Shown piece by piece: positions 1 to 64,000 of a stretch of 64,000 nucleotides of DNA. The position numbers and the translations under genes were made by a program. Each line of letters starts with the position of its first letter. Within the stretch, counting starts at the first letter, position 1. The stretch comes from Thiobacillus sp. (GTDB lineage: Bacteria; Pseudomonadota; Gammaproteobacteria; Burkholderiales; Thiobacillaceae), in assembly GCA_018263115.1 (NCBI GenBank), contig JADFDC010000001.1:1-64000 (forward strand). Direction: 5' to 3'. A model generated the notes under the pieces. It had not been told where the DNA came from. It ran no database searches and worked only from the letters and a program-made list of their open reading frames with translations.

Positions 1-371
1 AACTGGTGGTGTTCTGCGCGGCGATTGCGGGAGCGGGTCTGGCCTTTCTCTGGTTCAACGCCTATCCGGCCGAAGTGTTCATGGGCGATGTCGGCGCACT
101 GGCTCTAGGCGCGGCGCTGGGTGTAGTGGCGGTCATCGTCCGGCAGGAGATCGTGCTCTTCATCATGGGCGGCGTGTTCGTCATGGAAACCCTGTCGGTC
201 ATGATTCAGGTTGCCTCGTTCAAGCTTACTGGCAAACGCGTGTTCCGCATGGCGCCATTGCATCATCACTATGAATTAAAGGGTTGGAAAGAGACCCAGG
301 TCGTTGTCAGGTTCTGGATCATCACCATGATGCTGGTTCTGGTTGGGCTGTCGACCCTGAAACTGCGATGA
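1..371 (+). CDS. mraY: MraY, phospho-N-acetylmuramoyl-pentapeptide transferase (C-terminal part)
   Basis: This is the 3' end of the gene, cut by the left window edge and read in the frame starting at base 3. MraY makes lipid I in the inner membrane from UDP-MurNAc-pentapeptide and undecaprenyl phosphate. Visible family marks are the cytoplasmic loop with [13 protein letters not shown] and the histidine-rich [14 protein letters not shown] motif, set between hydrophobic helices, with a final helix near [12 protein letters not shown]. The stop overlaps the murD start as ATGA, so it belongs to the dcw operon. Identification is firm; the missing N-terminal part cannot be judged. Confidence 0.95.
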
Positions 372-1771
372 ACTACGACAGCCTGCGACTTTCCGGACGC
401 AAGATCCAGGTGCTCGGCCTGGGCGATACAGGCCTGTCCTGCGCCAAATGGCTTTCCGCCCGCGGTGCGGAAGTGACGGTGGCGGACAGCCGCGAACGGC
501 CGCCGCATCAGCAGGCGCTGGCTGATGCACTGCCTGATGTGAGATTGCACTGCGGTCCGTTTGCAGATACTGCATTGCAAGCCGCCGACATGCTGGTGGT
601 GAGCCCGGGTGTACCCCTCACCGAACCCGCTGTGGCGCGCGCGGTGGGAAAGGGCATCGAGACAGTGGGTGATGTGGAACTGTTTGCCCGGGCAGTCAAT
701 GCATTGAATCGCGACCGCGAACACCCGATGCGTATGATTGCCATTACCGGCAGCAACGGTAAAAGCACCACCACGGCCATGTGCGGCGCGATTAGCGAGG
801 CCGCGGGTCGAGCGACCTGCGTGGCCGGCAACATTGGTTTGCCGGTGCTGGATGCTTTGCTCGATATCGAAAATGGTGGACAGCCGGTACCGCAAGTCTG
901 GTCGCTTGAACTGTCAAGCTTTCAACTCGAAACTACCTCAAGCTTGAATGCCGATGCGGCAACGGTACTGAACCTGAGCGAAGATCACCTGGACCGCTAT
1001 CCAGACATGACAGCATATGCGGCGGCCAAGGCGCGGATATTCTCCGGACATGGCATACAGGTGCTGAATCGAGATGATGCACGGGTGATGGCCATGTCGC
1101 TGGCTGGACGGCGGCATGTCACTTTCGGATTGAACAACGAGCCCGCCGAGGGCGATTACGGTCTGTGCGAAGGCGAACTTTGCCGTGGAACGGAACAAAT
1201 CATGGCAGTATCGGACCTGCCTGTAACGGGGCTCCACAATGCAGCCAATGCGCTGGCCGCTCTGGCGCTTGCCAATTGCATAGGCCTGCCCATGGACAAG
1301 CTGCTGCAGGGCCTGGCGCATTTCAGGGGGCTGCCCCATCGCGTCGAATTCGTCGAAGAAATTGACGGCGTGCGCTTTTACGACGATTCCAAAGGTACCA
1401 ATGTCGGCGCTACCGAAGCAGCGATATACGGCATGAACCGAAAGGTTGTTGTTATTTTGGGTGGCGACGGCAAGGGCCAGGATTTCTCACCTCTCAAGCA
1501 GGCGGTGATGGCCAATGCCAGGGCTGTCGTTTTGATCGGGCGTGATGCCGCTGCCATCGAACAGGCAATAGCCGGATCGGGCGCAACTCTGGAAAAGGCC
1601 GGATCGTTAGAGGAAGCCGTCAATCAGGCATTCGAACTCGCAATTGATGGCGATGCGGTGCTGTTATCGCCTGCCTGCGCAAGCTTCGACATGTTCCGCA
1701 ATTATGTCCACCGCGCGGAAGTGTTCGTGAAGGCCGTGCGCACGCTCAAATCAAATCCGGAGGCTGCCTGA
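368..1771 (+). CDS. murD: MurD, UDP-N-acetylmuramoylalanine-D-glutamate ligase
   Basis: 467 aa, a normal length for MurD. It adds D-glutamate to UDP-MurNAc-L-Ala in the cytoplasm using ATP. The N-terminal Rossmann-like domain begins [14 protein letters not shown]. The Mur-ligase P-loop [13 protein letters not shown] lies near residues 123-135, followed by [10 protein letters not shown] and the C-terminal domain with [11 protein letters not shown] and [12 protein letters not shown]. The open frame extends upstream into mraY, but the ATG at 368 gives the ATGA overlap with mraY and the standard N-terminus, so I chose it. It joins ftsW by a TGATG overlap. Confidence 0.97.
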
Positions 1772-2928
1772 TGCTTTATGCGGCGCGCTCACCCAAACCC
1801 TCGGGCGAGCTGGATTTCGCTCTGGTCTGGCTGGTCCTGGCCTTGCTTGGTTTCGGTCTGGTGATGGTGTACTCAGCCTCGATTGCTTTTGCAGAGGGGT
1901 CGCGCATGACCGGCCATCAAGGGCATTACTTCCTGCTGCGCCAGAGCATTTTTCTCGTCGCCGCCATGGTGACGGGTGTGCTGGCTTTTCAGGTGCCCAT
2001 GCGCATCTGGCAGCAGGTGGCCCCATTCTTTTTCTTGGCGGGCCTGGTATTACTGATCGTCGTGCTGATCCCCGGTCTGGGCAAGGAAGTGAATGGCAGC
2101 CGCCGCTGGATTTCATTGGGCTTTGCCAATCTGCAGCCCTCCGAGCTGATGAAGTTTTTTGCCGTGATCTACGCCGCGGATTACACGACCCGCAAGGCCG
2201 CGCTGATGCATGACTTCAAAAAGGGCTTCATGCCCATGGCTGGGGTGATGCTGTTGGTGGGGGGATTGCTGCTGATGGAGCCTGACTTCGGCGCCTTTGT
2301 TGTCATCATCAGCATCGCCATGGGTGTCCTGTTTCTGGGCGGCCTGAACGGCAAGGTTTTCATTGGCTTGATTGGCGTGCTGCTGGCAGGTTTCGTTGCG
2401 CTGATCGTGATGTCGCCCTATCGCCTGCAGCGCATTCTAGGCTTTCTCGATCCCTGGGCCGACCCATACGGCAAAGGCTATCAGCTTTCCCATGCACTGA
2501 TTGCATTCGGCCGCGGCGAATGGACCGGTCTGGGTCTGGGCGGCAGCGTGGAAAAACTCTTTTACTTGCCCGAAGCGCATACCGATTTTCTGCTGGCAGT
2601 GATCGCGGAAGAACTTGGATTTATCGGCGTCGCCGTCGTGCTGGCCATGTTTGTGATGCTGGTGGGCAAAGCTTTTCTCATAGGCCGTCATGCTGCACGT
2701 CTGGAGCGGAATTTCTGCGCCCTGGCAGCATTTGGAATCGCCATCTGGCTGGGCGTACAGGCCGGGATCAATATCGGCGTGAATGTCGGCTTGTTGCCCA
2801 CCAAGGGCCTCACGCTGCCGTTCCTGTCCTTTGGCGGCAGCGGCATCGTGGCGAATTGCATTGCCGTTGCCGTGCTGCTCAGGATTGACTGGGAACATCG
2901 GCAGATGATGCGCGGGAAGACGTTCTGA
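1771..2928 (+). CDS. ftsW: FtsW, SEDS peptidoglycan glycosyltransferase
   Basis: 385 aa polytopic inner-membrane protein of the SEDS family, which polymerises lipid II at the division septum together with a class B PBP. Visible marks are the first transmembrane segment ([17 protein letters not shown]), [22 protein letters not shown], the periplasmic loop region [19 protein letters not shown], and the C-terminal [19 protein letters not shown] signature. Position between murD and murG and these motifs favour FtsW over RodA. Both junctions (murD/ftsW and ftsW/murG) are one-base stop-start overlaps, indicating tight translational coupling. Confidence 0.96.
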
Positions 2929-4034
2929 TGGCTTCAGTCAATCGCACCATCATGGTCATGGCCGGCGGCACCGGCGGACATGTCTATCCTGCGCTTGCGG
3001 TGGCGGACGAAATGCGTGCACGCGGTTGGGAGGTTTTCTGGCTTGGCACGAAGAACGGTCTGGAAGCGCGCGTGGTGCCGGCGGCAGGCATTGATATTGT
3101 CTGGGTGTCGATGTCCGGCCTGCGTGGGAACGGCATGCTGCGATTCGCGCTGACACCGTTCATGCTGTTGCGGGCATTCTGGCAAAGCCTGAAAGCCATT
3201 CTTGCCCGCCGGCCCGATGTGGTGCTTGGCATGGGCGGCTATACTGCGTTCCCAGGTGGGATGATGTCCGCGCTCATGAATCGACCGCTGGTCATACACG
3301 AGCAAAACAGCATTGCCGGGCTGACCAATCGGATATTGGCCTGCCTGGCTGACAAGGTGCTGGTGGCTTTCCCTTCCGCGTTCAAGAATGCAAACGACAA
3401 GCCGCTGCCTTGTCGCGAAGTTGAAACGGTTTGGACTGGCAACCCCGTGCGCGAACCGATCGCGCGTCTGTCGGATGAGCATGAGAAATATTCCGGCCGC
3501 GATGGCCCATTGCGCCTGCTGGTGGTGGGCGGCAGCCTCGGCGCTGCCGCGTTGAACGAATTGTTGCCCAAGGCGCTGGCCATGCTGCCGTCGGATATCA
3601 GACCGGAAGTTGTACACCAGTCTGGCCGGAAACATGTCGAGGCACTGCGCGCCAACTACGCCTCTGCTGGTGTAGAAGCCGACGTACGCGACTTTGTTGA
3701 TGACATGGCCACGCTTTATGAATGGTGCGATCTGGCGGTTTGCCGGGCCGGGGCGATGACGGTAGTGGAACTGGCCTGCGCGGGTGTGCCCGCGATTCTC
3801 GTGCCATTTCCCTTTGCGGTGGATGACCATCAGACCACCAATGCCGGGTTTCTTGTTGGAAGCGGCGCTGCCTGGTTGATGCAGCAAAGTGAGTTGAGCG
3901 CGGAAAAACTTGCATCGCATCTCGCGGCTTTGAAGCGTGAACAACTGGCTGCCATGTCGGACATTGCGCAGTCGCTGGCCAAACCCGAAGCAACCCAGAC
4001 CGTGGCTGACATGTGCGAGGGGGCCGCAAGATGA
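2928..4034 (+). CDS. murG: MurG, lipid II synthase (GlcNAc transferase)
   Basis: 368 aa GT28 glycosyltransferase that adds GlcNAc from UDP-GlcNAc to lipid I on the inner face of the membrane. The N-terminal glycine-rich loop is [13 protein letters not shown] (about residues 11-23), with the second loop [11 protein letters not shown]. The C-terminal UDP-GlcNAc site has [13 protein letters not shown] and [19 protein letters not shown]. The start ATG overlaps the ftsW stop, and the stop overlaps the murC ATG. Length and motifs are standard. Confidence 0.97.
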
Positions 4035-5431
4035 AACATGCCGTCAAGCATATTCATTTCGTTGGCATCGGCGGCGCGGGCATGAGCGGCATTGCCGAAG
4101 TGCTGGCCAATCTGGAATTCACGGTTTCCGGCTCGGATCTTTCCGACAGTGCCACGACACGCCGTCTTAAAAATCTTGGTGTACAGGTATTTCAGGGGCA
4201 TCAGGCGGAAAACATAGCGGGCGCCGACGCAGTGGTGGTGTCCACGGCAGTGCCGGAAATCAACCCGGAAGTCGTGGCGGCACGGGAAAGGCATGTTCCC
4301 ATCGTGCCGCGCGCGATGATGCTGGCCGAGCTGATGCGATTGAAGCAAGGCATCGCCATTGCCGGCACGCATGGCAAGACCACGACCACATCGCTGGTGG
4401 CGTCCTGCCTGTCCGAGGCAGGCATGGATCCGACCTTCGTCATTGGCGGCAAGCTCACAGCGGCAGGCGCGCATGCGCGTCTGGGCAAGGGCGATTTCCT
4501 GGTGGCAGAGGCGGATGAGTCGGATGCTTCATTCCTGTATCTGACGCCGGTCGTGTCGGTGGTGACCAATATCGATGCTGATCACATGGACACCTATGGG
4601 CATGATTTCAACCGTCTGAAACATGCCTTTGTCGAATTTCTCCAGCATCTGCCTTTCTATGGGCGCGCGCTGGTTTGCATCGACGATGCTAATGTGCGGG
4701 AAATCCTGCCTCGCGTTACCAAGCCGGTAACGACCTACGGCTTTTCGGAAGATGCGGATATCCGTCCCGAGAACGTGCGCGCCACAGGTCCCGCCATGCA
4801 GTTTGAGGCTGTAATAAGAAATGGCGGGATCACGCGCCTCCCCATCACCCTGAATCTGCCGGGTCGGCATAACGTGTTGAACGCGCTGGCGGCAATTGGG
4901 GTGGCGAGCGAAGTGGGCGCCAGCAACGAAGCCATCATCAAGGCGCTGGCCGAATTTGCCGGCGTGGGCCGCCGCTTCCAGCATTACGGTGAAATGGTGC
5001 TGCCCAGCGGTGGCAAGGCCATCGTGATTGACGACTACGGCCATCATCCGGTGGAAATGGCCGCAACCATTTCCGCCGTGCGCGGCGCTTATCCGGATAA
5101 AAGATTGCTGCTGGTTTTTCAGCCGCATCGCTACACCAGAACACGAGACTGTTTCGAGGACTTCGTGCGCGTACTTTCAGAAGTCGATGCACTGGTTCTG
5201 ACCGAAGTTTATGCCGCTGGCGAGCATCCCATTGTTGCCGCGGATGGCCGGGCGCTTGCTCGCGCCGTGCGTGTTGCAGGCAAGGTGGAGCCGCTGTTTG
5301 TGGAACAGGTGGCTGAACTGCCAGGCGCTGTATTCAGCCATGCGCAGAATGGTGATGTCGTGCTGGTGATGGGTGCGGGTTCAATTGGCCAAGTGGCTGG
5401 AAAACTGACGGGCGCGGGAGGAAACCACTGA
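4031..5431 (+). CDS. murC: MurC, UDP-N-acetylmuramate-L-alanine ligase
   Basis: 466 aa. It ligates L-alanine to UDP-MurNAc with ATP, the first amino-acid addition to the stem peptide. Visible are the Rossmann motif [16 protein letters not shown] near the N-terminus, the P-loop [11 protein letters not shown] near residues 112-122, [25 protein letters not shown], and the C-terminal [13 protein letters not shown]. The frame is open a few codons upstream, but ATG at 4031 gives [10 protein letters not shown] and an ATGA overlap with murG, like other junctions in this operon. Confidence 0.97.
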
Positions 5432-5432
5432 G

Positions 5433-6425
5433 ATGGAAGCCAGATTCCACGCGCCTGAAGAAATGAACGGCAAGGCTGCCGGGCTGGCTCCACACGGATC
5501 GGCCTTGCGCGGCCGCTTCATGCATAACGAGCCCATGGCCAAGCATGTGTCCTGGCGGGCGGGCGGACCGGCGCAGCGCATCTACGTTCCTGCCGATCTT
5601 GAAGATCTGCGCCTGCTGCTTCAGGCCATTCCTGAACATGAGCCTGTGCACATGGTTGGGCTGGGCAGCAACCTGCTGGTGCGCGACGGTGGCGTGCGAG
5701 GTGTGATCGTGCTGCTTCATGGTGTGTTGAAGAAACTGTCGATGGAGTCACGCACCTATGGATTTCCCGCTGCGCCTGAAGGAATGGGCGAGAGCAGCGT
5801 GATCTATGCGGAGTCGGGCGTGGCCTCGCCAAAAGTGGCGCGATTCGCGGCCAATCACGATTTGACCGGTGCGGAGTTTCTGGCGGGCATTCCCGGAACA
5901 GTCGGTGGCGCGCTGGCAATGAATGCCGGTTGTTATGGCGATGAAATCTGGAACCATGTGGTGCAGGTGCTTACGCTGGATCGCAAGGGGCAGTTTACCG
6001 AACGCCCGCCGGCGGACTACGTGCTGGGCTACCGCCATGTTTCCCTGCGTGCCGGACATGAAGAATGGTTTGTGGCGGCATGGCTGCGATTTGCGAAAGG
6101 CGATGGCAATACATCTCGCGCCCGCATCAGGGAATTGCTGCAAAAACGCATCGCCACCCAGCCGCTCAATCTGCCCAACGCGGGTTCGGTTTTCCGCAAT
6201 CCGCCCGGGGATTACGCGGCGCGGCTGATTGAAACCTGCGGGTTAAAGGGCGTGCGTGTCGGCAATGCCCAGGTTTCCGAAAAACACGCCAATTTCATCG
6301 TTAATCTCGGCGGGGCGACGGCTAGCGATATCGAGAACCTGATCGAGAAAGTGGAAGACACAGTCGAGGCGCGAACCAACATCAGGTTGATACGCGAGGT
6401 GCGGATCATCGGGGACAGGGCGTGA
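5433..6425 (+). CDS. murB: MurB, UDP-N-acetylenolpyruvoylglucosamine reductase
   Basis: 330 aa FAD-dependent reductase that completes UDP-MurNAc synthesis. FAD-binding residues are seen in [13 protein letters not shown] and [20 protein letters not shown]. The catalytic serine lies in NAGSVFRNP (around residue 251), and the C-terminal acid region follows [10 protein letters not shown]. An AGGAG-type ribosome binding site sits near 5418, ahead of the ATG, which follows the murC stop by one base. A palindromic repeat separates it from ddl, the only sizeable gap in the mur part of the operon. Confidence 0.96.
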
Positions 6426-6434
6426 AAAGCATGA

Positions 6435-6507
6435 ACCACAGAGACACAGAGGCTCAGAGAAAAGCAAACCCATATGGTTTCTCTCTGCGTCTCTGTGCCT
6501 CTGTGGT
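6435..6507. repeat. Imperfect inverted repeat of the CCACAGAGACACAGAG family
   Basis: The left arm begins ACCACAGAGACACAGAGG (6435) and the right arm ends CCTCTGTGCCTCTGTGGT (6507), giving a long imperfect palindrome around a short AT-rich centre. A second copy with a longer centre lies at 13243-13374. The element sits inside the dcw operon between murB and ddl and contains no T-run, so it need not terminate transcription. Dispersed palindromes with this core occur in many bacterial genomes; the function is unknown. Confidence 0.8.
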
Positions 6508-6531
6508 GAAAGGTTTTGAAAGGATTATGGC

Positions 6532-7437
6532 TTGAAGAAGTTTGGAAAGGTTGGAGTCCTTATGGGTGGCAATTCCGCCGAGCGGGAAGTGTCGCTGAAA
6601 AGTGGCAATGCGGTGCTGGCTGCATTGCAGCGCCAGGGCGTCGACGCGCATGCCTTTGATCCGGCAAGGCGCAGTCTGGGCGATCTGGCCATGGCGGAAT
6701 TCGATCGCGTATTCATCGCCTTGCATGGGCGCTATGGAGAAGATGGCTGCATTCAGGGCGCGCTGGAATTGATGGGGCTGCCCTACACTGGCAGTGGGGT
6801 CATGGCTTCCGCCATTGGCATGGACAAGTGGCGCACGAAATTATTATGGCAGGCGGCAGGATTGCCCACACCCGAGTGGGCGCTGCTGGATGCAAATACC
6901 GACTTCGCGGCGGTGGAGAAACAGCTCGGCCTGCCCATCTTTGTCAAGCCCGCTCGCGAGGGCTCCAGCATCGGCATGAGCAAGGTCAAGCTGCCTGGTG
7001 AATTGAAGGCCGCCTATGAAAAGGCTGTCGAGTTCGACAGCCTGGTACTCGCGGAAAAATTTGTCGATGGCGGCGAATTCACCTGCGCCATTCTCGGCGA
7101 CCAGCCATTGCCCATGATCCATCTCGTGCCGAAGAACGAGTTTTACGACTACGAAGCCAAATACATCCGCGACGACACCGAGTACCGCTGCCCTTGCGAT
7201 CTTGCGCCGGTGCAGGAAAAAGCCATCCAGTTGCTGTGTATCAAGGCCTTCAATGTGGTGGGCTGTCGCGGCTGGGGCCGGGTCGACGTGATGCTCGACA
7301 GTCAAGGCAATCCGTATTTGCTTGAAATCAATACTTCGCCGGGCATGACGGATCACAGTCTGGTTCCCATGTCGGCGCGGGTGGCGGGTATCGATTTCGA
7401 TGCGCTGTGCCTCAGGATACTGGAGAGGACACTATGA
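6532..7437 (+). CDS. ddl: D-alanine-D-alanine ligase
   Basis: 301 aa ATP-grasp enzyme that makes the D-Ala-D-Ala dipeptide for the stem peptide. It begins [21 protein letters not shown], and continues with [28 protein letters not shown] and the metal/ATP site [19 protein letters not shown] followed by [10 protein letters not shown]. The start is a TTG with AAAGGA about seven bases upstream; the nearby ATG at 6527 runs into a stop after one codon. Its stop overlaps the ftsQ start (ATGA). Confidence 0.96.
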
Positions 7438-8153
7438 CGGCGCGGACGCCGGCTGATCGTCTGGCGAATGTACTGTACCTCGGCGCGGGTGCGTTATTGG
7501 TTTATGGGCTGCTGATGTGGTTGATATCGCTGCCGGTATTCGCCCTGCATCGCGTCGAGGTGCGTGGCGATCTGCGGCATGTCAATAAAGGCCAGGTTCA
7601 TCTCGTATCAAACCGTGGCATACGCGGCAATTTCTTTACCGTCGACCTGGATGAAGTCCGTACGGCTTTCGAGAAATTGCCCTGGGTGCGCGAGGCCAGG
7701 GTGTCTCGCTACTGGCCCGATGCATTGGTGGTGGAGCTGGTTGAACACACCCCACTTGCGCACTGGAATGGCAAAGCGTTGTTAAGCGTGGAAGGCGTCG
7801 TGTTCAACACCACTTCCAGGGACAGATTGCCCAGGCTGAACGGTTTTGAGGGCTCGGCCGAGGAGGTGGCGGAAGCCTACAAGCGATACAGCAAGACCCT
7901 GGCGCCGGCCGGCATGCGCATCAGCGAATTGAGCTTTTCTCCCCGCCGCGCATGGCGGCTGAAGACTGACTTGGGGTTGGAGATTGCCCTGGGGCGGGTC
8001 GAACCGGATGTTCGTCTCGAGCGTTTTTCCCAACTCCATACACGTGTCACCGAAAAACTCGGCGCGGCCCCAGCCTACGTGGATTTGCGTTACGCCGACG
8101 GATTTGCAGTCAAGCCGTCGAGGGTAACAGAAACAGTGAACAGAAAGTCATGA
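7434..8153 (+). CDS. ftsQ: FtsQ, divisome membrane protein
   Basis: 239 aa bitopic inner-membrane protein linking early and late divisome parts. A short cytoplasmic tail precedes a transmembrane segment (about residues 13-37, [20 protein letters not shown]). Then come a POTRA-like region ([15 protein letters not shown], with [19 protein letters not shown]) and the FtsQ beta domain. The ATG at 7434 overlaps the ddl stop, and the frame's further upstream extension lies wholly inside ddl. FtsQ is poorly conserved, but context and architecture make the call secure. Confidence 0.93.
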
Positions 8154-9388
8154 GTAAACAGAGAGATCTCAAGAACCTGATTGTCGGCCTGGATATCGGC
8201 ACATCGAAAATCATCTGCATCGTTGCCGAAGTTCAGCCGGAAGGCACGCTGGAAGTGATCGGCATGGGCACGCATCCTTCCAAAGGTCTGCGGCGCGGTG
8301 TGGTGGTCAATATCGAGTCCACCGTCAACGCCATCCAGCGGGCGCTTGAGGAGGCCGAACTGATGGCCGACTGCAAGATCCGCGAGGTGTATACCGGCAT
8401 CGCCGGCAATCACATCAAGAGCTTCAATTCCCACGGCATGGTAGCGATCAAGGACAAAGAGATCAGCCAGATCGATGTGGAGCGTGTGATCGACACGGCG
8501 CGCGCGGTGAATATCCCCATGGACCAGCAGATCCTGCATACCCTGCCGCAGGAATTCGTGGTGGACGGCCAGGAAGATGTGAAAGATCCGCTGGGCATGA
8601 GCGCGGTGCGGCTGGAAGTGCGCGTGCACATGGTGACCGGCGCGGTTTCCGCCGCACAGAACATTGTCAAATGCGTACGCCGCTGCGGCATCGAAGTGCG
8701 CGATCTGGTCTTGCAGCCGCTGGCATCCGCGCTTGCGGTGTTGTCCGATGATGAAAAGGAGCTGGGCGTTTGCCTGGTGGATATCGGTGGCGGTACAACC
8801 GATATCGCTGTCTTCACCAATGGCGCCATTCGCCACACCGCCGTGATTCCGGTTGCGGGCGATCAGGTTACCAACGACATCGCCGTAGCGCTGCGTACCC
8901 CACCAAAAGATGCCGAGGATTTGAAGATTCGCCATGGATGTGCGCTGCGGCAACTGGCAGACGCACGCGACATGATCGAAGTCCCAAGCGTCGGTGACCG
9001 GCCGGCAAAAACCCTTTCCAGGCAAACTCTGGCTGAGTTCATTGAGCCGCGCATGGAAGAACTGTATTCGCTGGTACAGGCGGAACTGCGCCGTTCCGGC
9101 TTCGAAGAACTGCTGTCGTCCGGCATCGTCATCACCGGCGGTTCGGCCGCCATGCAGGGCATGGTCGAGCTGGGCGAGGAAGTGTTCCACATGCCGGTCA
9201 GGCTGGGCTATCCGCGTTACGAAGGCGGCCTGTCCGAAGTCATGCGCAATCCGCGATACGCCACCGGCGTGGGGCTGTTGCTGGCTGGGCTGGAAAGCCG
9301 TGGACGAGACAACCCGGTAAAGCTGGGTGCCGGCGGGTTCAAGGATTTGCTTGATCGCATGAAATCCTGGTTCAAGGGAAATTTCTAG
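8150..9388 (+). CDS. ftsA: FtsA, actin-like membrane anchor of the Z ring
   Basis: 412 aa actin-fold ATPase that tethers FtsZ to the membrane and recruits later divisome proteins. Seen are phosphate-1 VGLDIGTSKIICIV, the 1C subdomain in the region after residue 80, phosphate-2 VDIGGGTTDIAVF, the adenosine loop GIVITGGSAAMQGM, and a C-terminal amphipathic tail (FKDLLDRMKSWFKGNF) that fits a membrane-targeting helix. The start overlaps the ftsQ stop as ATGA. An 82-base gap then precedes ftsZ. Confidence 0.97.
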   Translation: MSKQRDLKNLIVGLDIGTSKIICIVAEVQPEGTLEVIGMGTHPSKGLRRGVVVNIESTVNAIQRALEEAELMADCKIREVYTGIAGNHIKSFNSHGMVAIKDKEISQIDVERVIDTARAVNIPMDQQILHTLPQEFVVDGQEDVKDPLGMSAVRLEVRVHMVTGAVSAAQNIVKCVRRCGIEVRDLVLQPLASALAVLSDDEKELGVCLVDIGGGTTDIAVFTNGAIRHTAVIPVAGDQVTNDIAVALRTPPKDAEDLKIRHGCALRQLADARDMIEVPSVGDRPAKTLSRQTLAEFIEPRMEELYSLVQAELRRSGFEELLSSGIVITGGSAAMQGMVELGEEVFHMPVRLGYPRYEGGLSEVMRNPRYATGVGLLLAGLESRGRDNPVKLGAGGFKDLLDRMKSWFKGNF

Positions 9389-9470
9389 CGGGGGCAATAA
9401 GGAATTTGTCTGCTGGCCAAAGCTGGTGGCAAATGTAGTGAGCTTGTTTGTTTTTATGAGGAGAGCAAGG

Positions 9471-10613
9471 ATGTTTGAATTGTTGGATACCGATACACAG
9501 GATGCCGTCATCAAGGTGATAGGCGTGGGGGGCTGCGGTGGCAATGCAGTCGATCATATGATTACTTCCGGTTTGTCGGGCGTTGAGTTCGTTGCCATCA
9601 ACACCGACGCGCAGGCCTTGAAACGCAACCAGGCCAAGCTCCAGCTCCAGCTGGGCACCGGCGTGACAAAGGGTCTGGGCGCGGGCGCCAATCCGGATGT
9701 TGGCCGCGAGGCCGCGCTGGAAGATCGCGAGCGTATTGCCGAGCTGATAGACGGCGCGGACATGCTGTTCATTACCGCCGGCATGGGCGGAGGAACCGGC
9801 ACTGGCGCCGCACCCGTGGTGGCGGAAGTGGCCAAGGAGCTCGGCATTCTTACGGTTGCGGTTGTCACCAAGCCTTTCATGTTTGAAGGCAAGCGCGTGC
9901 GCGCAGCCAACGCTGGCCTGGAGGCGCTGACACGCCACGTCGATTCGCTGATCATCATCCCCAACGACAAGCTCATGCAGGTCCTGGGCGATGATGTGTC
10001 CATGCTGGATGCCTTCAAGGCAGCCAATGAGGTTTTGCATGGCGCGGTCGGCGGCATTGCCGAGGTCATCAATTGTCCGGGCCTGGTCAACGTCGATTTT
10101 GCCGACGTGCGCACGGTAATGTCGGAAATGGGCATGGCCATGATGGGTTCCGCCATGGCAACTGGCGAGAACCGTGCACGCAATGCCGCCGCGCAGGCTG
10201 TTGCCAGCCCGCTGCTGGAAGATGTGAATCTGCAGGGCGCGCGCGGCATCCTGGTCAACATCACCGCATCTTCGTCGATCAAGATGAAGGAAATCCATGA
10301 AGTGATGGACACCATCAAGGCATTTACCGCCGAGGAAGCAACGGTGATCGTGGGTAGCGTAGTTGACGACGCCATGGAAGACAGGCTGCGCGTCACCATG
10401 GTAGCCACCGGTCTGGGCAGTCCGGTCCGGACGACACAGGCGAAACCCATGCAGATCATCCGCACGGGCACCGACAACATGCCAATCGGCGGCACGGAAG
10501 AAGATGCGCCAAATGTCATGCGCAACCGGCGTGAACGCACTGTCAAGGCCTGGGAAGAATCCGGCGTCGATTCACTGGATATCCCTGCCTTCCTGCGCAA
10601 ACAGGCTGACTAA
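9471..10613 (+). CDS. ftsZ: FtsZ, tubulin-like division GTPase
   Basis: 380 aa, polymerises into the Z ring. The GTP-binding signature GGGTGTGAAPV lies near residues 106-116, with IKVIGVGGCGGNAVDHM at the N-terminus and the T7 loop NVDFADVRTVM. The conserved C-terminal peptide ends DIPAFLRKQAD, which binds FtsA/ZipA partners. The frame is open 15 codons upstream, but the ATG at 9471 has AGGAGAG six bases before it and gives the usual MFELLDTD start. It is the last gene of the dcw cluster here; lpxC, often next, is displaced by about 6 kb. Confidence 0.98.
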   Translation: MFELLDTDTQDAVIKVIGVGGCGGNAVDHMITSGLSGVEFVAINTDAQALKRNQAKLQLQLGTGVTKGLGAGANPDVGREAALEDRERIAELIDGADMLFITAGMGGGTGTGAAPVVAEVAKELGILTVAVVTKPFMFEGKRVRAANAGLEALTRHVDSLIIIPNDKLMQVLGDDVSMLDAFKAANEVLHGAVGGIAEVINCPGLVNVDFADVRTVMSEMGMAMMGSAMATGENRARNAAAQAVASPLLEDVNLQGARGILVNITASSSIKMKEIHEVMDTIKAFTAEEATVIVGSVVDDAMEDRLRVTMVATGLGSPVRTTQAKPMQIIRTGTDNMPIGGTEEDAPNVMRNRRERTVKAWEESGVDSLDIPAFLRKQAD

Positions 10614-10638
10614 GCCCTAGCTGGCCTGACGTTCTTTA

Positions 10639-10673
10639 CCTCTCCCCCGCCGCTCTCCGGGGGAGGGGCTTTC
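10639..10673 (+). terminator. Rho-independent terminator-like hairpin after ftsZ
   Basis: An eleven-pair GC-rich stem (10639-10649 with 10658-10668) with an eight-base loop is followed by CTTTCT. It lies 25 bases after the ftsZ stop and probably ends the dcw transcript. The short T-run makes it a moderate candidate. Confidence 0.6.
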
Positions 10674-10758
10674 TGCCCTCTGCATTTCAGATTCCATGGC
10701 GGTATTGATATTTTTTTAAGCCCCCTCAACTGGTCTACATTGAAAATGAGGTGGTGGT

Positions 10759-12138
10759 ATGAGTTTATCGCGTCAGCCTGCGGTCGCAGGTATGTTTTAT
10801 CCAGCCAACCCCGTTGACTTGTCAGCGGAAGTTCGCATGTTGCTGGCTGGCGCACGGCGGGCGGCATCCTCGCGCACGCCGAAAGCACTGATAGTTCCCC
10901 ATGCAGGCTATGCCTATTCCGGCCCGGTCGCGGCCGAAGCCTATACACGTCTTGCACCCGTGGCCAAACAGATCCGGCGGGTGGTGCTGCTGGGGCCGGT
11001 ACATCGCGTACCAGTGCGTGGACTGGCCTTGCCCCGTGCCACGGAATTTGTCACGCCGCTGGGGAAGATACCGCTGGATATGGAAACGATGAGCGCGGTT
11101 TCGGAATTGCCACAGGTGACGGTCAGTGATGAAGCGCATGCGCTTGAACACTCGCTTGAAGTGCATCTGCCCTTCCTGCAAACTGTGCTGGGCGAATTCA
11201 GCCTGATACCCTTTGCGGTCGGCAGTGCCACACCGGAGCAAGTGGCCGAGGTTCTGGAAAGGGTGTGGGGAGGCGAAGAGACATTGATCGTCATCAGCTC
11301 TGATCTTTCCCACTTTCTGCCACATGATTTGGCGAAACAAATCGACGGCGAAACAGTGAACCGCATTCTGTCGCTTCGGCCAGGGCTGAACCATGAACAG
11401 GCCTGCGGCGCGACGCCAGTCAACGGCTTGCTGGTTTATGCTGCCAAACACGGTCTTGCGGTCGAGGCCCTGGATGTGCGCAATTCCGGCGATACTGCGG
11501 GAGACAAGTCTCGTGTGGTGGGATACGCATCCATCGCGTTTTATGAAGCACCGCAGTCGGCGAAAGCTGAAAACAAGCCTGAAAGGGATGAGCGCGGTGA
11601 AACGCTCCTCACGGTTGCCCGCAATGCCATCGCCAGCCATTTGGGTGAACCCGAGAAACCGCATGCCATCCAGCCTTGGATAAATGAACCGGGCGCAAGT
11701 TTTGTCACGCTGACCCAGCAGGGCAATTTGCGCGGTTGTATCGGCAGCCTGGAGGCCTATCGGCCGCTGCTGGAAGATGTGCGTGCCAATGCCATTGCCG
11801 CCGCCGTGCACGACCCCAGATTTGCTCCCCTGAGTGCTCGGGAACTGTCGCATACCCGGATTGAAGTTTCATTGCTTTCCAGAACTGAGGTTATTGCATT
11901 TGATAGCGAGCAGCATGCGCTTGCGCAACTGCGGCCTGGTGTGGATGGCCTCGTGCTGGAATATGGTCATTCGCGCGGCACTTTTCTGCCACAGGTGTGG
12001 GAATCGTTGCCGTCCCCGGCGGACTTCTTGGCGCAGCTAAAGCGCAAGGCGGGACTCCCGGTGAACTTCTGGCATGGGGGCATCCGCCTGTCGAGGTATG
12101 CGGTCACGAAGTGGAAAGAGGCCGGATATGGGGAATGA
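10759..12138 (+). CDS. AmmeMemoRadiSam system proteins B and A fused (Memo-AMMECR1)
   Basis: 459 aa fusion. Residues about 1-265 are a Memo domain, related to class III extradiol dioxygenases, with QPAVAGMFYPANP, LIVPHAGYAYSGPVAAEAY, GPVHRVPVRG, EHSLEVHLPFLQ and ISSDLSHFLPHD. Residues about 280-459 are an AMMECR1 domain with FVTLTQQGNLRGCIGSLEAY, HDPRFAPLS and LPQVWE. The two families are encoded as separate or fused genes next to a radical SAM gene in many prokaryotes, as here, where the next gene overlaps. Biochemical function is unknown; a nucleotide/RNA link is speculation. A GAGGTGG ribosome site precedes the ATG. Confidence 0.93.
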   Translation: MSLSRQPAVAGMFYPANPVDLSAEVRMLLAGARRAASSRTPKALIVPHAGYAYSGPVAAEAYTRLAPVAKQIRRVVLLGPVHRVPVRGLALPRATEFVTPLGKIPLDMETMSAVSELPQVTVSDEAHALEHSLEVHLPFLQTVLGEFSLIPFAVGSATPEQVAEVLERVWGGEETLIVISSDLSHFLPHDLAKQIDGETVNRILSLRPGLNHEQACGATPVNGLLVYAAKHGLAVEALDVRNSGDTAGDKSRVVGYASIAFYEAPQSAKAENKPERDERGETLLTVARNAIASHLGEPEKPHAIQPWINEPGASFVTLTQQGNLRGCIGSLEAYRPLLEDVRANAIAAAVHDPRFAPLSARELSHTRIEVSLLSRTEVIAFDSEQHALAQLRPGVDGLVLEYGHSRGTFLPQVWESLPSPADFLAQLKRKAGLPVNFWHGGIRLSRYAVTKWKEAGYGE

Positions 12139-13219
12139 CGTGACCGAACTTTACCCTGCACGCTGGTGGCATAAACTGGAAGACGGTCGCATCCAGTGTG
12201 ACCTGTGCCCTCGCGACTGTCGGCTGCATGATGGTCAGCGCGGCGCGTGCTTCGTGCGCATGCGCGAAGGCGATCACATGGTGTTGACGACTTATGGGCG
12301 CTCGTCCGGATTCTGCATCGACCCGATCGAGAAAAAGCCGTTGAATCATTTTTATCCGGGCTTATCGGTGCTGTCCTTTGGCACGGCGGGCTGCAATCTC
12401 GCCTGCAAGTTCTGCCAGAACTGGGACATTTCCAAGTCGCGCGACATGGACCGGCTGATGGATAAGGCCAGTCCTGAGCAAATTGCCATCGCGGCGGAAA
12501 ATTCCGGCTGCAAAAGCGTGGCCTTCACCTACAACGATCCAGTTATCTTTGCCGAATACGCCATTGACACGGCGCATGCCTGTCACGAGCGCGGTATCCA
12601 GACCGTGGCGGTGACGGCAGGGTATGTCCATGCCGAGCCGCGCCGCGAGTTTTATGCGGTCATGGATGCGGCAAATGTCGACCTGAAAGCTTTCACCGAT
12701 GACTTCTATTTCAAACTGACAGGCGCCCGTTTGCAGCCGGTGCTGGATACGCTGGCTTATCTGCATCATGAAACGAAAGTATGGACGGAAATCACCACCC
12801 TGCTGATACCCGGGTACAACGATTCGGATCAGGAAATTGAACGGCTCTCCAGGTGGGTGAGGCAGGAACTGGGACCGGATGTTCCCGTGCATTTCACCGC
12901 CTTCCATCCGGACTTCAAGATGATCGACGTGCCGTCTACCCCAGTTGAGACACTGACTCGTGCCCGCAAGATCGCCCGCACAGAAGGCCTGCACTACATT
13001 TATACCGGCAATGTGCACGATACGGACGGCGGCACCACCTTCTGTCCCGGCTGCGGCGAGGCCCTGATTGTGCGCGACTGGCACCGCATCCTGGACTACA
13101 AGGTGACGGAAGACGGGTATTGCCCGCATTGTCACACTGCCATTGCCGGCCGCTTCGGCAGGTATGAAGGCGCTTTCGGCAACCAGCGGATTCCGGTCAG
13201 GCTGAGAATGGGGGCTTGA
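12128..13219 (+). CDS. AmmeMemoRadiSam system radical SAM enzyme
   Basis: 363 aa radical SAM protein. The [4Fe-4S]-SAM cysteines are C89, C93 and C96 in GCNLACKFCQNW. An N-terminal cysteine group (C24, C27, C31, C41) and a C-terminal CPGCGE...CPHCH pair suggest extra metal binding, as in the PflA-like AmmeMemoRadiSam branch. The start at 12128 overlaps the Memo-AMMECR1 gene by 11 bases and has AAAGAGG just upstream, so the two are probably translated together. Substrate is unknown. Confidence 0.92.
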   Translation: MGNDVTELYPARWWHKLEDGRIQCDLCPRDCRLHDGQRGACFVRMREGDHMVLTTYGRSSGFCIDPIEKKPLNHFYPGLSVLSFGTAGCNLACKFCQNWDISKSRDMDRLMDKASPEQIAIAAENSGCKSVAFTYNDPVIFAEYAIDTAHACHERGIQTVAVTAGYVHAEPRREFYAVMDAANVDLKAFTDDFYFKLTGARLQPVLDTLAYLHHETKVWTEITTLLIPGYNDSDQEIERLSRWVRQELGPDVPVHFTAFHPDFKMIDVPSTPVETLTRARKIARTEGLHYIYTGNVHDTDGGTTFCPGCGEALIVRDWHRILDYKVTEDGYCPHCHTAIAGRFGRYEGAFGNQRIPVRLRMGA

Positions 13220-13242
13220 GGAAACATGAAAATCTCATTTCA

Positions 13243-13374
13243 ACCACAGAGACACAGAGGCACAGAGAGCCTGACATGACGAATCATCCACAAACATGAC
13301 AAGTGATTTCCTGCTTTCTAACCGGCACGCCAAGGTAACGCTTTGTTTTCTTTGTGCCTCTGTGTCTTTGTGGT
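13243..13374. repeat. Second copy of the CCACAGAGACACAGAG inverted repeat
   Basis: The left arm, ACCACAGAGACACAGAGGCA from 13243, matches the complement of the right arm (13352-13374, ending TGTCTTTGTGGT) with few mismatches. About 85 bases with no recognised gene separate the arms, unlike the compact copy at 6435-6507. It fills most of the gap between the radical SAM gene and the hydrolase gene. The two-arm layout resembles a small non-autonomous element, but no target duplication is evident. Confidence 0.75.
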
Positions 13375-13386
13375 GGAGAATTCATT

Positions 13387-14034
13387 ATGAAAAACGAAGT
13401 CGTCCGCATCCCGGTCAATGGCGCGCATATCGAAGGCGCGCTGGAATTACCGGAAAATCCCATCGGTCTCGTGTTGTTCGCCCACGGCAGCGGCTCCAGC
13501 CGTCATTCGCCGCGCAATAATTACGTTGCCGGTGTGTTGCGCGAGCATGGCGTTGGCACGCTGCTGATGGATTTGCTGACGCCGGAAGAAGACCGCGATT
13601 ACTCTCGCCGGTTTGACATCGATCTGCTGACAGAACGCTTGCTGGATGCCGCACGCTGGATAAAGGAAAAGCCGCAAACGGGCAGCCTGCCGCTGGGCTT
13701 TTTTGGTGCCAGTACCGGGGCGGCGGCGGCCTTGCAGGCAGCAGCTCAGGACGCGACAATTTCAGCCGTGGTGTCTCGCGGTGGTCGTCCTGATTTGGCG
13801 GGTGTGGAAGCGCTCGAACGTGTCGAGGCTGCCACCCTGTTTCTGGTTGGCGGCCATGACTATGGGGTGATCGAGTTGAACGAAGCAGCCTTCGCTGATC
13901 TCCGGTGCGAAAAGAGATTTTCTGTCATCCCCGGTGCCACGCATTTGTTCGAGGAGCCCGGCACGCTGGAGCTGGTGGCGAAACAGGCGGCGAAATGGTT
14001 TGAGTCACATTTCAGGGCTTATGTGCCTGCCTGA
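13387..14034 (+). CDS. Alpha/beta hydrolase of the dienelactone hydrolase type
   Basis: 215 aa single-domain alpha/beta hydrolase, likely cytosolic. The oxyanion region is LFAHGSGSSRHSPRNN, the nucleophile serine sits in FFGASTGAAAA, the acid is probably the Asp of VGGHDYGVIE, and the histidine is in PGATHLFEEPG. The family often lies beside phosphoribosyltransferase genes, and here it converges on one, overlapping it tail to tail by 23 bases. The start at 13387 gives MKNEVVRIPVNG with GTGGAG upstream; the open frame further upstream runs through the repeat arm and was rejected. Substrate unknown. Confidence 0.85.
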   Translation: MKNEVVRIPVNGAHIEGALELPENPIGLVLFAHGSGSSRHSPRNNYVAGVLREHGVGTLLMDLLTPEEDRDYSRRFDIDLLTERLLDAARWIKEKPQTGSLPLGFFGASTGAAAALQAAAQDATISAVVSRGGRPDLAGVEALERVEAATLFLVGGHDYGVIELNEAAFADLRCEKRFSVIPGATHLFEEPGTLELVAKQAAKWFESHFRAYVPA

Positions 14035-14644
14035 GCGTTTCCATCACCACTTCATCTGACACCTGATTGAAGTCTGCGTAGAACTGGCCGACCGCCTGAA
14101 AATTGTACGGCGCGGACAGGCACACCAACTCATCACAATAGGGGCGGATTTTCTCCAGCGTGTCAGGCGGTGCAACCGGCACCGCGCAGATTAGTTTGGA
14201 TGGCTGTTTGGCCCACGTGGCATGCAGCGCGGCAATCATAGTGCTGCCGGTGGCCAGGCCGTCATCGATGACGATGGTGATGCGGTCCTTTGGATCCAGC
14301 GGCTGGCGGAAAGGCGTGTACTGTGCGCGTCGAGCCTTTAAGGTTTCCATCTGCCGCTGTTTTTCGCGTTCCATGTATTCCGGCGTTCCGCCTGAGCCCG
14401 CCGCGTAATCCGCCACGAACATCCAGCCGGATTCATCCACGCTGCCCAGGGCGAATTCGCTGCTATAAGGCGAGGTCAGCTTGCGCACCAGCACCACATC
14501 CAGATCGCCTTCCAATGCATCGGCGATGACCTTTCCCATGGGCACCGCGCCTCTGGGAATGGCCAGTATCAAAGGTCTTTGTCCTTTGTAGGTATCAAGC
14601 ACTTTCGCAAGCTGGCGTCCGGCATCATTTCGGTTGGCAAACAT
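14012..14644 (-). CDS. Phosphoribosyltransferase domain protein
   Basis: 210 aa type I phosphoribosyltransferase fold. The PRPP-binding signature is TIVIDDGLATGSTMIAAL, preceded by ILAIPRGAVPMGKVIADAL and DVVLVRKLTSP. The family is annotated only generally; it is not a clear match to a purine or pyrimidine salvage enzyme. The start at 14644 is chosen because AGAGGTGG precedes it; the frame continues 16 codons upstream without better support. It converges with the hydrolase and diverges from archease, sharing a 71-base control region with it. Confidence 0.85.
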   Translation of the reverse strand: MFANRNDAGRQLAKVLDTYKGQRPLILAIPRGAVPMGKVIADALEGDLDVVLVRKLTSPYSSEFALGSVDESGWMFVADYAAGSGGTPEYMEREKQRQMETLKARRAQYTPFRQPLDPKDRITIVIDDGLATGSTMIAALHATWAKQPSKLICAVPVAPPDTLEKIRPYCDELVCLSAPYNFQAVGQFYADFNQVSDEVVMETLRQAHKP

Positions 14645-14715
14645 ATTTACCACCTCTCTTTTAAGGTTAGGCGCTGAAAATGCGTGCAACAAGCTACATT
14701 GAATAGAGAGTTGAG

Positions 14716-15138
14716 ATGAACAAGATGCAAGAACAATTTGCCTATTTTGAGCATGTTTCAGATATCGGCGTAATCGGGCGCGGTCAAAAGCTGACCGATG
14801 CGTTTGTTGCGGCTGCAGCAGCGATGTTCGCCATCATGGCCGCCCCCGAGAGTCTGAATGAAACACTGGCTGTGGAAATCCGCTTTACGGAAAGCGACAA
14901 GGAACTGGCGTTGGTGACTTGGCTTAACCGCCTGCTGGCTGAAGCGCGGGTGCACGGTGCGGTTTTCCGGCGATTCGAACTTGAGCAGGAAGGTGATTCC
15001 TATGTGGGAAAGGCGTACGGTTGCACATGGAATGACTCCATCCCGCGCGGCACGGAAGTGAAAGGCGCAACCCTGACGGCACTTTCGGTCAAACAGGATG
15101 AAACCGGCTGGGAAGCCAGATGCGTGGTGGATGTCTGA
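14716..15138 (+). CDS. Archease, RtcB activator
   Basis: 140 aa archease-family protein. Archease speeds guanylylation and turnover of the RNA ligase RtcB; the rtcB gene begins at the next base after this stop. Recognisable are YFEHVSDIGVIGRGQKLTDAF at the N-terminus, with acidic residues used for metal binding in the family, TWLNRLLAEARVHG in the middle, and the C-terminal VKGATLTALSV. GAGAG lies about ten bases before the ATG. It shares the sequence CTACATTGAA upstream with the Memo-AMMECR1 gene. Confidence 0.88.
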   Translation: MNKMQEQFAYFEHVSDIGVIGRGQKLTDAFVAAAAAMFAIMAAPESLNETLAVEIRFTESDKELALVTWLNRLLAEARVHGAVFRRFELEQEGDSYVGKAYGCTWNDSIPRGTEVKGATLTALSVKQDETGWEARCVVDV

Positions 15139-16566
15139 ATGGATCTGACCAAACTCAATCCCCTATCTGAAACCTGCTGGACCATCCCCAGATCCAGCGG
15201 CGAAAAACGCGCGGAAGTGAAGCTCTTTGCGGACCGCCAGCTGCTGTCAGACATGGATGAAAAAGTCAGGGAGCAGATTCTCAACGTCGCGCAGTTGCCG
15301 GGGCTTGTTGGAGCGGCGATGACCATGCCGGACGCGCATTGGGGTTACGGGTTTCCCATCGGCGGGGTGGCGGCATTCGACCCTGACAAGGGTGGCATCA
15401 TTTCGGCAGGCGGAGTCGGCTTCGATATTTCCTGCGGGATTCGCTGTCTGCGCACCAATCTCAATTTGGGGGAACTTGCGCCCAAGGCAGCACAATTGGC
15501 GGATGAGCTGTTCCGCGCAATTCCCGCCGGCGTCGGGGAAGAAGGTGAAATCAAACTCGGTCCCGCACAGATCGATGAGGTCATGCTGCATGGTGCGAAC
15601 TGGGCCCTGGCGCGCGGCTACGGTGAGGCCGAGGATTTGCAGTTCATCGAGGAGAACGGTTGCGTGAGAGGTGCCGACCCCAGACAGGTTTCCGATCTGG
15701 CCAAGAAACGCCAGCGCGGCGAGATGGGTACGCTGGGATCGGGCAATCACTACCTCGAAGTCCAGGTGGTGGAACGCATTTTCGACAATAAAGCCGCACA
15801 GGCCTTTGGCCTGCAGGAAGGGCAGGTCGTTGTTTCCATTCACTGCGGTTCGCGCGGCTTGGGGCACCAGATCGGCACGGATTATCTGGTCAGCCTGGCC
15901 AAGGCCGCCTCGCGGCTGGGCGTGCATCTGCCCGACCGCGAACTCGCCTGCGCGCCGATCAACAGCGACGAAGGCCAGCAGTACCTGGGCGCGATGAATG
16001 CCGCGATCAACTGCGCGCTGGCCAACCGGCAGATACTCACCCACCTCACGCGCGAGGTGTTCGCCGAGGTGCTGCCTCATTCCCGTCTGGAAACCCTTTT
16101 CGACGTTTCGCACAACACCTGCAAGCAGGAAACCCACGAGGTCGAGGGCCGCAAGCGCCACCTGTATGTGCATCGCAAGGGTGCCACCCGCGCATTTCCT
16201 CCGGGGCATGGCGCCTTGCCGGAGCGTTACCGGACGGCGGGTCAGCCTGTCATCATCGGCGGCAGCATGGGCACCGGCTCATATGTGCTGGCCGGCATGC
16301 ATGACAACCCCGCGTTTGCCTCCGCCAGCCACGGCGCCGGGCGCAGCATGAGCCGCCACGCCGCGCTCAAGCGCTGGCATGGCCGGGAACTCATAGCCGA
16401 ACTGGCGGGTCGAGACATACTGATCCGCACGCAATCCATGCGCGGCGCGGCGGAAGAAGCACCGGGCGCCTACAAGGATGTGGACCGGGTGGCCGAAGCC
16501 ACGGAAATGGCGGGATTGGCGAAGCGGGTGGCGTTTCTAAGGCCCAAAGTCTGCATCAAGGGATGA
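15139..16566 (+). CDS. rtcB: RtcB, RNA-splicing 3'-phosphate ligase
   Basis: 475 aa, usual for bacterial RtcB. It joins RNA 2',3'-cyclic phosphate or 3'-phosphate ends to 5'-OH ends using GTP and Mn2+. Metal-site motifs include MPDAHWGYGFPIGGVAAFD, GGVGFDISCGIRC, GSGNHYLEVQVV and IHCGSRGLGHQI. The histidine that becomes guanylylated is in ASHGAGRSMSR (around residue 398). It follows archease without a gap. Bacterial rtcB often sits with rtcA and the sigma-54 regulator rtcR; neither is here, so it may be expressed with archease from the promoter region shared with the phosphoribosyltransferase. Confidence 0.96.
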   Translation: MDLTKLNPLSETCWTIPRSSGEKRAEVKLFADRQLLSDMDEKVREQILNVAQLPGLVGAAMTMPDAHWGYGFPIGGVAAFDPDKGGIISAGGVGFDISCGIRCLRTNLNLGELAPKAAQLADELFRAIPAGVGEEGEIKLGPAQIDEVMLHGANWALARGYGEAEDLQFIEENGCVRGADPRQVSDLAKKRQRGEMGTLGSGNHYLEVQVVERIFDNKAAQAFGLQEGQVVVSIHCGSRGLGHQIGTDYLVSLAKAASRLGVHLPDRELACAPINSDEGQQYLGAMNAAINCALANRQILTHLTREVFAEVLPHSRLETLFDVSHNTCKQETHEVEGRKRHLYVHRKGATRAFPPGHGALPERYRTAGQPVIIGGSMGTGSYVLAGMHDNPAFASASHGAGRSMSRHAALKRWHGRELIAELAGRDILIRTQSMRGAAEEAPGAYKDVDRVAEATEMAGLAKRVAFLRPKVCIKG

Positions 16567-16671
16567 CGCGAAAGCCACAGACCGCCTGAAAACAGGCTCG
16601 CAAGCCCATGATTTTTATTGATCCGGCGGGATAAGGACTACAATTTACACAACAACAATATTTCACAGACC

Positions 16672-17586
16672 ATGCTCAAACAACGCACGCTTAAAACCCA
16701 GGTAAAGGCCACCGGCGTCGGGCTCCATTCCGGGGCCAAAGTGGAAATGACCTTGCGACCGGCGGCGGCGGGCACCGGCATCGTGTTCCGGCGCGTGGAC
16801 CTTGATCCGCCAGTGGATATTCCGGTCGATCCCTACAAGGTGACGGATACGCGCCTGTGCTCCGCTCTGACGGTGGACAAGGCCAAGGTGGCCACGGTTG
16901 AGCACCTCATGTCCGCGCTGGCCGGGCTGGGCATCGACAACATCGTGATTGATCTCACCGGACCCGAAGTGCCGATTCTTGACGGCTCGGCCGCACCCTT
17001 CGTGTTCCTGCTGCAATCCGCAGGCATCGAGGAACTGCCGGCGGCCAAGGAATTCATCCGCATCATCCAGCCAATTGAAGTGAAGGATGGCGACAAGTGG
17101 GCCAGGCTCACGCCTTACGATGGATTCCGCATCGACTTCACCATCGACTTTGATCATCCGGTATTCGATCATTCCAGCCAGGTTGTCAGCGTGGATTTCG
17201 CCGAGACTTCCTACATCAAGGAAGTGGCTCGTGCGCGTACCTTCGGCTTCATGCATGAGGTGGAAATGCTGCGCAACAACAACCTGGCGCTGGGCGGTTC
17301 GCTCGACAACGCCATCGTCATGGATGAATACCGCGTGTTGAATGCCGATGGCTTGCGCTACGACGACGAGTTCGTCAAACACAAGGTGCTTGATGCCATC
17401 GGCGATTTCTACATGATTGGAAAACCCATCATCGGCCGGCTCGAAGCCTACAAGTCCGGCCACGCGCTGAACAACCAGCTTTTGCGTGCGCTGGTGGAAA
17501 ATCAATCCGCCTGGGAAATCGCCCGATTTGAAAAGGCCGAAGAAGCACCACAGGCGATCGCACAGTTTTATCCGCAAGCGGCATGA
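16672..17586 (+). CDS. lpxC: LpxC, UDP-3-O-acyl-GlcNAc deacetylase
   Basis: 304 aa zinc deacetylase, the committed step of lipid A synthesis. Visible are [14 protein letters not shown], the zinc ligand in [27 protein letters not shown], and [14 protein letters not shown], with the general-base region before it. ATG at 16672 gives the standard MLKQRTLK start; no strong ribosome site is seen. A weak promoter-like TTGATC/TACAAT pair with 15-base spacing lies at 16618-16644. Its stop overlaps the next small gene by ATGA. Confidence 0.97.
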
Positions 17587-17765
17587 TTGTTTTACGTCTG
17601 CTCCTGGTACTGGGTCTTGCCGCCATCGCCGGCCTGGTGCTGGCATGGCTGTTCACCAAAGACGCCAAATACCTGCGCATCGCCACGCGCATCCTGCGCT
17701 TCATCGTTGTGCTCGGCGTGGTGGTAGCGCTGGTTTATGTGGTGGAGCGGTTGCTGCTGGTTTAG
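17583..17765 (+). CDS. Small two-helix membrane protein
   Basis: 60 aa protein whose ATG overlaps the lpxC stop, so it is probably cotranslated with lpxC. Two hydrophobic stretches (about residues 2-23 and 39-58) flank a short basic loop with [15 protein letters not shown], predicting an inner-membrane hairpin. No known family is recognised by eye. Its tail overlaps the convergent HDOD gene by four bases. Confidence 0.75.
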
Positions 17766-18598
17766 GGAATTTGAGGCGGCTCTATCGCTGGCGCGCCTAC
17801 AATTTCCATGACATGAAGCGGCTCCATGCGCAGCAATTCGCCAATCTGTTTGAAATCATCCGGCAGGGCTGCATCGTGCCAGCCATGCTGCGAATGGCGC
17901 GCCAGGTTTACCGCGAGCAGGACATTTCTTACCCTTGGGTTGGCAGCCTGTTTCGGGTCCATCAAGGTTTTAAGTAATTCGGGCAGTTTCCACTCGATTG
18001 TGAGCGCGCGCTGAAGCTCCAGGCCGACGAATCCCAGCACTTCTTTTTGCACATCGGCACTGCGCAAGGTTTTGTCGGCGTTCTGCCGCTTGCGGATTTC
18101 CAGCATGGGTTCGGGATTGAAACACCACATCAGCATTTCAGAAACGTAGGTGAGCAGGGTGGAAATGCGCACCTCTTCCCAGTGCAGATCGCGCAGGCGC
18201 ACTGCCCAGTCGAAGGCGAAATCAGCGGAACGTTGCGCCCTTCGCACGGTTTGCATGAGATGAACAAGAGCGTTCATGTGCTTTTCCAGCACGGTTTCGA
18301 CTACCAGTTCGGTGGAGATTTCGTTGAAGAAGGTGTTGAACCCCATCATCATGATGGCCTGTTCAACCTGCACCAGTTCCTGCATCTGCGAGAGCCGCTT
18401 GTGGCCCTGCATGTAACGAAGCAGCTTGATGGTCATTAGCGGGTCTCGGGTAACGATGCCCGCGACTTCGCGCGCATCGTGACGCTCGGCCTCTTCACGC
18501 AGGCGCGAGAGGTCGCGTGCAGTTTGTTTCAGCACGGGAATCTCGGCGTGGCTTAGAAACCTGACCCAGCCAGTCAATGTTTTCGGGGTTTGCTCCAT
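17762..18598 (-). CDS. HDOD domain protein
   Basis: 278 aa protein that fits the HDOD family, relatives of HD phosphohydrolases usually lacking catalytic metal ligands and acting in signalling. Typical features are an early EIPVLKQTARDLSRLREE, VAGIVTRDPLMTIKLLRYMQ, then VEQAIMMMGFNTFFNEIS and the long helical YVSEMLMWCFNPEPMLEIR. No extra sensor or output domain is attached. It converges with the lpxC transcript. Start at 18598 is the first ATG of the frame with only a weak ribosome site. Partner unknown. Confidence 0.8.
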   Translation of the reverse strand: MEQTPKTLTGWVRFLSHAEIPVLKQTARDLSRLREEAERHDAREVAGIVTRDPLMTIKLLRYMQGHKRLSQMQELVQVEQAIMMMGFNTFFNEISTELVVETVLEKHMNALVHLMQTVRRAQRSADFAFDWAVRLRDLHWEEVRISTLLTYVSEMLMWCFNPEPMLEIRKRQNADKTLRSADVQKEVLGFVGLELQRALTIEWKLPELLKTLMDPKQAANPRVRNVLLAVNLARHSQHGWHDAALPDDFKQIGELLRMEPLHVMEIVGAPAIEPPQIP

Positions 18599-18707
18599 GC
18601 AGTTCTCGCAGGGCGGAATTTTCTGCTCTTATTTAATCCGGATACGACCCGAAGTGGAGCTGGGAAAAGCGGGACAAACAGCGGCCAATTCAGGGTTTTG
18701 AACAGAT

Positions 18708-19121
18708 TCAGGCCTGATGATGCCGCAACAGTTTTTCCAGCGCGGCCTTGACTTCGCCTTCTTCCAGTTGATCGGTTGCTTCCTTGAAAGCCTTTCGGGC
18801 GGCGGGCGACAGTGGAGCCTTGGTTTTGACCGGTTGCGCCCTGCGGCTGGCCGGCCTGACCTTGACGCTGACCCGCTGCACTTGCAAGCCCTTCTTCTCA
18901 AGTTGCGCAGCCAGGGTGGCGGCCTCCAGCCGCAGGCGGCTGGCAATGGCGCCATTGCTGCAAAGGACTCTCAGCTCGCCTTCTTCCAGCGCGACAACAT
19001 CGGCTTCGCCACGGAACCGGGCGGGCAAAACCGCGTCGAAGCACTTTTGCAGGGCAGCCAGCGTCTGCGCCTGCCGAACGGCTGGAAGGTCACCTAATAG
19101 CTCGCCCAGTCTTAGGGCCAT
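18708..19121 (-). CDS. DUF721/DciA family protein
   Basis: 137 aa. The N-terminal half has the DUF721 pattern (LLGDLPAVRQAQTLAALQKC, then VALEEGELRVLCSNGAIASR and LRLEAATLAAQLEKKGLQV). The C-terminal part is charged and linker-like with PVKTKAPLSPAARKAF. DciA members load the replicative helicase DnaB in bacteria lacking DnaC; whether this protein does so is inference. Position divergent from secA is a recurring arrangement in Betaproteobacteria and supports the call. Confidence 0.8.
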   Translation of the reverse strand: MALRLGELLGDLPAVRQAQTLAALQKCFDAVLPARFRGEADVVALEEGELRVLCSNGAIASRLRLEAATLAAQLEKKGLQVQRVSVKVRPASRRAQPVKTKAPLSPAARKAFKEATDQLEEGEVKAALEKLLRHHQA

Positions 19122-19217
19122 GCAGTGCTCCGCTGTATTGAACAGTCACCGGGCCGCCTGGGTCCGTGTGTTAAAATCCGCTGATTTATTGGACATTTCC
19201 GGCTAATCCGGCATCCC

Positions 19218-21944
<2,727 letters not shown>

Positions 21945-21973
21945 CGGGATCAGGATTCAGGGATCCCTGGCAC

Positions 21974-23107
21974 CTACAACCGGTGACGCTGGTCACCCAA
22001 TGAAAACCCGCTCGGGCATGCTGTGCTTTTGCACATTCCAATCACCTTGAACAACTCGCCCATCTCTGCAGGCGACAGCAGTTTCTGCACGCCGGTGGAA
22101 AGCGGCAGGTAATTCGCGGCAGAATCAGGTGGCGTTTCGGCCAGCATCCGGGTGATGCCCCCCGCCATCAAAAAATTGGCCTGCGTGGTGTAGCCGCAAA
22201 TCGCCAGTCCTGAATCAAGTCCGGCATCGGCCACGGCGGTGAAATCGACATGCGCGGTCAAATCGCACAGTCCCGGCAGATGAAACGGATCATCCAGCGC
22301 ATGGTGGCGGTAATGCGCCCGCAGCGTACCCATGTGGCGTTGTGGATGGTAGTACGCACTCCGGCCAAAACCATAATCAATGAAAAGCAGCAATCCGTTT
22401 TCAAGCCGTTCAGCAAGACTTTTGACCAGCGCGGGCGCGGCGAGATTGATCTCGCTGACATAGCTATCGGGGAGGTTGAGGTCGCGGGCTTTTTCAAGAA
22501 GCAGCGGATCGGTTACGAGCCTGTCTTCCCACGTAAAACCGCTTGCATGAATGGCCACCCCTCTTTCCAGCGGGCCATTTCTCGTCCAGTGAACGAGATG
22601 AACGGGTAAGGCATCCAGCACTTCGTTGCCGAAAATCAAGCCGGTGAATTTCTCCGGCAGGGTATCCAGCCAGACGGGCTGACTGGACGTGATTGATTTC
22701 AACGTTTCCTGCTGTCTCGCCCTTAACTCCGCACTGACTTCCAGAATCGAGTAGGGCGCTTTCACCTCCAACGTGCGAAACTCACTCAGTATCTGCGCAG
22801 CCAGCAATCCCGTGCCCGCGCCCAGTTCCAGAATCCCGCCGCCGGTCTGTTTCAGCGCCTCGGCAAACTGTTGTGCCAGCACGCGGCCAAACAATGGGGA
22901 AATCTGCGGTGCCGTGACGAAATCGCCTCCCGCGCCAAACTTGGCCGATCCGCCGCTGTAGTACCCCAGTCCCGGCGTGTAGAGCGCCAGCTCCATGTAA
23001 CGCGCAAACGGAATCCAGCCGCCGCTGTTTTCAATTTCCGACTGGATATGTTGAACGAGCCGTTCGCTGGCGTGCAGTTGTTCCGGGCTTGGTAGCGGGA
23101 GGGACAT
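21974..23107 (-). CDS. MidA/NDUFAF7-family class I methyltransferase
   Basis: About 377 aa. Family marks are GWIPFARYMELALYTPGLGYY, FGAGGDFVTAPQISPLFGR, the SAM loop ILELGAGTGLLAAQIL, IFGNEVLDALPVHL, and the late FIDYGFGRSAYYHPQRHMGT. The mitochondrial relative methylates an arginine of complex I subunit NDUFS2; bacterial targets are mostly unknown. The start is uncertain: ATG 23107 (MSLPLPSPEQ) gives the family-like beginning, and ATG 23143 is the other option, both with weak ribosome sites. It diverges from the SDR gene. Confidence 0.82.
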   Translation of the reverse strand: MSLPLPSPEQLHASERLVQHIQSEIENSGGWIPFARYMELALYTPGLGYYSGGSAKFGAGGDFVTAPQISPLFGRVLAQQFAEALKQTGGGILELGAGTGLLAAQILSEFRTLEVKAPYSILEVSAELRARQQETLKSITSSQPVWLDTLPEKFTGLIFGNEVLDALPVHLVHWTRNGPLERGVAIHASGFTWEDRLVTDPLLLEKARDLNLPDSYVSEINLAAPALVKSLAERLENGLLLFIDYGFGRSAYYHPQRHMGTLRAHYRHHALDDPFHLPGLCDLTAHVDFTAVADAGLDSGLAICGYTTQANFLMAGGITRMLAETPPDSAANYLPLSTGVQKLLSPAEMGELFKVIGMCKSTACPSGFSLGDQRHRL

Positions 23108-23159
23108 CGGGACGGGTTTTGTTGGATAATCGTCCGAAAGCATACAACAGGAAAACGGC

Positions 23160-23900
23160 ATGTCTGCCAAAACCATCCTCATTACCGGCGGTTCCAGACG
23201 CGTGGGCGCGGCGATTGCACGCATGATGCACGGCACCGGCGCCAATCTGATGATTCATTACCGCAGCTCGGCCACCGAAGCGCGTGCCCTGCAGGATGAA
23301 CTCAATGCCATCCGGGAAAATTCGGTCGCGCTGATTCAAGCCGACCTGCTCGATATCGCTGTGCTGCCCAGCCTGATCTCACAGACCATCGCCACCTTCG
23401 GCGGGCTGGATGCGCTGGTCAACAATGCATCGAGCTTCTATCCCACGACGGTGGGCAGCATTACGGAAAAGGATTGGGTGGACCTGATGGGCACCAACCT
23501 CAAGGCGCCCATTTTTCTGTCGCAGGCCGCGGCAAATGAACTCAAGCGGCGTCATGGCTGCATCGTCAACATTACCGACATCCATGCAGACCGGCCGATG
23601 AAAAATTACCTGGTGTATTCAGTGGCCAAGGCAGGACTGGTCGGCCTGACCAAATCCCTCGCGCGCGAACTCGCGCCGGAAGTACGCGTCAACGGCGTCG
23701 CACCAGGGCCGATCATGTGGCCGGAAGACAACCCGCATTTCGACGAAGTCTCGCGCCAGCGCATCGTTTCCCACACCATGCTCAAGCGCGCCGGCGACCC
23801 GTCCGACATCGCCCATGCCGTGCGTTTTTTCATCGAGGATGCGCCGTTTGTCAGCGGGCAGATACTGGCGGTGGATGGGGGGCGGAGCGCCAAGCTCTGA
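23160..23900 (+). CDS. Pteridine-reductase-like short-chain dehydrogenase
   Basis: 246 aa SDR. The cofactor loop TGGSRRVGAAIARMM with adjacent arginines indicates NADPH use and matches pteridine reductases and FolM-like dihydromonapterin reductases. NNASSFYPTTVG, NITDIHADRPMKNY and the YSVAKAGL catalytic Tyr/Lys follow, then VAPGPIMWPE. AGGAAA precedes the ATG. The last 124 bases (23777-23900) are duplicated at 24632-24754, after a toxin-antitoxin pair. The coding frame is intact, so the present 3' end may have been supplied by the incoming DNA. Confidence 0.85.
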   Translation: MSAKTILITGGSRRVGAAIARMMHGTGANLMIHYRSSATEARALQDELNAIRENSVALIQADLLDIAVLPSLISQTIATFGGLDALVNNASSFYPTTVGSITEKDWVDLMGTNLKAPIFLSQAAANELKRRHGCIVNITDIHADRPMKNYLVYSVAKAGLVGLTKSLARELAPEVRVNGVAPGPIMWPEDNPHFDEVSRQRIVSHTMLKRAGDPSDIAHAVRFFIEDAPFVSGQILAVDGGRSAKL

Positions 23901-23992
23901 CTGAAAACAGCTGAGGGGGCGTGATGTTGCGTAACCCGGTTTCCAGGCCTGATGCTTCTCTCTCCGGTATTCCGGCGGCACAGTTGCCAGCC

Positions 23993-24009
23993 ATACGGCA
24001 ATGCCGTAT
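23993..24009. promoter_or_regulatory. Palindromic operator candidate upstream of the toxin-antitoxin pair
   Basis: ATACGGC-AAT-GCCGTAT is a perfect seven-base inverted repeat with a three-base centre, ending ten bases before the likely toxin ATG. Its position fits autoregulation by the downstream HTH antitoxin, as is usual for type II modules. It has not been matched to a known site. Confidence 0.6.
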
Positions 24010-24018
24010 ATTTATTTA

Positions 24019-24332
24019 ATGTACACGGTCATCGAAACTGAAGTATTCGTGCGTGCCGCATCCCAGGTCTGGACGGATACCGAGCGTATTGAATTCATCA
24101 ACTGGCTTGCCGCGAATCCAGAGGCGGGCGACGTCATTCCGGGATCGGGCGGATGCCGCAAAGTTCGATGGTCGCGCCCCGGCATGGGCAAACGTGGCGG
24201 TCACGGGTGATTTATTTCAACCGCTTGGAACACGGCGAGATATGGCTGCTGATGGTGTATGCGAAAGCAAAATTCGACAACCTGCCCGCGTCATTCCTGA
24301 AACAACTGCGAGAGGCTATTGAACATGGATAA
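24019..24332 (+). pseudogene. RelE/HigB-like toxin, frameshifted
   Basis: The first part (MYTVIETEVFVRAASQVW, later NPEAGDVIPGSGGCRKVRW and GMGKRGG) reads in one frame up to about 24200, where a stop follows. The remainder (RVIYFNRLEHGEIWLLMVY, then AKFDNLPASFLKQL) continues in the -1 frame to a stop at 24332. One missing base near 24198-24203 accounts for this, and restoring it gives a normal 104-residue RelE-superfamily protein. Such toxins are usually ribosome-dependent mRNA nucleases. It overlaps the antitoxin start by eight bases. A sequencing error is possible. Confidence 0.78.
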
Positions 24333-24609
24333 GGAAATGGAGCAGTTCCAGAAGGATTTGCTGAAATCTGTCCGTCAGATGAAGGCAGGCAAGGCTGCCC
24401 GGAAGACACAGGTTGCGCTATCACCCATCGCCGAGGCACGTAGCCGGCTCGGCATGTCGCAGGCCGAACTGGCCAGCTTGATGGGCGTATCCACCCGCAC
24501 GCTGCAAGACTGGGAGCAAGGCCGCCGCAAACCCACCGGCGCGGCGCAAACACTGTTGCGTGTTGCGATTGTGCATCCGGAGGCGTTACTGGATTTGAAG
24601 GCGGCGTAA
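24325..24609 (+). CDS. HTH antitoxin of the RelE/HigB-type module
   Basis: 94 aa. The C-terminal half is a Cro/C1-type helix-turn-helix (ARSRLGMSQAELASLMG, VSTRTLQDWEQGRRKP). The basic N-terminal region (KSVRQMKAGKAARKT) could contact the toxin. Toxin-first order with an overlapping antitoxin is typical of HigBA/RelE-NadS-like modules. The antitoxin is intact while the toxin is frameshifted, the direction of decay that a cell tolerates. ATG 24325 is chosen over the TTG two codons upstream. Confidence 0.85.
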   Translation: MDKEMEQFQKDLLKSVRQMKAGKAARKTQVALSPIAEARSRLGMSQAELASLMGVSTRTLQDWEQGRRKPTGAAQTLLRVAIVHPEALLDLKAA

Positions 24610-24610
24610 C

Positions 24611-24630
24611 CGGGGGCTGTCCCCGATTAT
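24611..24630 (+). terminator. Weak hairpin after the antitoxin gene
   Basis: CGGGG-GCTGT-CCCCG followed by ATTAT forms a five-pair stem just after the antitoxin stop. It could end the module's transcript but is short and lacks a clear T-run. Confidence 0.35.
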
Positions 24631-24631
24631 T

Positions 24632-24754
24632 CATGATCAAGCGCGCGGGCGACCCGTCCGACATCGCCCATGCCGTGCGCTTCTTCATCGAGGACGCCCC
24701 TTCATCAACGGGCAGATACTGGCGGGGGATGGGGGACGGAGCGCGAAGCTTTGA
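24632..24754 (+). pseudogene. Duplicate of the SDR 3' end
   Basis: This 123-base stretch aligns with the end of the SDR gene (23777-23900) through to the TGA stop. By eye there are about 13 substitutions and one deleted base (near 24701). Nine of the substitutions are silent third-position changes, so the two copies diverged as working genes, not as a decayed tandem copy. It has no start or upstream coding part. The toxin-antitoxin pair sits exactly between the two copies. Confidence 0.85.
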
Positions 24755-25033
24755 TTCGCATTGAATGCACAGTTTATCCATAAAGTTATCCCTTGACGGA
24801 ATTTAGAGCGCTACTAGAATTTGTTGCAACAGCAGATGTGCAACACCATATTTAGTGGTGCGGCTGGAGGTGGAGATAGGCCCCAAATAGCTCTTACTAC
24901 TTGGGGCCGAAAACCCTTAGCGGGCTTTTGTGAAGCACGACAATGTTAAGTTAGCAAATTAACTAATGCAATCTTGTTGAGCAAACTGCTTTGGTTTCTC
25001 TTGTGATTTACTTGGCCAACAAGGAATTGAATT
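24755..25033. other. AT-richer intergenic stretch with a GGCCCCAA hairpin
   Basis: No convincing gene is seen. GGCCCCAA at 24879-24886 pairs perfectly with TTGGGGCC at 24901-24908 across a 14-base loop. Just after it, ACCC-TTAGC-GGGCTTTT could form a short terminator-like structure. Base composition is AT-richer than the flanking host genes, which fits imported DNA. A small untranslated RNA is possible but unsupported. Confidence 0.5.
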
Positions 25034-25177
25034 ATGGCTAGCATCAAGAATAAGACGGTGCATCGGAGTTCTGAGACAGGACGTTTTGTGACCGAAAGGT
25101 TTACAAAAGCTCATCCTAGAATTACCGAGACTGAGAGGGTGAAAACCCCTTCCTCGTCAAAACCTAGCAAGAAGTAA
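25034..25177 (+). CDS. Small basic protein of 47 residues
   Basis: The frame begins MASIKNKTVHRSSETGRFVT and ends SSSKPSKK. AAGGA lies eight bases before the ATG, and a very strong terminator begins 12 bases after the stop, so this is probably a real short transcript unit. The SETGRFVTERFTKAHP portion recalls a widespread group of small proteins of unknown function with a TGRFV...A...P...T.TE pattern, seen in accessory DNA; that resemblance is from memory and unverified. No transmembrane segment. Confidence 0.6.
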   Translation: MASIKNKTVHRSSETGRFVTERFTKAHPRITETERVKTPSSSKPSKK

Positions 25178-25189
25178 TTTTTGACAGGT

Positions 25190-25222
25190 CTACGGCGAGC
25201 GAAATGCTCGCCGTAGTTTTTT
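25190..25222 (+). terminator. Strong rho-independent terminator
   Basis: CTACGGCGAGC (25190-25200) pairs perfectly with GCTCGCCGTAG (25206-25216) around a five-base loop, followed by six Ts. It ends the 47-codon gene and lies just beyond the convergent epimerase gene. Confidence 0.9.
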
Positions 25223-26228
25223 ATATACCGGTATACCCCCGGTACCATTTCACCCACTCGCCAATCCCGTATTCAAGTGACGTATCCGGCTTGAAGCCGG
25301 TGTCGCGGGTCAAGTCAGCCACATCGGCGTAGGTCACTTTCACGTCACCATCCTGCATGGGCAGGAAATTCTTTTTCGCTTCCTGTCCCAGCGCCTTTTC
25401 AATCGTGCCGATGAAGTCCATCAACTGAACCGGCGTGTGGTTGCCGATGTTGTAGATTTTGTAGGGCGCGTGGCTGCTGGCGGGATCGGGGTGATCGTGG
25501 TCGAAGTTTGGATTCGGCTGGGGGATGCGGTCCAGCACGCGCACCGTGCCGTCGGCGATGTCGTCGACGTAGGTGAAGTCGCGCATCATGTCGCCGTGGT
25601 TGAACACATCGATGGCGCGGCCTTCGAGGATGGCGGAGGTGAACAGCCAGGGCGACATGTCGGGGCGGCCCCAAGGGCCGTACACGGTGAAGTAGCGCAG
25701 GCCGGTAGTGGGCAGGCCATACAGGTGCGAGTAGGTGTGCGCCATCAGTTCATTGGCCTTCTTGCTCGCGGCGTACAGGCTGACCGGGTGGTTGACCGGG
25801 TCATGCACGGTAAACGGAATTTTTGTATTGGCGCCGTACACGCTCGACGAACTGGCGTAGACGAAATGCTCCACCTTGTTGTGCCGGCAGCCCTCGAGCA
25901 AATTTGCGAAGCCGACGATGTTCGACTGCACATAGGCATGCGGGTTTTTCAACGAATAACGCACGCCGGCCTGCGCGGCCAGATTGATCACGCGCTGGAA
26001 GTGCTCGGCGGCGAACAGGTCTTCCATCGCCATGCGGTCGGCGATGTCGATCTTGTGGAACTTGAACCTGGCATAGGGCTTGAGCTGTTCCAGCCGGGCC
26101 AGTTTCAACTCAGGGTTGTAGTAGTCGTTGAGGATGTCAACGCCGACGACTTCGTCGCCGCGTTCAAGCAGCAGTTTGGCGACATGCATGCCGATGAATC
26201 CGGCCGCGCCGGTAAGCAGAACCTTCAT
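25221..26228 (-). CDS. UDP-glucuronate 4-epimerase-like NAD-dependent epimerase
   Basis: 335 aa extended SDR. It has the NAD loop [57 protein letters not shown], the catalytic [12 protein letters not shown] and [20 protein letters not shown], and [19 protein letters not shown]. This pattern matches CapI/LpsL-type UDP-glucuronate 4-epimerases supplying UDP-galacturonate for surface polysaccharide. GGAGGAG precedes the ATG. It stands alone and diverges from waaA, so it may serve LPS or capsule assembly. UDP-GlcNAc 4-epimerase is a less likely alternative. Confidence 0.85.
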
Positions 26229-26290
26229 TTGTCTCCTCCAGGGTTAGCCGGATTTTAGCAGGCAGCCGTACATCCTCGTAAAATGCGCGG

Positions 26291-27544
26291 ATGCTGCTTT
26301 TTATCCAACGAGCGCTCTATCAATTCCTGCTGTGGCTGGCACTGCCATTCATTCCCCTGCGCCTGTTGCTGCGCGGCCTGAAAGAGCGCGGATACTGGCA
26401 GCATGTGGGCGAGCGTTTCGGCTTTTTTGGACAGGCTTCAAAACACGCGGTCTGGATTCATGCGGTTTCCGTTGGCGAGGCGCGCGCCGCCGCGCCGCTG
26501 GTTGAAAAATTTCTCGCTCAATCGCCTGCCCAAACAGTGCTGATGACCTGCATGACACCCGCGGGCCGGGCAACGCTGGAACAGTTGTTCGGCGGCAGGG
26601 TAACCGTACGTTACCTGCCCTACGATTTTGCTTCCGCCATTCGCCGTTTCCTGAGGCAGATTCAACCCGCAACAGGCGTGATCATGGAAACCGAGTTGTG
26701 GCCGAATCTCGTGCGCGAATGCGGCAGGGCAGGTGTGAAACTGTTTCTGGTCAACGCGCGCATGTCCGAAAAATCCGCTCGCGGCTATCACAAGCTGGCT
26801 ACGCTCACTCGTGAAACACTCGGCGGCTTCGAAGCGATTGCGGCGCAAACACAAGCGGATGCCGATCGTCTGACTGAGCTGGGTGCCCGCAAGGTTGGCG
26901 TCACGGGCAACCTGAAATTCGACGTCGATCCGCCGGCAGGATTACTCGAACTGGGCAGGACTTTTCGCGAGCGGATTGGCAACCGCCCGGTCTGGCTGGC
27001 AGCCAGCACACGCGATGGCGAAGAGAAACTCGTTCTGGACGCTTTCCGAAAATCCGCGCCGGAAAATGCGTTGCTGATGCTGGTGCCGCGTCATCCGCAG
27101 CGGTTTGATGAAGTTGCGGCGCTGGCAAAAAACCTCGGACTCAATGTGCAGCGGCGCAGTGAGAATGAACCGGTGCGCGTGTCGACCCGCGTCTGGCTGG
27201 GCGACAGTCTGGGCGAAATGTTTGCCTACTACGCAACGGCGGATTGCGCTTTGATTGGCGGCAGTTTATTGCCATACGGCGGACAAAATCTGATTGAAGC
27301 CTGCGCGATGGGTTGCCCGGTGATTCTGGGGTTGCACACCGAGAACTTCAAGCAGGCGGCGGATGACGCCATCGCACAGGGCGCGGCCTTGCGAGTTGAC
27401 GATGCGGCAGGCTGGGCTGTTCAGGCGATCCGGTTGATGCAGGATGAAATTGCGCGGCAACGCATGGGCGAAGCCGGAAAGAATTTCGCCGCCTCCCACA
27501 AGGGCGCGGCGGCGAAAGTCTGCGAACTGCTTTGCGCTCCTTAG
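26291..27544 (+). CDS. waaA: WaaA (KdtA), Kdo transferase
   Basis: 417 aa inner-membrane GT30 enzyme that adds Kdo to lipid IVA. A hydrophobic N-terminal anchor (FLLWLALPFIPLRLLLRGL) is followed by IWIHAVSVGEARAAAPLV-type sequence, MTCMTPAGRATLEQLFG, METELWPNLVREC and NARMSEKSARGYHKL. The C-terminal half has TGNLKFDVDPP, STRDGEEKLVLDAF, LVPRHPQRFDEV and GGSLLPYGGQNLIEACAMGCPV. Length and motifs are standard. Its stop overlaps the convergent tolC stop by four bases. Confidence 0.96.
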   Translation: MLLFIQRALYQFLLWLALPFIPLRLLLRGLKERGYWQHVGERFGFFGQASKHAVWIHAVSVGEARAAAPLVEKFLAQSPAQTVLMTCMTPAGRATLEQLFGGRVTVRYLPYDFASAIRRFLRQIQPATGVIMETELWPNLVRECGRAGVKLFLVNARMSEKSARGYHKLATLTRETLGGFEAIAAQTQADADRLTELGARKVGVTGNLKFDVDPPAGLLELGRTFRERIGNRPVWLAASTRDGEEKLVLDAFRKSAPENALLMLVPRHPQRFDEVAALAKNLGLNVQRRSENEPVRVSTRVWLGDSLGEMFAYYATADCALIGGSLLPYGGQNLIEACAMGCPVILGLHTENFKQAADDAIAQGAALRVDDAAGWAVQAIRLMQDEIARQRMGEAGKNFAASHKGAAAKVCELLCAP

Positions 27545-29016
27545 TTGCGTGAGGCCAGTGTGAGCTCGCTGCGCAGTTGCAACGGCTGATTGACGGTGGC
27601 CGGTGCCACGGGTGCGGCCGCCTCGTTGGCAGGCTGCATCGGATTGCGGAGTGACAGGGCATAGCGCATGGCTGAGTTTTCAGGCGCCGTCGAAGTTTTC
27701 GCGGGTGCGGCTGGCATGCCGGCCAGCAGCCGGTCTATTTCTTCCAGATCGGTGGCGGACAGCGAACCCGCGGCAGCTTTCAGATTCAGCACGGACAGGA
27801 GAAAGTTGTAACGCGCGGCCGCCAAATCTTTCTTGGCGGAAAACACCTGCTGCTGGGCATTCAGCACATCCACATTGGTACGCACGCCGACCTGCAATCC
27901 CAGTTGAGTTGATTCGAGGGATTTCTCGCTTGAAGAGAGCGCGGCTTCCAGCGCTTTCACCTGTGCTTCGGTGCTGGTGACATTGAGATAAGCCTGACGC
28001 GTTTGCAGCGCGGCGTTGCGCAGGGCGTCTTCCAGTTCCTGGCGGGCTTTTTCCTTGTTGGCAACCGCTTCGCGTACTTGCGAGGAGGTCAGCCCGCCCT
28101 GATAAATCGGCAGTGCAAACTCAAGCCCCAACACGGTCGACCTACTGTCGATTTGCCCGGCGCCAAAATTCTGGTTGTAGTTGTCGTTGTAACTCGCGGT
28201 CAGATCCAGGGTGGGATGATGACCCGCCCGGGCACGGTCGATTTCCTTGTCCGCGATCTGGCGGGCCTGCTGGCGAATGAGCACCTGCAGGTTGTCGCTT
28301 TGCGAGCGGCTGACCCAGTCATCCATGTTCTGTGGCGCGGGGCTTGCCAACATAGGCTTCGCCGCCAGCGGCGCCAGTTTTTCGATCGGCTTGCCGGTCA
28401 GGGTATGCAGGGCACGGCGTTTGACTTCCAAATCATTTTGCGCGGCAATTTCCTGCGCGGTGGCCAGATCAAACCGGGCCTGCGCTTCGTGCGTGTCGGT
28501 AATGGTAGCGGTGCCCACTTCAAAATTGCGTTTGGCCGAGGCGAGCTGTTCGGTGATGGCGGCCTTCTGCGCACCAATGAATGACAAACTGTCCTGCGCC
28601 AGCAGTACATCAAAGTAGGCGCGTGCGGTACGCAGAATCAAATCCTGCCCGGCAGTCTTGAACTGGTTTTCCGCCAGCAGAACGGAAACCTTGGCCTGGT
28701 CATAGGCCACCAGATTCTGGCCGCGATAAATGGGTTGGGCTGCGGATACGCTCCAGCCGTGCGAGTTGAAATCCGCGCTGCTGGGGATGGAAGTTTCAAC
28801 ATCGTTATAACGCCCGTTGGCATTGAGGCTGGCGTTGGGCAGCAAACCGGCACGCGCCTGCGGCAGCTTTTCCCGAGCGGCCTGGTAGCTGGCCTGGGCT
28901 GCGGCATAGGGCGCGTCATAGGCCAGGGCTGCGCGGTACACCTCGGTCAGGTTTTCCGCAAACGCGGGCATGCCGAATGTCGCGGCGAGCATGAATGTCA
29001 AAAGCTTTGGTTTCAT
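27541..29016 (-). CDS. tolC: TolC-family outer membrane channel
   Basis: 491 aa. A signal peptide (MKPKLLTFMLAATFGMPAFA) precedes a mature protein starting ENLTEVYRAALAYD, the usual TolC opening. Two outer-membrane efflux repeats follow, with QARAGLLPNASLNANGRY, YFDVLLAQDSLSFIGAQKAA, LEFALPIYQGGLTSSQVREA and LNVTSTEAQVKALEAALSSS. The trimeric channel serves type I secretion and tripartite efflux; no pump or adaptor genes are adjacent. The frame extends 83 codons upstream through the rhodanese gene, but the signal peptide fixes the start at 29016. It ends a pcm-rhodanese-tolC run. Confidence 0.92.
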   Translation of the reverse strand: MKPKLLTFMLAATFGMPAFAENLTEVYRAALAYDAPYAAAQASYQAAREKLPQARAGLLPNASLNANGRYNDVETSIPSSADFNSHGWSVSAAQPIYRGQNLVAYDQAKVSVLLAENQFKTAGQDLILRTARAYFDVLLAQDSLSFIGAQKAAITEQLASAKRNFEVGTATITDTHEAQARFDLATAQEIAAQNDLEVKRRALHTLTGKPIEKLAPLAAKPMLASPAPQNMDDWVSRSQSDNLQVLIRQQARQIADKEIDRARAGHHPTLDLTASYNDNYNQNFGAGQIDSRSTVLGLEFALPIYQGGLTSSQVREAVANKEKARQELEDALRNAALQTRQAYLNVTSTEAQVKALEAALSSSEKSLESTQLGLQVGVRTNVDVLNAQQQVFSAKKDLAAARYNFLLSVLNLKAAAGSLSATDLEEIDRLLAGMPAAPAKTSTAPENSAMRYALSLRNPMQPANEAAAPVAPATVNQPLQLRSELTLASRN

Positions 29017-29027
29017 TACAAAATTCC

Positions 29028-29345
29028 CTAATAAATTGGCATGGCCGGGTCGATTTCCTTCGCCCAGGCATCGATTCCGCCCGTAAGGTTGATTACGTCT
29101 CCAAACCCTTCCCGTTCCAGAAACTTTGCAACCTGCCAGGACCGTATTCCATGGTGACAGATAACGACCGTTTCCGTGTTTTTGTTTAATTCCGATGCCC
29201 TGGCCATGATCTGGCCCATGGGAATCCACGTGCTGCCCGGAAGCTGGCAACGCGCCATTTCCCATTCTTCACGCACATCCAGCAAGACCGGGGGATTATC
29301 CTGATCGAGTCTTTTCCTGAGTTCGTGTACGGTGTAATGACGCAT
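29028..29345 (-). CDS. Single-domain rhodanese
   Basis: 105 aa, GlpE-like. The active-site loop is CHHGIRS with the persulfide cysteine at residue 63; LLDVREEWEMARCQLPGSTW is the CH2A-like motif before it. It is a likely cytoplasmic sulfurtransferase or sulfur carrier. It lies 14 bases after pcm and 11 bases before tolC on the same strand, so the three probably share a transcript. Donor and acceptor are unknown. Confidence 0.9.
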   Translation of the reverse strand: MRHYTVHELRKRLDQDNPPVLLDVREEWEMARCQLPGSTWIPMGQIMARASELNKNTETVVICHHGIRSWQVAKFLEREGFGDVINLTGGIDAWAKEIDPAMPIY

Positions 29346-29359
29346 TCAAGGATGACGCA

Positions 29360-30013
29360 TCAAAAGACGAATCGTTCCGGCTGCGGTGCATTGACCAGTG
29401 GTTTGAGGCTGGTTTCGAACAGGCTCTCCGTCCGGAATACGCCATGCGACACGCAGGTAACGAGTTGCGCTTCCATCACGGGATCGTCGCCGGTAATGGC
29501 AAACAGGCGGCCGCCGGGCGCAAGCTGGGCGGGCAGGTTGGCGGGCATGACCGGCAACGAGCCGGTAACAATGATCGCATCGTAGGGTGCATGTTTTTCC
29601 CAGCCCTGGCTGGCGTCGCCGGTTTCAAGAGTGATGTTGTTAAAACCATGGGCCTTCAGCCGGGATTCCGCCTCGCTCAGCAAATCGGGGTGGATTTCCA
29701 CACTGTGCACCTGTCCCGCAAGCGAGGCCAGCAGGGCGGTAAGATAGCCGCTGCCGGTACCGATTTCCAGCACCTTGTCGGTTTTTTTCAGTTGCAGCGC
29801 TTGCAGCGCGCGAGCTTCCAGTTTGGGGGCCCACATGGATTCGTCATGACCCAGCGGAATTTCCATGTCGATGAACGCCAGCGAACGATATGGAGCGGGC
29901 ACAAACTCCTCACGCCGGACCTTGAACAACAGGTCGAGCACGGTCTGGTCAAGGACCTCCCAGGGCCGGACCTGCTGTTCCACCATGTTGAAACGGGCTT
30001 GTTCGATGTCCAT
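29360..30013 (-). CDS. pcm: Protein-L-isoaspartate O-methyltransferase
   Basis: 217 aa PCMT-family protein that methylates isoaspartyl residues for repair. It begins MDIEQARFNMVEQQVRPWEV, and the SAM site is VLEIGTGSGYLTALLASLAG followed by VHSVEIHPDL. DAIIVTGSLPVMPANLPAQL and LAPGGRLFAITGDD follow. The motif ITGS replaces the more common TAA at the post-III position, as in a branch of proteobacterial homologues beside tolC, so repair activity is probable but not certain. First gene of the pcm-rhodanese-tolC run and divergent from thiC. Confidence 0.86.
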   Translation of the reverse strand: MDIEQARFNMVEQQVRPWEVLDQTVLDLLFKVRREEFVPAPYRSLAFIDMEIPLGHDESMWAPKLEARALQALQLKKTDKVLEIGTGSGYLTALLASLAGQVHSVEIHPDLLSEAESRLKAHGFNNITLETGDASQGWEKHAPYDAIIVTGSLPVMPANLPAQLAPGGRLFAITGDDPVMEAQLVTCVSHGVFRTESLFETSLKPLVNAPQPERFVF

Positions 30014-30096
30014 GATTGTTCCCGGTTTTGGTTGAATATCAATAAGTTAAAGAGGGGATTGCCTTGCAATTATTCCACAAATCCGCTACCTTGCGG

Positions 30097-32147
<2,051 letters not shown>

Positions 32148-32289
32148 ATCCAGTAACGTCAGGACTGATTGATAGCGGCTGTTTGTGCAGCTTTTTGTAG
32201 GGAAAGTAGACAGCGAAATCACATCTCGGTTCGACCTCGAGGCCAAGAAATTCCAGGAAGTGATACCTACTCGAATGACCAGTAACTTT
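32148..32289. other. Intergenic region between thiC and the cyclase gene
   Basis: Composition drops from GC-rich to more mixed just after the thiC stop. No gene, strong hairpin or repeat is evident. It lies between the convergent ends of thiC and the Pycsar-like operon and so marks the left border of that accessory block. Confidence 0.4.
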
Positions 32290-33000
32290 CTATGGCTTCC
32301 ACCACCAAGAGGAGCGATAAACTTGAATGGCGTCACCCAAAAACGTCCAAGAACGACGTTCCCACATCAGCTTCTTATCTTCTCCTCCATACTTCGATTC
32401 ATCGTTTAGGTTGTTAAAGACAGTCGCAGTGACAAATGTGCTGTATGGGTGTTCCCGTAAATCACTCATTTTTGCAGCGAGGTTTGGAGCTCGTCCTATC
32501 CATATAAGATCATTTGACCCTCGAACGCCACCGCGTACAGCCAATACTGTGCCTGTATCCACACCAACACCATGCCGGATACTAAAGCTCGCATCTCTAA
32601 CACTTTCATAGCTCGACTCGAATTTAGTTCTTATCTCATCGACCGCCCACTTTATTTGGAGGGCACACTTCGCGGCAGATGAGTTTTTTGAGTCGCCGTA
32701 AAAAACCCCCATAACTCGATCCCCGTCAAAGCTAACAATCTTTCCACCACGAGCATTAATGATCTTTGAAGAGCAATAAAGAAATGATTTGATGATTTTT
32801 GCCGCAACACGTCGATCAAGCTCCTTCGCCATCTTGGACGAATCAGCCAAGTCTGCGTAAAGAAAGGCTGCTTCAATCTCAACAGCTCCACCAGCTAGGG
32901 CAACCTCCTCTGTTTCGGGGACTTTTCTACCATCCCGTTTATCCCACGGCGTGTTGATGATTGTTTGTACATCCCCAAGAAGATCATCCCCTAGGGCCAT
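32290..33000 (-). CDS. Class III nucleotide cyclase, Pycsar PycC-like
   Basis: 236 aa single cyclase domain without sensor domains. Metal-binding aspartates are D50 in AAFLYADLADSS and D94 in VSFDGDRVMGVF. The late motif is GSNDLIWIGRAPNLAAKMS, with N173 and, four residues on, K177 where adenylate cyclases usually have Arg. This short form paired with a TM effector matches Pycsar pyrimidine cyclases, which make cCMP or cUMP on phage infection. The ATG at 33000 has GGAAG eight bases upstream; a TTG at 33015 is the alternative. It begins four bases after the effector stop. An ordinary adenylate cyclase is the alternative reading. Confidence 0.82.
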   Translation of the reverse strand: MALGDDLLGDVQTIINTPWDKRDGRKVPETEEVALAGGAVEIEAAFLYADLADSSKMAKELDRRVAAKIIKSFLYCSSKIINARGGKIVSFDGDRVMGVFYGDSKNSSAAKCALQIKWAVDEIRTKFESSYESVRDASFSIRHGVGVDTGTVLAVRGGVRGSNDLIWIGRAPNLAAKMSDLREHPYSTFVTATVFNNLNDESKYGGEDKKLMWERRSWTFLGDAIQVYRSSWWWKP

Positions 33001-33004
33001 ATAT

Positions 33005-33481
33005 TCAGCTTCCAAAAAAGTTATAAATTGCCAATGTCCAGGGAATGGTGGACAAGAGCAAGCAAACCATTCCTCGCTTTACCCAGTTGAATTTAGTGGA
33101 TGCTATTAATGCGTTGACATGGCACTGTTTAATAAGATCGGCTGCATATCCTCCCTCATCAATTGAGTTGATGTTTGACTCATATTGATCGAGGTCATGC
33201 GATGCGATACCCCCGAAGAATATAACCGACCCTTTTGTGCCCGTTGTCCTTGGGAAAGTGGCAAACCCTGAAAATAAAATGCTCAGGCACAAAAAGAAAA
33301 TCGCAAATGCAGCAGGTATCCCTGATTCTAGTGTCCATGCTGCCGGTTTGGGTGCAAACGCTGAGAGGGCTCCGAGCATCGCAGTGGAAAGTGGTAACAC
33401 TAAGGTTAGCCTTGAATCAGCAGCAGAAATCCAGGATAGTTGCCAATCCAAGATTTTTTCTATTTTTTCTGTTTGCAACAT
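33005..33481 (-). CDS. Three-helix membrane effector, Pycsar PycTM-like (DUF5706-like)
   Basis: 158 aa. Hydrophobic segments at about residues 25-43, 54-76 and 136-155 frame a soluble part with GSVIFFGGIASHDLDQYE and GGYAADLIKQCHVNALIAST, then KFNWVKRG. This helix-helix-FFG-helix layout is that of DUF5706/Pycsar effectors, thought to damage the inner membrane when bound by a cyclic pyrimidine nucleotide. The ATG at 33481 has AGAGG six bases upstream. It is the first gene of a two-gene operon with the cyclase. The family call is by pattern only. Confidence 0.78.
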   Translation of the reverse strand: MLQTEKIEKILDWQLSWISAADSRLTLVLPLSTAMLGALSAFAPKPAAWTLESGIPAAFAIFFLCLSILFSGFATFPRTTGTKGSVIFFGGIASHDLDQYESNINSIDEGGYAADLIKQCHVNALIASTKFNWVKRGMVCLLLSTIPWTLAIYNFFGS

Positions 33482-33745
33482 CTGGCACCTCTACTTAGGG
33501 GAATAGGAGAAAAACTAAATTTAAACAATCCGGCTCGAGTTACTCGAGTACGCGATTTTAGCTAGCCTCCTCAAGGCAAAAACTGGTCGGAACCAAAGGG
33601 GCATGTAACAAGCTAATCTCTCTTATTGGTATAGGTTTTTGTGGATTCTGGCACCAAGGTTCGGGGTGGTGCAAGGGAACTAGTCGTGGGCAGTCGGAAG
33701 CGGCTTGCGGGCATGACGGATCAAACATCGTTTCCCCTAATGCTT
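33482..33745. other. AT-rich leader of the Pycsar-like operon, no gene seen
   Basis: About 260 bases without a supported gene. Nearest the effector start the sequence is AT-rich and must hold the operon promoter, though no consensus pair stands out. A palindrome built on CTCGAGT-TA-CTCGAG lies at about 33534-33549. The right part becomes GC-richer before the selO-related block begins. Confidence 0.45.
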
Positions 33746-34004
33746 GCAGGGTGGAATTTGCGCACGTTCAGCCTTAAATTCCTTCGTGTCAGCCAAATGC
33801 CCCACTCGTCCCTGAAACGTGGACCAGCCGATACCGAATACCGCCATCCCCTTCGACAACTTCTACGCCCGCGACCTACAAGATTTCTATGAACCTTGCC
33901 AGCCTGCGCGCGCGCCGCTGATTGGCGAGGTCATTGATGGCAACGCTGGCGTCGTGAAATTGCGCTGAAGGGTTCTGGGCGCACGCCGCTATCACGCCAG
34001 GGTG
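33746..34004 (+). pseudogene. Remnant of the selO 5' end and upstream region
   Basis: From GCAGGGTGGAATTTG (33746) the sequence follows the region before intact selO (from 35701). It then reads PNTAIPFDNFYARDL and FYEPCQPA from 33834, matching selO residues about 2-26. The start codon has become ATA (33831). About 65 codons are then missing, and selO sequence resumes as RAPLIGEVIDGN and, after a frame change, REIALKGSGRTPLSRQG, stopping near 34004. It is a clear non-functional partial copy, diverged from the intact gene 1.9 kb downstream. Confidence 0.88.
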
Positions 34005-34005
34005 G

Positions 34006-34041
34006 TTGATGGGAAATTCAAGTTCATGAGTTTCCCATCAA
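34006..34041. repeat. Perfect 11-base inverted repeat at the selO remnant border
   Basis: TTGATGGGAAA (34006-34016) is repeated inverted as TTTCCCATCAA (34031-34041) with a 14-base spacer. It begins exactly where similarity to selO ends, so it may be a recombination scar, an element end or a regulatory hairpin for the next gene. Confidence 0.65.
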
Positions 34042-34208
34042 CAATGTGCCTGGTACTTTTCCGCTACATTCGGCCAAAGCGGGAGTTTGTATACTGCCTG
34101 CCCCGGTCTGTCTGCTTGAAATGCAGACAGATATTCTTTGCTGAGACCCGCACAAGGAAAAACTCGGCGCATTCAAACGATCAGGTGACGACTTTGAGGG
34201 AAGGCTTG
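34042..34208. promoter_or_regulatory. Leader of the TonB-like gene
   Basis: It contains a TATACT -10-like box at 34089-34094 and a perfect eight-base hairpin, CTGTCTGC/GCAGACAG at 34108-34130 with a seven-base loop. GAGGGAAGG at 34196-34204 serves as ribosome site for the GTG start. The frame is open through here, but its translation looks non-coding. Confidence 0.4.
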
Positions 34209-35015
34209 GTGCCCCGGTTCCGGATTGGCTTTCTCGCGGCGATTTTGTTGTCGCTGGCTTTTCACGCCAGCTTGATGGGGCCATGGTGGGGCAAGCCGAA
34301 GCCACCGGAAAAAGAGCCCATTCAGGTTCGCCTCGAAGTCAAGCCGGACATTGTGGTGAAGCCTCCGCCACCCAAGCCCTGGAAGAAGGCGCCTCCGGAG
34401 CCGGCCAAACCACGTTCAGTACCTGACACTCCGCCCCCTCCCACGCCAGAGAAAGTGCTGGCGTCCATGGCGGCGCCGCTCGCGCCGACTGCGGAGGAAT
34501 GGAAAATCGCGTCGACCTACACGCTCAAGAACAGCAAGCGTTACCGGTACAACTGGGGGCAGCAGGTGCGAAGCATGATGGGCACGGCGGTCGAGGGGCC
34601 GGGCCAGGGGGTGGTCCGGTTTCGCATCGAGATCGCGCCTGACGGAAAGATTGCCAGGGTGGAAGAGCTTTGGTCGACCTCGGAGCTGGCGTCGAAGCTG
34701 GCCTGGAAGGCGATTCAGAATATGCCGCCGTTGCCGCCGACGCCAACGGGAAAGCCGCTGGTTTTTGAGCAGACCATTTCGTTTTTACCGTACGAGACGG
34801 GGTGGCCGCCCAGCTACAAACTGGACTGTCTGCCGGAGCCCGAAGCTTTCAAAAACCCATATGCGTGGAACGGTTCTTCGCCGCCCAGCTACACGCCGCC
34901 CGGCCACCGCCCCCCTCCGCCAGAAGGCTGTCCGCCCGATTCCACTGCGGATACGATTGAAGAGGAAGAGCGGGAGTTGAAGCGCCAGGTGGATCAATGG
35001 CGGTGGGGGCGTTGA
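34209..35015 (+). CDS. TonB C-terminal domain protein
   Basis: 268 aa. A short tail and one transmembrane helix (FLAAILLSLAFHASLMGPWW) lead into a proline/lysine-rich spacer (VVKPPPPKPWKKAPPEPAKP). A TonB-like C-terminal fold follows: VVRFRIEIAPDGKIARVEEL, WKAIQNMPPLPPTPTGKPL, VFEQTISFLPYE. A second proline-rich tail ends in a charged helix, EEEERELKRQVDQW. TonB proteins pass energy from ExbBD to outer-membrane receptors, but no exbBD or receptor gene is near. The GTG start is chosen from its strong ribosome site and the helix position; the open frame begins further upstream. Confidence 0.75.
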   Translation: MPRFRIGFLAAILLSLAFHASLMGPWWGKPKPPEKEPIQVRLEVKPDIVVKPPPPKPWKKAPPEPAKPRSVPDTPPPPTPEKVLASMAAPLAPTAEEWKIASTYTLKNSKRYRYNWGQQVRSMMGTAVEGPGQGVVRFRIEIAPDGKIARVEELWSTSELASKLAWKAIQNMPPLPPTPTGKPLVFEQTISFLPYETGWPPSYKLDCLPEPEAFKNPYAWNGSSPPSYTPPGHRPPPPEGCPPDSTADTIEEEERELKRQVDQWRWGR

Positions 35016-35057
35016 ACCGGGCGAGTGGAATGCCCGAACTGGTCGACCCAATGAAAT

Positions 35058-35085
35058 ATGGGCTGCAGGTGCAGCCCATTTAATA
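35058..35085. terminator. Bidirectional terminator between convergent genes
   Basis: ATGGGCTGC (35058-35066) pairs with GCAGCCCAT (35071-35079) around a four-base loop, followed by TTTAAT. It lies between the TonB-like gene and the exported-protein gene that converges on it. Confidence 0.65.
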
Positions 35086-35102
35086 GGAAAAGATTCAAAC
35101 CA

Positions 35103-35567
35103 TCATTGCTCGGCCGCTTTCCGCCATGTGTGGGCATAAAACCCATCTTTAACATCGTACTCGAAAAAGTGGAGGCCATCCGCGGCGCGGTATATGGCAA
35201 AACAATGCTCCTCAACTCCACCCCTTGCAATTACGCCTCTTCCTCTTCTGGGCATATTCCTGCACAAGGTATTGTTTTTTTCATTGATAAACCATGTCCC
35301 CGAGGTGTCTTCCCCAACCCCGCGCTTGCCGACTTTACTGATACAGGTGCCGTCTGCATTGTGGATGACGATATGTCTGCCAGTTGGACCCCTCAGGTCA
35401 ATCACACTCGGGAAGAGTCCCTTCAGTTCCTCCGTGCTTACACGAGGCAAGCCTTTTGCCTCCATTTCTTTAATGTTGGGAGGGGCGCTTGGGAATTCCT
35501 GGGCAAAGCTGGCACTCAAGGGCATTAAAAGCGCTGCTGCCAGCATAATCACATTAAAACGTCTCAT
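35103..35567 (-). CDS. Exported protein of unknown function
   Basis: 154 aa. A signal peptide (MRRFNVIMLAAALLMPLSAS, cut near FA-QEF) leads a mature domain with VSTEELKGLFPSVIDLRGPT, SGTWFINEKNNTLCRNM and EEHCFAIYRAADGLHFFEYD. Two cysteines in that region could form a disulfide. The pattern of a threshold 'GTW...LC...C' motif recalls small periplasmic DUF995-like proteins, but I do not assign it. It lies between the selO remnant and intact selO, on the opposite strand from the TonB-like gene. Confidence 0.75.
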   Translation of the reverse strand: MRRFNVIMLAAALLMPLSASFAQEFPSAPPNIKEMEAKGLPRVSTEELKGLFPSVIDLRGPTGRHIVIHNADGTCISKVGKRGVGEDTSGTWFINEKNNTLCRNMPRRGRGVIARGGVEEHCFAIYRAADGLHFFEYDVKDGFYAHTWRKAAEQ

Positions 35568-35783
35568 CTCTCTTTCCTTTCACAAAATACATAGTCTGTA
35601 AAAACCCACCTCCCTACTTGCAATATAGGTTTCAAGAAATCTGATTTGCATGTCATTCAGGCAATTGCGACCTGAATCAGAATGCAATTCCCTGATCGCG
35701 GCAGGGTGGAATTTGCCCACGGTCGGCCTAAACTCTTTCTTGCCAGTCAGGCACTTTGCATTTCCCTGTAACGTGAACCCGCC

Positions 35784-37298
35784 ATGCCAAAACGCGCCAT
35801 CCCTTTTGACAACACCTATGCCCGCGATCTGCCAGGCTTTTATGAGCCTTGCCAGCCTGCGACGGTGCGTGAGCCGGTGTTGTTGTTCTTCAACCGAGGG
35901 TTGTCTGATGAATTGCAACTGGGTCTTGCCGGCCAGGATGACGCTTCGCTGGCGGCGATGTTTTCCGGCAACGAATTACCAGCAGGCGCGCAGCCGATTG
36001 CACAGGCGTATGCGGGGCATCAGTTCGGGCAGTTCAACCCGCAGTTGGGGGATGGACGCGCGTTGTTGATCGGCGAGGTGATCGATCGAAATGGCAAGCG
36101 CCGGGACATTGCCCTGAAAGGCTCGGGTCGCACGCCGTTTTCCCGTCGGGGCGACGGCAAGGCGGCGGTGGGGCCGATGCTGCGCGAGGTGCTGATCGGC
36201 GAGGCGATGCATGCGCTGGGCATTCCCGCTACCCGTGCGCTGGCAGTTGTCTCGACCGGTGAGCCGGTGTTTCGCGAACGCACGCTGCCCGGCGCGATTC
36301 TGACGCGCATCGCGGCGAGTCATTTGCGTGTGGGCACCTTTCAGTACTTTGCGGCGCATGGCACGCCAGAGCAGGTGCGGCAGTTGGCTGATTACGCCAT
36401 CGCCCGCCATTACCCGGAGGTGACGGAGACAGAAGACCGCTACCTGGCATTTTTGCGTGCCGTTGCGGAACGGCAGGCGGCGCTGATCGCGCAGTGGATG
36501 CACGTGGGTTTCATCCACGGCGTGATGAATACCGACAACATGGCCATATCCGGCGAGACCATCGACTTCGGCCCCTGTGCTTTCATGGAAGCCTACGATC
36601 CGCGCGCCGTGTTCAGTTCCATCGACGAAGGCGGGCGCTACGCTTACGAGGCGCAACCGCACATCGCGCGCTGGAACCTGGCGAGATTGGCCGAGGCCTT
36701 GCTGCCGCTGATTGCAGACAATGAGGGCGAGGCAATCGAGCTGGCGACGGGGGTGCTGGATGATTTTCCGCTGCGCTTTCATGCGCACTGGCTATCCGGA
36801 CTGCGCGCCAAGCTGGGGTTGGGTGGACAGCGTGAAGAAGACAACCGTGCGGATGCGGCACTGGGTGAAAGCTGGCTGGATCTGCTGCATGCGCAACAGG
36901 TGGATTTCACCCTGGCCTGGCGGCGGCTGGCGGATGCGGCGGAGGGCAACGAGGCGCCGCTGCGCGCGCTATTTGCTGGGCAGCCGGGACTGGATGGCTG
37001 GCTGAAGCACTGGCGCGAACGCTGCGCTGTTGAAGATTTTGGCGAGAATGCCGGCAAGCCCAATGCAGATAAAGCGCGGGCCACGCGCATGCGCAAAGTG
37101 AACCCCTGGCTGATTCCGCGCAACCACCGCGTGGAAGAAGCGCTGGCCGCTGCGTCGGACAAAGGCGATCTGGCGCCGTTTGAAGCTTTGCTGAAAGCCT
37201 TGCAAAAGCCCTTTGATGAAGACCTGGCGCTGGCCCGCTACACTGAGCCGGCATCTGGCGAATTCATGGCGGAGTTCCGGACGTTTTGTGGAACGTGA
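35784..37298 (+). CDS. selO: SelO (YdiU), protein AMPylase pseudokinase
   Basis: 504 aa, typical of the family. SelO transfers AMP from ATP to Ser/Thr/Tyr of target proteins. Seen are IPFDNTYARDLPGFYEPCQP, YAGHQFGQFNPQLGDGRALL, KGSGRTPFSRRGDGKAAVGP, REVLIGEAMHALGIPATRAL, and the metal site TIDFGPCAFMEAY after GVMNTDNM. The usual bacterial C-terminal redox or selenocysteine region is not obvious; the protein ends EFMAEFRTFCGT with one cysteine three residues from the end, compatible with the Cys version. A decayed copy of its 5' end lies at 33746-34004. Confidence 0.95.
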   Translation: MPKRAIPFDNTYARDLPGFYEPCQPATVREPVLLFFNRGLSDELQLGLAGQDDASLAAMFSGNELPAGAQPIAQAYAGHQFGQFNPQLGDGRALLIGEVIDRNGKRRDIALKGSGRTPFSRRGDGKAAVGPMLREVLIGEAMHALGIPATRALAVVSTGEPVFRERTLPGAILTRIAASHLRVGTFQYFAAHGTPEQVRQLADYAIARHYPEVTETEDRYLAFLRAVAERQAALIAQWMHVGFIHGVMNTDNMAISGETIDFGPCAFMEAYDPRAVFSSIDEGGRYAYEAQPHIARWNLARLAEALLPLIADNEGEAIELATGVLDDFPLRFHAHWLSGLRAKLGLGGQREEDNRADAALGESWLDLLHAQQVDFTLAWRRLADAAEGNEAPLRALFAGQPGLDGWLKHWRERCAVEDFGENAGKPNADKARATRMRKVNPWLIPRNHRVEEALAAASDKGDLAPFEALLKALQKPFDEDLALARYTEPASGEFMAEFRTFCGT

Positions 37299-37314
37299 GG
37301 CCCGTTGCCTTTTA

Positions 37315-37440
37315 CCCCCTTGATAAAGGGGGTGGCTCGCAACGCGAGCCGGGGGATTTTGTGGTGGGTGTGTCGAGGTAGCCTAAACTCATCGCCCTTG
37401 GCATCATGACAAATCTCCCCGACCCCCCTTTATCAAGGGG
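37315..37440. repeat. 126-base palindromic repeat element with 17-base terminal inverted repeats
   Basis: CCCCTTGATAAAGGGGG (37316-37332) is repeated inverted as CCCCCTTTATCAAGGGG (37424-37440). Each terminus is itself near-palindromic. An internal hairpin, GGCTCGC-AAC-GCGAGCC, lies at 37334-37350. There is no coding sequence. Similar CCCCTTTATCAAGGGG elements are common between betaproteobacterial genes; mobilisation by a transposase in trans is possible. Confidence 0.75.
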
Positions 37441-37470
37441 CAGTGAAGCCGTTCATTGGGGTTGGAGATG

Positions 37471-37498
37471 AAAAAAGCCGGGTTGCCCCGGCTTTTTT
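37471..37498. terminator. Bidirectional rho-independent terminator
   Basis: AAAAAAGCCGGG-TTG-CCCCGGCTTTTTT gives a GC stem flanked by A- and T-runs on both strands. It ends the minus-strand small exported protein gene and any readthrough from selO. Confidence 0.88.
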
Positions 37499-37511
37499 GC
37501 TGTTGGCAGTA

Positions 37512-37688
37512 TTAAACCCACCATCTTTCTTTTCCACCCACGCGGTCCCAGCTGATGACGATGGGCTCGGGGGCGGGGGCGGCGGTTTCCGGTTGTGCGG
37601 TAGAGACTGGCTGACATTCGTCTGCCTTGACTGCCTGCGCAGACAGGAGACTGGCCAGAACCAGTGCGGCGGTGAGGAGCTGTTTCAT
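37512..37688 (-). CDS. Small exported protein of 58 residues
   Basis: Starts MKQLLTAALVLASLLSAQAV with an evident signal peptide (cut near AVKA-DE). The mature part is about 36 residues: one cysteine, a Pro/Ala stretch, then EPIVISWDRVGGKERWWV at the C-terminus. GAGGAG lies six bases before the ATG, and the terminator at 37471-37498 follows. It starts ten bases after the HTH gene stop, so the two are probably one operon. No family recognised. Confidence 0.72.
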   Translation of the reverse strand: MKQLLTAALVLASLLSAQAVKADECQPVSTAQPETAAPAPEPIVISWDRVGGKERWWV

Positions 37689-37698
37689 GGCTGTCTCC

Positions 37699-38547
37699 TC
37701 AGTGGGCCTTGCCGGTTTTGAAGACGATGCGCGCGGCCATGAACGGGGCCTCCGATTCGATGCGCCGCTGCACGACGTCTGCTCCCAGCAGGTCGGTAAG
37801 TTGCCCGGTCAGCCGGAACAGTTCCTTCTCGGGCAACTGGGCGCGGCAGGCAACTTCCAGTGCGTTCCACAGGTAAGCGGGCTGCTGGTCGCGCACATGC
37901 AGCCGTTCGCAGGCCTGCATCAGGTCGCGCGCCTGCTGGATGCGGTCGGAGCTGGACTGGGTTGATTGGGGCTGAGCCTGCATCAGCATTTCGAACTGGT
38001 AGCCGAGGATTTCGTTTTCGATGGCGGCGGCCAGGCGGCCATCACCTTCGCCAATGGCCTGCAGGGCTTCCTGCTGGTACAGGCGCGCCTTGTGCGAAGC
38101 CGGGTCGGTGATGCTGTAGGTGAGGCTGGCCCAATGTAATAGCCGGGCACGCTCGGGATCGTTGTGCGTTGCCGTGCTGACGAAGTGTTCGGCCAGCGCC
38201 TGGGCGCTCTCGTCACGGCCGGTGCACATCAGGTCGTACAGGGCGCGGATGGTAGGCGGGCAGGGATTGAGCAGGGTGACATGGGATTTGATCCAGAGGT
38301 CGCGCTCGATGTCGCGCAAGCGGTCCTGGTTGTGGCTGGCGATGGCTTTCTTCGACAGCGGGTTTTCCCAGTTCTGCACCGTGGTCACGGAAACCGCGGC
38401 CATGGCGGCCAGGGCTTCCTGCGAAATCCGGTAGCGGCGGCGCATGCCGCTGACCCAGTCGGCCTCGAATTCACGCTGGTTCGAGTAGCTGCGCGGACGC
38501 AGCGGCTGGGTGTGGTAATCCTTCCATTTGCTGTTCAGGTATGACAT
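37699..38547 (-). CDS. HTH transcriptional regulator with helical C-terminal domain
   Basis: 282 aa. After a basic N-terminal segment (YLNSKWKDYHTQPLRPRSYS) comes a Cro/C1-like helix-turn-helix at about residues 35-65: MRRRYRISQEALAAMAAVSV, then TTVQNWENP. The rest is helical, with TPR-like stretches (ARLLHWASLTYSITDPASHK, EALQAIGEGDGRLAAAIENE). This DNA-binding plus helical-repeat layout fits regulators that sense a peptide or partner, by inference only. AAGGAG precedes the ATG at 38547. It diverges from the 38771 gene across a palindrome-rich region. Confidence 0.75.
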   Translation of the reverse strand: MSYLNSKWKDYHTQPLRPRSYSNQREFEADWVSGMRRRYRISQEALAAMAAVSVTTVQNWENPLSKKAIASHNQDRLRDIERDLWIKSHVTLLNPCPPTIRALYDLMCTGRDESAQALAEHFVSTATHNDPERARLLHWASLTYSITDPASHKARLYQQEALQAIGEGDGRLAAAIENEILGYQFEMLMQAQPQSTQSSSDRIQQARDLMQACERLHVRDQQPAYLWNALEVACRAQLPEKELFRLTGQLTDLLGADVVQRRIESEAPFMAARIVFKTGKAH

Positions 38548-38613
38548 CGAGGTGCTCCTTTTTCTGTTCACCTACTCTACGGAACCCATTATGGCTTTCT
38601 GAAGTGGGTTCGT

Positions 38614-38690
38614 TACCAACCAGGTTGGGGTACCAGGTTGGCCCAGGTGGTTGGCCGCTCCGGTTTGCCGTCCAGGTTTGGACCTGGTTG
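38614..38690. promoter_or_regulatory. Cluster of CCAGGTTGG-type palindromes, probable operators
   Basis: Four related motifs occur within 75 bases: CCAAC-CAG-GTTGG (38616-38628), CCAGGTTGG (38633-38641), CCAGGTGGTTGG (38643-38654), and CCAGGT-TTGG-ACCTGG (38672-38687). They lie between the divergent HTH gene and the exported-protein gene, which suggests binding sites for the HTH protein controlling both directions. Confidence 0.6.
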
Positions 38691-38770
38691 CTAATCAAGC
38701 CCCCGCCAACTGCCTAATCTTTGCATCGTGATGACGCCGCATGGTGCGGCGCGATAACCGGGAGAACATC

Positions 38771-39043
38771 ATGAATGCAATCGCCAGACTTTCACTAGCA
38801 GCCGTTTTTGCCTGGGGGCTGAATGTTAACGCGCAGGCCGCGGACATGGACAGCGTTGTGGCCTATTCCATGGGGGAATTTGACCGGGTGGGCATGAGTC
38901 AGCCGGCGCCAAAAACCCAATCCGGCAAAGGCCAGAAGAAATCCGCTACAAGCGTAGCCCAGGCCGGACAGGATCGCCAGATAAATGCGCAAAAAGCCGA
39001 GTTTGTGCGCAGGATGTTCTGGATGGCGCTGAGCATGCGCTGA
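38771..39043 (+). CDS. Small exported protein
   Basis: 90 aa. The signal peptide is MNAIARLSLAAVFAWGLNVN followed by AQA-AD. The mature part includes MDSVVAYSMGEFDRVGM, a Gln/Lys/Ser-rich middle and a basic end, EFVRRMFWMALSMR. GGGAGAA lies just upstream of the ATG at 38771. No known family is recognised. Divergent from the HTH regulator and probably controlled by the palindromes between them. Confidence 0.65.
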   Translation: MNAIARLSLAAVFAWGLNVNAQAADMDSVVAYSMGEFDRVGMSQPAPKTQSGKGQKKSATSVAQAGQDRQINAQKAEFVRRMFWMALSMR

Positions 39044-39156
39044 CAGGGCATGGCCTGACTTGGCTGTAAAAAATGCTGAATCAGGGAAAATCACGGGAGC
39101 TTTGCAGGCTATATTGAAGTCTCAGATTCGCTACCTTTTGCGAAAGGGACTTCACG

Positions 39157-39531
39157 ATGAAATACCTGTTGGGTGTCATGCTGTTTTTGGGGATGTCCGG
39201 CTTTGCGCAGGCTTCGGAAGAGCCTCGATCCACACCTGAAGCGATGATGCGGGAAATGGTATCGCCGGAGGATTTGCGATTTTTTCTTAACGAAGCCCGT
39301 CAGGCTTCACGTGCCGCGGCAAAAGGCGAAAGCTATATTCCCTCTCCGGGCACTGCCGACCGCGCGAAGGCAATCGGCGAGCGGATCAGGGAAAAGGGCT
39401 TTGGCCTGATGGAAATGCTGCTGGATGAAATTGAACGCGAGCTTGTAAAGGCCTTTCCGGAAAAACCCGATACCGGGGTTGCTCCGGATACCAAACCTGA
39501 CGCAAGGCCAGTCGAAGGCGACCGAACGTAA
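39157..39531 (+). CDS. Exported protein of unknown function
   Basis: 124 aa. A signal peptide, MKYLLGVMLFLGMSGFAQAS, precedes a mostly helical mature region with EAMMREMVSPEDLRFFLNEA and IREKGFGLMEMLLDEIEREL. A disordered Pro/Asp/Thr-rich tail ends the protein. AAAGGGA precedes the ATG, and a strong terminator follows. No family recognised. It is on the same strand as the 38771 gene, 113 bases downstream, and may have its own promoter. Confidence 0.7.
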   Translation: MKYLLGVMLFLGMSGFAQASEEPRSTPEAMMREMVSPEDLRFFLNEARQASRAAAKGESYIPSPGTADRAKAIGERIREKGFGLMEMLLDEIERELVKAFPEKPDTGVAPDTKPDARPVEGDRT

Positions 39532-39551
39532 CAAAACCCGGTTATCATGGA

Positions 39552-39578
39552 AAACGCGCGGATATCCCGCGCGTTTTT
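39552..39578 (+). terminator. Rho-independent terminator before uppP
   Basis: AACGCGCGG-ATAT-CCCGCGCGTTTTTT forms an eight- to nine-pair GC stem followed by six Ts, 21 bases after the preceding gene's stop. Confidence 0.85.
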
Positions 39579-39618
39579 TGTATAAATGCGGGATGAATCC
39601 TGCATTTATGGATGCCCA

Positions 39619-40443
39619 ATGGATTTCATACTCATACTCAAAGCCCTGGTCATGGGCATGGTGGAAGGCCTGACCGAGTTTCTGCCCATTTCCAGCACGG
39701 GACATCTCATCCTGGTGGGTGATCTTCTCGGCTTCAATAACGAAAAAGGCAAGGTTTTTGAAATTGCCATCCAGCTTGGGGCGATCCTTGCGGTGGTGTG
39801 GGATTATCGCTTGCGATTTTCCAGTGTAGCGAAAGGTCTGGGCCGCGATCCCGAAGCCAATCGTTTTATGATCAATTTGCTTCTGGCTTTTATGCCTTTG
39901 GCCATACTTGGCCTTTTGTTCGGCCAGCAAATCAAGGAAACCCTGTTTTCGCCAGTACCGGTCGCGCTGGCATTCATCGTTGGGGGCGTCATCATTCTTT
40001 GGGCGGAGAAAATGCCGCACAGCAAGCACATCGACGAAGTCGACAAGATGACGTGGAAAGATGCGCTGGTGATGGGTTTCATTCAGGCGCTTGCCCTGAT
40101 TCCCGGTACTTCCCGCTCGGGCGCAACGATTATCGGTGGTTTGCTGTATGGACTGTCGCGCAAGGCGGCAACGGAGTTTTCATTCTTTCTTGCGGTGCCG
40201 ACACTGGGCATTGCTTCACTGTATGAACTCTATCAGCACGGGCATTTGTTCACGCGTGAAGATGTTGCCATGTTCGTTGCCGGGTTCGTAGCGTCGTTTG
40301 TCAGCGCAGCGATTGCCGTGCGTGCGCTGATCCGCTTTATTTCGCGGCACGATTTCACGGTGTTTGCCTGGTACCGGATCGTGTTTGGATTGATCGTGCT
40401 GGCGACTGCCTACACTGGTCTGGTGGACTGGAGCACGCCTTGA
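39619..40443 (+). CDS. uppP: UppP (BacA), undecaprenyl-diphosphate phosphatase
   Basis: 274 aa polytopic membrane enzyme that recycles the undecaprenyl carrier for peptidoglycan and LPS. The two family motifs are [19 protein letters not shown] near residues 15-33 and [20 protein letters not shown] in the second half. ATG 39619 gives [17 protein letters not shown]; the open frame begins 11 codons earlier without family support. Single gene between a terminator and the convergent coiled-coil protein gene. Confidence 0.96.
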
Positions 40444-40476
40444 AGCCGTTTTGGGCGGAACGTGTAAGAGCTACGA

Positions 40477-41100
40477 CTATTCATCAAATGCCTTTGGCGA
40501 TTTGTCCTGCCTGATCTGCAGCAGGGCCGCTTGTGCACGGGATGCTTTCTCCATGATCAAGTCCTGCTCGCTTTTTTTCGTCTCTTCGAATGCCCTCGCT
40601 TCCTGCGCGGCCTCGGCCCTGGCCTGGGCTAGCACTGCGCGCGCACGCGCCATTCTTTCTTCACGGGTCATTTCCTGAGTGGAAATTGTTGCCTGGTGTG
40701 CGGCCAGCTCGTTGACCTGAAGATTTTCCAGTGCTGATTTGCGGGCCTGCTCAGCCTGTTCGGCTTTGACCCTGATTTCCTTGCGGGCTTTTTCCTGGGC
40801 GAGTTCGAGCGCCTTGCGTTCCTGGGCGCTCTTGATGGCGGCAAGTCTTGCCGCATCCTCTTCAGCCTGCTGACGTTCGCGTTCTTCTTCCTGCTTGCGT
40901 TCAGCTTCCTGCTTTTTCTGCAGGCGCAGGCGTTCTTCACGCGCCTTTTTCAGTTCGGCCCGGAACTGCTCACCAGACTGCCGGATGCGTTCCGCAGCTG
41001 CTTCCATTTCCTGGAATACATCCCCTTTGCCTTCTGCTGCCTGCACTGCAGGCGTACACAAGAAAACAGCAAGAATTGAAGTAATTAGGAATTTATTCAT
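40477..41100 (-). CDS. Exported coiled-coil protein
   Basis: 207 aa. A signal peptide (MNKFLITSILAVFLCTPAVQ, cut near QAA) precedes a long, very charged coiled coil rich in Glu, Lys, Arg, Gln and Ala, for example EERLRLQKKQEAERKQEEER. GGGAG lies five bases before ATG 41100. It starts 63 bases after chpA stops on the same strand, so it could be the last gene of the chemosensory transcript, though a role there is unproven. Low-complexity composition prevents family assignment. Confidence 0.75.
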   Translation of the reverse strand: MNKFLITSILAVFLCTPAVQAAEGKGDVFQEMEAAAERIRQSGEQFRAELKKAREERLRLQKKQEAERKQEEERERQQAEEDAARLAAIKSAQERKALELAQEKARKEIRVKAEQAEQARKSALENLQVNELAAHQATISTQEMTREERMARARAVLAQARAEAAQEARAFEETKKSEQDLIMEKASRAQAALLQIRQDKSPKAFDE

Positions 41101-41163
41101 GATTTCTCCCATGTCAATCGCTCCGGTTAACGTGCGTAATCCGGGGCAATCAGGATTCGTCAA

Positions 41164-44100
41164 TTACAGCGCCAATTCAGCTTTCAGCGCGCGATCACCC
41201 AACAGTTCGCCGATATGGCCGAGCAGTACGGCTTCCTGGAAAGGCTTGCCCAGATACGTATTGACGCCGATTTCCAGCGCGTGATTGCGGTGCTTGTCGG
41301 CCGTGCGGCTGGTAATCATGATGATTGGCACGGATTTGAGCCGGACATCGTTGCGCATTACGCGCGCCAGTTCGAAGCCGTCCATGCGCGGCATTTCGAC
41401 ATCGAGCAGCACGACATCCGGAACCAGGTCATGCATCTTCTCCAGCGCATCGACGCCGTCTTTCGCGGTGTCGACGCGATATCCTTCTCGGGCCATCAGG
41501 CGGCTGGTGATTTTGCGCACGGTCAGCGAATCATCCACGACCAGCACCATGGGCGCCTGCGGTGTTTCCTGTACCGGCTCAACCTTGATCTGGGCCGGCA
41601 TGGGCGCATCCACGGGTGTGTTCAATGCGCGGATAGCCAGCGGCACGGGGTTCAGAATCAGGATGATTTTGCCGTCACCACGAACCGTTGCGCCGGCAAT
41701 GCCGGTCAACCGGGCAACTTGCGGGCCGGTATTCTTGACCACGATTTCGCGGGCGCCTTCCACGACATCCACCAGCAATGCCGCGTGCGATGTGCCGCTC
41801 TTCATCAGCACTACCGTGTTGAAGCGCTGCACTTCGTGAACGGCATCCGCTTGCCCCAACAGGTGTGGCAGATAGAACAGGGGGTAACGATTGCCGCGCC
41901 ATTCGATGGCGCGCGCCTGCATGGCGGCAGCGAGATGATCGGGCTTGAGTTCCTGAACCTGTTCCACCGTGGTGGCGGGCAAGGCATACTCATGCCTGTT
42001 TGCATTCACGATAACTGCCTGCGTGACGGCAAGCGTGAGCGGCAAATAGATGCTGAATGTGACGCCCTTGCCGATTTCCGTATCAATTTCAATTCGTCCA
42101 CCCAGACTGCTGATTTCATTCTTGACCACGTCCATGCCGACGCCGCGTCCGGCAACTTCGGTGACCTGCTCTGCCGTGGAAAAACCGGGGATGAATATCA
42201 TCTGCGCCAGTTGGCTGTCGGAAGGCTCAACACCCGCGCTCAGCAGATTGAGCGCATGGGCTTTCTCGCGAATACGGTTCAGGTTCAGGCCGGCGCCATC
42301 ATCCTTGATGATCAGCACCATTTCGTTGCCCTCCTGGCGCGCATCGATGCGAATTTCGCCGAATTCCGGCTTGCCTGAAGCGGCACGTGTTTCAGACGAT
42401 TCCAGTCCATGTGCCACCGCGTTACGCAGCAGGTGTTCAATAGGCGCGACAACTTTTTCGAGCACGCCGCGGTCAAGTTCAAGGTCGCCGTTGCGGATGT
42501 CCAGTTGAGCACGCTTGTTCAGATCGCGCCCGGTCTGGCGCACAACCCGATAGAGACGTTCCGAAATGCTGTGCAGGGGAACCATGCGGACACGCAGCAG
42601 GTTCTGCTGCAATTCGCGATTCATGCGGGCCTGCTGAATCAACGCCGCATCGGCTTCGCCCAGTTGCACGGACAGGTTTTGCTGGACGGTGGAAATGTCG
42701 TGCACGCTTTCCGTCAGGAAGCGGGTGACTTCCTGGAAGCGGCTAAAGCGGTCAAATTCAAGCGGGTCAAAATCGCTTTTTCCGCCATGGCTGTGGAAAG
42801 TTGCCTGCATCTGTGCTTCGGCCTGGATTTCAACTTCGCGCATGTGATCCTTGAGGCGGCGCAGCGCTTCGGACAATTCCGAGACTTGCCGCTTGAGGGA
42901 GAACATTTCGCTTTCTATGCGCGAACGCGCGATGGCGACTTCACCGGCTTCGTTGACCATGCGGTCAACCCAGTCCGACCTTACGCGCAGAACCGTGCTT
43001 TCCGACTGCACAGTGGGTATGGGCGCTGTTTGAGCGGAGGCGGTTGTCGTAGCGGCAGGTTCGGATGCCAGGGTGCCGGGCTCTTCTGGTGGGAGAACCA
43101 CGCCAATTTCTGCGGCTTCGGTGTCTGTCTGGGTGACTTCGGTAGTAGCCCCGCCCAGTCTGAGCCTGTCCACGTCATTGGCCATGCGGTCAAACTGGCT
43201 TTCCAGCGCATCGAACACGCTGGCATCGGCGGTCAATCCACTTTCCAGAACCGCGACGACGCGCGATTCCATGATATGAGTCAGTTCGCCCAGACGCATG
43301 CAACCTGCCATGCGTGCCGAGCCCTTGACGGTATGCAGTACGCGGCGCAATTCCGAGGGTGCTTGAACATCTCCGGGTTGAGTCTTCCATCGGCGCAGGC
43401 TTTCCGCCGCAGCGGGAACAAGGCCTTCGGCCTCCTCCAGGAAGATCGGCAAAAGTTCCGCATCGATTTCATCCCGTACCTGCCGTTGTTCAAAGACAGG
43501 TGTATTGGCCTGGCGCTTTGCCTGGGTGATCAGATCTTCAAGGCTGGTTTCTGTTTCCGCCTGCGCGGCTTCAGATTCAGTGGCGCCAGTATTGCCAACG
43601 GATTCGGATTCAGGTTCGGTAGCGGGTGCCAGTTCGGATTCATTGATGTCATTTGCAGCTTCTGTCTCGGCGGACTGCACCAAATCAGTTTCACCCTGCA
43701 AGGGCGCGAAGGTTTCGCACGTCTCAGCGGAGTTTTCCGGATTCGCTGATACGGTTTCCTGGGGTTCCGTAACAGATTCAGTCGTTTCGACGCTTGGAGA
43801 CTCCACGAATTCGACAACGGTCTCGGCTTCAATGCCGGGCAGATACTCTTCAAGCTGCAAGCCAGCCAATGCCCTGATCAGGGATTCCGCGGGAAGCGGC
43901 GCGGCGCCGGCATGAATGTTGTCGATCATGCCAACCAAACGGGAAAGCGCATCCAGCACGGTGGCGCGGGCATTCTGTGGCAAGGGCCTGTCATCCAGTT
44001 CCTTGAGATAGATTTCGATGGCGTGGGCCAGGTCGGAGAGTGCGGTGAATCCGGTGGTGCCGGCTATGCCAGCCAGGGTGTGGACGCCTCGGCGTGCAGA

Positions 44101-47013
44101 CTCGCTGACAAGAGGAACCTCGGACGATGCCAGCCTGTCGTGTTCCTCGAGCAGGGACTGCGACCAGAGGGAAGATTCATCCTTGAATATCTGATACAGC
44201 CCAGGCGACAGACGAACCCCGGCAACCAGGATGTCCACTTCGATGGGCTCAGGTTCGGTTTCCTGCGCGGTTTCTTCAGGAATGGATGCTTCGTTTTCGG
44301 CAGGCGTTTCTTGTGGCGTCTCAGTCGTCAGCGATTCAATCCCGGAATCGACGGGCCCGGATTCAACAGGCACAGTTTCAACAAGCTCGGTTTCGACAGG
44401 CGCTTCAATATGAAGGGGTTCGCCTTGCGCAACGCGCGCCACAGCGGCAAGCAATCCCTCCGAGGCCACCCTGGCCCGGCCGCTTGCCTGCAACTGGGCG
44501 ATCCAGCCGGCAAAATGGTCGTGCGACAACATGACCACGTCAAGCAGGTCTGGGCTTGCGGACTTTTCCTCGGCAAGCCAACCGTTCATCAATTGTTCGA
44601 GTTCCCAGGCGACTTCGCCGAAATCGGTCAGCCCGACCATGCGGCCACTGCCCTTGAGCGTGTGGAAGGCGCGCCGGATGACGGTCAAGCTTACCTTGTT
44701 ATCGCCCTGGGTACGGCACGCAGCCTGAGCGCCGTTGAGGGTTTGCAATACTTCGTTGGCTTCTTCCAGGAAGATTTCGAGCAGTTCGCTGTCGACCGCT
44801 GCGGTTTCTTCCTCGACTGTCTGTTCTGATGAATCGGCATGCTCGCTGGCAGCGTGATCTGGTGAGAATGATTCAAATGCGTATTCAGGCGCGTCAACTT
44901 CTGCCACGACATGTTCGTCCGGCACAGATGAAACAGGTTCATCCACCGTAGTGTCAGGGCTGGTCTCGGCTTCGCTGAATTCCACTGCGCTGGCATCATC
45001 TTCGACAAGGCCCAATGCCTCGACGGTGGCAATTTCGACAGGCAGGAAGACAATGTCGTGGCCTGTCAGGTGTGCAATCGCGGCCGCCAGACTTTCATCC
45101 GGGTTCCCGACGTTGACCATGCGGAAGGCATTTTCAACAGCGGATTTCAGTGCTCTATCCGCTATCAGGTCAGCGTCATGGCCCAGTTCAGTCAGGGCCG
45201 CCAGGCACTTTTTTCTGGTATCGTCGCCTCCCGTGCCTTGCCAGTCCAGGTAAGAAGCGGCAACTGTCGCCTTGCGTGAGGCCAGTCCGTCTTCCACGGT
45301 GGGGATGAGATTTGCCGAGGCGGATTCGGGTTCGTCCAGGCCGAAGGAGATTCGGGCAGGCGCAAGAATTCTTGCGGCATCCTGGCGTCCGGCGCAATGC
45401 GCTTCGATGAACAGCCCGATACTGGACAGCGCATCGGCAATTCTTGTTTTTTCCTCGTTGCTTGGGCTGCCTTCAACCAGATAAGGGCTCACCAAATCCA
45501 TTCCACACCCCAGCAGCTGCGAGGCCGCATCCTGTTCAAGCATGGACAAGGCGCCCTGGATCTGTGCTGTCAGGGCCTCGATGTTGGATAGCGCGCCACG
45601 CTCATCGGGATTGCGGAAGAAGGTATCGAGGCTTTCTTCCATCTGATGAAGGCTGGAACTGATTTCGCGACCCAGCTGGGACAGCAATGCGTGCTCCGAG
45701 GCCTTGCGTGTGCCTTCATCGAGCAGGTCCTCGGCGCCGCCAACTGCTTGCCCTGACAGCGCAGCCTTGATCCGGCGGACCTGGCTTTCTGCGCGCGAGG
45801 GAAAATCATGATCGAACACGTCCTCGCTGCTGGTGGCGTTTTGCAGGAAAAGCAGGGTCGTGGCAATTTCCAGCCGGACAGCGTCACGTGTCTCGTCACT
45901 CAGTTGCGCGATGGACGATACGGCTTCTTTCAGGGTGCCGGTCAATTGAACCAGCGAGGGCACCTCGATCGTGCCTGCCTGGGCATTAAGCCGGGTTGAG
46001 CATGTCTGGAAGTCATTTAATGCCGTGGCATTCCCTTCGGCAAAGGCGCTCCAGTGATGCCGGGCTTCGGTCAATGTTTCCTTCAAGGCGGCCAGCAGGG
46101 GGCGTACCCGCGCCAGTTGTTCAGCGTCCAGCGCCGCGTGTTTGGGCAGATATTTTTCGAGGGCAAACGCGGAGCGGACTGCTTGTGCTTCATCACCGAC
46201 GGATTTGCTTTTTGCGATGAAAAACAGGGCATCGCGCATCAGCCGCTCCGCGACCTGGGGCGACCCGTCCGTCAACCTGCGCATTTGCAGGTCAATCCGT
46301 GCCAGCAGTTGCTTGACGTGGAAATCGGGTTCGACCCCCTTGTTCTGCAAGGCATCGATAAATCCGACGCAAGCCCACCAGAATGTCCTGGCAGCCTGAG
46401 AGGGAACGGCGGTTTCAATCTGGGAGAGCGATTTGCGCATGGCGGCCAGCCCGGCATCGACTTGCACGCCGCGCAGGAATGCAAGCAGGCCGCGCTGGAA
46501 TCCGGCACGAGAGGCTTTTACCAGGGCAGTGAGTTCAGATGCAGGAATTTCCGGGGAAGCGGATTCAACAGAGCGGACTTGCAGGCTGGGATAGAACAGT
46601 TCGCCTTCAAAAATATGGTCCGCGCCATTCAGTTCGCGAAGCTTGCGATAGACCGGGAACAAGGCAAGCTCGCCTTCGCCCCGGCCTTCAGCCATGCGGG
46701 ATACCCACTTTAGCAATGATTCCAGCGCTTCGATTACCGTGCCGGTTGCCTGGTCTGCCTGCACCGTGCGGCTGTCCATGGCGGTAAGGGTTTCCTCGAG
46801 CGCGGAAGCGACCGCGGCCGCTCCTTCCAGCCCCACCATGCGCAGCGCGCCGGTGGCTTGATGTGACTCATCCCGCGCCAGACGCAAGGCATTTTCCAGG
46901 CTGGCATCAGCCTGGTAGGCGCGGATGCGGTCGACCGCGCTTTTAAGTGCGGCTTCGATGTCGCCCCGAACCCAGTTCAGCGGTCCGGTATCAAATTCCA
47001 ACATGGCGCTCAT
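41164..47013 (-). CDS. chpA: ChpA-like hybrid CheA histidine kinase of the pilus chemosensory system
   Basis: 1949 aa cytoplasmic hybrid kinase. Its N-terminal ~700 residues are helical with a His-less Hpt-like stretch (ATGALRMVGLEG). Canonical Hpt domains follow with histidines near residues 783 (HTLKGSGRMVGL), 977 (HTLAGIAGTTGF) and 1227 (HTVKGSARMAGC), separated by acidic linkers. The kinase ATPase has LLRNAVAHGLE (~1528), IKDDGAGLN and GRGVGMDVVKNEISSLGG. A CheW domain (~1665-1790) and a C-terminal receiver (MVLVVDDSLTVRKITSRLM, phospho-Asp in LLDVEMPRMDGFE) end it. In Pseudomonas such a protein controls type IV pilus twitching. Last large gene of the pilGHIJ operon. Confidence 0.95.
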   Translation of the reverse strand: MSAMLEFDTGPLNWVRGDIEAALKSAVDRIRAYQADASLENALRLARDESHQATGALRMVGLEGAAAVASALEETLTAMDSRTVQADQATGTVIEALESLLKWVSRMAEGRGEGELALFPVYRKLRELNGADHIFEGELFYPSLQVRSVESASPEIPASELTALVKASRAGFQRGLLAFLRGVQVDAGLAAMRKSLSQIETAVPSQAARTFWWACVGFIDALQNKGVEPDFHVKQLLARIDLQMRRLTDGSPQVAERLMRDALFFIAKSKSVGDEAQAVRSAFALEKYLPKHAALDAEQLARVRPLLAALKETLTEARHHWSAFAEGNATALNDFQTCSTRLNAQAGTIEVPSLVQLTGTLKEAVSSIAQLSDETRDAVRLEIATTLLFLQNATSSEDVFDHDFPSRAESQVRRIKAALSGQAVGGAEDLLDEGTRKASEHALLSQLGREISSSLHQMEESLDTFFRNPDERGALSNIEALTAQIQGALSMLEQDAASQLLGCGMDLVSPYLVEGSPSNEEKTRIADALSSIGLFIEAHCAGRQDAARILAPARISFGLDEPESASANLIPTVEDGLASRKATVAASYLDWQGTGGDDTRKKCLAALTELGHDADLIADRALKSAVENAFRMVNVGNPDESLAAAIAHLTGHDIVFLPVEIATVEALGLVEDDASAVEFSEAETSPDTTVDEPVSSVPDEHVVAEVDAPEYAFESFSPDHAASEHADSSEQTVEEETAAVDSELLEIFLEEANEVLQTLNGAQAACRTQGDNKVSLTVIRRAFHTLKGSGRMVGLTDFGEVAWELEQLMNGWLAEEKSASPDLLDVVMLSHDHFAGWIAQLQASGRARVASEGLLAAVARVAQGEPLHIEAPVETELVETVPVESGPVDSGIESLTTETPQETPAENEASIPEETAQETEPEPIEVDILVAGVRLSPGLYQIFKDESSLWSQSLLEEHDRLASSEVPLVSESARRGVHTLAGIAGTTGFTALSDLAHAIEIYLKELDDRPLPQNARATVLDALSRLVGMIDNIHAGAAPLPAESLIRALAGLQLEEYLPGIEAETVVEFVESPSVETTESVTEPQETVSANPENSAETCETFAPLQGETDLVQSAETEAANDINESELAPATEPESESVGNTGATESEAAQAETETSLEDLITQAKRQANTPVFEQRQVRDEIDAELLPIFLEEAEGLVPAAAESLRRWKTQPGDVQAPSELRRVLHTVKGSARMAGCMRLGELTHIMESRVVAVLESGLTADASVFDALESQFDRMANDVDRLRLGGATTEVTQTDTEAAEIGVVLPPEEPGTLASEPAATTTASAQTAPIPTVQSESTVLRVRSDWVDRMVNEAGEVAIARSRIESEMFSLKRQVSELSEALRRLKDHMREVEIQAEAQMQATFHSHGGKSDFDPLEFDRFSRFQEVTRFLTESVHDISTVQQNLSVQLGEADAALIQQARMNRELQQNLLRVRMVPLHSISERLYRVVRQTGRDLNKRAQLDIRNGDLELDRGVLEKVVAPIEHLLRNAVAHGLESSETRAASGKPEFGEIRIDARQEGNEMVLIIKDDGAGLNLNRIREKAHALNLLSAGVEPSDSQLAQMIFIPGFSTAEQVTEVAGRGVGMDVVKNEISSLGGRIEIDTEIGKGVTFSIYLPLTLAVTQAVIVNANRHEYALPATTVEQVQELKPDHLAAAMQARAIEWRGNRYPLFYLPHLLGQADAVHEVQRFNTVVLMKSGTSHAALLVDVVEGAREIVVKNTGPQVARLTGIAGATVRGDGKIILILNPVPLAIRALNTPVDAPMPAQIKVEPVQETPQAPMVLVVDDSLTVRKITSRLMAREGYRVDTAKDGVDALEKMHDLVPDVVLLDVEMPRMDGFELARVMRNDVRLKSVPIIMITSRTADKHRNHALEIGVNTYLGKPFQEAVLLGHIGELLGDRALKAELAL

Positions 47014-47037
47014 GGCACGTTTTCCTTTTCAAACGGG

Positions 47038-49146
47038 TTACGCGAGCTTGAAGCCCGATACGGAATGCTTCAGCGAATCGGCCAGTTTGGTCAGGCCGCC
47101 CAGAGACTGAGCCGTCTTTTGGGTGCCTTCACTGGTTTGCACCGAAATGTTGCGGATTTCCTGCATGGTTTCCGCGACCTTGGCGGTCGCTTCCGCCTGG
47201 GATTGCGTGGTGCTGGAAATGTCGGCAATCAGGCTGGCCAGTTTTTTCGACACATGGCCAATTTCGTTCAGGGTCTGACCCGCCGCATCAGACAGCTTGG
47301 CGCCTTCCACCACCGCTTGCGTGGAGATTTCCATGGCGGCCACCGTGTCCTGGGTATCGGATTGAATGGTTTTGACGATGGCGGAAATCTGCTTGGTCGC
47401 TTCCGCCGAACGTTCCGCCAGGCGCTGAACTTCTTCCGCAACCACCGAGAATCCGCGGCCGGCTTCACCCGCCGAAGCGGCCTGGATGGCGGCGTTGAGT
47501 GCCAGAACGTTGGTCTGTTCGGTAATGTCTGAGATCAGTTCCACGATTTCGCCAATTTCCTGCGACGACTCGCCCAGCCGCTTGATCCGCTTGGACGTTT
47601 CCTGAATCTGTTCGCGCAGCGAATTCATGCCTGATATGGTGTTCTGCACGGCCTGCTGGCCCTTTTCAGCCGCGGACAGGGATTGCTGAGCAACGTTGGC
47701 GGATTCGACCGCATTGGCCGACACCTTCTGCACCGACTGGGAGATGTCCACCACCGCCAGCGAGGTTTCTTCAATTTCATCCGCCTGACGCCGAGCTGCT
47801 GAGCTGAGCTGTTCGGAAACCTGCGTCGCATCACGCGCGGCGGAATCCAGCTGAACCGTCGCGTTGTTGATGCCGCGCACCAGGCCGCGCAATTCTTCAA
47901 CGGTGAAGTTAATCGAGTCGGCGATGGCGCCGGTGATGTTCTCAGTCACGCTGGCATTGATGGTCAGGTTGCCTTCCGCCAGTTCGCCCAGTTCGTCCAT
48001 GAGACGAAGAATGGCTTCCTGATTGCGGCGGTTTTCCTCTTCGCTCTTGCGCGCGCGGGCTTTGGTTTCGTTGATGTTGATCAGGCCCAACAGCACGAGG
48101 GAGGCGAGCGACACCATGGCAAGCAGGCCGGCAAGCAGATAGGAGATCGTACCGGCTGTGTCAAAGGTACGGCTCAATTCGCTGGCATCCTTCAGCAGCT
48201 TGTCGCTTTCCTGGAACAGGGCCATCGCGGCGCCCTTTGACTTGACCAGTACTGGTGTGTGGGACAGGACGCCACCAACCGATTCAACCAGATCGCCGGT
48301 CTGGTCGCCGACATCTGCCAGTATGCCGCCGGCATTACCGCCGATGGAGGCGTCTTCCAGTGAAACCACTGTATTGCGGAAGCTGGTAATGTCTTTTTCC
48401 AGTTGGATAAAGACTGCTGGCGTGGGGTTGGTGGTTGCCTGCAGTGCATTGGCATTCTTGGCGATCCGCTGGGTCAGCATGACCAGATGGTTGGCTTGCG
48501 AAACCACTCTGGAACTGGCGCCGCCATGCAACAGGGCAGACGAAAGTTGTTCGGTCATTTCCAGCATGTCATCGGAAAGCTTGGCAATCTTGTAAATGTT
48601 CTTGCTCGAATCGAGCAGAACCTTCTCGTTCTTGCCGATTACCGCGGCTTGCGGTTCCAGTTTTTCCCAGACTTCGGAGATTCTTGCCAGAATCACTTGG
48701 GCGTCAGCGGGCGATGCCGGCGCGGAGTCGTCCCCGTCGCGCAGGCCTTTGACGGATTTGGAGAATTCCATCCGCCCCTTGTCGAATTCCTTGAATGCCT
48801 CAGTGTTGCCCTGAACGGCCTGTTGCGCAAGGCTGGGCAGACGCTGGGTCAACGTTGCGATCTGGCCGGCACGGTCGAGATAGTGTGCCTGGTTGCCTGA
48901 CTTGACGACGCCATAAATGGTGAATCCGGCTGCCAGCAGCAGGGAGATAATCAGCGCGCCACCGGTATACAAGTACTGCTTTTCTACCGGCAGATGCGCC
49001 ACCAGCGGCACTTTGCCCGGCTCGCGGTCGGCAAGCTTGCGCATTCCCTCCATGATCATGGTCGTATGTTCCGACTGTCCCTTGCCTTTTCCGGAACCGG
49101 ACATGCGGCCTGCCAGGCCCTTGAGTTGAGTAATGGAAATTGCCAT
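47038..49146 (-). CDS. pilJ: PilJ, methyl-accepting chemotaxis protein
   Basis: 702 aa transmembrane chemoreceptor. The first helix is near residues 55-78 ([20 protein letters not shown]), the periplasmic sensor spans to about residue 325, and the second helix is [25 protein letters not shown]-like region and the signalling hairpin [20 protein letters not shown] follow, then [20 protein letters not shown]. It lacks the usual C-terminal CheR-docking pentapeptide. It feeds the ChpA kinase through PilI. No pilK or chpB (methylation) genes are in this operon. Confidence 0.95.
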
Positions 49147-49167
49147 CTGCTTCTCCGCTAGGTGTGG

Positions 49168-49677
49168 TTATGCTTCCACGGTGAGAAAATCGGACTCCGC
49201 CAGAAAGCGGGCCATGTTGATTTCATTCCAGTGCGTACCACTGGAATCGAGTGTCTGTTGCGTGGCCCATGGCCACATGCCCGGGATGCCTTGTGCATCC
49301 TGGCTGCCGGACTGCTTCAGGCCCAAGGCCTTTTGCACCAGCAGGGCCGCGTTCACCCCGTGCTTCCGGTGGGCCAGAACGAGGCGGTTTTCACTGGATT
49401 CTGGGGTGGGCTTGCCGGTCAGGAATTCACTGAGATCGGATACCGCATACAAATTGCCACGTATGTTGGCGAGGCCGCGGAACCAGGACTTGGCCCCGGG
49501 TACCGGCAGAATGTCGGGCACCGGCATGACTTCTTCGATTTCGGAAAGCGGCACCAGCCAGTTCTGTCCGGCTGTCATGAATCCAAGACGCGAGGTTTCC
49601 GCTGGAAGCGAAGCCGCCGCCTGCAGACGTTTGGAAAGTTCGGTTTGAAACTGACGGAGATTGAATCTGCGCGACAT
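49168..49677 (-). CDS. pilI: PilI, CheW-like coupling protein
   Basis: 169 aa CheW-domain protein that bridges the PilJ receptor and ChpA kinase. It contains LGFMTAGQNWLVPLSEIEEV, MPVPDILPVPGAKSWFRGLA and NIRGNLYAVSDLSEFLTGKP, the usual CheW-like sequence of two small beta barrels. Located between pilH and pilJ with short gaps, all on the minus strand. Confidence 0.92.
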   Translation of the reverse strand: MSRRFNLRQFQTELSKRLQAAASLPAETSRLGFMTAGQNWLVPLSEIEEVMPVPDILPVPGAKSWFRGLANIRGNLYAVSDLSEFLTGKPTPESSENRLVLAHRKHGVNAALLVQKALGLKQSGSQDAQGIPGMWPWATQQTLDSSGTHWNEINMARFLAESDFLTVEA

Positions 49678-49698
49678 CTTTATTCGTTCCCGGTTAGA

Positions 49699-50064
49699 TC
49701 AGCCCAGTGCGCGTATCTGCTTGATCAGCTCATCAGGGTTGACCGGCTTGACCATGTAGGCCGCCGCGCCCTGGCGTAAGCCCCAAACCTTGTCGGTTTC
49801 CTGTCCCTTGGTCGTGCACATGATGACGGGAATGTTTTTGGTGTCTTCTTCCTTGGACAGGGCGCGGGTGGCCTGAAAACCATTCATGCCCGGCATGATG
49901 ACGTCCATGATGATGAGGTCGGGATGGGTCTGCCTGGCTTGCGCCACGCCCTCTTCGCCGTTTTCCGCCATGCTGACCAGAAACCCGTTCTTGACCAGCA
50001 ATTCAGAAATGAAAAAGCGTTCGGTAGGAGAATCATCCACTACGAGAATGCGACTAATGGCCAT
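49699..50064 (-). CDS. pilH: PilH, response regulator receiver
   Basis: 121 aa stand-alone receiver. The acidic pocket is in ILVVDDSPTERFFISELL, the phospho-acceptor Asp in DLIIMDVIMPGMNGFQATRA, and the switch residues in IPVIMCTTKGQETDKVWGLR with the conserved Lys in AYMVKPVNPDELIK. No output domain, as expected for PilH, which affects pilus retraction and acts as a phosphate partner of ChpA. Follows pilG by 14 bases. Confidence 0.92.
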   Translation of the reverse strand: MAISRILVVDDSPTERFFISELLVKNGFLVSMAENGEEGVAQARQTHPDLIIMDVIMPGMNGFQATRALSKEEDTKNIPVIMCTTKGQETDKVWGLRQGAAAYMVKPVNPDELIKQIRALG

Positions 50065-50078
50065 GAATTGCTCCTGAT

Positions 50079-50489
50079 TCAGGCTGCCTTCGGCAGGGTG
50101 TGTTCACGCACTGCCTTGAGCAGCGTGTCTTTGGTAAATGGCTTGGTCAGATACTCGTCCGACCCGACCATGCGGCCGCGCGCGCGATCGAACAGTCCAT
50201 CTTTGGATGAGAGCATGATCACGGGTGTGCCGCGGTAGCGGTTGTTTCGCTTGATCAGCGAGCAGGTCTGGTATCCGTCCAGACGCGGCATCATGATATC
50301 CACGAAGACCAGGTCGGGCTGGTGGTCGGTAATTTTTGCCAGGGCGTCAAAACCATCCTGGGCAAGAATGACTTCACAGCCGGCCTGATTGAGAAAAATT
50401 TCGGCACTGCGCCTTATGGTGTTGCTATCGTCAATCACCATGACTTTCACGCCTTTCAGGGCTGGGGCTTCGGACACATTTCCCTCCAT
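50079..50489 (-). CDS. pilG: PilG, response regulator receiver
   Basis: 136 aa receiver without output domain. It has VMVIDDSNTIRRSAEIFLNQ, phospho-Asp in PDLVFVDIMMPRLDGYQTCS, and IMLSSKDGLFDRARGRMVGS with Lys in EYLTKPFTKDTL. PilG promotes pilus extension in the Chp system. First gene of the operon; its promoter must lie in the 241-base gap upstream, where I see no clear consensus. Confidence 0.92.
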   Translation of the reverse strand: MEGNVSEAPALKGVKVMVIDDSNTIRRSAEIFLNQAGCEVILAQDGFDALAKITDHQPDLVFVDIMMPRLDGYQTCSLIKRNNRYRGTPVIMLSSKDGLFDRARGRMVGSDEYLTKPFTKDTLLKAVREHTLPKAA

Positions 50490-50730
50490 TTGTACTAGGG
50501 TTGGCTACGGCAGATGCCGACTTACGAAAGGGTTAACGGATGACACTGTTAATTCTTTAAGGACGGGTGACGGGTGGCCATGTAAGCCGGCTGTCCAGTG
50601 CCGATAGGCAATGTTTTATTTATTCAGTAGGTTCTGGCCCGGGCATCAGGGCCGGGCTGAACGATAAAAGTTGTGACAGGAATGCGGGGGATGCCAGGCC
50701 GACTCAAAGGGCGGCGGTATCCTCAAACAT
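50490..50730 (-). promoter_or_regulatory. Control region of the pilG operon
   Basis: This gap separates the haem-protein gene (ending at 50731) from pilG. It contains GTTAAC and GTTAATTC near 50532-50554, a weak inverted pair, but no convincing -35/-10 or sigma-54 site. The operon promoter is inferred to lie here from gene order only. Confidence 0.35.
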
Positions 50731-51450
50731 CTAGTTGATATCGCCAAGAATAATGCCCGGCTTGTAGTCATGAGGCAGCCGGACGCTGATAATGCCCGCC
50801 AAACCGCCCTTGACGTAACCATAGCCTTGCGGACCCGGGTACATCATGGAAATTGATTTTGGCGCCGCCTCTGGCGTGCCATGGCAGCTCAGGCAGCTTT
50901 CCTTGGCTTCGACGCGGCGTGCATATCGCAATTCTCCTGACTGGATTTCGAAGTATTCCTTGTTTCCGGATTTTTCCAGTTCGCGAATGGCTTTGAGGTC
51001 AAAGCCGTCAGGGGCATTCATGGGGTTCATGTATTTTTCCGAAGTCAGGCGAAACTTGCTGCGTGCGTTTGACTTCTGGCTGATATCCGCCAACTCGCGC
51101 TGTACGAGAGCGGGATTCTTTCTGTGGTAGGTGTCGAAATTGATGTGATCGACGCCATCTTTTTCGGTTGATTTCTGGTAGCGCTGGGTATCAATCGAGC
51201 TGCCGATCTCCAGACCGGCAAGCGCATCGTCCTTGATCCAGACCCCCTTGTAACTAGATGCCCATGTGCCGAAGTTTTCGGCCATGTCGGCGACGGAGCG
51301 TGCTTCATTGACTGCCTGAGCCGCATATGCCTTTGAACCGGCAAAATCCATCATGGCGTAAGCGCCAAGAGCGCCACCCAAACCCATGCCGAGTACTGCG
51401 AACATTAGTTTGCCCACCACGGCGGACTTTGCAACCTTATCTTTTGCCAT
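50731..51450 (-). CDS. Tll0287-like (DUF3365) haem-binding protein
   Basis: 239 aa. A basic N-terminal segment and membrane anchor (VGKLMFAVLGMGLGGALGAY) lead to an exported PAS-like DUF3365 domain: ARSVADMAENFGTWASSYKG, DTYHRKNPALVQRELADISQ and KFRLTSEKYMNPMNAPDGF. One c-type haem site, CLSCH, lies in EAKESCLSCHGTPEAAP. Such domains are found alone or as sensors of kinases and chemoreceptors. ATG 51450 has GGAG seven bases upstream. It precedes pilG on the same strand by 241 bases; a functional link is not shown. Confidence 0.88.
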   Translation of the reverse strand: MAKDKVAKSAVVGKLMFAVLGMGLGGALGAYAMMDFAGSKAYAAQAVNEARSVADMAENFGTWASSYKGVWIKDDALAGLEIGSSIDTQRYQKSTEKDGVDHINFDTYHRKNPALVQRELADISQKSNARSKFRLTSEKYMNPMNAPDGFDLKAIRELEKSGNKEYFEIQSGELRYARRVEAKESCLSCHGTPEAAPKSISMMYPGPQGYGYVKGGLAGIISVRLPHDYKPGIILGDIN

Positions 51451-51633
51451 TCTTAATCTCCTGTTATTGATTTTGACAAGGTCCACAAAGTTTTTCGGTA
51501 TGTGGACTAAGCCGGTTACGGCGTCAACCAGAAGAACTTGATAGGCTGTGACAGGAGTCTGGGAGTGTTAATCCATTATTAAGAAAGGGTATGGCACATG
51601 GCTATCACCTGGATTCCATCCTGCGAAATTTCG

Positions 51634-52536
51634 CTATTCAATTATTGTATTGAATTCCTCGACCTTGCCGCCCGCTATTTGCAGCAAAGTATCGCGAATC
51701 ATGGTGGGAACGTTCGAAATTCGCATGAAGGTACCCATGCCGGTATCCGGGAAACTGAGAGCAATGCGGTAGCGCGCGTGCAGGGCATGAATTTCATTGC
51801 CGACGATAAAGATTTCGTAGGGTAGGCTGGCGAATGATTCGGGCGCATTGATTGTCTTCAGCCAGCTGGCGTCGCCGTTCTCCTCATCGGTAAAGGCCAC
51901 GCCAAACACGGCAAGCTGCTTTCCAGGAATGATCACTTCATAAACCTTGGCCGTGTTCGCGACTTTTTTGGCCAGATTGTCACGGACGGTTCTAACCGCA
52001 TCGTTGAAGCTTTCCATTTCCGCCAGCCTGTTTTTGCCGGAATCCAGCCGTTCCATGCCCACCATGTAGCGATAGTTGCTGAGAGATTTGGCGCTTTCGT
52101 CCCCGCCAAATCCCTGGCCCGCGCCCAGCGCCCGGGCCAGTCTTTTTTGTATGCCTTCCACCGTGCTCTCAACACCGGAAAAGCGGTTGCGGAAAATGGC
52201 GCGGTACCAGTAATCCGGATTGGTGTAGGAAACCGTGCCATCGGCCTTGATCCCCACCCGGATGGCCGCGCCGGCGATGGTTTGCTTACCGGTTTCGGCG
52301 ATTTCCTTGAGCATGGCCTCGTCCGTGGCAATGACGATTCCGTGCCCAGGGTAATGTTTGGGGAAATATTTTCCGACTACCTTGAAACCCTCTGCCTCAA
52401 GCCGTTTTTCGGCGGATGTTGCTACCGCGTGCACATTTCCTGCCGCAAGCGGGTCGCCGTAAAAATAGGGATTGATGGCCCAGGCGGGTGCGGACATCAA
52501 CAGGCAGGTTAGGGACAACAAGATGCGATGCAGCAC
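51634..52536 (-). CDS. Exported protein of unknown function
   Basis: 300 aa. A GTG start at 52536 has AAGGAG eight bases upstream and gives a signal peptide LHRILLSLTCLLMSAPAWA followed by INPYFYGDPL. The mature region contains AGNVHAVATSAEKRLEAEGF, YTNPDYWYRAIFRNRF, and a late HARYRIALSFPDTGMGTF. Compact globular composition suggests a periplasmic domain, but no family is recognised. It stands alone between the haem-protein gene and the fructosamine kinase gene. Confidence 0.8.
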   Translation of the reverse strand: MLHRILLSLTCLLMSAPAWAINPYFYGDPLAAGNVHAVATSAEKRLEAEGFKVVGKYFPKHYPGHGIVIATDEAMLKEIAETGKQTIAGAAIRVGIKADGTVSYTNPDYWYRAIFRNRFSGVESTVEGIQKRLARALGAGQGFGGDESAKSLSNYRYMVGMERLDSGKNRLAEMESFNDAVRTVRDNLAKKVANTAKVYEVIIPGKQLAVFGVAFTDEENGDASWLKTINAPESFASLPYEIFIVGNEIHALHARYRIALSFPDTGMGTFMRISNVPTMIRDTLLQIAGGKVEEFNTIIE

Positions 52537-52657
52537 GATTCGGTCTCCTTGTGATTTTATAATTGCGTCCGTCTCAGGGCGCGGGACCGCCATGTTGTTA
52601 GACGCTGTTGTTCAACCGTATTGACGGCGGCTGCCGTAAACTTCTTTATGGTTGCCG

Positions 52658-53536
52658 TCAGCGGGTTTCGGCAAGCAGTTGCCTGATCATGTTTTCAGCC
52701 TGGTTGATGTAGCCGCCGCCAAACAGGTTGGCGTGGTTGAGGATGTGATAGAGGTTGTAAAGGGTTTTTCGCGTTGAATAGCCGGCATCGAGAGGCCAGA
52801 TTTCCCGGTAGGCTGAGTAGAAGCTTGAATGGAATCCTCCAAACAACTCAGTCATGGCCAGATCAGCTTCGCGGTCGCCGTAATAAACAGCCGGGTCAAA
52901 AATAACCGGTTCGCCGGATCGGGTAAACGCGGTATTGCCACCCCACAGATCGCCGTGTAGCAGGGAAGGAATGGGTTGATAACCCTGAAAGAAATCTTCC
53001 AGATGCATGAGGAGCGCTTCGCCCTGCTTTTGCAGTTTGTTGCCCAATCCATTTTGCGCAGCGAGTTCAAGCTGGAATCCAAGACGGTGCTTGCCCAGGA
53101 ATTCAACCCAGTCCTTTGTCCAGGGGTTGGATTGAAGCGTGCTGCCGATGGTGTTGTTACGCTTCCAGCCAAATTGCACGGTGGTGTGGCGATGCAGAGC
53201 CGCTAGCTGGTGGCCCATTTCGGATGGATTGCCAAGGCCGCCAAGATCCAGGTATTCGAGCGTCAGATATGCGATGTCCCCTGCCGTGCCATGGCAGATT
53301 GGTTGTGGCACGCGCAAGCTGTGGCTTTTCAGGAGTTCATCCAGTCCTTCTGCTTCGGTCTCGAACATCCATGCCAGGGCAGTGCGATTGGTTTTGATGA
53401 AATAACGCCGTGCGCCGCTGGCGAGGATGAATGCCTGGTTGATGCAGCCGCCGCCTGCGCTGTGCTGTGCATCTGGCCGGAATGATTCGCCGGTGGCGTG
53501 AGCGATGGCGGCCGCGATTTCATCGAACGCTGCCAT
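52658..53536 (-). CDS. Fructosamine kinase family protein
   Basis: 292 aa FN3K-family kinase that phosphorylates protein-bound fructosamine or ribulosamine, starting deglycation. Visible are QHSAGGGCINQAFILASGAR, the Lys of RRYFIKTNR, FETEAEGLDEL, and the aminoglycoside-kinase-like catalytic SLLHGDLWGGN and VIFDPAVYYGDREADLAM with EL-FGGF. It follows the DUF971 gene by 16 bases on the same strand, probably one operon. The bacterial substrate is not known. Confidence 0.92.
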   Translation of the reverse strand: MAAFDEIAAAIAHATGESFRPDAQHSAGGGCINQAFILASGARRYFIKTNRTALAWMFETEAEGLDELLKSHSLRVPQPICHGTAGDIAYLTLEYLDLGGLGNPSEMGHQLAALHRHTTVQFGWKRNNTIGSTLQSNPWTKDWVEFLGKHRLGFQLELAAQNGLGNKLQKQGEALLMHLEDFFQGYQPIPSLLHGDLWGGNTAFTRSGEPVIFDPAVYYGDREADLAMTELFGGFHSSFYSAYREIWPLDAGYSTRKTLYNLYHILNHANLFGGGYINQAENMIRQLLAETR

Positions 53537-53552
53537 GCGGAACCCTGCGGTC

Positions 53553-53954
53553 CTATTTCAGCGAGACGTACTTGGCGCTTTCCGGAATGCGTGAAGCGCC
53601 AGCCTCTTCCAGGCGTTTCAGATACGTCTGCCAGTATGCATCCTGATTCAGCCCAAGATCGTACAGATAGTCCCAGGAGTAGATTCCGGAGTTGTGCCTG
53701 TCGGAAAACTCCAGCACCACGGCATATTGGCCGACCGGTTCGATGCGATCGATGTCGACATATTTCTTGCCGGTTTGCAGCACTTCCTGGCCGGGGCCGT
53801 GCCCGCGCACCTCGGCAGAGGGCGAGTAAACCCGGAGATATTCGAAGGGCAATTCAAATCTCGCGCCGTTATCGAAAGCGATTTCAAGTTTCTTTGAAGC
53901 CTTGTGCAACTTGATTTCCGTGGGGATGGGCGTGTCTTTGGCCAGTCCGGACAT
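53553..53954 (-). CDS. DUF971 domain protein
   Basis: 133 aa. The DUF971 (gamma-butyrobetaine hydroxylase-like N-terminal) domain is seen as IKLHKASKKLEIAFDNGARF, ELPFEYLRVYSPSAEVRGHG, VDIDRIEPVGQYAVVLEFSD and SGIYSWDYLYDLG. Most bacterial members are free-standing with unknown role; some are linked to iron-sulfur or Mrp-like proteins. It is the first gene of the pair with fructosamine kinase. Confidence 0.88.
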   Translation of the reverse strand: MSGLAKDTPIPTEIKLHKASKKLEIAFDNGARFELPFEYLRVYSPSAEVRGHGPGQEVLQTGKKYVDIDRIEPVGQYAVVLEFSDRHNSGIYSWDYLYDLGLNQDAYWQTYLKRLEEAGASRIPESAKYVSLK

Positions 53955-54050
53955 GATAATTCCTGAGTATTTCGTTAAGGTATTAATTGCACCATAAACC
54001 CGGCGCGGAGAAAAGCAGTAGGGAATGTGGTTATTGCCAGAAGAGATTCA

Positions 54051-54127
54051 TGGCGCGCCCGGCGCGATTCGAACGCACGACCCCTGCCTTCGGAGGGCAG
54101 TACTCTATCCAGCTGAGCTACGGGCGC
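54051..54127 (-). tRNA. tRNA-Arg (anticodon CCG)
   Basis: Reading the minus strand, GCGCCCG (from 54127) pairs with CGGGCGC, then a discriminator G and encoded CCA (54051-54053). The D arm is AGCTCAGCTGGATAGAGT, the anticodon stem-loop is CTGCC-CTCCGAA-GGCAG with anticodon CCG, and the T arm contains GTTCGAATC. All four arms fold. Confidence 0.96.
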
Positions 54128-54247
54128 GAAGTGGCTGGAAGAATAGCCTGTTTGCGGGACAGCGTCCAGCAAGCCCGGAGGCCAAGCATTCCAGCAAGGC
54201 TTGAATATCCATATAATTCACACTTTTGAAAGCCTTAAGGACAGACC

Positions 54248-55087
54248 ATGGCAGACTCCCATGCCAATTCAAGCAAAACGACGCCACAGGAAGTTATCGT
54301 CTCCGTGGTGCTTGGGCTGGTTGCCCCGTTAATTGCCATCGTGCTGATGCTTGCGCTGGTCAACCGGATTCAGGGCGATCAGGTCGATGCGGATGCCCCC
54401 GAAATCGCTGAGCAAAGCGTACTGAAAAATATCACGCCAGTTGCGCATCTGGATGCATTGGATGCCAACGCACCGAAAGTCGAAAAATCGGGCGAAGAGA
54501 TTTTCAACACGGTCTGTACCTCTTGCCATACCGCTGGCGCGCTGGGTGCGCCCAAGCTGAATGCCAAAGGTGATTGGACATCCCGGCTGGGCCAGGGTTT
54601 TGAAAAGCTGACCACTAATGCCATCAATGGCATTCGCTCGATGCCTGCGCGTGGCGGCAACCCGGATTTGACGGATACCGAGGTAGCGCGGGCCGTGGCT
54701 TATCTGGCGAACTCCGCTGGGGCGAAATTCACTGCCCCTGAGGCATCTGCGCCCAGTGCGGCCGCCGCACCCGCGCCAGCCGAAGCAGCAACATCTGCAC
54801 CAGCGACGGCACCGGCAGCCGCCGCAGTCGCTACTGCAAATGATTCCGCCAAAGGTAAAAGTGTCTATGAAGCCAGCTGCGGCACCTGCCATGGGGCGGG
54901 GGTTGCTGGCGCGCCAAAACTTGGCGACAAGGCTGCATGGGGACCGCGCATCAAATCCGGCAACGACACGCTTTATGGATCCGCACTGAAGGGCAAAGGT
55001 GCCATGCCGGCCAAGGGCGGCAATGCCGGTTTGTCCGAGGCTGATGTGAAAGCTGCGGTGGATTACATGGTCGGACAGTCGAAGTAA
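54248..55087 (+). CDS. Dihaem cytochrome c5 family protein
   Basis: 279 aa. A membrane anchor at about residues 17-40 (VIVSVVLGLVAPLIAIVLML) keeps the protein on the periplasmic face. Two cytochrome c domains follow: CTSCH at residues 90-94 with RSMPARGGNPDLTDTEVA, and CGTCH at 211-215 with GAMPAKGGNAGLSEADV. A long Ala/Pro linker joins them. The distal Met ligands are likely in the MPARGG and MPAKGG motifs. It probably carries electrons to a terminal oxidase or reductase. Its stop overlaps the next gene by one base. Confidence 0.93.
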   Translation: MADSHANSSKTTPQEVIVSVVLGLVAPLIAIVLMLALVNRIQGDQVDADAPEIAEQSVLKNITPVAHLDALDANAPKVEKSGEEIFNTVCTSCHTAGALGAPKLNAKGDWTSRLGQGFEKLTTNAINGIRSMPARGGNPDLTDTEVARAVAYLANSAGAKFTAPEASAPSAAAAPAPAEAATSAPATAPAAAAVATANDSAKGKSVYEASCGTCHGAGVAGAPKLGDKAAWGPRIKSGNDTLYGSALKGKGAMPAKGGNAGLSEADVKAAVDYMVGQSK

Positions 55088-55908
55088 TGACTGAACTTGT
55101 TTGCCCTGCCTGTGGCAGCACGGAAGTACGCATTGCCGCGGTGCATGGCAACGATGGGTTGATACACCGGTTTTTCTATCACCCTTATCGCTGCCGGAAT
55201 TGCCGGCATCGTTACTGGCTGCGCTCCAGCCCGCGTATCGTAGCGGCCATCGTGTTCTTTGTCCTATTGATTGCAGTTGTCGCTTTGGGCGCTTGGTTGA
55301 GCGGTGATGGCGGCGGCGTCCGTTATACATCGAACAATGATTTGGTGGGTTCTTTGCACAAGCGCGCAAAAGCCAAGGATGCGGAAGCCCAAGTGCAGCT
55401 TGGCAGGATGTACGAAGATGGCGATGGCATCCTGAGGGATAGCAAGGAAGCGGTTCGCTGGTTTGGGCAGGCGGCCAATGCTGGCAACCGGGAAGGCCAG
55501 TACCAGTATGCGCTTGCGCTGATGGACGGTCGTGGCGTGGTGCAGGATTACCAGGCGGCCTTCAAGTGGCTGGAGGCTGCAGCAAAGGGCGGGCACCCTG
55601 GCGCGGAATTTCAGCTTGGCCGAATGTATTACAAGGGAATGGGCATTCCGGTTGACAAGGCCAAGGCCTATATCTGGTTCAATCTCGCTGCCGCGCGTGG
55701 TAATGAAGAGGCTTCACGGATCAGGGATGTCGCGCTCAAGCAGATTCCGCCGTCACAGGTAAATGAAGCGCAGGAAGCGGCCCGCAAACTGCACGACGAA
55801 ATGAGCGGCATGACAGGCGCGGATACCAGGACGGATGCGCCAGCCGGACTGCCTGCCAGGGAAGCCGACCCTTCGCTCAAACTGGATAGCGCGCTGTCAG
55901 AAAAATAA
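55087..55908 (+). CDS. Zinc-ribbon, single-TM Sel1-repeat protein
   Basis: 273 aa. An N-terminal four-cysteine ribbon (CPACGS near residue 6, CRNCRH near residue 36) precedes one transmembrane helix (IVAAIVFFVLLIAVVALGAW). Sel1/TPR-like repeats follow, with AQVQLGRMYEDGDGILRDSK, GQYQYALALMDGRGVVQDYQ and AEFQLGRMYYKGMGIPVDKA. This suggests a membrane-tethered scaffold with a cytoplasmic zinc domain. The start overlaps the cytochrome stop, so the two are cotranslated, but the family role is unknown. Confidence 0.85.
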   Translation: MTELVCPACGSTEVRIAAVHGNDGLIHRFFYHPYRCRNCRHRYWLRSSPRIVAAIVFFVLLIAVVALGAWLSGDGGGVRYTSNNDLVGSLHKRAKAKDAEAQVQLGRMYEDGDGILRDSKEAVRWFGQAANAGNREGQYQYALALMDGRGVVQDYQAAFKWLEAAAKGGHPGAEFQLGRMYYKGMGIPVDKAKAYIWFNLAAARGNEEASRIRDVALKQIPPSQVNEAQEAARKLHDEMSGMTGADTRTDAPAGLPAREADPSLKLDSALSEK

Positions 55909-57891
55909 TCAGCCGGCTGTAAACATGGCCTTGAGCGCGGCCAGGCTGTCGCTTCCCTGCTGACGCGATTCCGCGCTGTCGGGTTTTCCTGGCAGCCGGA
56001 TATCCTCACCCATTTCGGAGATAAATCGGCTGGGCTCGCAACCTACCCATTCACCCGCCCGCTTGCGTCGATCGCAGTAGGTAACAGTAAGAGATTTGCG
56101 AGCCCGGGTGATGCCCACGTACATGAGTCGGCGTTCTTCTTCCAGGCGTCCTTCTTCGGCCGCCTCGCGATGTGGCAGCAATCCTTCCTCGACGCCAGCC
56201 AGAAAGACATGGTCGTATTCCAGCCCCTTGGCGGCGTGCAGCGTCGACAGCCTGAGCAGGTCGGCTTCCTGATCATCGCGTTCATCCAGCAGGGTGATCA
56301 ACGCCACCATCTGTGTCAGTTCGAGCAGATTTTTCTCATCCTCATCGCCGCGTTTTTTCAGCCAGGTGAAGAAATCCAGAACATTGTTCCAGCGCGACTC
56401 GGCGGCACGTGGCTCTTCATTGTCATAAAGCCAGGCTTCATAGCCGACTGCCTGCATCAGGTCATCCAGAACCTGGCCAGCGGGTTCCCTTTCAGCGCGG
56501 AATGAGATGCGATTGATGAAGTCACAGAACTCGCGCAGCGGTTCGAGCTGACGCGGATTCAGGCGTTCCGCCGCCGCGCTGGAGAACGCCGCCCCGAACA
56601 GGCTGACATGCAGGTCCGCGGCAACCGCACCCAGTGTTTCGAGCGTGGATGCACCAATCCCGCGTTTGGGTGTGGTCACTGCCCGGATGAAAGCCGGATC
56701 GTCATCCGCGTTGGCGACAAGCCGGAGGTAGGAAGTGATGTCCTTGATCTCGGCCTTGTCAAAAAATGATTGCCCACCGGAAAGCTTGTAGGGGATTTTT
56801 TCATTGCGCAGCGCCTGTTCGAAAACGCGGGCCTGATGGTTTCCGCGATACAGAATGGCGTAATCCCGAAAGCGGGTGCGGTGCTGCATCTTGTGCGCCA
56901 GCATGCGCATGATGATGGTTTCCGCTTCCTGAACGTCATCCTTTGCGGTGACAACTTGAATGGCGTTTCCCAGTCCAAGATCGCTCCACAGCCTTTTCTC
57001 GAACAGCTTGGGATTGTGGGTGATGAGGCTGTTGGCCGCCTTGAGAATGCGCACCGTGGAACGGTAATTCTGCTCAAGCTTGATGACATGCAATTGCGGA
57101 AAGTCATCTTTCAAAACGCGCAGGTTATCCGCCGAGGCGCCGCGCCAGCCATAGATCGATTGGTCGTCGTCGCCGACCGCCGTGAAGCTTGCACGCGGCC
57201 CGGCCAGAAGCTTCAGCAATTGATATTGAGCGGCATTGGTATCCTGGTATTCGTCCACCAGGAGGTGCCTCAGGCGGTTTTGCCACTTGTCCAGAATCTC
57301 TGCATGTTCCATGAACAGTGAAACCGGCAGCCGGATAAGATCGTCGAAATCCACTGCCTGATAGGCCTTGAGCGTGGCATCGTAACGATCATAGAGTTTG
57401 GCCCAAACATGTTCATGCTCATTTACCGCAGCCTGCAGAGCCAGCGCGGGCGTCAGCATCTCGTTTTTCCAAAGGGAAACTTGCGTGGCGGCCTGACGGA
57501 TGAGTTGCCGGTCAGTCGTCTTGAGAATTTCGGAAATGATCTGCTGGGCATCGGTGCTGTCCAGAATCGAGAAGCGCGGCTTCAATCCGATGGATGCCGT
57601 TTCCTCACGCAGAATCCGCAAACCCATCGAATGGAAGGTGGTGACGATCAGTCCTTTGCTATCCTTGCCGGCAAGCAGTTTTTCAGCCCGCTCCTGCATT
57701 TCCCTGGCGGCCTTGTTGGTGAAGGTGATGGCGGCAATGCCGCCGGGCTTGTACCCGCATTCACGTATCAGCCAGGCAATCTTGTGCGTGATGACACGAG
57801 TCTTGCCGGAACCCGCGCCAGCCAGGACCAGCAATGGGCCATCCAGATATTTCGCGGCTTCGCGTTGGGGAGGGTTGAGTTGGGAGAGCAT
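55909..57891 (-). CDS. rep: Rep-type UvrD-family DNA helicase
   Basis: 660 aa superfamily 1A helicase. Motifs in order: Q motif LNPPQREAAKYLDGPLLVLA, Walker A AGAGSGKTRVITHKIAWL, FHSMGLRIL, LLVDEYQDTNAAQYQLLKLL (motif II), VGDDDQSIYGWRGA (III), LEQNYRSTVRIL (IV), STLHAAKGLEYDHVFLAGVE (V) and ERRLMYVGITRARKSL (VI). Length and motif detail fit Rep more than UvrD or PcrA. Rep clears proteins ahead of replication forks. Single gene, convergent with the Sel1 gene, divergent from apaH. Confidence 0.92.
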   Translation of the reverse strand: MLSQLNPPQREAAKYLDGPLLVLAGAGSGKTRVITHKIAWLIRECGYKPGGIAAITFTNKAAREMQERAEKLLAGKDSKGLIVTTFHSMGLRILREETASIGLKPRFSILDSTDAQQIISEILKTTDRQLIRQAATQVSLWKNEMLTPALALQAAVNEHEHVWAKLYDRYDATLKAYQAVDFDDLIRLPVSLFMEHAEILDKWQNRLRHLLVDEYQDTNAAQYQLLKLLAGPRASFTAVGDDDQSIYGWRGASADNLRVLKDDFPQLHVIKLEQNYRSTVRILKAANSLITHNPKLFEKRLWSDLGLGNAIQVVTAKDDVQEAETIIMRMLAHKMQHRTRFRDYAILYRGNHQARVFEQALRNEKIPYKLSGGQSFFDKAEIKDITSYLRLVANADDDPAFIRAVTTPKRGIGASTLETLGAVAADLHVSLFGAAFSSAAAERLNPRQLEPLREFCDFINRISFRAEREPAGQVLDDLMQAVGYEAWLYDNEEPRAAESRWNNVLDFFTWLKKRGDEDEKNLLELTQMVALITLLDERDDQEADLLRLSTLHAAKGLEYDHVFLAGVEEGLLPHREAAEEGRLEEERRLMYVGITRARKSLTVTYCDRRKRAGEWVGCEPSRFISEMGEDIRLPGKPDSAESRQQGSDSLAALKAMFTAG

Positions 57892-57960
57892 CAGAAAAGA
57901 CAGGAAAATCAGGGAAGAATTGTATCATTCGACTCCAATGACAATCCCCGGAATTCCTGA

Positions 57961-58797
57961 ATGCCCACCTATGTAATCGGCGATGTGCAGGGTTGTTTTT
58001 CATCATTGCAAACGCTGCTGAAGGCTTGCGATTTCAGCCGCGCAAGGGACACACTCTGGTTTGTCGGCGACCTGGTCAATCGCGGTCCGGAATCCCTGCA
58101 AACGCTGCGTTTTGTCCGCGATCTTGGCGACCGGGCAGTGGTGGTGCTGGGTAATCACGATCTGCACCTGTTGGGGGTATGGGCTGGTCACCGCAAGGTA
58201 CATCACAGCGATACGCTGGCGCCGATACTGGAGGCAGCCGATTGCGATGAGCTCATGCAGTGGTTGCTGCACAGGGAAATCGCGCATTACGAACACGGCG
58301 TGTTGATGGTGCATGCTGGCGTATGGCCGGGCTGGACGCTTGAAGACACCCTGTTTCATGCACAGGAACTGGGGGCGGCATTACGCGGCCCGGATTTCGA
58401 ATGGGTGTTCGCGCATCTGTATGGATCGGTCCCTTCGATCTGGTCGGATGACCTGACGGGCGCCGACCGGCTGCGCGTGATTACCAATGCCTTTACCCGC
58501 ATGCGTTTTTGCGGGCTCGATGGCGAAATGGAATTTCATCACAAGGGTCGTCTTGGCAGTGCGCCTGCACCGCTTGTGCCGTGGTTTGATGTGCCGGGCA
58601 GGAAAACTGCCGGCTTGCCTGTTGTGTGCGGCCACTGGTCGGCGCTGGGGCTGTATCTGCGCGAGGACATCTTCGCGCTCGATACCGGCTGCCTGTGGGG
58701 CGGCCAGCTTAGTGCGCTGAAGTTTGAAGCAGGGCGGCTTGAAGATCGCCGGATAATTCAGGTGAACTGCCCATCGGTTCGAAACCCAGACAAGTAG
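57961..58797 (+). CDS. apaH: ApaH, diadenosine tetraphosphatase
   Basis: 278 aa metallophosphatase that splits Ap4A symmetrically to ADP. Metal motifs are YVIGDVQGCFSSL, FVGDLVNRGPESLQTLRFV, VVLGNHDLHLLGV, MVHAGVWPGW and VCGHWSALGLY followed by DTGCLWGGQLSAL. It diverges from rep. Its last 89 bases overlap the convergent acyltransferase gene, and both reading frames are intact across the overlap. Confidence 0.96.
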   Translation: MPTYVIGDVQGCFSSLQTLLKACDFSRARDTLWFVGDLVNRGPESLQTLRFVRDLGDRAVVVLGNHDLHLLGVWAGHRKVHHSDTLAPILEAADCDELMQWLLHREIAHYEHGVLMVHAGVWPGWTLEDTLFHAQELGAALRGPDFEWVFAHLYGSVPSIWSDDLTGADRLRVITNAFTRMRFCGLDGEMEFHHKGRLGSAPAPLVPWFDVPGRKTAGLPVVCGHWSALGLYLREDIFALDTGCLWGGQLSALKFEAGRLEDRRIIQVNCPSVRNPDK

Positions 58798-59506
58798 ATA
58801 TTTCACGGTGTGCCTCTTCCGCCAATGCCCGGCGGTCGGAATTCTTCAATGGCATGCAAAAATCGAGACGGGCGACAATTTCCACCTCGCCTGTAATTTG
58901 CCAGAGCGATTTGCCGAATGTCATTTCATCAATATACGCGGCAGCCTGGCAGTGATTCCCCTCGGGTGTTTGATATCGAATCCCTGCAGGCACAACTGGC
59001 AGATTTTCCTTTACCGCAGGCTGGAACAACGAAGGCATGAAACGTCTGAGTTGGCGGCCATCTGAAGAAGTGCCTTCCGGAAAGACAGCGACCCAGGCGC
59101 CATCCTGCAACAAGGCATGCATTTCGTTATTGATGCGGGCGGTGTCATGTTTTTTCGCGCGCTGGATGAAAAGCGTACCGGCACGGTGCGCAAGCCAGCC
59201 TGCGACCGGCCAGCTTCGTATTTCGTGCTTGGAAACAAAATGCACTCTCCTGGCGGCATGGATGACAAAAATGTCCAGCCAGGAAACGTGATTGGCAACC
59301 AGTAATGCACCGTGATCAAATTCTGGCGGATGACCCGCTTTGAGCGTGACGCCGAGAATTTTCAGAAGTTTTGCGGACCAGGCCGATATGACCTGATCTC
59401 GCCTGATTTTCGGATAGAACTGAAACATCACCGCCACCTGCCAGATGCCCCCTGATAAATGAATTAGCAGGCGGGCAAGACGGGACAGGCGGCGGATCTG
59501 TACCAT
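58709..59506 (-). CDS. Lysophospholipid acyltransferase family protein (PlsC-like)
   Basis: 265 aa. The catalytic H-X4-D is in LLVANHVSWLDIFVI; later blocks are FVSKHEIRSWPVAGWLAHRA, LFIQRAKKHDT and VAVFPEGTSSDGRQL. An N-terminal hydrophobic helix suggests inner-membrane attachment. Likely 1-acylglycerol-3-phosphate or ornithine-lipid type acyltransferase; the exact substrate is not visible. ATG 59506 is preferred to the TTG just before it. It lies six bases after the glycine-zipper gene and overlaps apaH at its tail. Confidence 0.88.
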   Translation of the reverse strand: MVQIRRLSRLARLLIHLSGGIWQVAVMFQFYPKIRRDQVISAWSAKLLKILGVTLKAGHPPEFDHGALLVANHVSWLDIFVIHAARRVHFVSKHEIRSWPVAGWLAHRAGTLFIQRAKKHDTARINNEMHALLQDGAWVAVFPEGTSSDGRQLRRFMPSLFQPAVKENLPVVPAGIRYQTPEGNHCQAAAYIDEMTFGKSLWQITGEVEIVARLDFCMPLKNSDRRALAEEAHREISTCLGFEPMGSSPELSGDLQAALLQTSAH

Positions 59507-59511
59507 CAATA

Positions 59512-59967
59512 TCAGTGCGTTACCCGGGTAGTGCCACTGCCAGAAAGCACCCGGACTCTGTCACCGACCCGGAATTCTTCGTCCGCCGCCTGGGTAATGG
59601 CCAGCAGGCGGCCAGAGTCCAGCTTGACCGTGATTTCAACGCCTTCCTGGCGGGTGACGACCTCTTCCGCTGCCGCACCGCCAAGACCGCCCAGCACGGC
59701 GCCGACTGCGGCACCGACCGCGCTGCCTTTGCCGGAACCAACCGTGCTGCCCGCGACACCGCCAACAACGGCGCCCGCACCTGCGCCGACCGGAGACTTG
59801 GTGCCTTCAATCTTCACTGTGCGTACGGACTCGACAATGCCCATTTGCACTTCCTGAACTTTTCTGGCCTGTTCGCGCGAATAATCCTTGCTGCCAAGAC
59901 CGGCGGGGCAGCCGGTCAACAGCACGCTGGATGCGGTAATCAGGGTGAGTACGGCAAGCTTGTTCAT
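59512..59967 (-). CDS. Glycine-zipper outer membrane lipoprotein (SlyB-like)
   Basis: 151 aa lipoprotein. The signal peptide MNKLAVLTLITASSVLLTGC ends in a lipobox (LTGC). A glycine-zipper segment rich in GxxxG (VVGGVAGSTVGSGKGSAVGA, AVGAVLGGLGGAAAEE) follows, likely inserted in a membrane, then a small beta domain, VEITVKLDSGRLLAITQAAD. SlyB/Pcp-type proteins aid envelope stability; this assignment is by pattern. GGGAG lies seven bases before ATG 59967. Confidence 0.88.
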   Translation of the reverse strand: MNKLAVLTLITASSVLLTGCPAGLGSKDYSREQARKVQEVQMGIVESVRTVKIEGTKSPVGAGAGAVVGGVAGSTVGSGKGSAVGAAVGAVLGGLGGAAAEEVVTRQEGVEITVKLDSGRLLAITQAADEEFRVGDRVRVLSGSGTTRVTH

Positions 59968-59985
59968 GATGTCACTCCCATTCAT

Positions 59986-60918
59986 TCATAGACGATAGCC
60001 GAAGGATTCGGCAAAGCGGGTTTCGATCTCCATCCGGCTGGGGGCGTGATTCTGTCCACCTCGGCTTTCAATCTTGATCGCACCCATGAGACTCGCCAGG
60101 CGGCCTGTAGTTTCCCAATCCAGGTCATTGACGATGCCATACAGCAGACCTGCCCGGAAGGCATCGCCGCATCCGGTTGGATCGACCACCTGACTGACAG
60201 GCGCGGCCGGGATGGACAGCATCTTGCCTTCGACATAAATATCAGAACCATCCGCGCCTTTGGTCATGATCAGGGCGCTGACCTCGTTTGCCAGTTCTGT
60301 CAGCGACTTGCCGGTACGCGCTTGCAACAGTTGCGCTTCATAATCATTGAGGGTGACATAGTCCGCCTGCCTGACCATGGCCATTAATTCTTCGCCATTG
60401 AAGAGCGGCATGCCTTGGCCCGGGTCGAAAATGAAAGGAATATCAGCTTGTTCGAATTGCGCGCAATGATTGAGCATGCCATCGCGCCCATCCGGCGAGA
60501 CGATGCCAAGGCGGATATCATCCGCTGACCGGACATCATTGAGATGAGAGTGGTTCATGGCGCCGGGATGGAAGGCGGTGATCTGGTTGTCGGACAGATC
60601 CGTCGTGATGAACGCCTGGGCGGTATAACTTCCGGGTACGGTGCGCACACATTCCTGCGAGAGTTCAAGACTTTCAAGCCTTGAAGCGTATGGTGAGAAA
60701 TCTTCCCCGATCGTCGCCATGATGATCGGTTCGCCGCCCAGCAGTTTGAGGTTATAGGCGATATTCCCCGCGCATCCACCGAATTCGCGGCGCATGTCGG
60801 GCACCAGGAATGACACGTTCAGAATATGAATCTTGTCCGGCAGAATGTGGTGCTTGAAATGATCATGGAAGACCATAATGGAGTCAAAGGCTAGTGAACC
60901 GCATATCAGGGTGCGCAT
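59986..60918 (-). CDS. PfkB-family carbohydrate or nucleoside kinase
   Basis: 310 aa ribokinase/PfkB fold. Visible are the early LICGSLAFDSIMVF, the glycine pair region REFGGCAGNIAYNLKLLGGE, the ATP-site ALIMTKGADGSDIYVEG and the signature VVDPTGCGDAFRAGLLYG with the catalytic Asp. The pattern is closest to the adenosine-kinase-like branch found in proteobacteria. It is upstream of the glycine-zipper gene on the same strand with a 18-base gap. Substrate uncertain: adenosine or a sugar. Confidence 0.88.
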   Translation of the reverse strand: MRTLICGSLAFDSIMVFHDHFKHHILPDKIHILNVSFLVPDMRREFGGCAGNIAYNLKLLGGEPIIMATIGEDFSPYASRLESLELSQECVRTVPGSYTAQAFITTDLSDNQITAFHPGAMNHSHLNDVRSADDIRLGIVSPDGRDGMLNHCAQFEQADIPFIFDPGQGMPLFNGEELMAMVRQADYVTLNDYEAQLLQARTGKSLTELANEVSALIMTKGADGSDIYVEGKMLSIPAAPVSQVVDPTGCGDAFRAGLLYGIVNDLDWETTGRLASLMGAIKIESRGGQNHAPSRMEIETRFAESFGYRL

Positions 60919-61010
60919 GATGGTTTGGGAGAATGAAATATCGGCATTATAAGGCGTGACTCGAGTCAGCCTTGACTGGATTGGAGAAGACTGGATTGGA
61001 GGGAAGGAAA

Positions 61011-61343
61011 ATGAAACATGGTCTGATTTTATTGGCAGTTATCGTGCTTGCGGGGTGTACACAGGAGCAGCAAAACCAGCTGGGGCGAGGGATACAGAAC
61101 TGGACCGGCACCAATGGCGTGCTGGAAATATACTTTGGTGACAGGCTCGCGAAGCGTTTTTTGCGCATAGACAAAATCAGCACTGCAATTGGAACGAGTG
61201 ATGATTTTGCGCGCAGCTATCGTTATGGTTATGGGTATCTGGATGAAAACCTGAATTTTCAGGTTGATGAAGGCGAGAAAAAAGTCTACTTCGAGTTTAG
61301 CGACTACTCGACACCGTATGTTTTCTTTGAAAGCCCGCGATAA
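61011..61343 (+). CDS. Small lipoprotein of unknown function
   Basis: 110 aa. The signal peptide and lipobox are MKHGLILLAVIVLAGC. The mature domain has QEQQNQLGRGIQNWTGTNGV, LEIYFGDRLAKRFLRIDKIS and a tyrosine-rich ARSYRYGYGYLDENLNFQVD. No family is recognised. GGAAGG precedes ATG 61011. A 15-base tandem duplication (GACTGGATTGGAGAA, 60974-60988 and 60989-61003) lies directly upstream and holds the ribosome-site region. Confidence 0.8.
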   Translation: MKHGLILLAVIVLAGCTQEQQNQLGRGIQNWTGTNGVLEIYFGDRLAKRFLRIDKISTAIGTSDDFARSYRYGYGYLDENLNFQVDEGEKKVYFEFSDYSTPYVFFESPR

Positions 61344-61349
61344 AGCAAC

Positions 61350-62954
61350 TCAGACCAGCGACTTCCAGGCGTTACCGGTGCGCAAGGCCCTGAGCAGAAC
61401 GATGTCTCGATAGGTCGCGGGGTCAAAGCCCATTCGGCTGCCTCCCCTGCGATCATAGATCAGGTCATCCAGGTACGCATTGACCTGATCGGTCGGCCAA
61501 AGGCGTACCAGTTCGGACATGATGTGTGAATAGGACTCCAGCCCATGGCCCGCCGGGTTTGTCTCGGCTTCGCTGTAAGCAGGCATTGCGACGTTGAAAT
61601 GCAGCTTGATTTTCTGGCGATAACTCTCGTATTTGCTTTCGGCGCTTTCACGCTTGAGCAGGTCAAGCAACAGTAGCCAGGGGACTGGCGATTCATCCGG
61701 TGTTTTCTCAATGTGGTCTTCAAGCATGTGTATGGCCAGGTCCGAGTGGCCATGGGCGACAAAGACCTCAACCTCGTCAGCCACACTATCCTTGACCTCG
61801 GTGCCCTCGTTCGAATGGGCGGACAGTGGACTGACATTCGGCTGGATGTCAGGAAAAGCGGGTTGAGCGGCGCGCGCCGCTTTGATTATAGTGGGCAGCT
61901 CTTTTTCTTTCTCGGCAGGATGCATGGACAAGGGTGAAGCGGGTACAGCCAGGGGCTCAGTGTCCTGGTATCGCTCGACCGGGATCTGCCGGCGCCGCCG
62001 GTAAAGGGCGTAAGCGGCACCACCCGTAAGCAGGGCGAATCCGAGCATGAAGTAAGGCCACCCTGCGCCATCGGATGATTTCCTGGGCGGGGATGTTTGC
62101 GAGAGTCCGGGCTGGGCGGTTTTGGCCCGAGCCTGTTCGAGCTCGGCATTGCGCTTTTGCAGGGAGGCAAGAAGCTGTTCCAGGTGTACCACTTTCCGCG
62201 AAAGGGCCGTGTTCTCATCAGTCAGTTCGACGGGTGTCAAAGGCACTTCAGCCTTGCGGTTCATGTCCAGCACACTCACATCCATGTCGAGTGCCAACTG
62301 GGCGGATTCCGGAGAATAGGTGCGGCGGCTTCCGGAAAGAATCAGTCGGGGGCCATCGCTTGCGGATTTATTGATGCGGCTAGAGCTGTTTCGGGGTGCG
62401 GTCCGGGTGACGCGGCTGCCAGCGGCGGCATGGCGGCTGTTGGCTTTTCTGGTGGTTTTGGCGAGGGCAGGCGGCTGAATGCTTTTTGCAGCGGGCGTGT
62501 CTGAATTGCTCGCCACGACAGGAACGGCGTCTGGCAAGGCGGGCGGATCAAGCAGCACGGCATAATCACGTTGTATCCGCTCGGGACAGACAGTCGATAC
62601 CGTAAACATCATGGCGGGCTCATTGACCGCCTGCCGGGTTTGAATCCGCAGGCTGGCATGGTCGCGCGATTGTTCCAGCTTCACACGCATATCGCTGGGT
62701 AAAACCATGGAATCGCCATTTGGCGAAACGATCTTGAAGCAATCGGGATTTAGATCCTTCCCGTCCCCCAACAGGGAAATGCGCGCATTCAGGGGTTGAC
62801 CCAGGCTCGAGGAGACCGTCAGGTCTCCAAGTCCCAATGCAAATGCCGGAACAGTGGCTGCCATTGCCAGCCCGTAGATCATCCAGCGAAAAGTAAGGTA
62901 AATCTGCGCCAAGTTTCTGATTATTCTATGAAGTGTTGTTCTTATTCCGGCCAT
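61350..62954 (-). CDS. FimV-like peptidoglycan-associated pilus regulator
   Basis: 534 aa. A signal/anchor (MIYGLAMAATVPAFALGLGD) leads into the FimV N-terminal domain: LTVSSSLGQPLNARISLLGD, then PSDMRVKLEQSRDHASLRIQ. A coiled coil (LSRKVVHLEQLLASLQKRNA) and one transmembrane segment (WPYFMLGFALLTGGAAYALY) follow. The cytoplasmic tail contains a FimV/TPR-like end (AIHMLEDHIEKTPDESPVPW). FimV proteins support type IV pilus function and cAMP signalling in Pseudomonas. It is shorter than classic FimV, so fimV is not assigned as symbol. Confidence 0.88.
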   Translation of the reverse strand: MAGIRTTLHRIIRNLAQIYLTFRWMIYGLAMAATVPAFALGLGDLTVSSSLGQPLNARISLLGDGKDLNPDCFKIVSPNGDSMVLPSDMRVKLEQSRDHASLRIQTRQAVNEPAMMFTVSTVCPERIQRDYAVLLDPPALPDAVPVVASNSDTPAAKSIQPPALAKTTRKANSRHAAAGSRVTRTAPRNSSSRINKSASDGPRLILSGSRRTYSPESAQLALDMDVSVLDMNRKAEVPLTPVELTDENTALSRKVVHLEQLLASLQKRNAELEQARAKTAQPGLSQTSPPRKSSDGAGWPYFMLGFALLTGGAAYALYRRRRQIPVERYQDTEPLAVPASPLSMHPAEKEKELPTIIKAARAAQPAFPDIQPNVSPLSAHSNEGTEVKDSVADEVEVFVAHGHSDLAIHMLEDHIEKTPDESPVPWLLLLDLLKRESAESKYESYRQKIKLHFNVAMPAYSEAETNPAGHGLESYSHIMSELVRLWPTDQVNAYLDDLIYDRRGGSRMGFDPATYRDIVLLRALRTGNAWKSLV

Positions 62955-62997
62955 CGGAACCTTAAACTTTAACTAAAACAGCAAGTAATCTGCCTGG

Positions 62998-63366
62998 CTA
63001 ATCCAGAAGCACAAAAAACCATACGGAAGCGGCCAGTGCTAAAGAGATAAAAACGGCCGCGCTGCCCATGTCCTTTGCCTGTTTGGCCAACTCGTGAGTT
63101 TCCGGCGATGCCTTGTCCACGATTGCCTCAATCCCTGAATTCAATAGTTCCACAACCAGCACCAACAGCACAACACTGCAAAGCAAGGCTTTCTCCACGC
63201 CTGATTTCCCCAGCCAGGTACCCAGAGGCAACAGAAATGCTGCCAGCACTAGCTCTTGTCGGAAAGCGTCTTCTTGTCGGAATGCAGCTTTAAGACCATC
63301 AAAGGAATAAAACAGGGCGTTCCAGACCCTAACCAACCCCGTTTTGCCTTTAAAGGGAGATGTCAT
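62998..63366 (-). CDS. dgkA: DgkA, diacylglycerol kinase
   Basis: 122 aa, the exact usual length of the small trimeric membrane kinase. It recycles diacylglycerol to phosphatidate. Three transmembrane helices are visible, with FKGKTGLVRVWNALFYSFDG at the N-terminus and the signature VVELLNSGIEAIVDKASPET in the middle. The frame reads 15 codons further upstream to a GTG, but ATG 63366 gives the conserved MTSPFKGKTG start. Confidence 0.94.
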   Translation of the reverse strand: MTSPFKGKTGLVRVWNALFYSFDGLKAAFRQEDAFRQELVLAAFLLPLGTWLGKSGVEKALLCSVVLLVLVVELLNSGIEAIVDKASPETHELAKQAKDMGSAAVFISLALAASVWFFVLLD

Positions 63367-63427
63367 GACGCGATTATGCCGTATCTTGTGGGCTAATTCG
63401 GGTTTTTGCACTTAACTTCGGCGAATT

Positions 63428-64000
63428 TTACGCTTTGAATGTCAAGTCAAGTTCACGTGCTGCCTTGACGTCATCCAGGCGGCGCACGGGCTGGGTATAA
63501 GGTGCACCTTTGACATTTTCAGGGTCGGTATGCGCTTCCTGCTTGATGTTGATGCAGGCCTGGACAAATGCATCAAGTGTTTCCTTGCTCTCTGTTTCAG
63601 AGGGTTCGATCAGCAGGCATTCAGGCACCAGCAAAGGAAAGTAGGTGGTAGGTGCATGGAAGCCGTAATCCAATAGTCTTTTGGCGAAGTCCATGGCAGT
63701 AACGCCGGTCTCGTCCTTGAGTTTTTTCAGCGTGACAATGAATTCATGGCTGGCCCGGCGGCCCGGATAAGCCAGTTCAAATCCGGCCTCGCGCAGCCGG
63801 GCCATCAGGTAATTGGCATTGAGCGTGGCGAATTCGGCTACGCGGTGCATGCCTTCCGCGCCAAGCAGGCGTGCATAGATGTACGCACGCAGCAACACAC
63901 CCGCGTTGCCGCCATTGGCGCTCATGCGGCCGATGGTTTGCGGCAGGTCGTCTTCCACAGCATTGCGGAAACTGCCCCTGTCATTGATGACGACAGGTAC
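63428..64000 (-). CDS. gcvPB: Glycine decarboxylase subunit 2, C-terminal part
   Basis: 191 codons up to the right edge; the start is outside the window. GcvPB is the PLP-bearing subunit of two-subunit glycine dehydrogenase in the glycine cleavage system. The visible part begins VPVVINDRGSFRNAVEDDLP and includes NGGNAGVLLRAYIYARLLGA, RVAEFATLNANYLMARLREA and DYGFHAPTTYFPLLVPECLL with the family terminus EPTESE-like LIEPSETESKETLD. The PLP lysine lies upstream, outside the window. Partner gcvPA should be further upstream of it. Confidence 0.93.
   Translation of the reverse strand, partial: VPVVINDRGSFRNAVEDDLPQTIGRMSANGGNAGVLLRAYIYARLLGAEGMHRVAEFATLNANYLMARLREAGFELAYPGRRASHEFIVTLKKLKDETGVTAMDFAKRLLDYGFHAPTTYFPLLVPECLLIEPSETESKETLDAFVQACINIKQEAHTDPENVKGAPYTQPVRRLDDVKAARELDLTFKA

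Follow-up and report, generated by a model that had tools for sequence, protein, structure and literature searches.

Organization of the locus

The window analysed here is a stretch of 64,000 nucleotides from Thiobacillus sp. (contig JADFDC010000001.1). The four open reading frames of interest (282, 58, 90 and 124 aa) lie where a previous sequence-only reading had placed them. P1, P2 and P3 are used below as labels for the 58-aa protein, the 90-aa protein and an alternative divergent small protein found in relatives, respectively. The features of the locus are as follows.

37472-37500, no strand: inverted repeat AAAAAGCCGGG-TTGC-CCCGGCTTTTT between P1 and selO, found by eye
37512-37688, minus strand: P1 (58 aa), exported, encoded after the regulator in one operon; its signal peptide was recognized by eye
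37536-37550, minus strand: WDRVG, the motif at residues 47-51 of P1; all its positions but that of D are invariant in 37 of 37 P1 sequences
37699-38547, minus strand: regulator, 282 aa from its ATG, with an N-terminal helix-turn-helix (HTH, about residues 24-62) and a C-terminal all-helical repeat domain
38588-38593, minus strand: -10-like CATAAT for the operon of the regulator and P1, offset 35 relative to the start of the palindrome, found by eye
38616-38691, no strand: putative operator array, six 13-bp units at 38616, 38629, 38642, 38655, 38668 and 38679
38715-38720, plus strand: -10-like TAATCT for P2, offset 36 relative to the final unit of the array
38771-39043, plus strand: P2, 90-aa exported protein, divergent from the regulator, with an internal FDRVG and a conserved C-terminal RRMFWMALSMR
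38879-38893, plus strand: FDRVG motif of P2 (residues 37-41)
39157-39531, plus strand: 124-aa ORF, exported-looking orphan between P2 and uppP (bacA)

The regulator and P1 genes are separated by 10 nt containing GAGGAG. The inverted repeat at 37472-37500 is likely, as judged by eye, to be a two-way terminator serving P1 and selO; it was absent from the output of the terminator scan. Beside selO, the intergenic region 37300-37445 carries another inverted repeat, around CCCCCTTGATAAAGGGGG ... CCCCCCTTTATCAAGGGG, which resembles a REP or a small mobile element. Further along the window, a 228-aa exported-looking coiled-coil protein rich in Glu, Gln, Arg and Ala is encoded at 40477-41163 (minus strand), with no family match over cut-off, just downstream of a 1949-aa ChpA/CheA-type kinase-like protein with a receiver domain (41164-47013).

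The regulator family

The HTH_3 model of Pfam matched the window regulator weakly (E 0.005, under cut-off) and matched 38 of 38 members of the regulator family at E<=0.1. A literature search, with subscription journals mostly outside its reach, brought up no earlier account of the family. Strong homologues (58-70% identity) were found in 35 of the 149 genomes searched, the window genome included, all belonging to one family of sulfur-oxidising bacteria; a thirty-sixth genome (G144) was dropped as its match was weak (E 3e-4 over 58 residues). The eight other genomes of the same genus gave no homologue and, in a search for spread beyond the family, the regulator profile (E<=1e-6) returned the window genome only among 369 genomes of the class. 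The named regulator loci come from Thiobacillaceae and Hydrogenophilaceae genomes or MAGs and their kin, with titles such as Thiobacillus, Parasulfuritortus, Tepidiphilus, Hydrogenophilus and similar; Parasulfuritortus cantonensis (L034) is a culturable relative carrying the locus. As these named loci (L021-L057) overlap the 90 family genomes (G000-G089), counts from the two sets are not additive. Within the family, the regulator is present in 35 of 90 genomes, and this patchy presence suggests repeated gain or loss.

P1 accompanies the regulator

The sequence-only reading had proposed an examination of the gene neighbourhood of the HTH protein. This bore out the pairing: in 36 of 36 complete named loci, and in the window, the gene following the regulator on the same strand, 9-26 nt past its stop codon, encodes a P1 protein of 48-78 aa with export features (locus L057, which ends at a contig edge, was left out of this count). 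Across the 90 family genomes, P1 (E<=1.4e-9) accompanies the regulator in 34 of 35 cases and is otherwise detected in G071 only; the regulator-positive genome lacking a match (G049) is cut at a contig end. In G071 (locus L232, contig G071:C296), the regulator has been lost by a deletion running into P1, of which a remnant is left. This genome keeps P2 with its array as well as a site before ybgC, and represents a natural case of regulator loss.

All 37 P1 proteins begin with what resembles a signal peptide, continue with a segment of variable length rich in Ala, Pro and Gln and carry, in the C-terminal region, the motif [AS]W[DQH]RVG, which ends 3-11 residues before the C-terminus. The exchange between D and Q in WxRVG corresponds to one change on the regulator tree, and no independent co-variation between P1 and the regulator was observed.

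Palindromic sites and promoter geometry

Sites were defined as 13-mers scored against CCAACCnGGTTGG at its 12 fixed positions. Four palindromic motifs had been described in the divergent gap; the palindromes are real, and they form six adjacent 13-bp units rather than four. The first unit (38616) is a perfect CCAACCnGGTTGG palindrome, the six units match at 12, 9, 9, 8, 9 and 8 of 12 positions, and their successive spacings are 13, 13, 13, 13 and 11. The total for the array is 55 of 72; elsewhere in the 64-kb window, with both strands considered, no non-overlapping place exceeds 40 (mean 18.9, sd 3.8). Taken alone, exact CCAGGTTGG is unremarkable, with two occurrences in the window and at least two in 19 of 100 shuffles.

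In the regulator promoters, CCAACCnGGTTGG was found at 11 or more of 12 positions in 38 of 38 cases (37 loci and the window). Furthermore, 29 of these 38 promoters have a TANNNT hexamer at an offset of 36 bases from the start of the site, and 36 of them have one at 35-37; the CATAAT of the window falls outside this pattern. The same offset of 36 was observed before P2 (14 of 17), P3 (16 of 16) and ybgC (14 of 21, G071 being among the 21, with one further ybgC at 37). Before P2 and P3, the units are arranged in tandem, mostly 13 bp apart, with a last spacing of 11. The centre of the promoter-proximal site thus lies at about -42 relative to the expected start, over the place of the -35 box, and no TTGACA-like box at a spacing of 16-18 was found in the 36 regulator promoters examined.

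A perfect palindrome is present in all 35 regulator-positive genomes (74 sites) and in 10 of the 55 others (10 sites, G071 included); the Fisher p value of 6e-16 is too small, the genomes being related. Some perfect sites away from the regulator itself lie inside coding sequence and were left out as targets. In three related genomes (G067, G075 and G077), a perfect palindrome (CCAACCaGGTTGG) lies within or borders a gene that resembles those of the metallo-beta-lactamase fold (L117, L121, L130, L131).

Chance occurrence of the palindromes was rejected on the array score, the co-occurrence across genomes and the promoter sites. An RNA element in the divergent gap was likewise rejected, an Rfam search of 36900-39700 having returned no match. 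From their sequence and distribution, the palindromes are very probably the operators of the regulator.

P2, P3 and the 124-aa neighbour

P2 was detected (E<=5e-4) in 16 regulator-positive genomes and in G071. P3 was detected (E<=2e-12) in 18 genomes, all of them regulator-positive; a marginal P3 match (6e-4) was obtained in one regulator-negative genome (G080), and a P3-like divergent gene was recognized by eye in the regulator-positive genome G016 (locus L023). P2 and P3 were found together in none of the 90 family genomes. Since exactly one of P2 (16), P3 (18) or the P3-like gene (1) accompanies the regulator in 35 of 35 genomes, it is suggested that P2 and P3 fill one role. The motif [WF]xRVG occurs in 11 of 17 P2 proteins, the six others being devoid of xRVG. 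The hydrophobic start of P3 is devoid of the basic residues usual for a signal peptide, so that export is less certain for P3 than for P1 and P2.

The 124-aa protein gave no Pfam or NCBIfam match and no relative by tblastn in the loci searched, and no site was seen by eye in the gap preceding its ORF (39044-39156). Because it has neither a relative in the loci nor an upstream site, it was rejected as a member of the system and is considered a neighbour only. The first proposal, a locally regulated set consisting of a regulator and small exported proteins, is supported, and the 124-aa protein falls out of it. Regulator homologues deprived of the small genes and of the palindromes, which would have spoken against that proposal, were not seen (P1 in 36 of 36 loci, palindrome in 35 of 35 genomes, P2 or P3 in 35 of 35). 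Two features go beyond it, namely the geometry of the six-unit array and the sites located before tol-pal in many relatives.

Sites before tol-pal and other envelope genes

A site matching at 11 or more of 12 positions precedes ybgC in 20 of 32 regulator-positive genomes, versus 0 of the 16 regulator-negative genomes tested out of 55, where the best score was 8; three of the 35 regulator-positive genomes had no ybgC match, and G071, which also carries such a site, was left out of the comparison. At locus L160, ybgC is followed by TolQ and TolR genes, recognized by sequence. The site is missing in 12 of the 32 genomes, including the window genome. In the genomes whose P2 carries xRVG (window included), a strong ybgC site was found in 0 of 10 tested; thus, these genomes and those with a ybgC site, which are phylogenetically clustered, may differ in output. 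In PMC7391070, the regulation of tol-pal is presented as little known and as an acknowledged gap.

In the window genome, 17 loci around near-sites (11 of 12 positions) were inspected, some of them showing one place twice. In two of the 17, a -10-like hexamer at offset 35-37 is combined with a gene start that has a Shine-Dalgarno sequence: one lies before the gene of an OmpA-family lipoprotein (L154:633-1470) and the other before that of an exported chalcone-isomerase-like protein (L155:1501-2146). Both genes are plausible further targets.

Fold of the regulator and search for a bound peptide

The structure model of the regulator is all helical (pLDDT 88.5), with helices predicted over residues 24-60. 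When this model was compared with the PDB by Foldseek, PlcR ranked first with a weak match (E 0.007, probability 0.99, TM 0.24) and ComR second; the best 50 matches also included NprR, Rgg2 (twice, at ranks 15 and 18), AimR and Rap. The TPR domains returned by VIA-align had Z values of at most about 10, which helical repeats can reach by common arrangement alone; PlcR was not among its best 50 matches, and Rap (8rsv_B) had a Z of 8.6. The helical repeats of the regulator match many folds. No Pfam TPR match was listed for the family, and profile A1, searched against all PDB chain sequences, gave five matches at E<=10, none of them an RRNPP protein.

An AlphaFold model of a natural regulator-P1 read-through (L025) showed P1 at pLDDT 29-35 and no docking; this is a weak test, the model being a single chain and only 7 of the 37 rows being fused. 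Of the 90 genomes, 88 encode a protein of the peptide-importer family SBP_bac_5, irrespective of whether they have the regulator, so that this family does not discriminate between them. The likeness to PlcR-PapR is therefore one of gene layout and probably of fold, as modelled, and membership is not claimed.

A proposed regulatory circuit and its alternatives

We propose that the locus belongs to a cell-envelope regulon governed by an HTH/helical-repeat activator with the exported peptide P1 as its partner, and we assign to this explanation as a whole a probability of about 0.45. In this scheme, the regulator would in all likelihood bind CCAACCnGGTTGG, at single sites before ybgC-tol-pal and in its own promoter when the latter is not shared with the divergent gene, and at tandem 13-bp arrays before P2 or P3. 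It would probably act as an activator, also of its own operon (positive autoregulation); activation is favoured by the position of the site, whose centre lies some 42 bases ahead of the expected start and over the -35 place, and by the lack of a good -35 box. P1 would be translated with the regulator, sent to the periplasm by its Sec signal peptide and trimmed to a short C-terminal peptide containing [AS]W[DQ]RVG. By analogy with PlcR-PapR, this peptide could quite conceivably be the ligand of the helical-repeat domain, at odds a little short of even; its return to the cytoplasm through an oligopeptide importer, drawn from the same analogy, is a more doubtful step. Peptide sensing by the helical domain, already suggested in the sequence-only reading, agrees with the fold and with the order of the genes, but the single docking test was negative. 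The cell would in this way read export or peptide accumulation and drive P1, either P2 or P3, and tol-pal in many species.

P1 could alternatively be an effector and not a signal. The repeat domain of an ordinary autoregulated envelope regulator would then respond to another input, and WxRVG, in P1 as in P2, would bind a periplasmic partner. The presence of the motif in P2 as well, a protein that is not necessarily a signal, the undocked read-through model and a regulon consisting of envelope genes are in agreement with this scheme, which we nevertheless hold to be rather unlikely: P1 is always the next gene and, except for the G071 remnant, never occurs without the regulator, as better befits a dedicated partner. 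The same envelope regulon, together with a Sec-type signal peptide placed before the motif, would also suit a sensor of export or envelope stress, in which P1 that fails to be exported remains cytoplasmic and binds the repeat domain through its WxRVG tail, envelope genes are raised and re-import is unneeded. The motif would indeed be reachable in that compartment; the negative docking of the unprocessed read-through, however, argues against such a monitor, and we judge it unlikely.

The circuit could also work with the regulator as a repressor, the sites excluding the polymerase until the ligand releases the protein. Their overlap with the -35 position would allow it, but a recognisable -35 at 16-18 spacing is missing and one fixed distance between site and -10 in four promoter classes suggests contact with the polymerase, which makes repression improbable. 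As for a toxin-antitoxin or phage module, with an HTH antitoxin and small membrane-active proteins, it would account for the weak, HTH-only matches of the regulator to antitoxin and phage models. These matches are far below the curated cut-offs (the best score against antitoxin families being 15.2 bits versus 71.65), and sites stand before tol-pal; this origin is very improbable. A phage or defence module was rejected in its own right, as the PHROG matches of the regulator are at the HTH level only, P1 gave one marginal match (E 0.0098) and PADLOC returned none.

If the circuit with P1 as the sensed peptide of an activator is true, many of these species would have a dedicated peptide-driven control of Tol-Pal. 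With its identified regulator, precisely defined operator, constant promoter geometry and limited regulon, the system can be tested in culturable relatives.

Comparison with known systems

One match is limited to the DNA-binding part: the VC1465-family Xer recombination activation factor (NF040522) matches over a 31-residue HTH only, with 22.6 bits versus a cut-off of 70. The Rcs system of Escherichia coli also regulates the tol-pal operon, whereas the input proposed here would come from a dedicated regulator of the one-component type, acting on a fixed operator. Rgg-SHP and ComR-ComS have the same two-domain plan, with no sequence relation detected; the other differences given below for PlcR-PapR apply to them too.

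Compared with the features of RRNPP(A) receptors, the regulator family has the N-terminal HTH common to all but Rap and a small exported propeptide adjoining the receptor, the signal peptides being read by eye. Its hosts are Thiobacillaceae/Hydrogenophilaceae and their kin, unlike the Bacillota and their mobile elements that harbour these receptors. Two surveys were confined to Firmicutes (PMC9765709) or covered Firmicutes and viruses (PMC10075063). Should P1 be the ligand, signalling by a receptor and its propeptide, as in PlcR-PapR, would reach Gram-negative bacteria, a group outside the range of these two surveys.

On a bolder reading, which we consider less likely than not, the system would be a Gram-negative counterpart of PlcR-PapR, in which an exported [AS]W[DQ]RVG peptide sensed in the cytoplasm would set the P2/P3 output and, in many species, that of tol-pal. 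PlcR, an RRNPP-family regulator of the Bacillus cereus group, is, like the regulator proposed here, an activator with a palindromic box and a regulon of exported proteins. Both systems combine a regulator of about 280 aa, made of an HTH and helical repeats (as predicted in the present case), with an exported propeptide encoded next to it. In contrast to PlcR-PapR, the present family is betaproteobacterial and has no detectable sequence relation to solved RRNPP proteins, the P1 motif is nearly invariant and stops 3-11 residues short of the C-terminus, and the regulon takes in tol-pal in many species.
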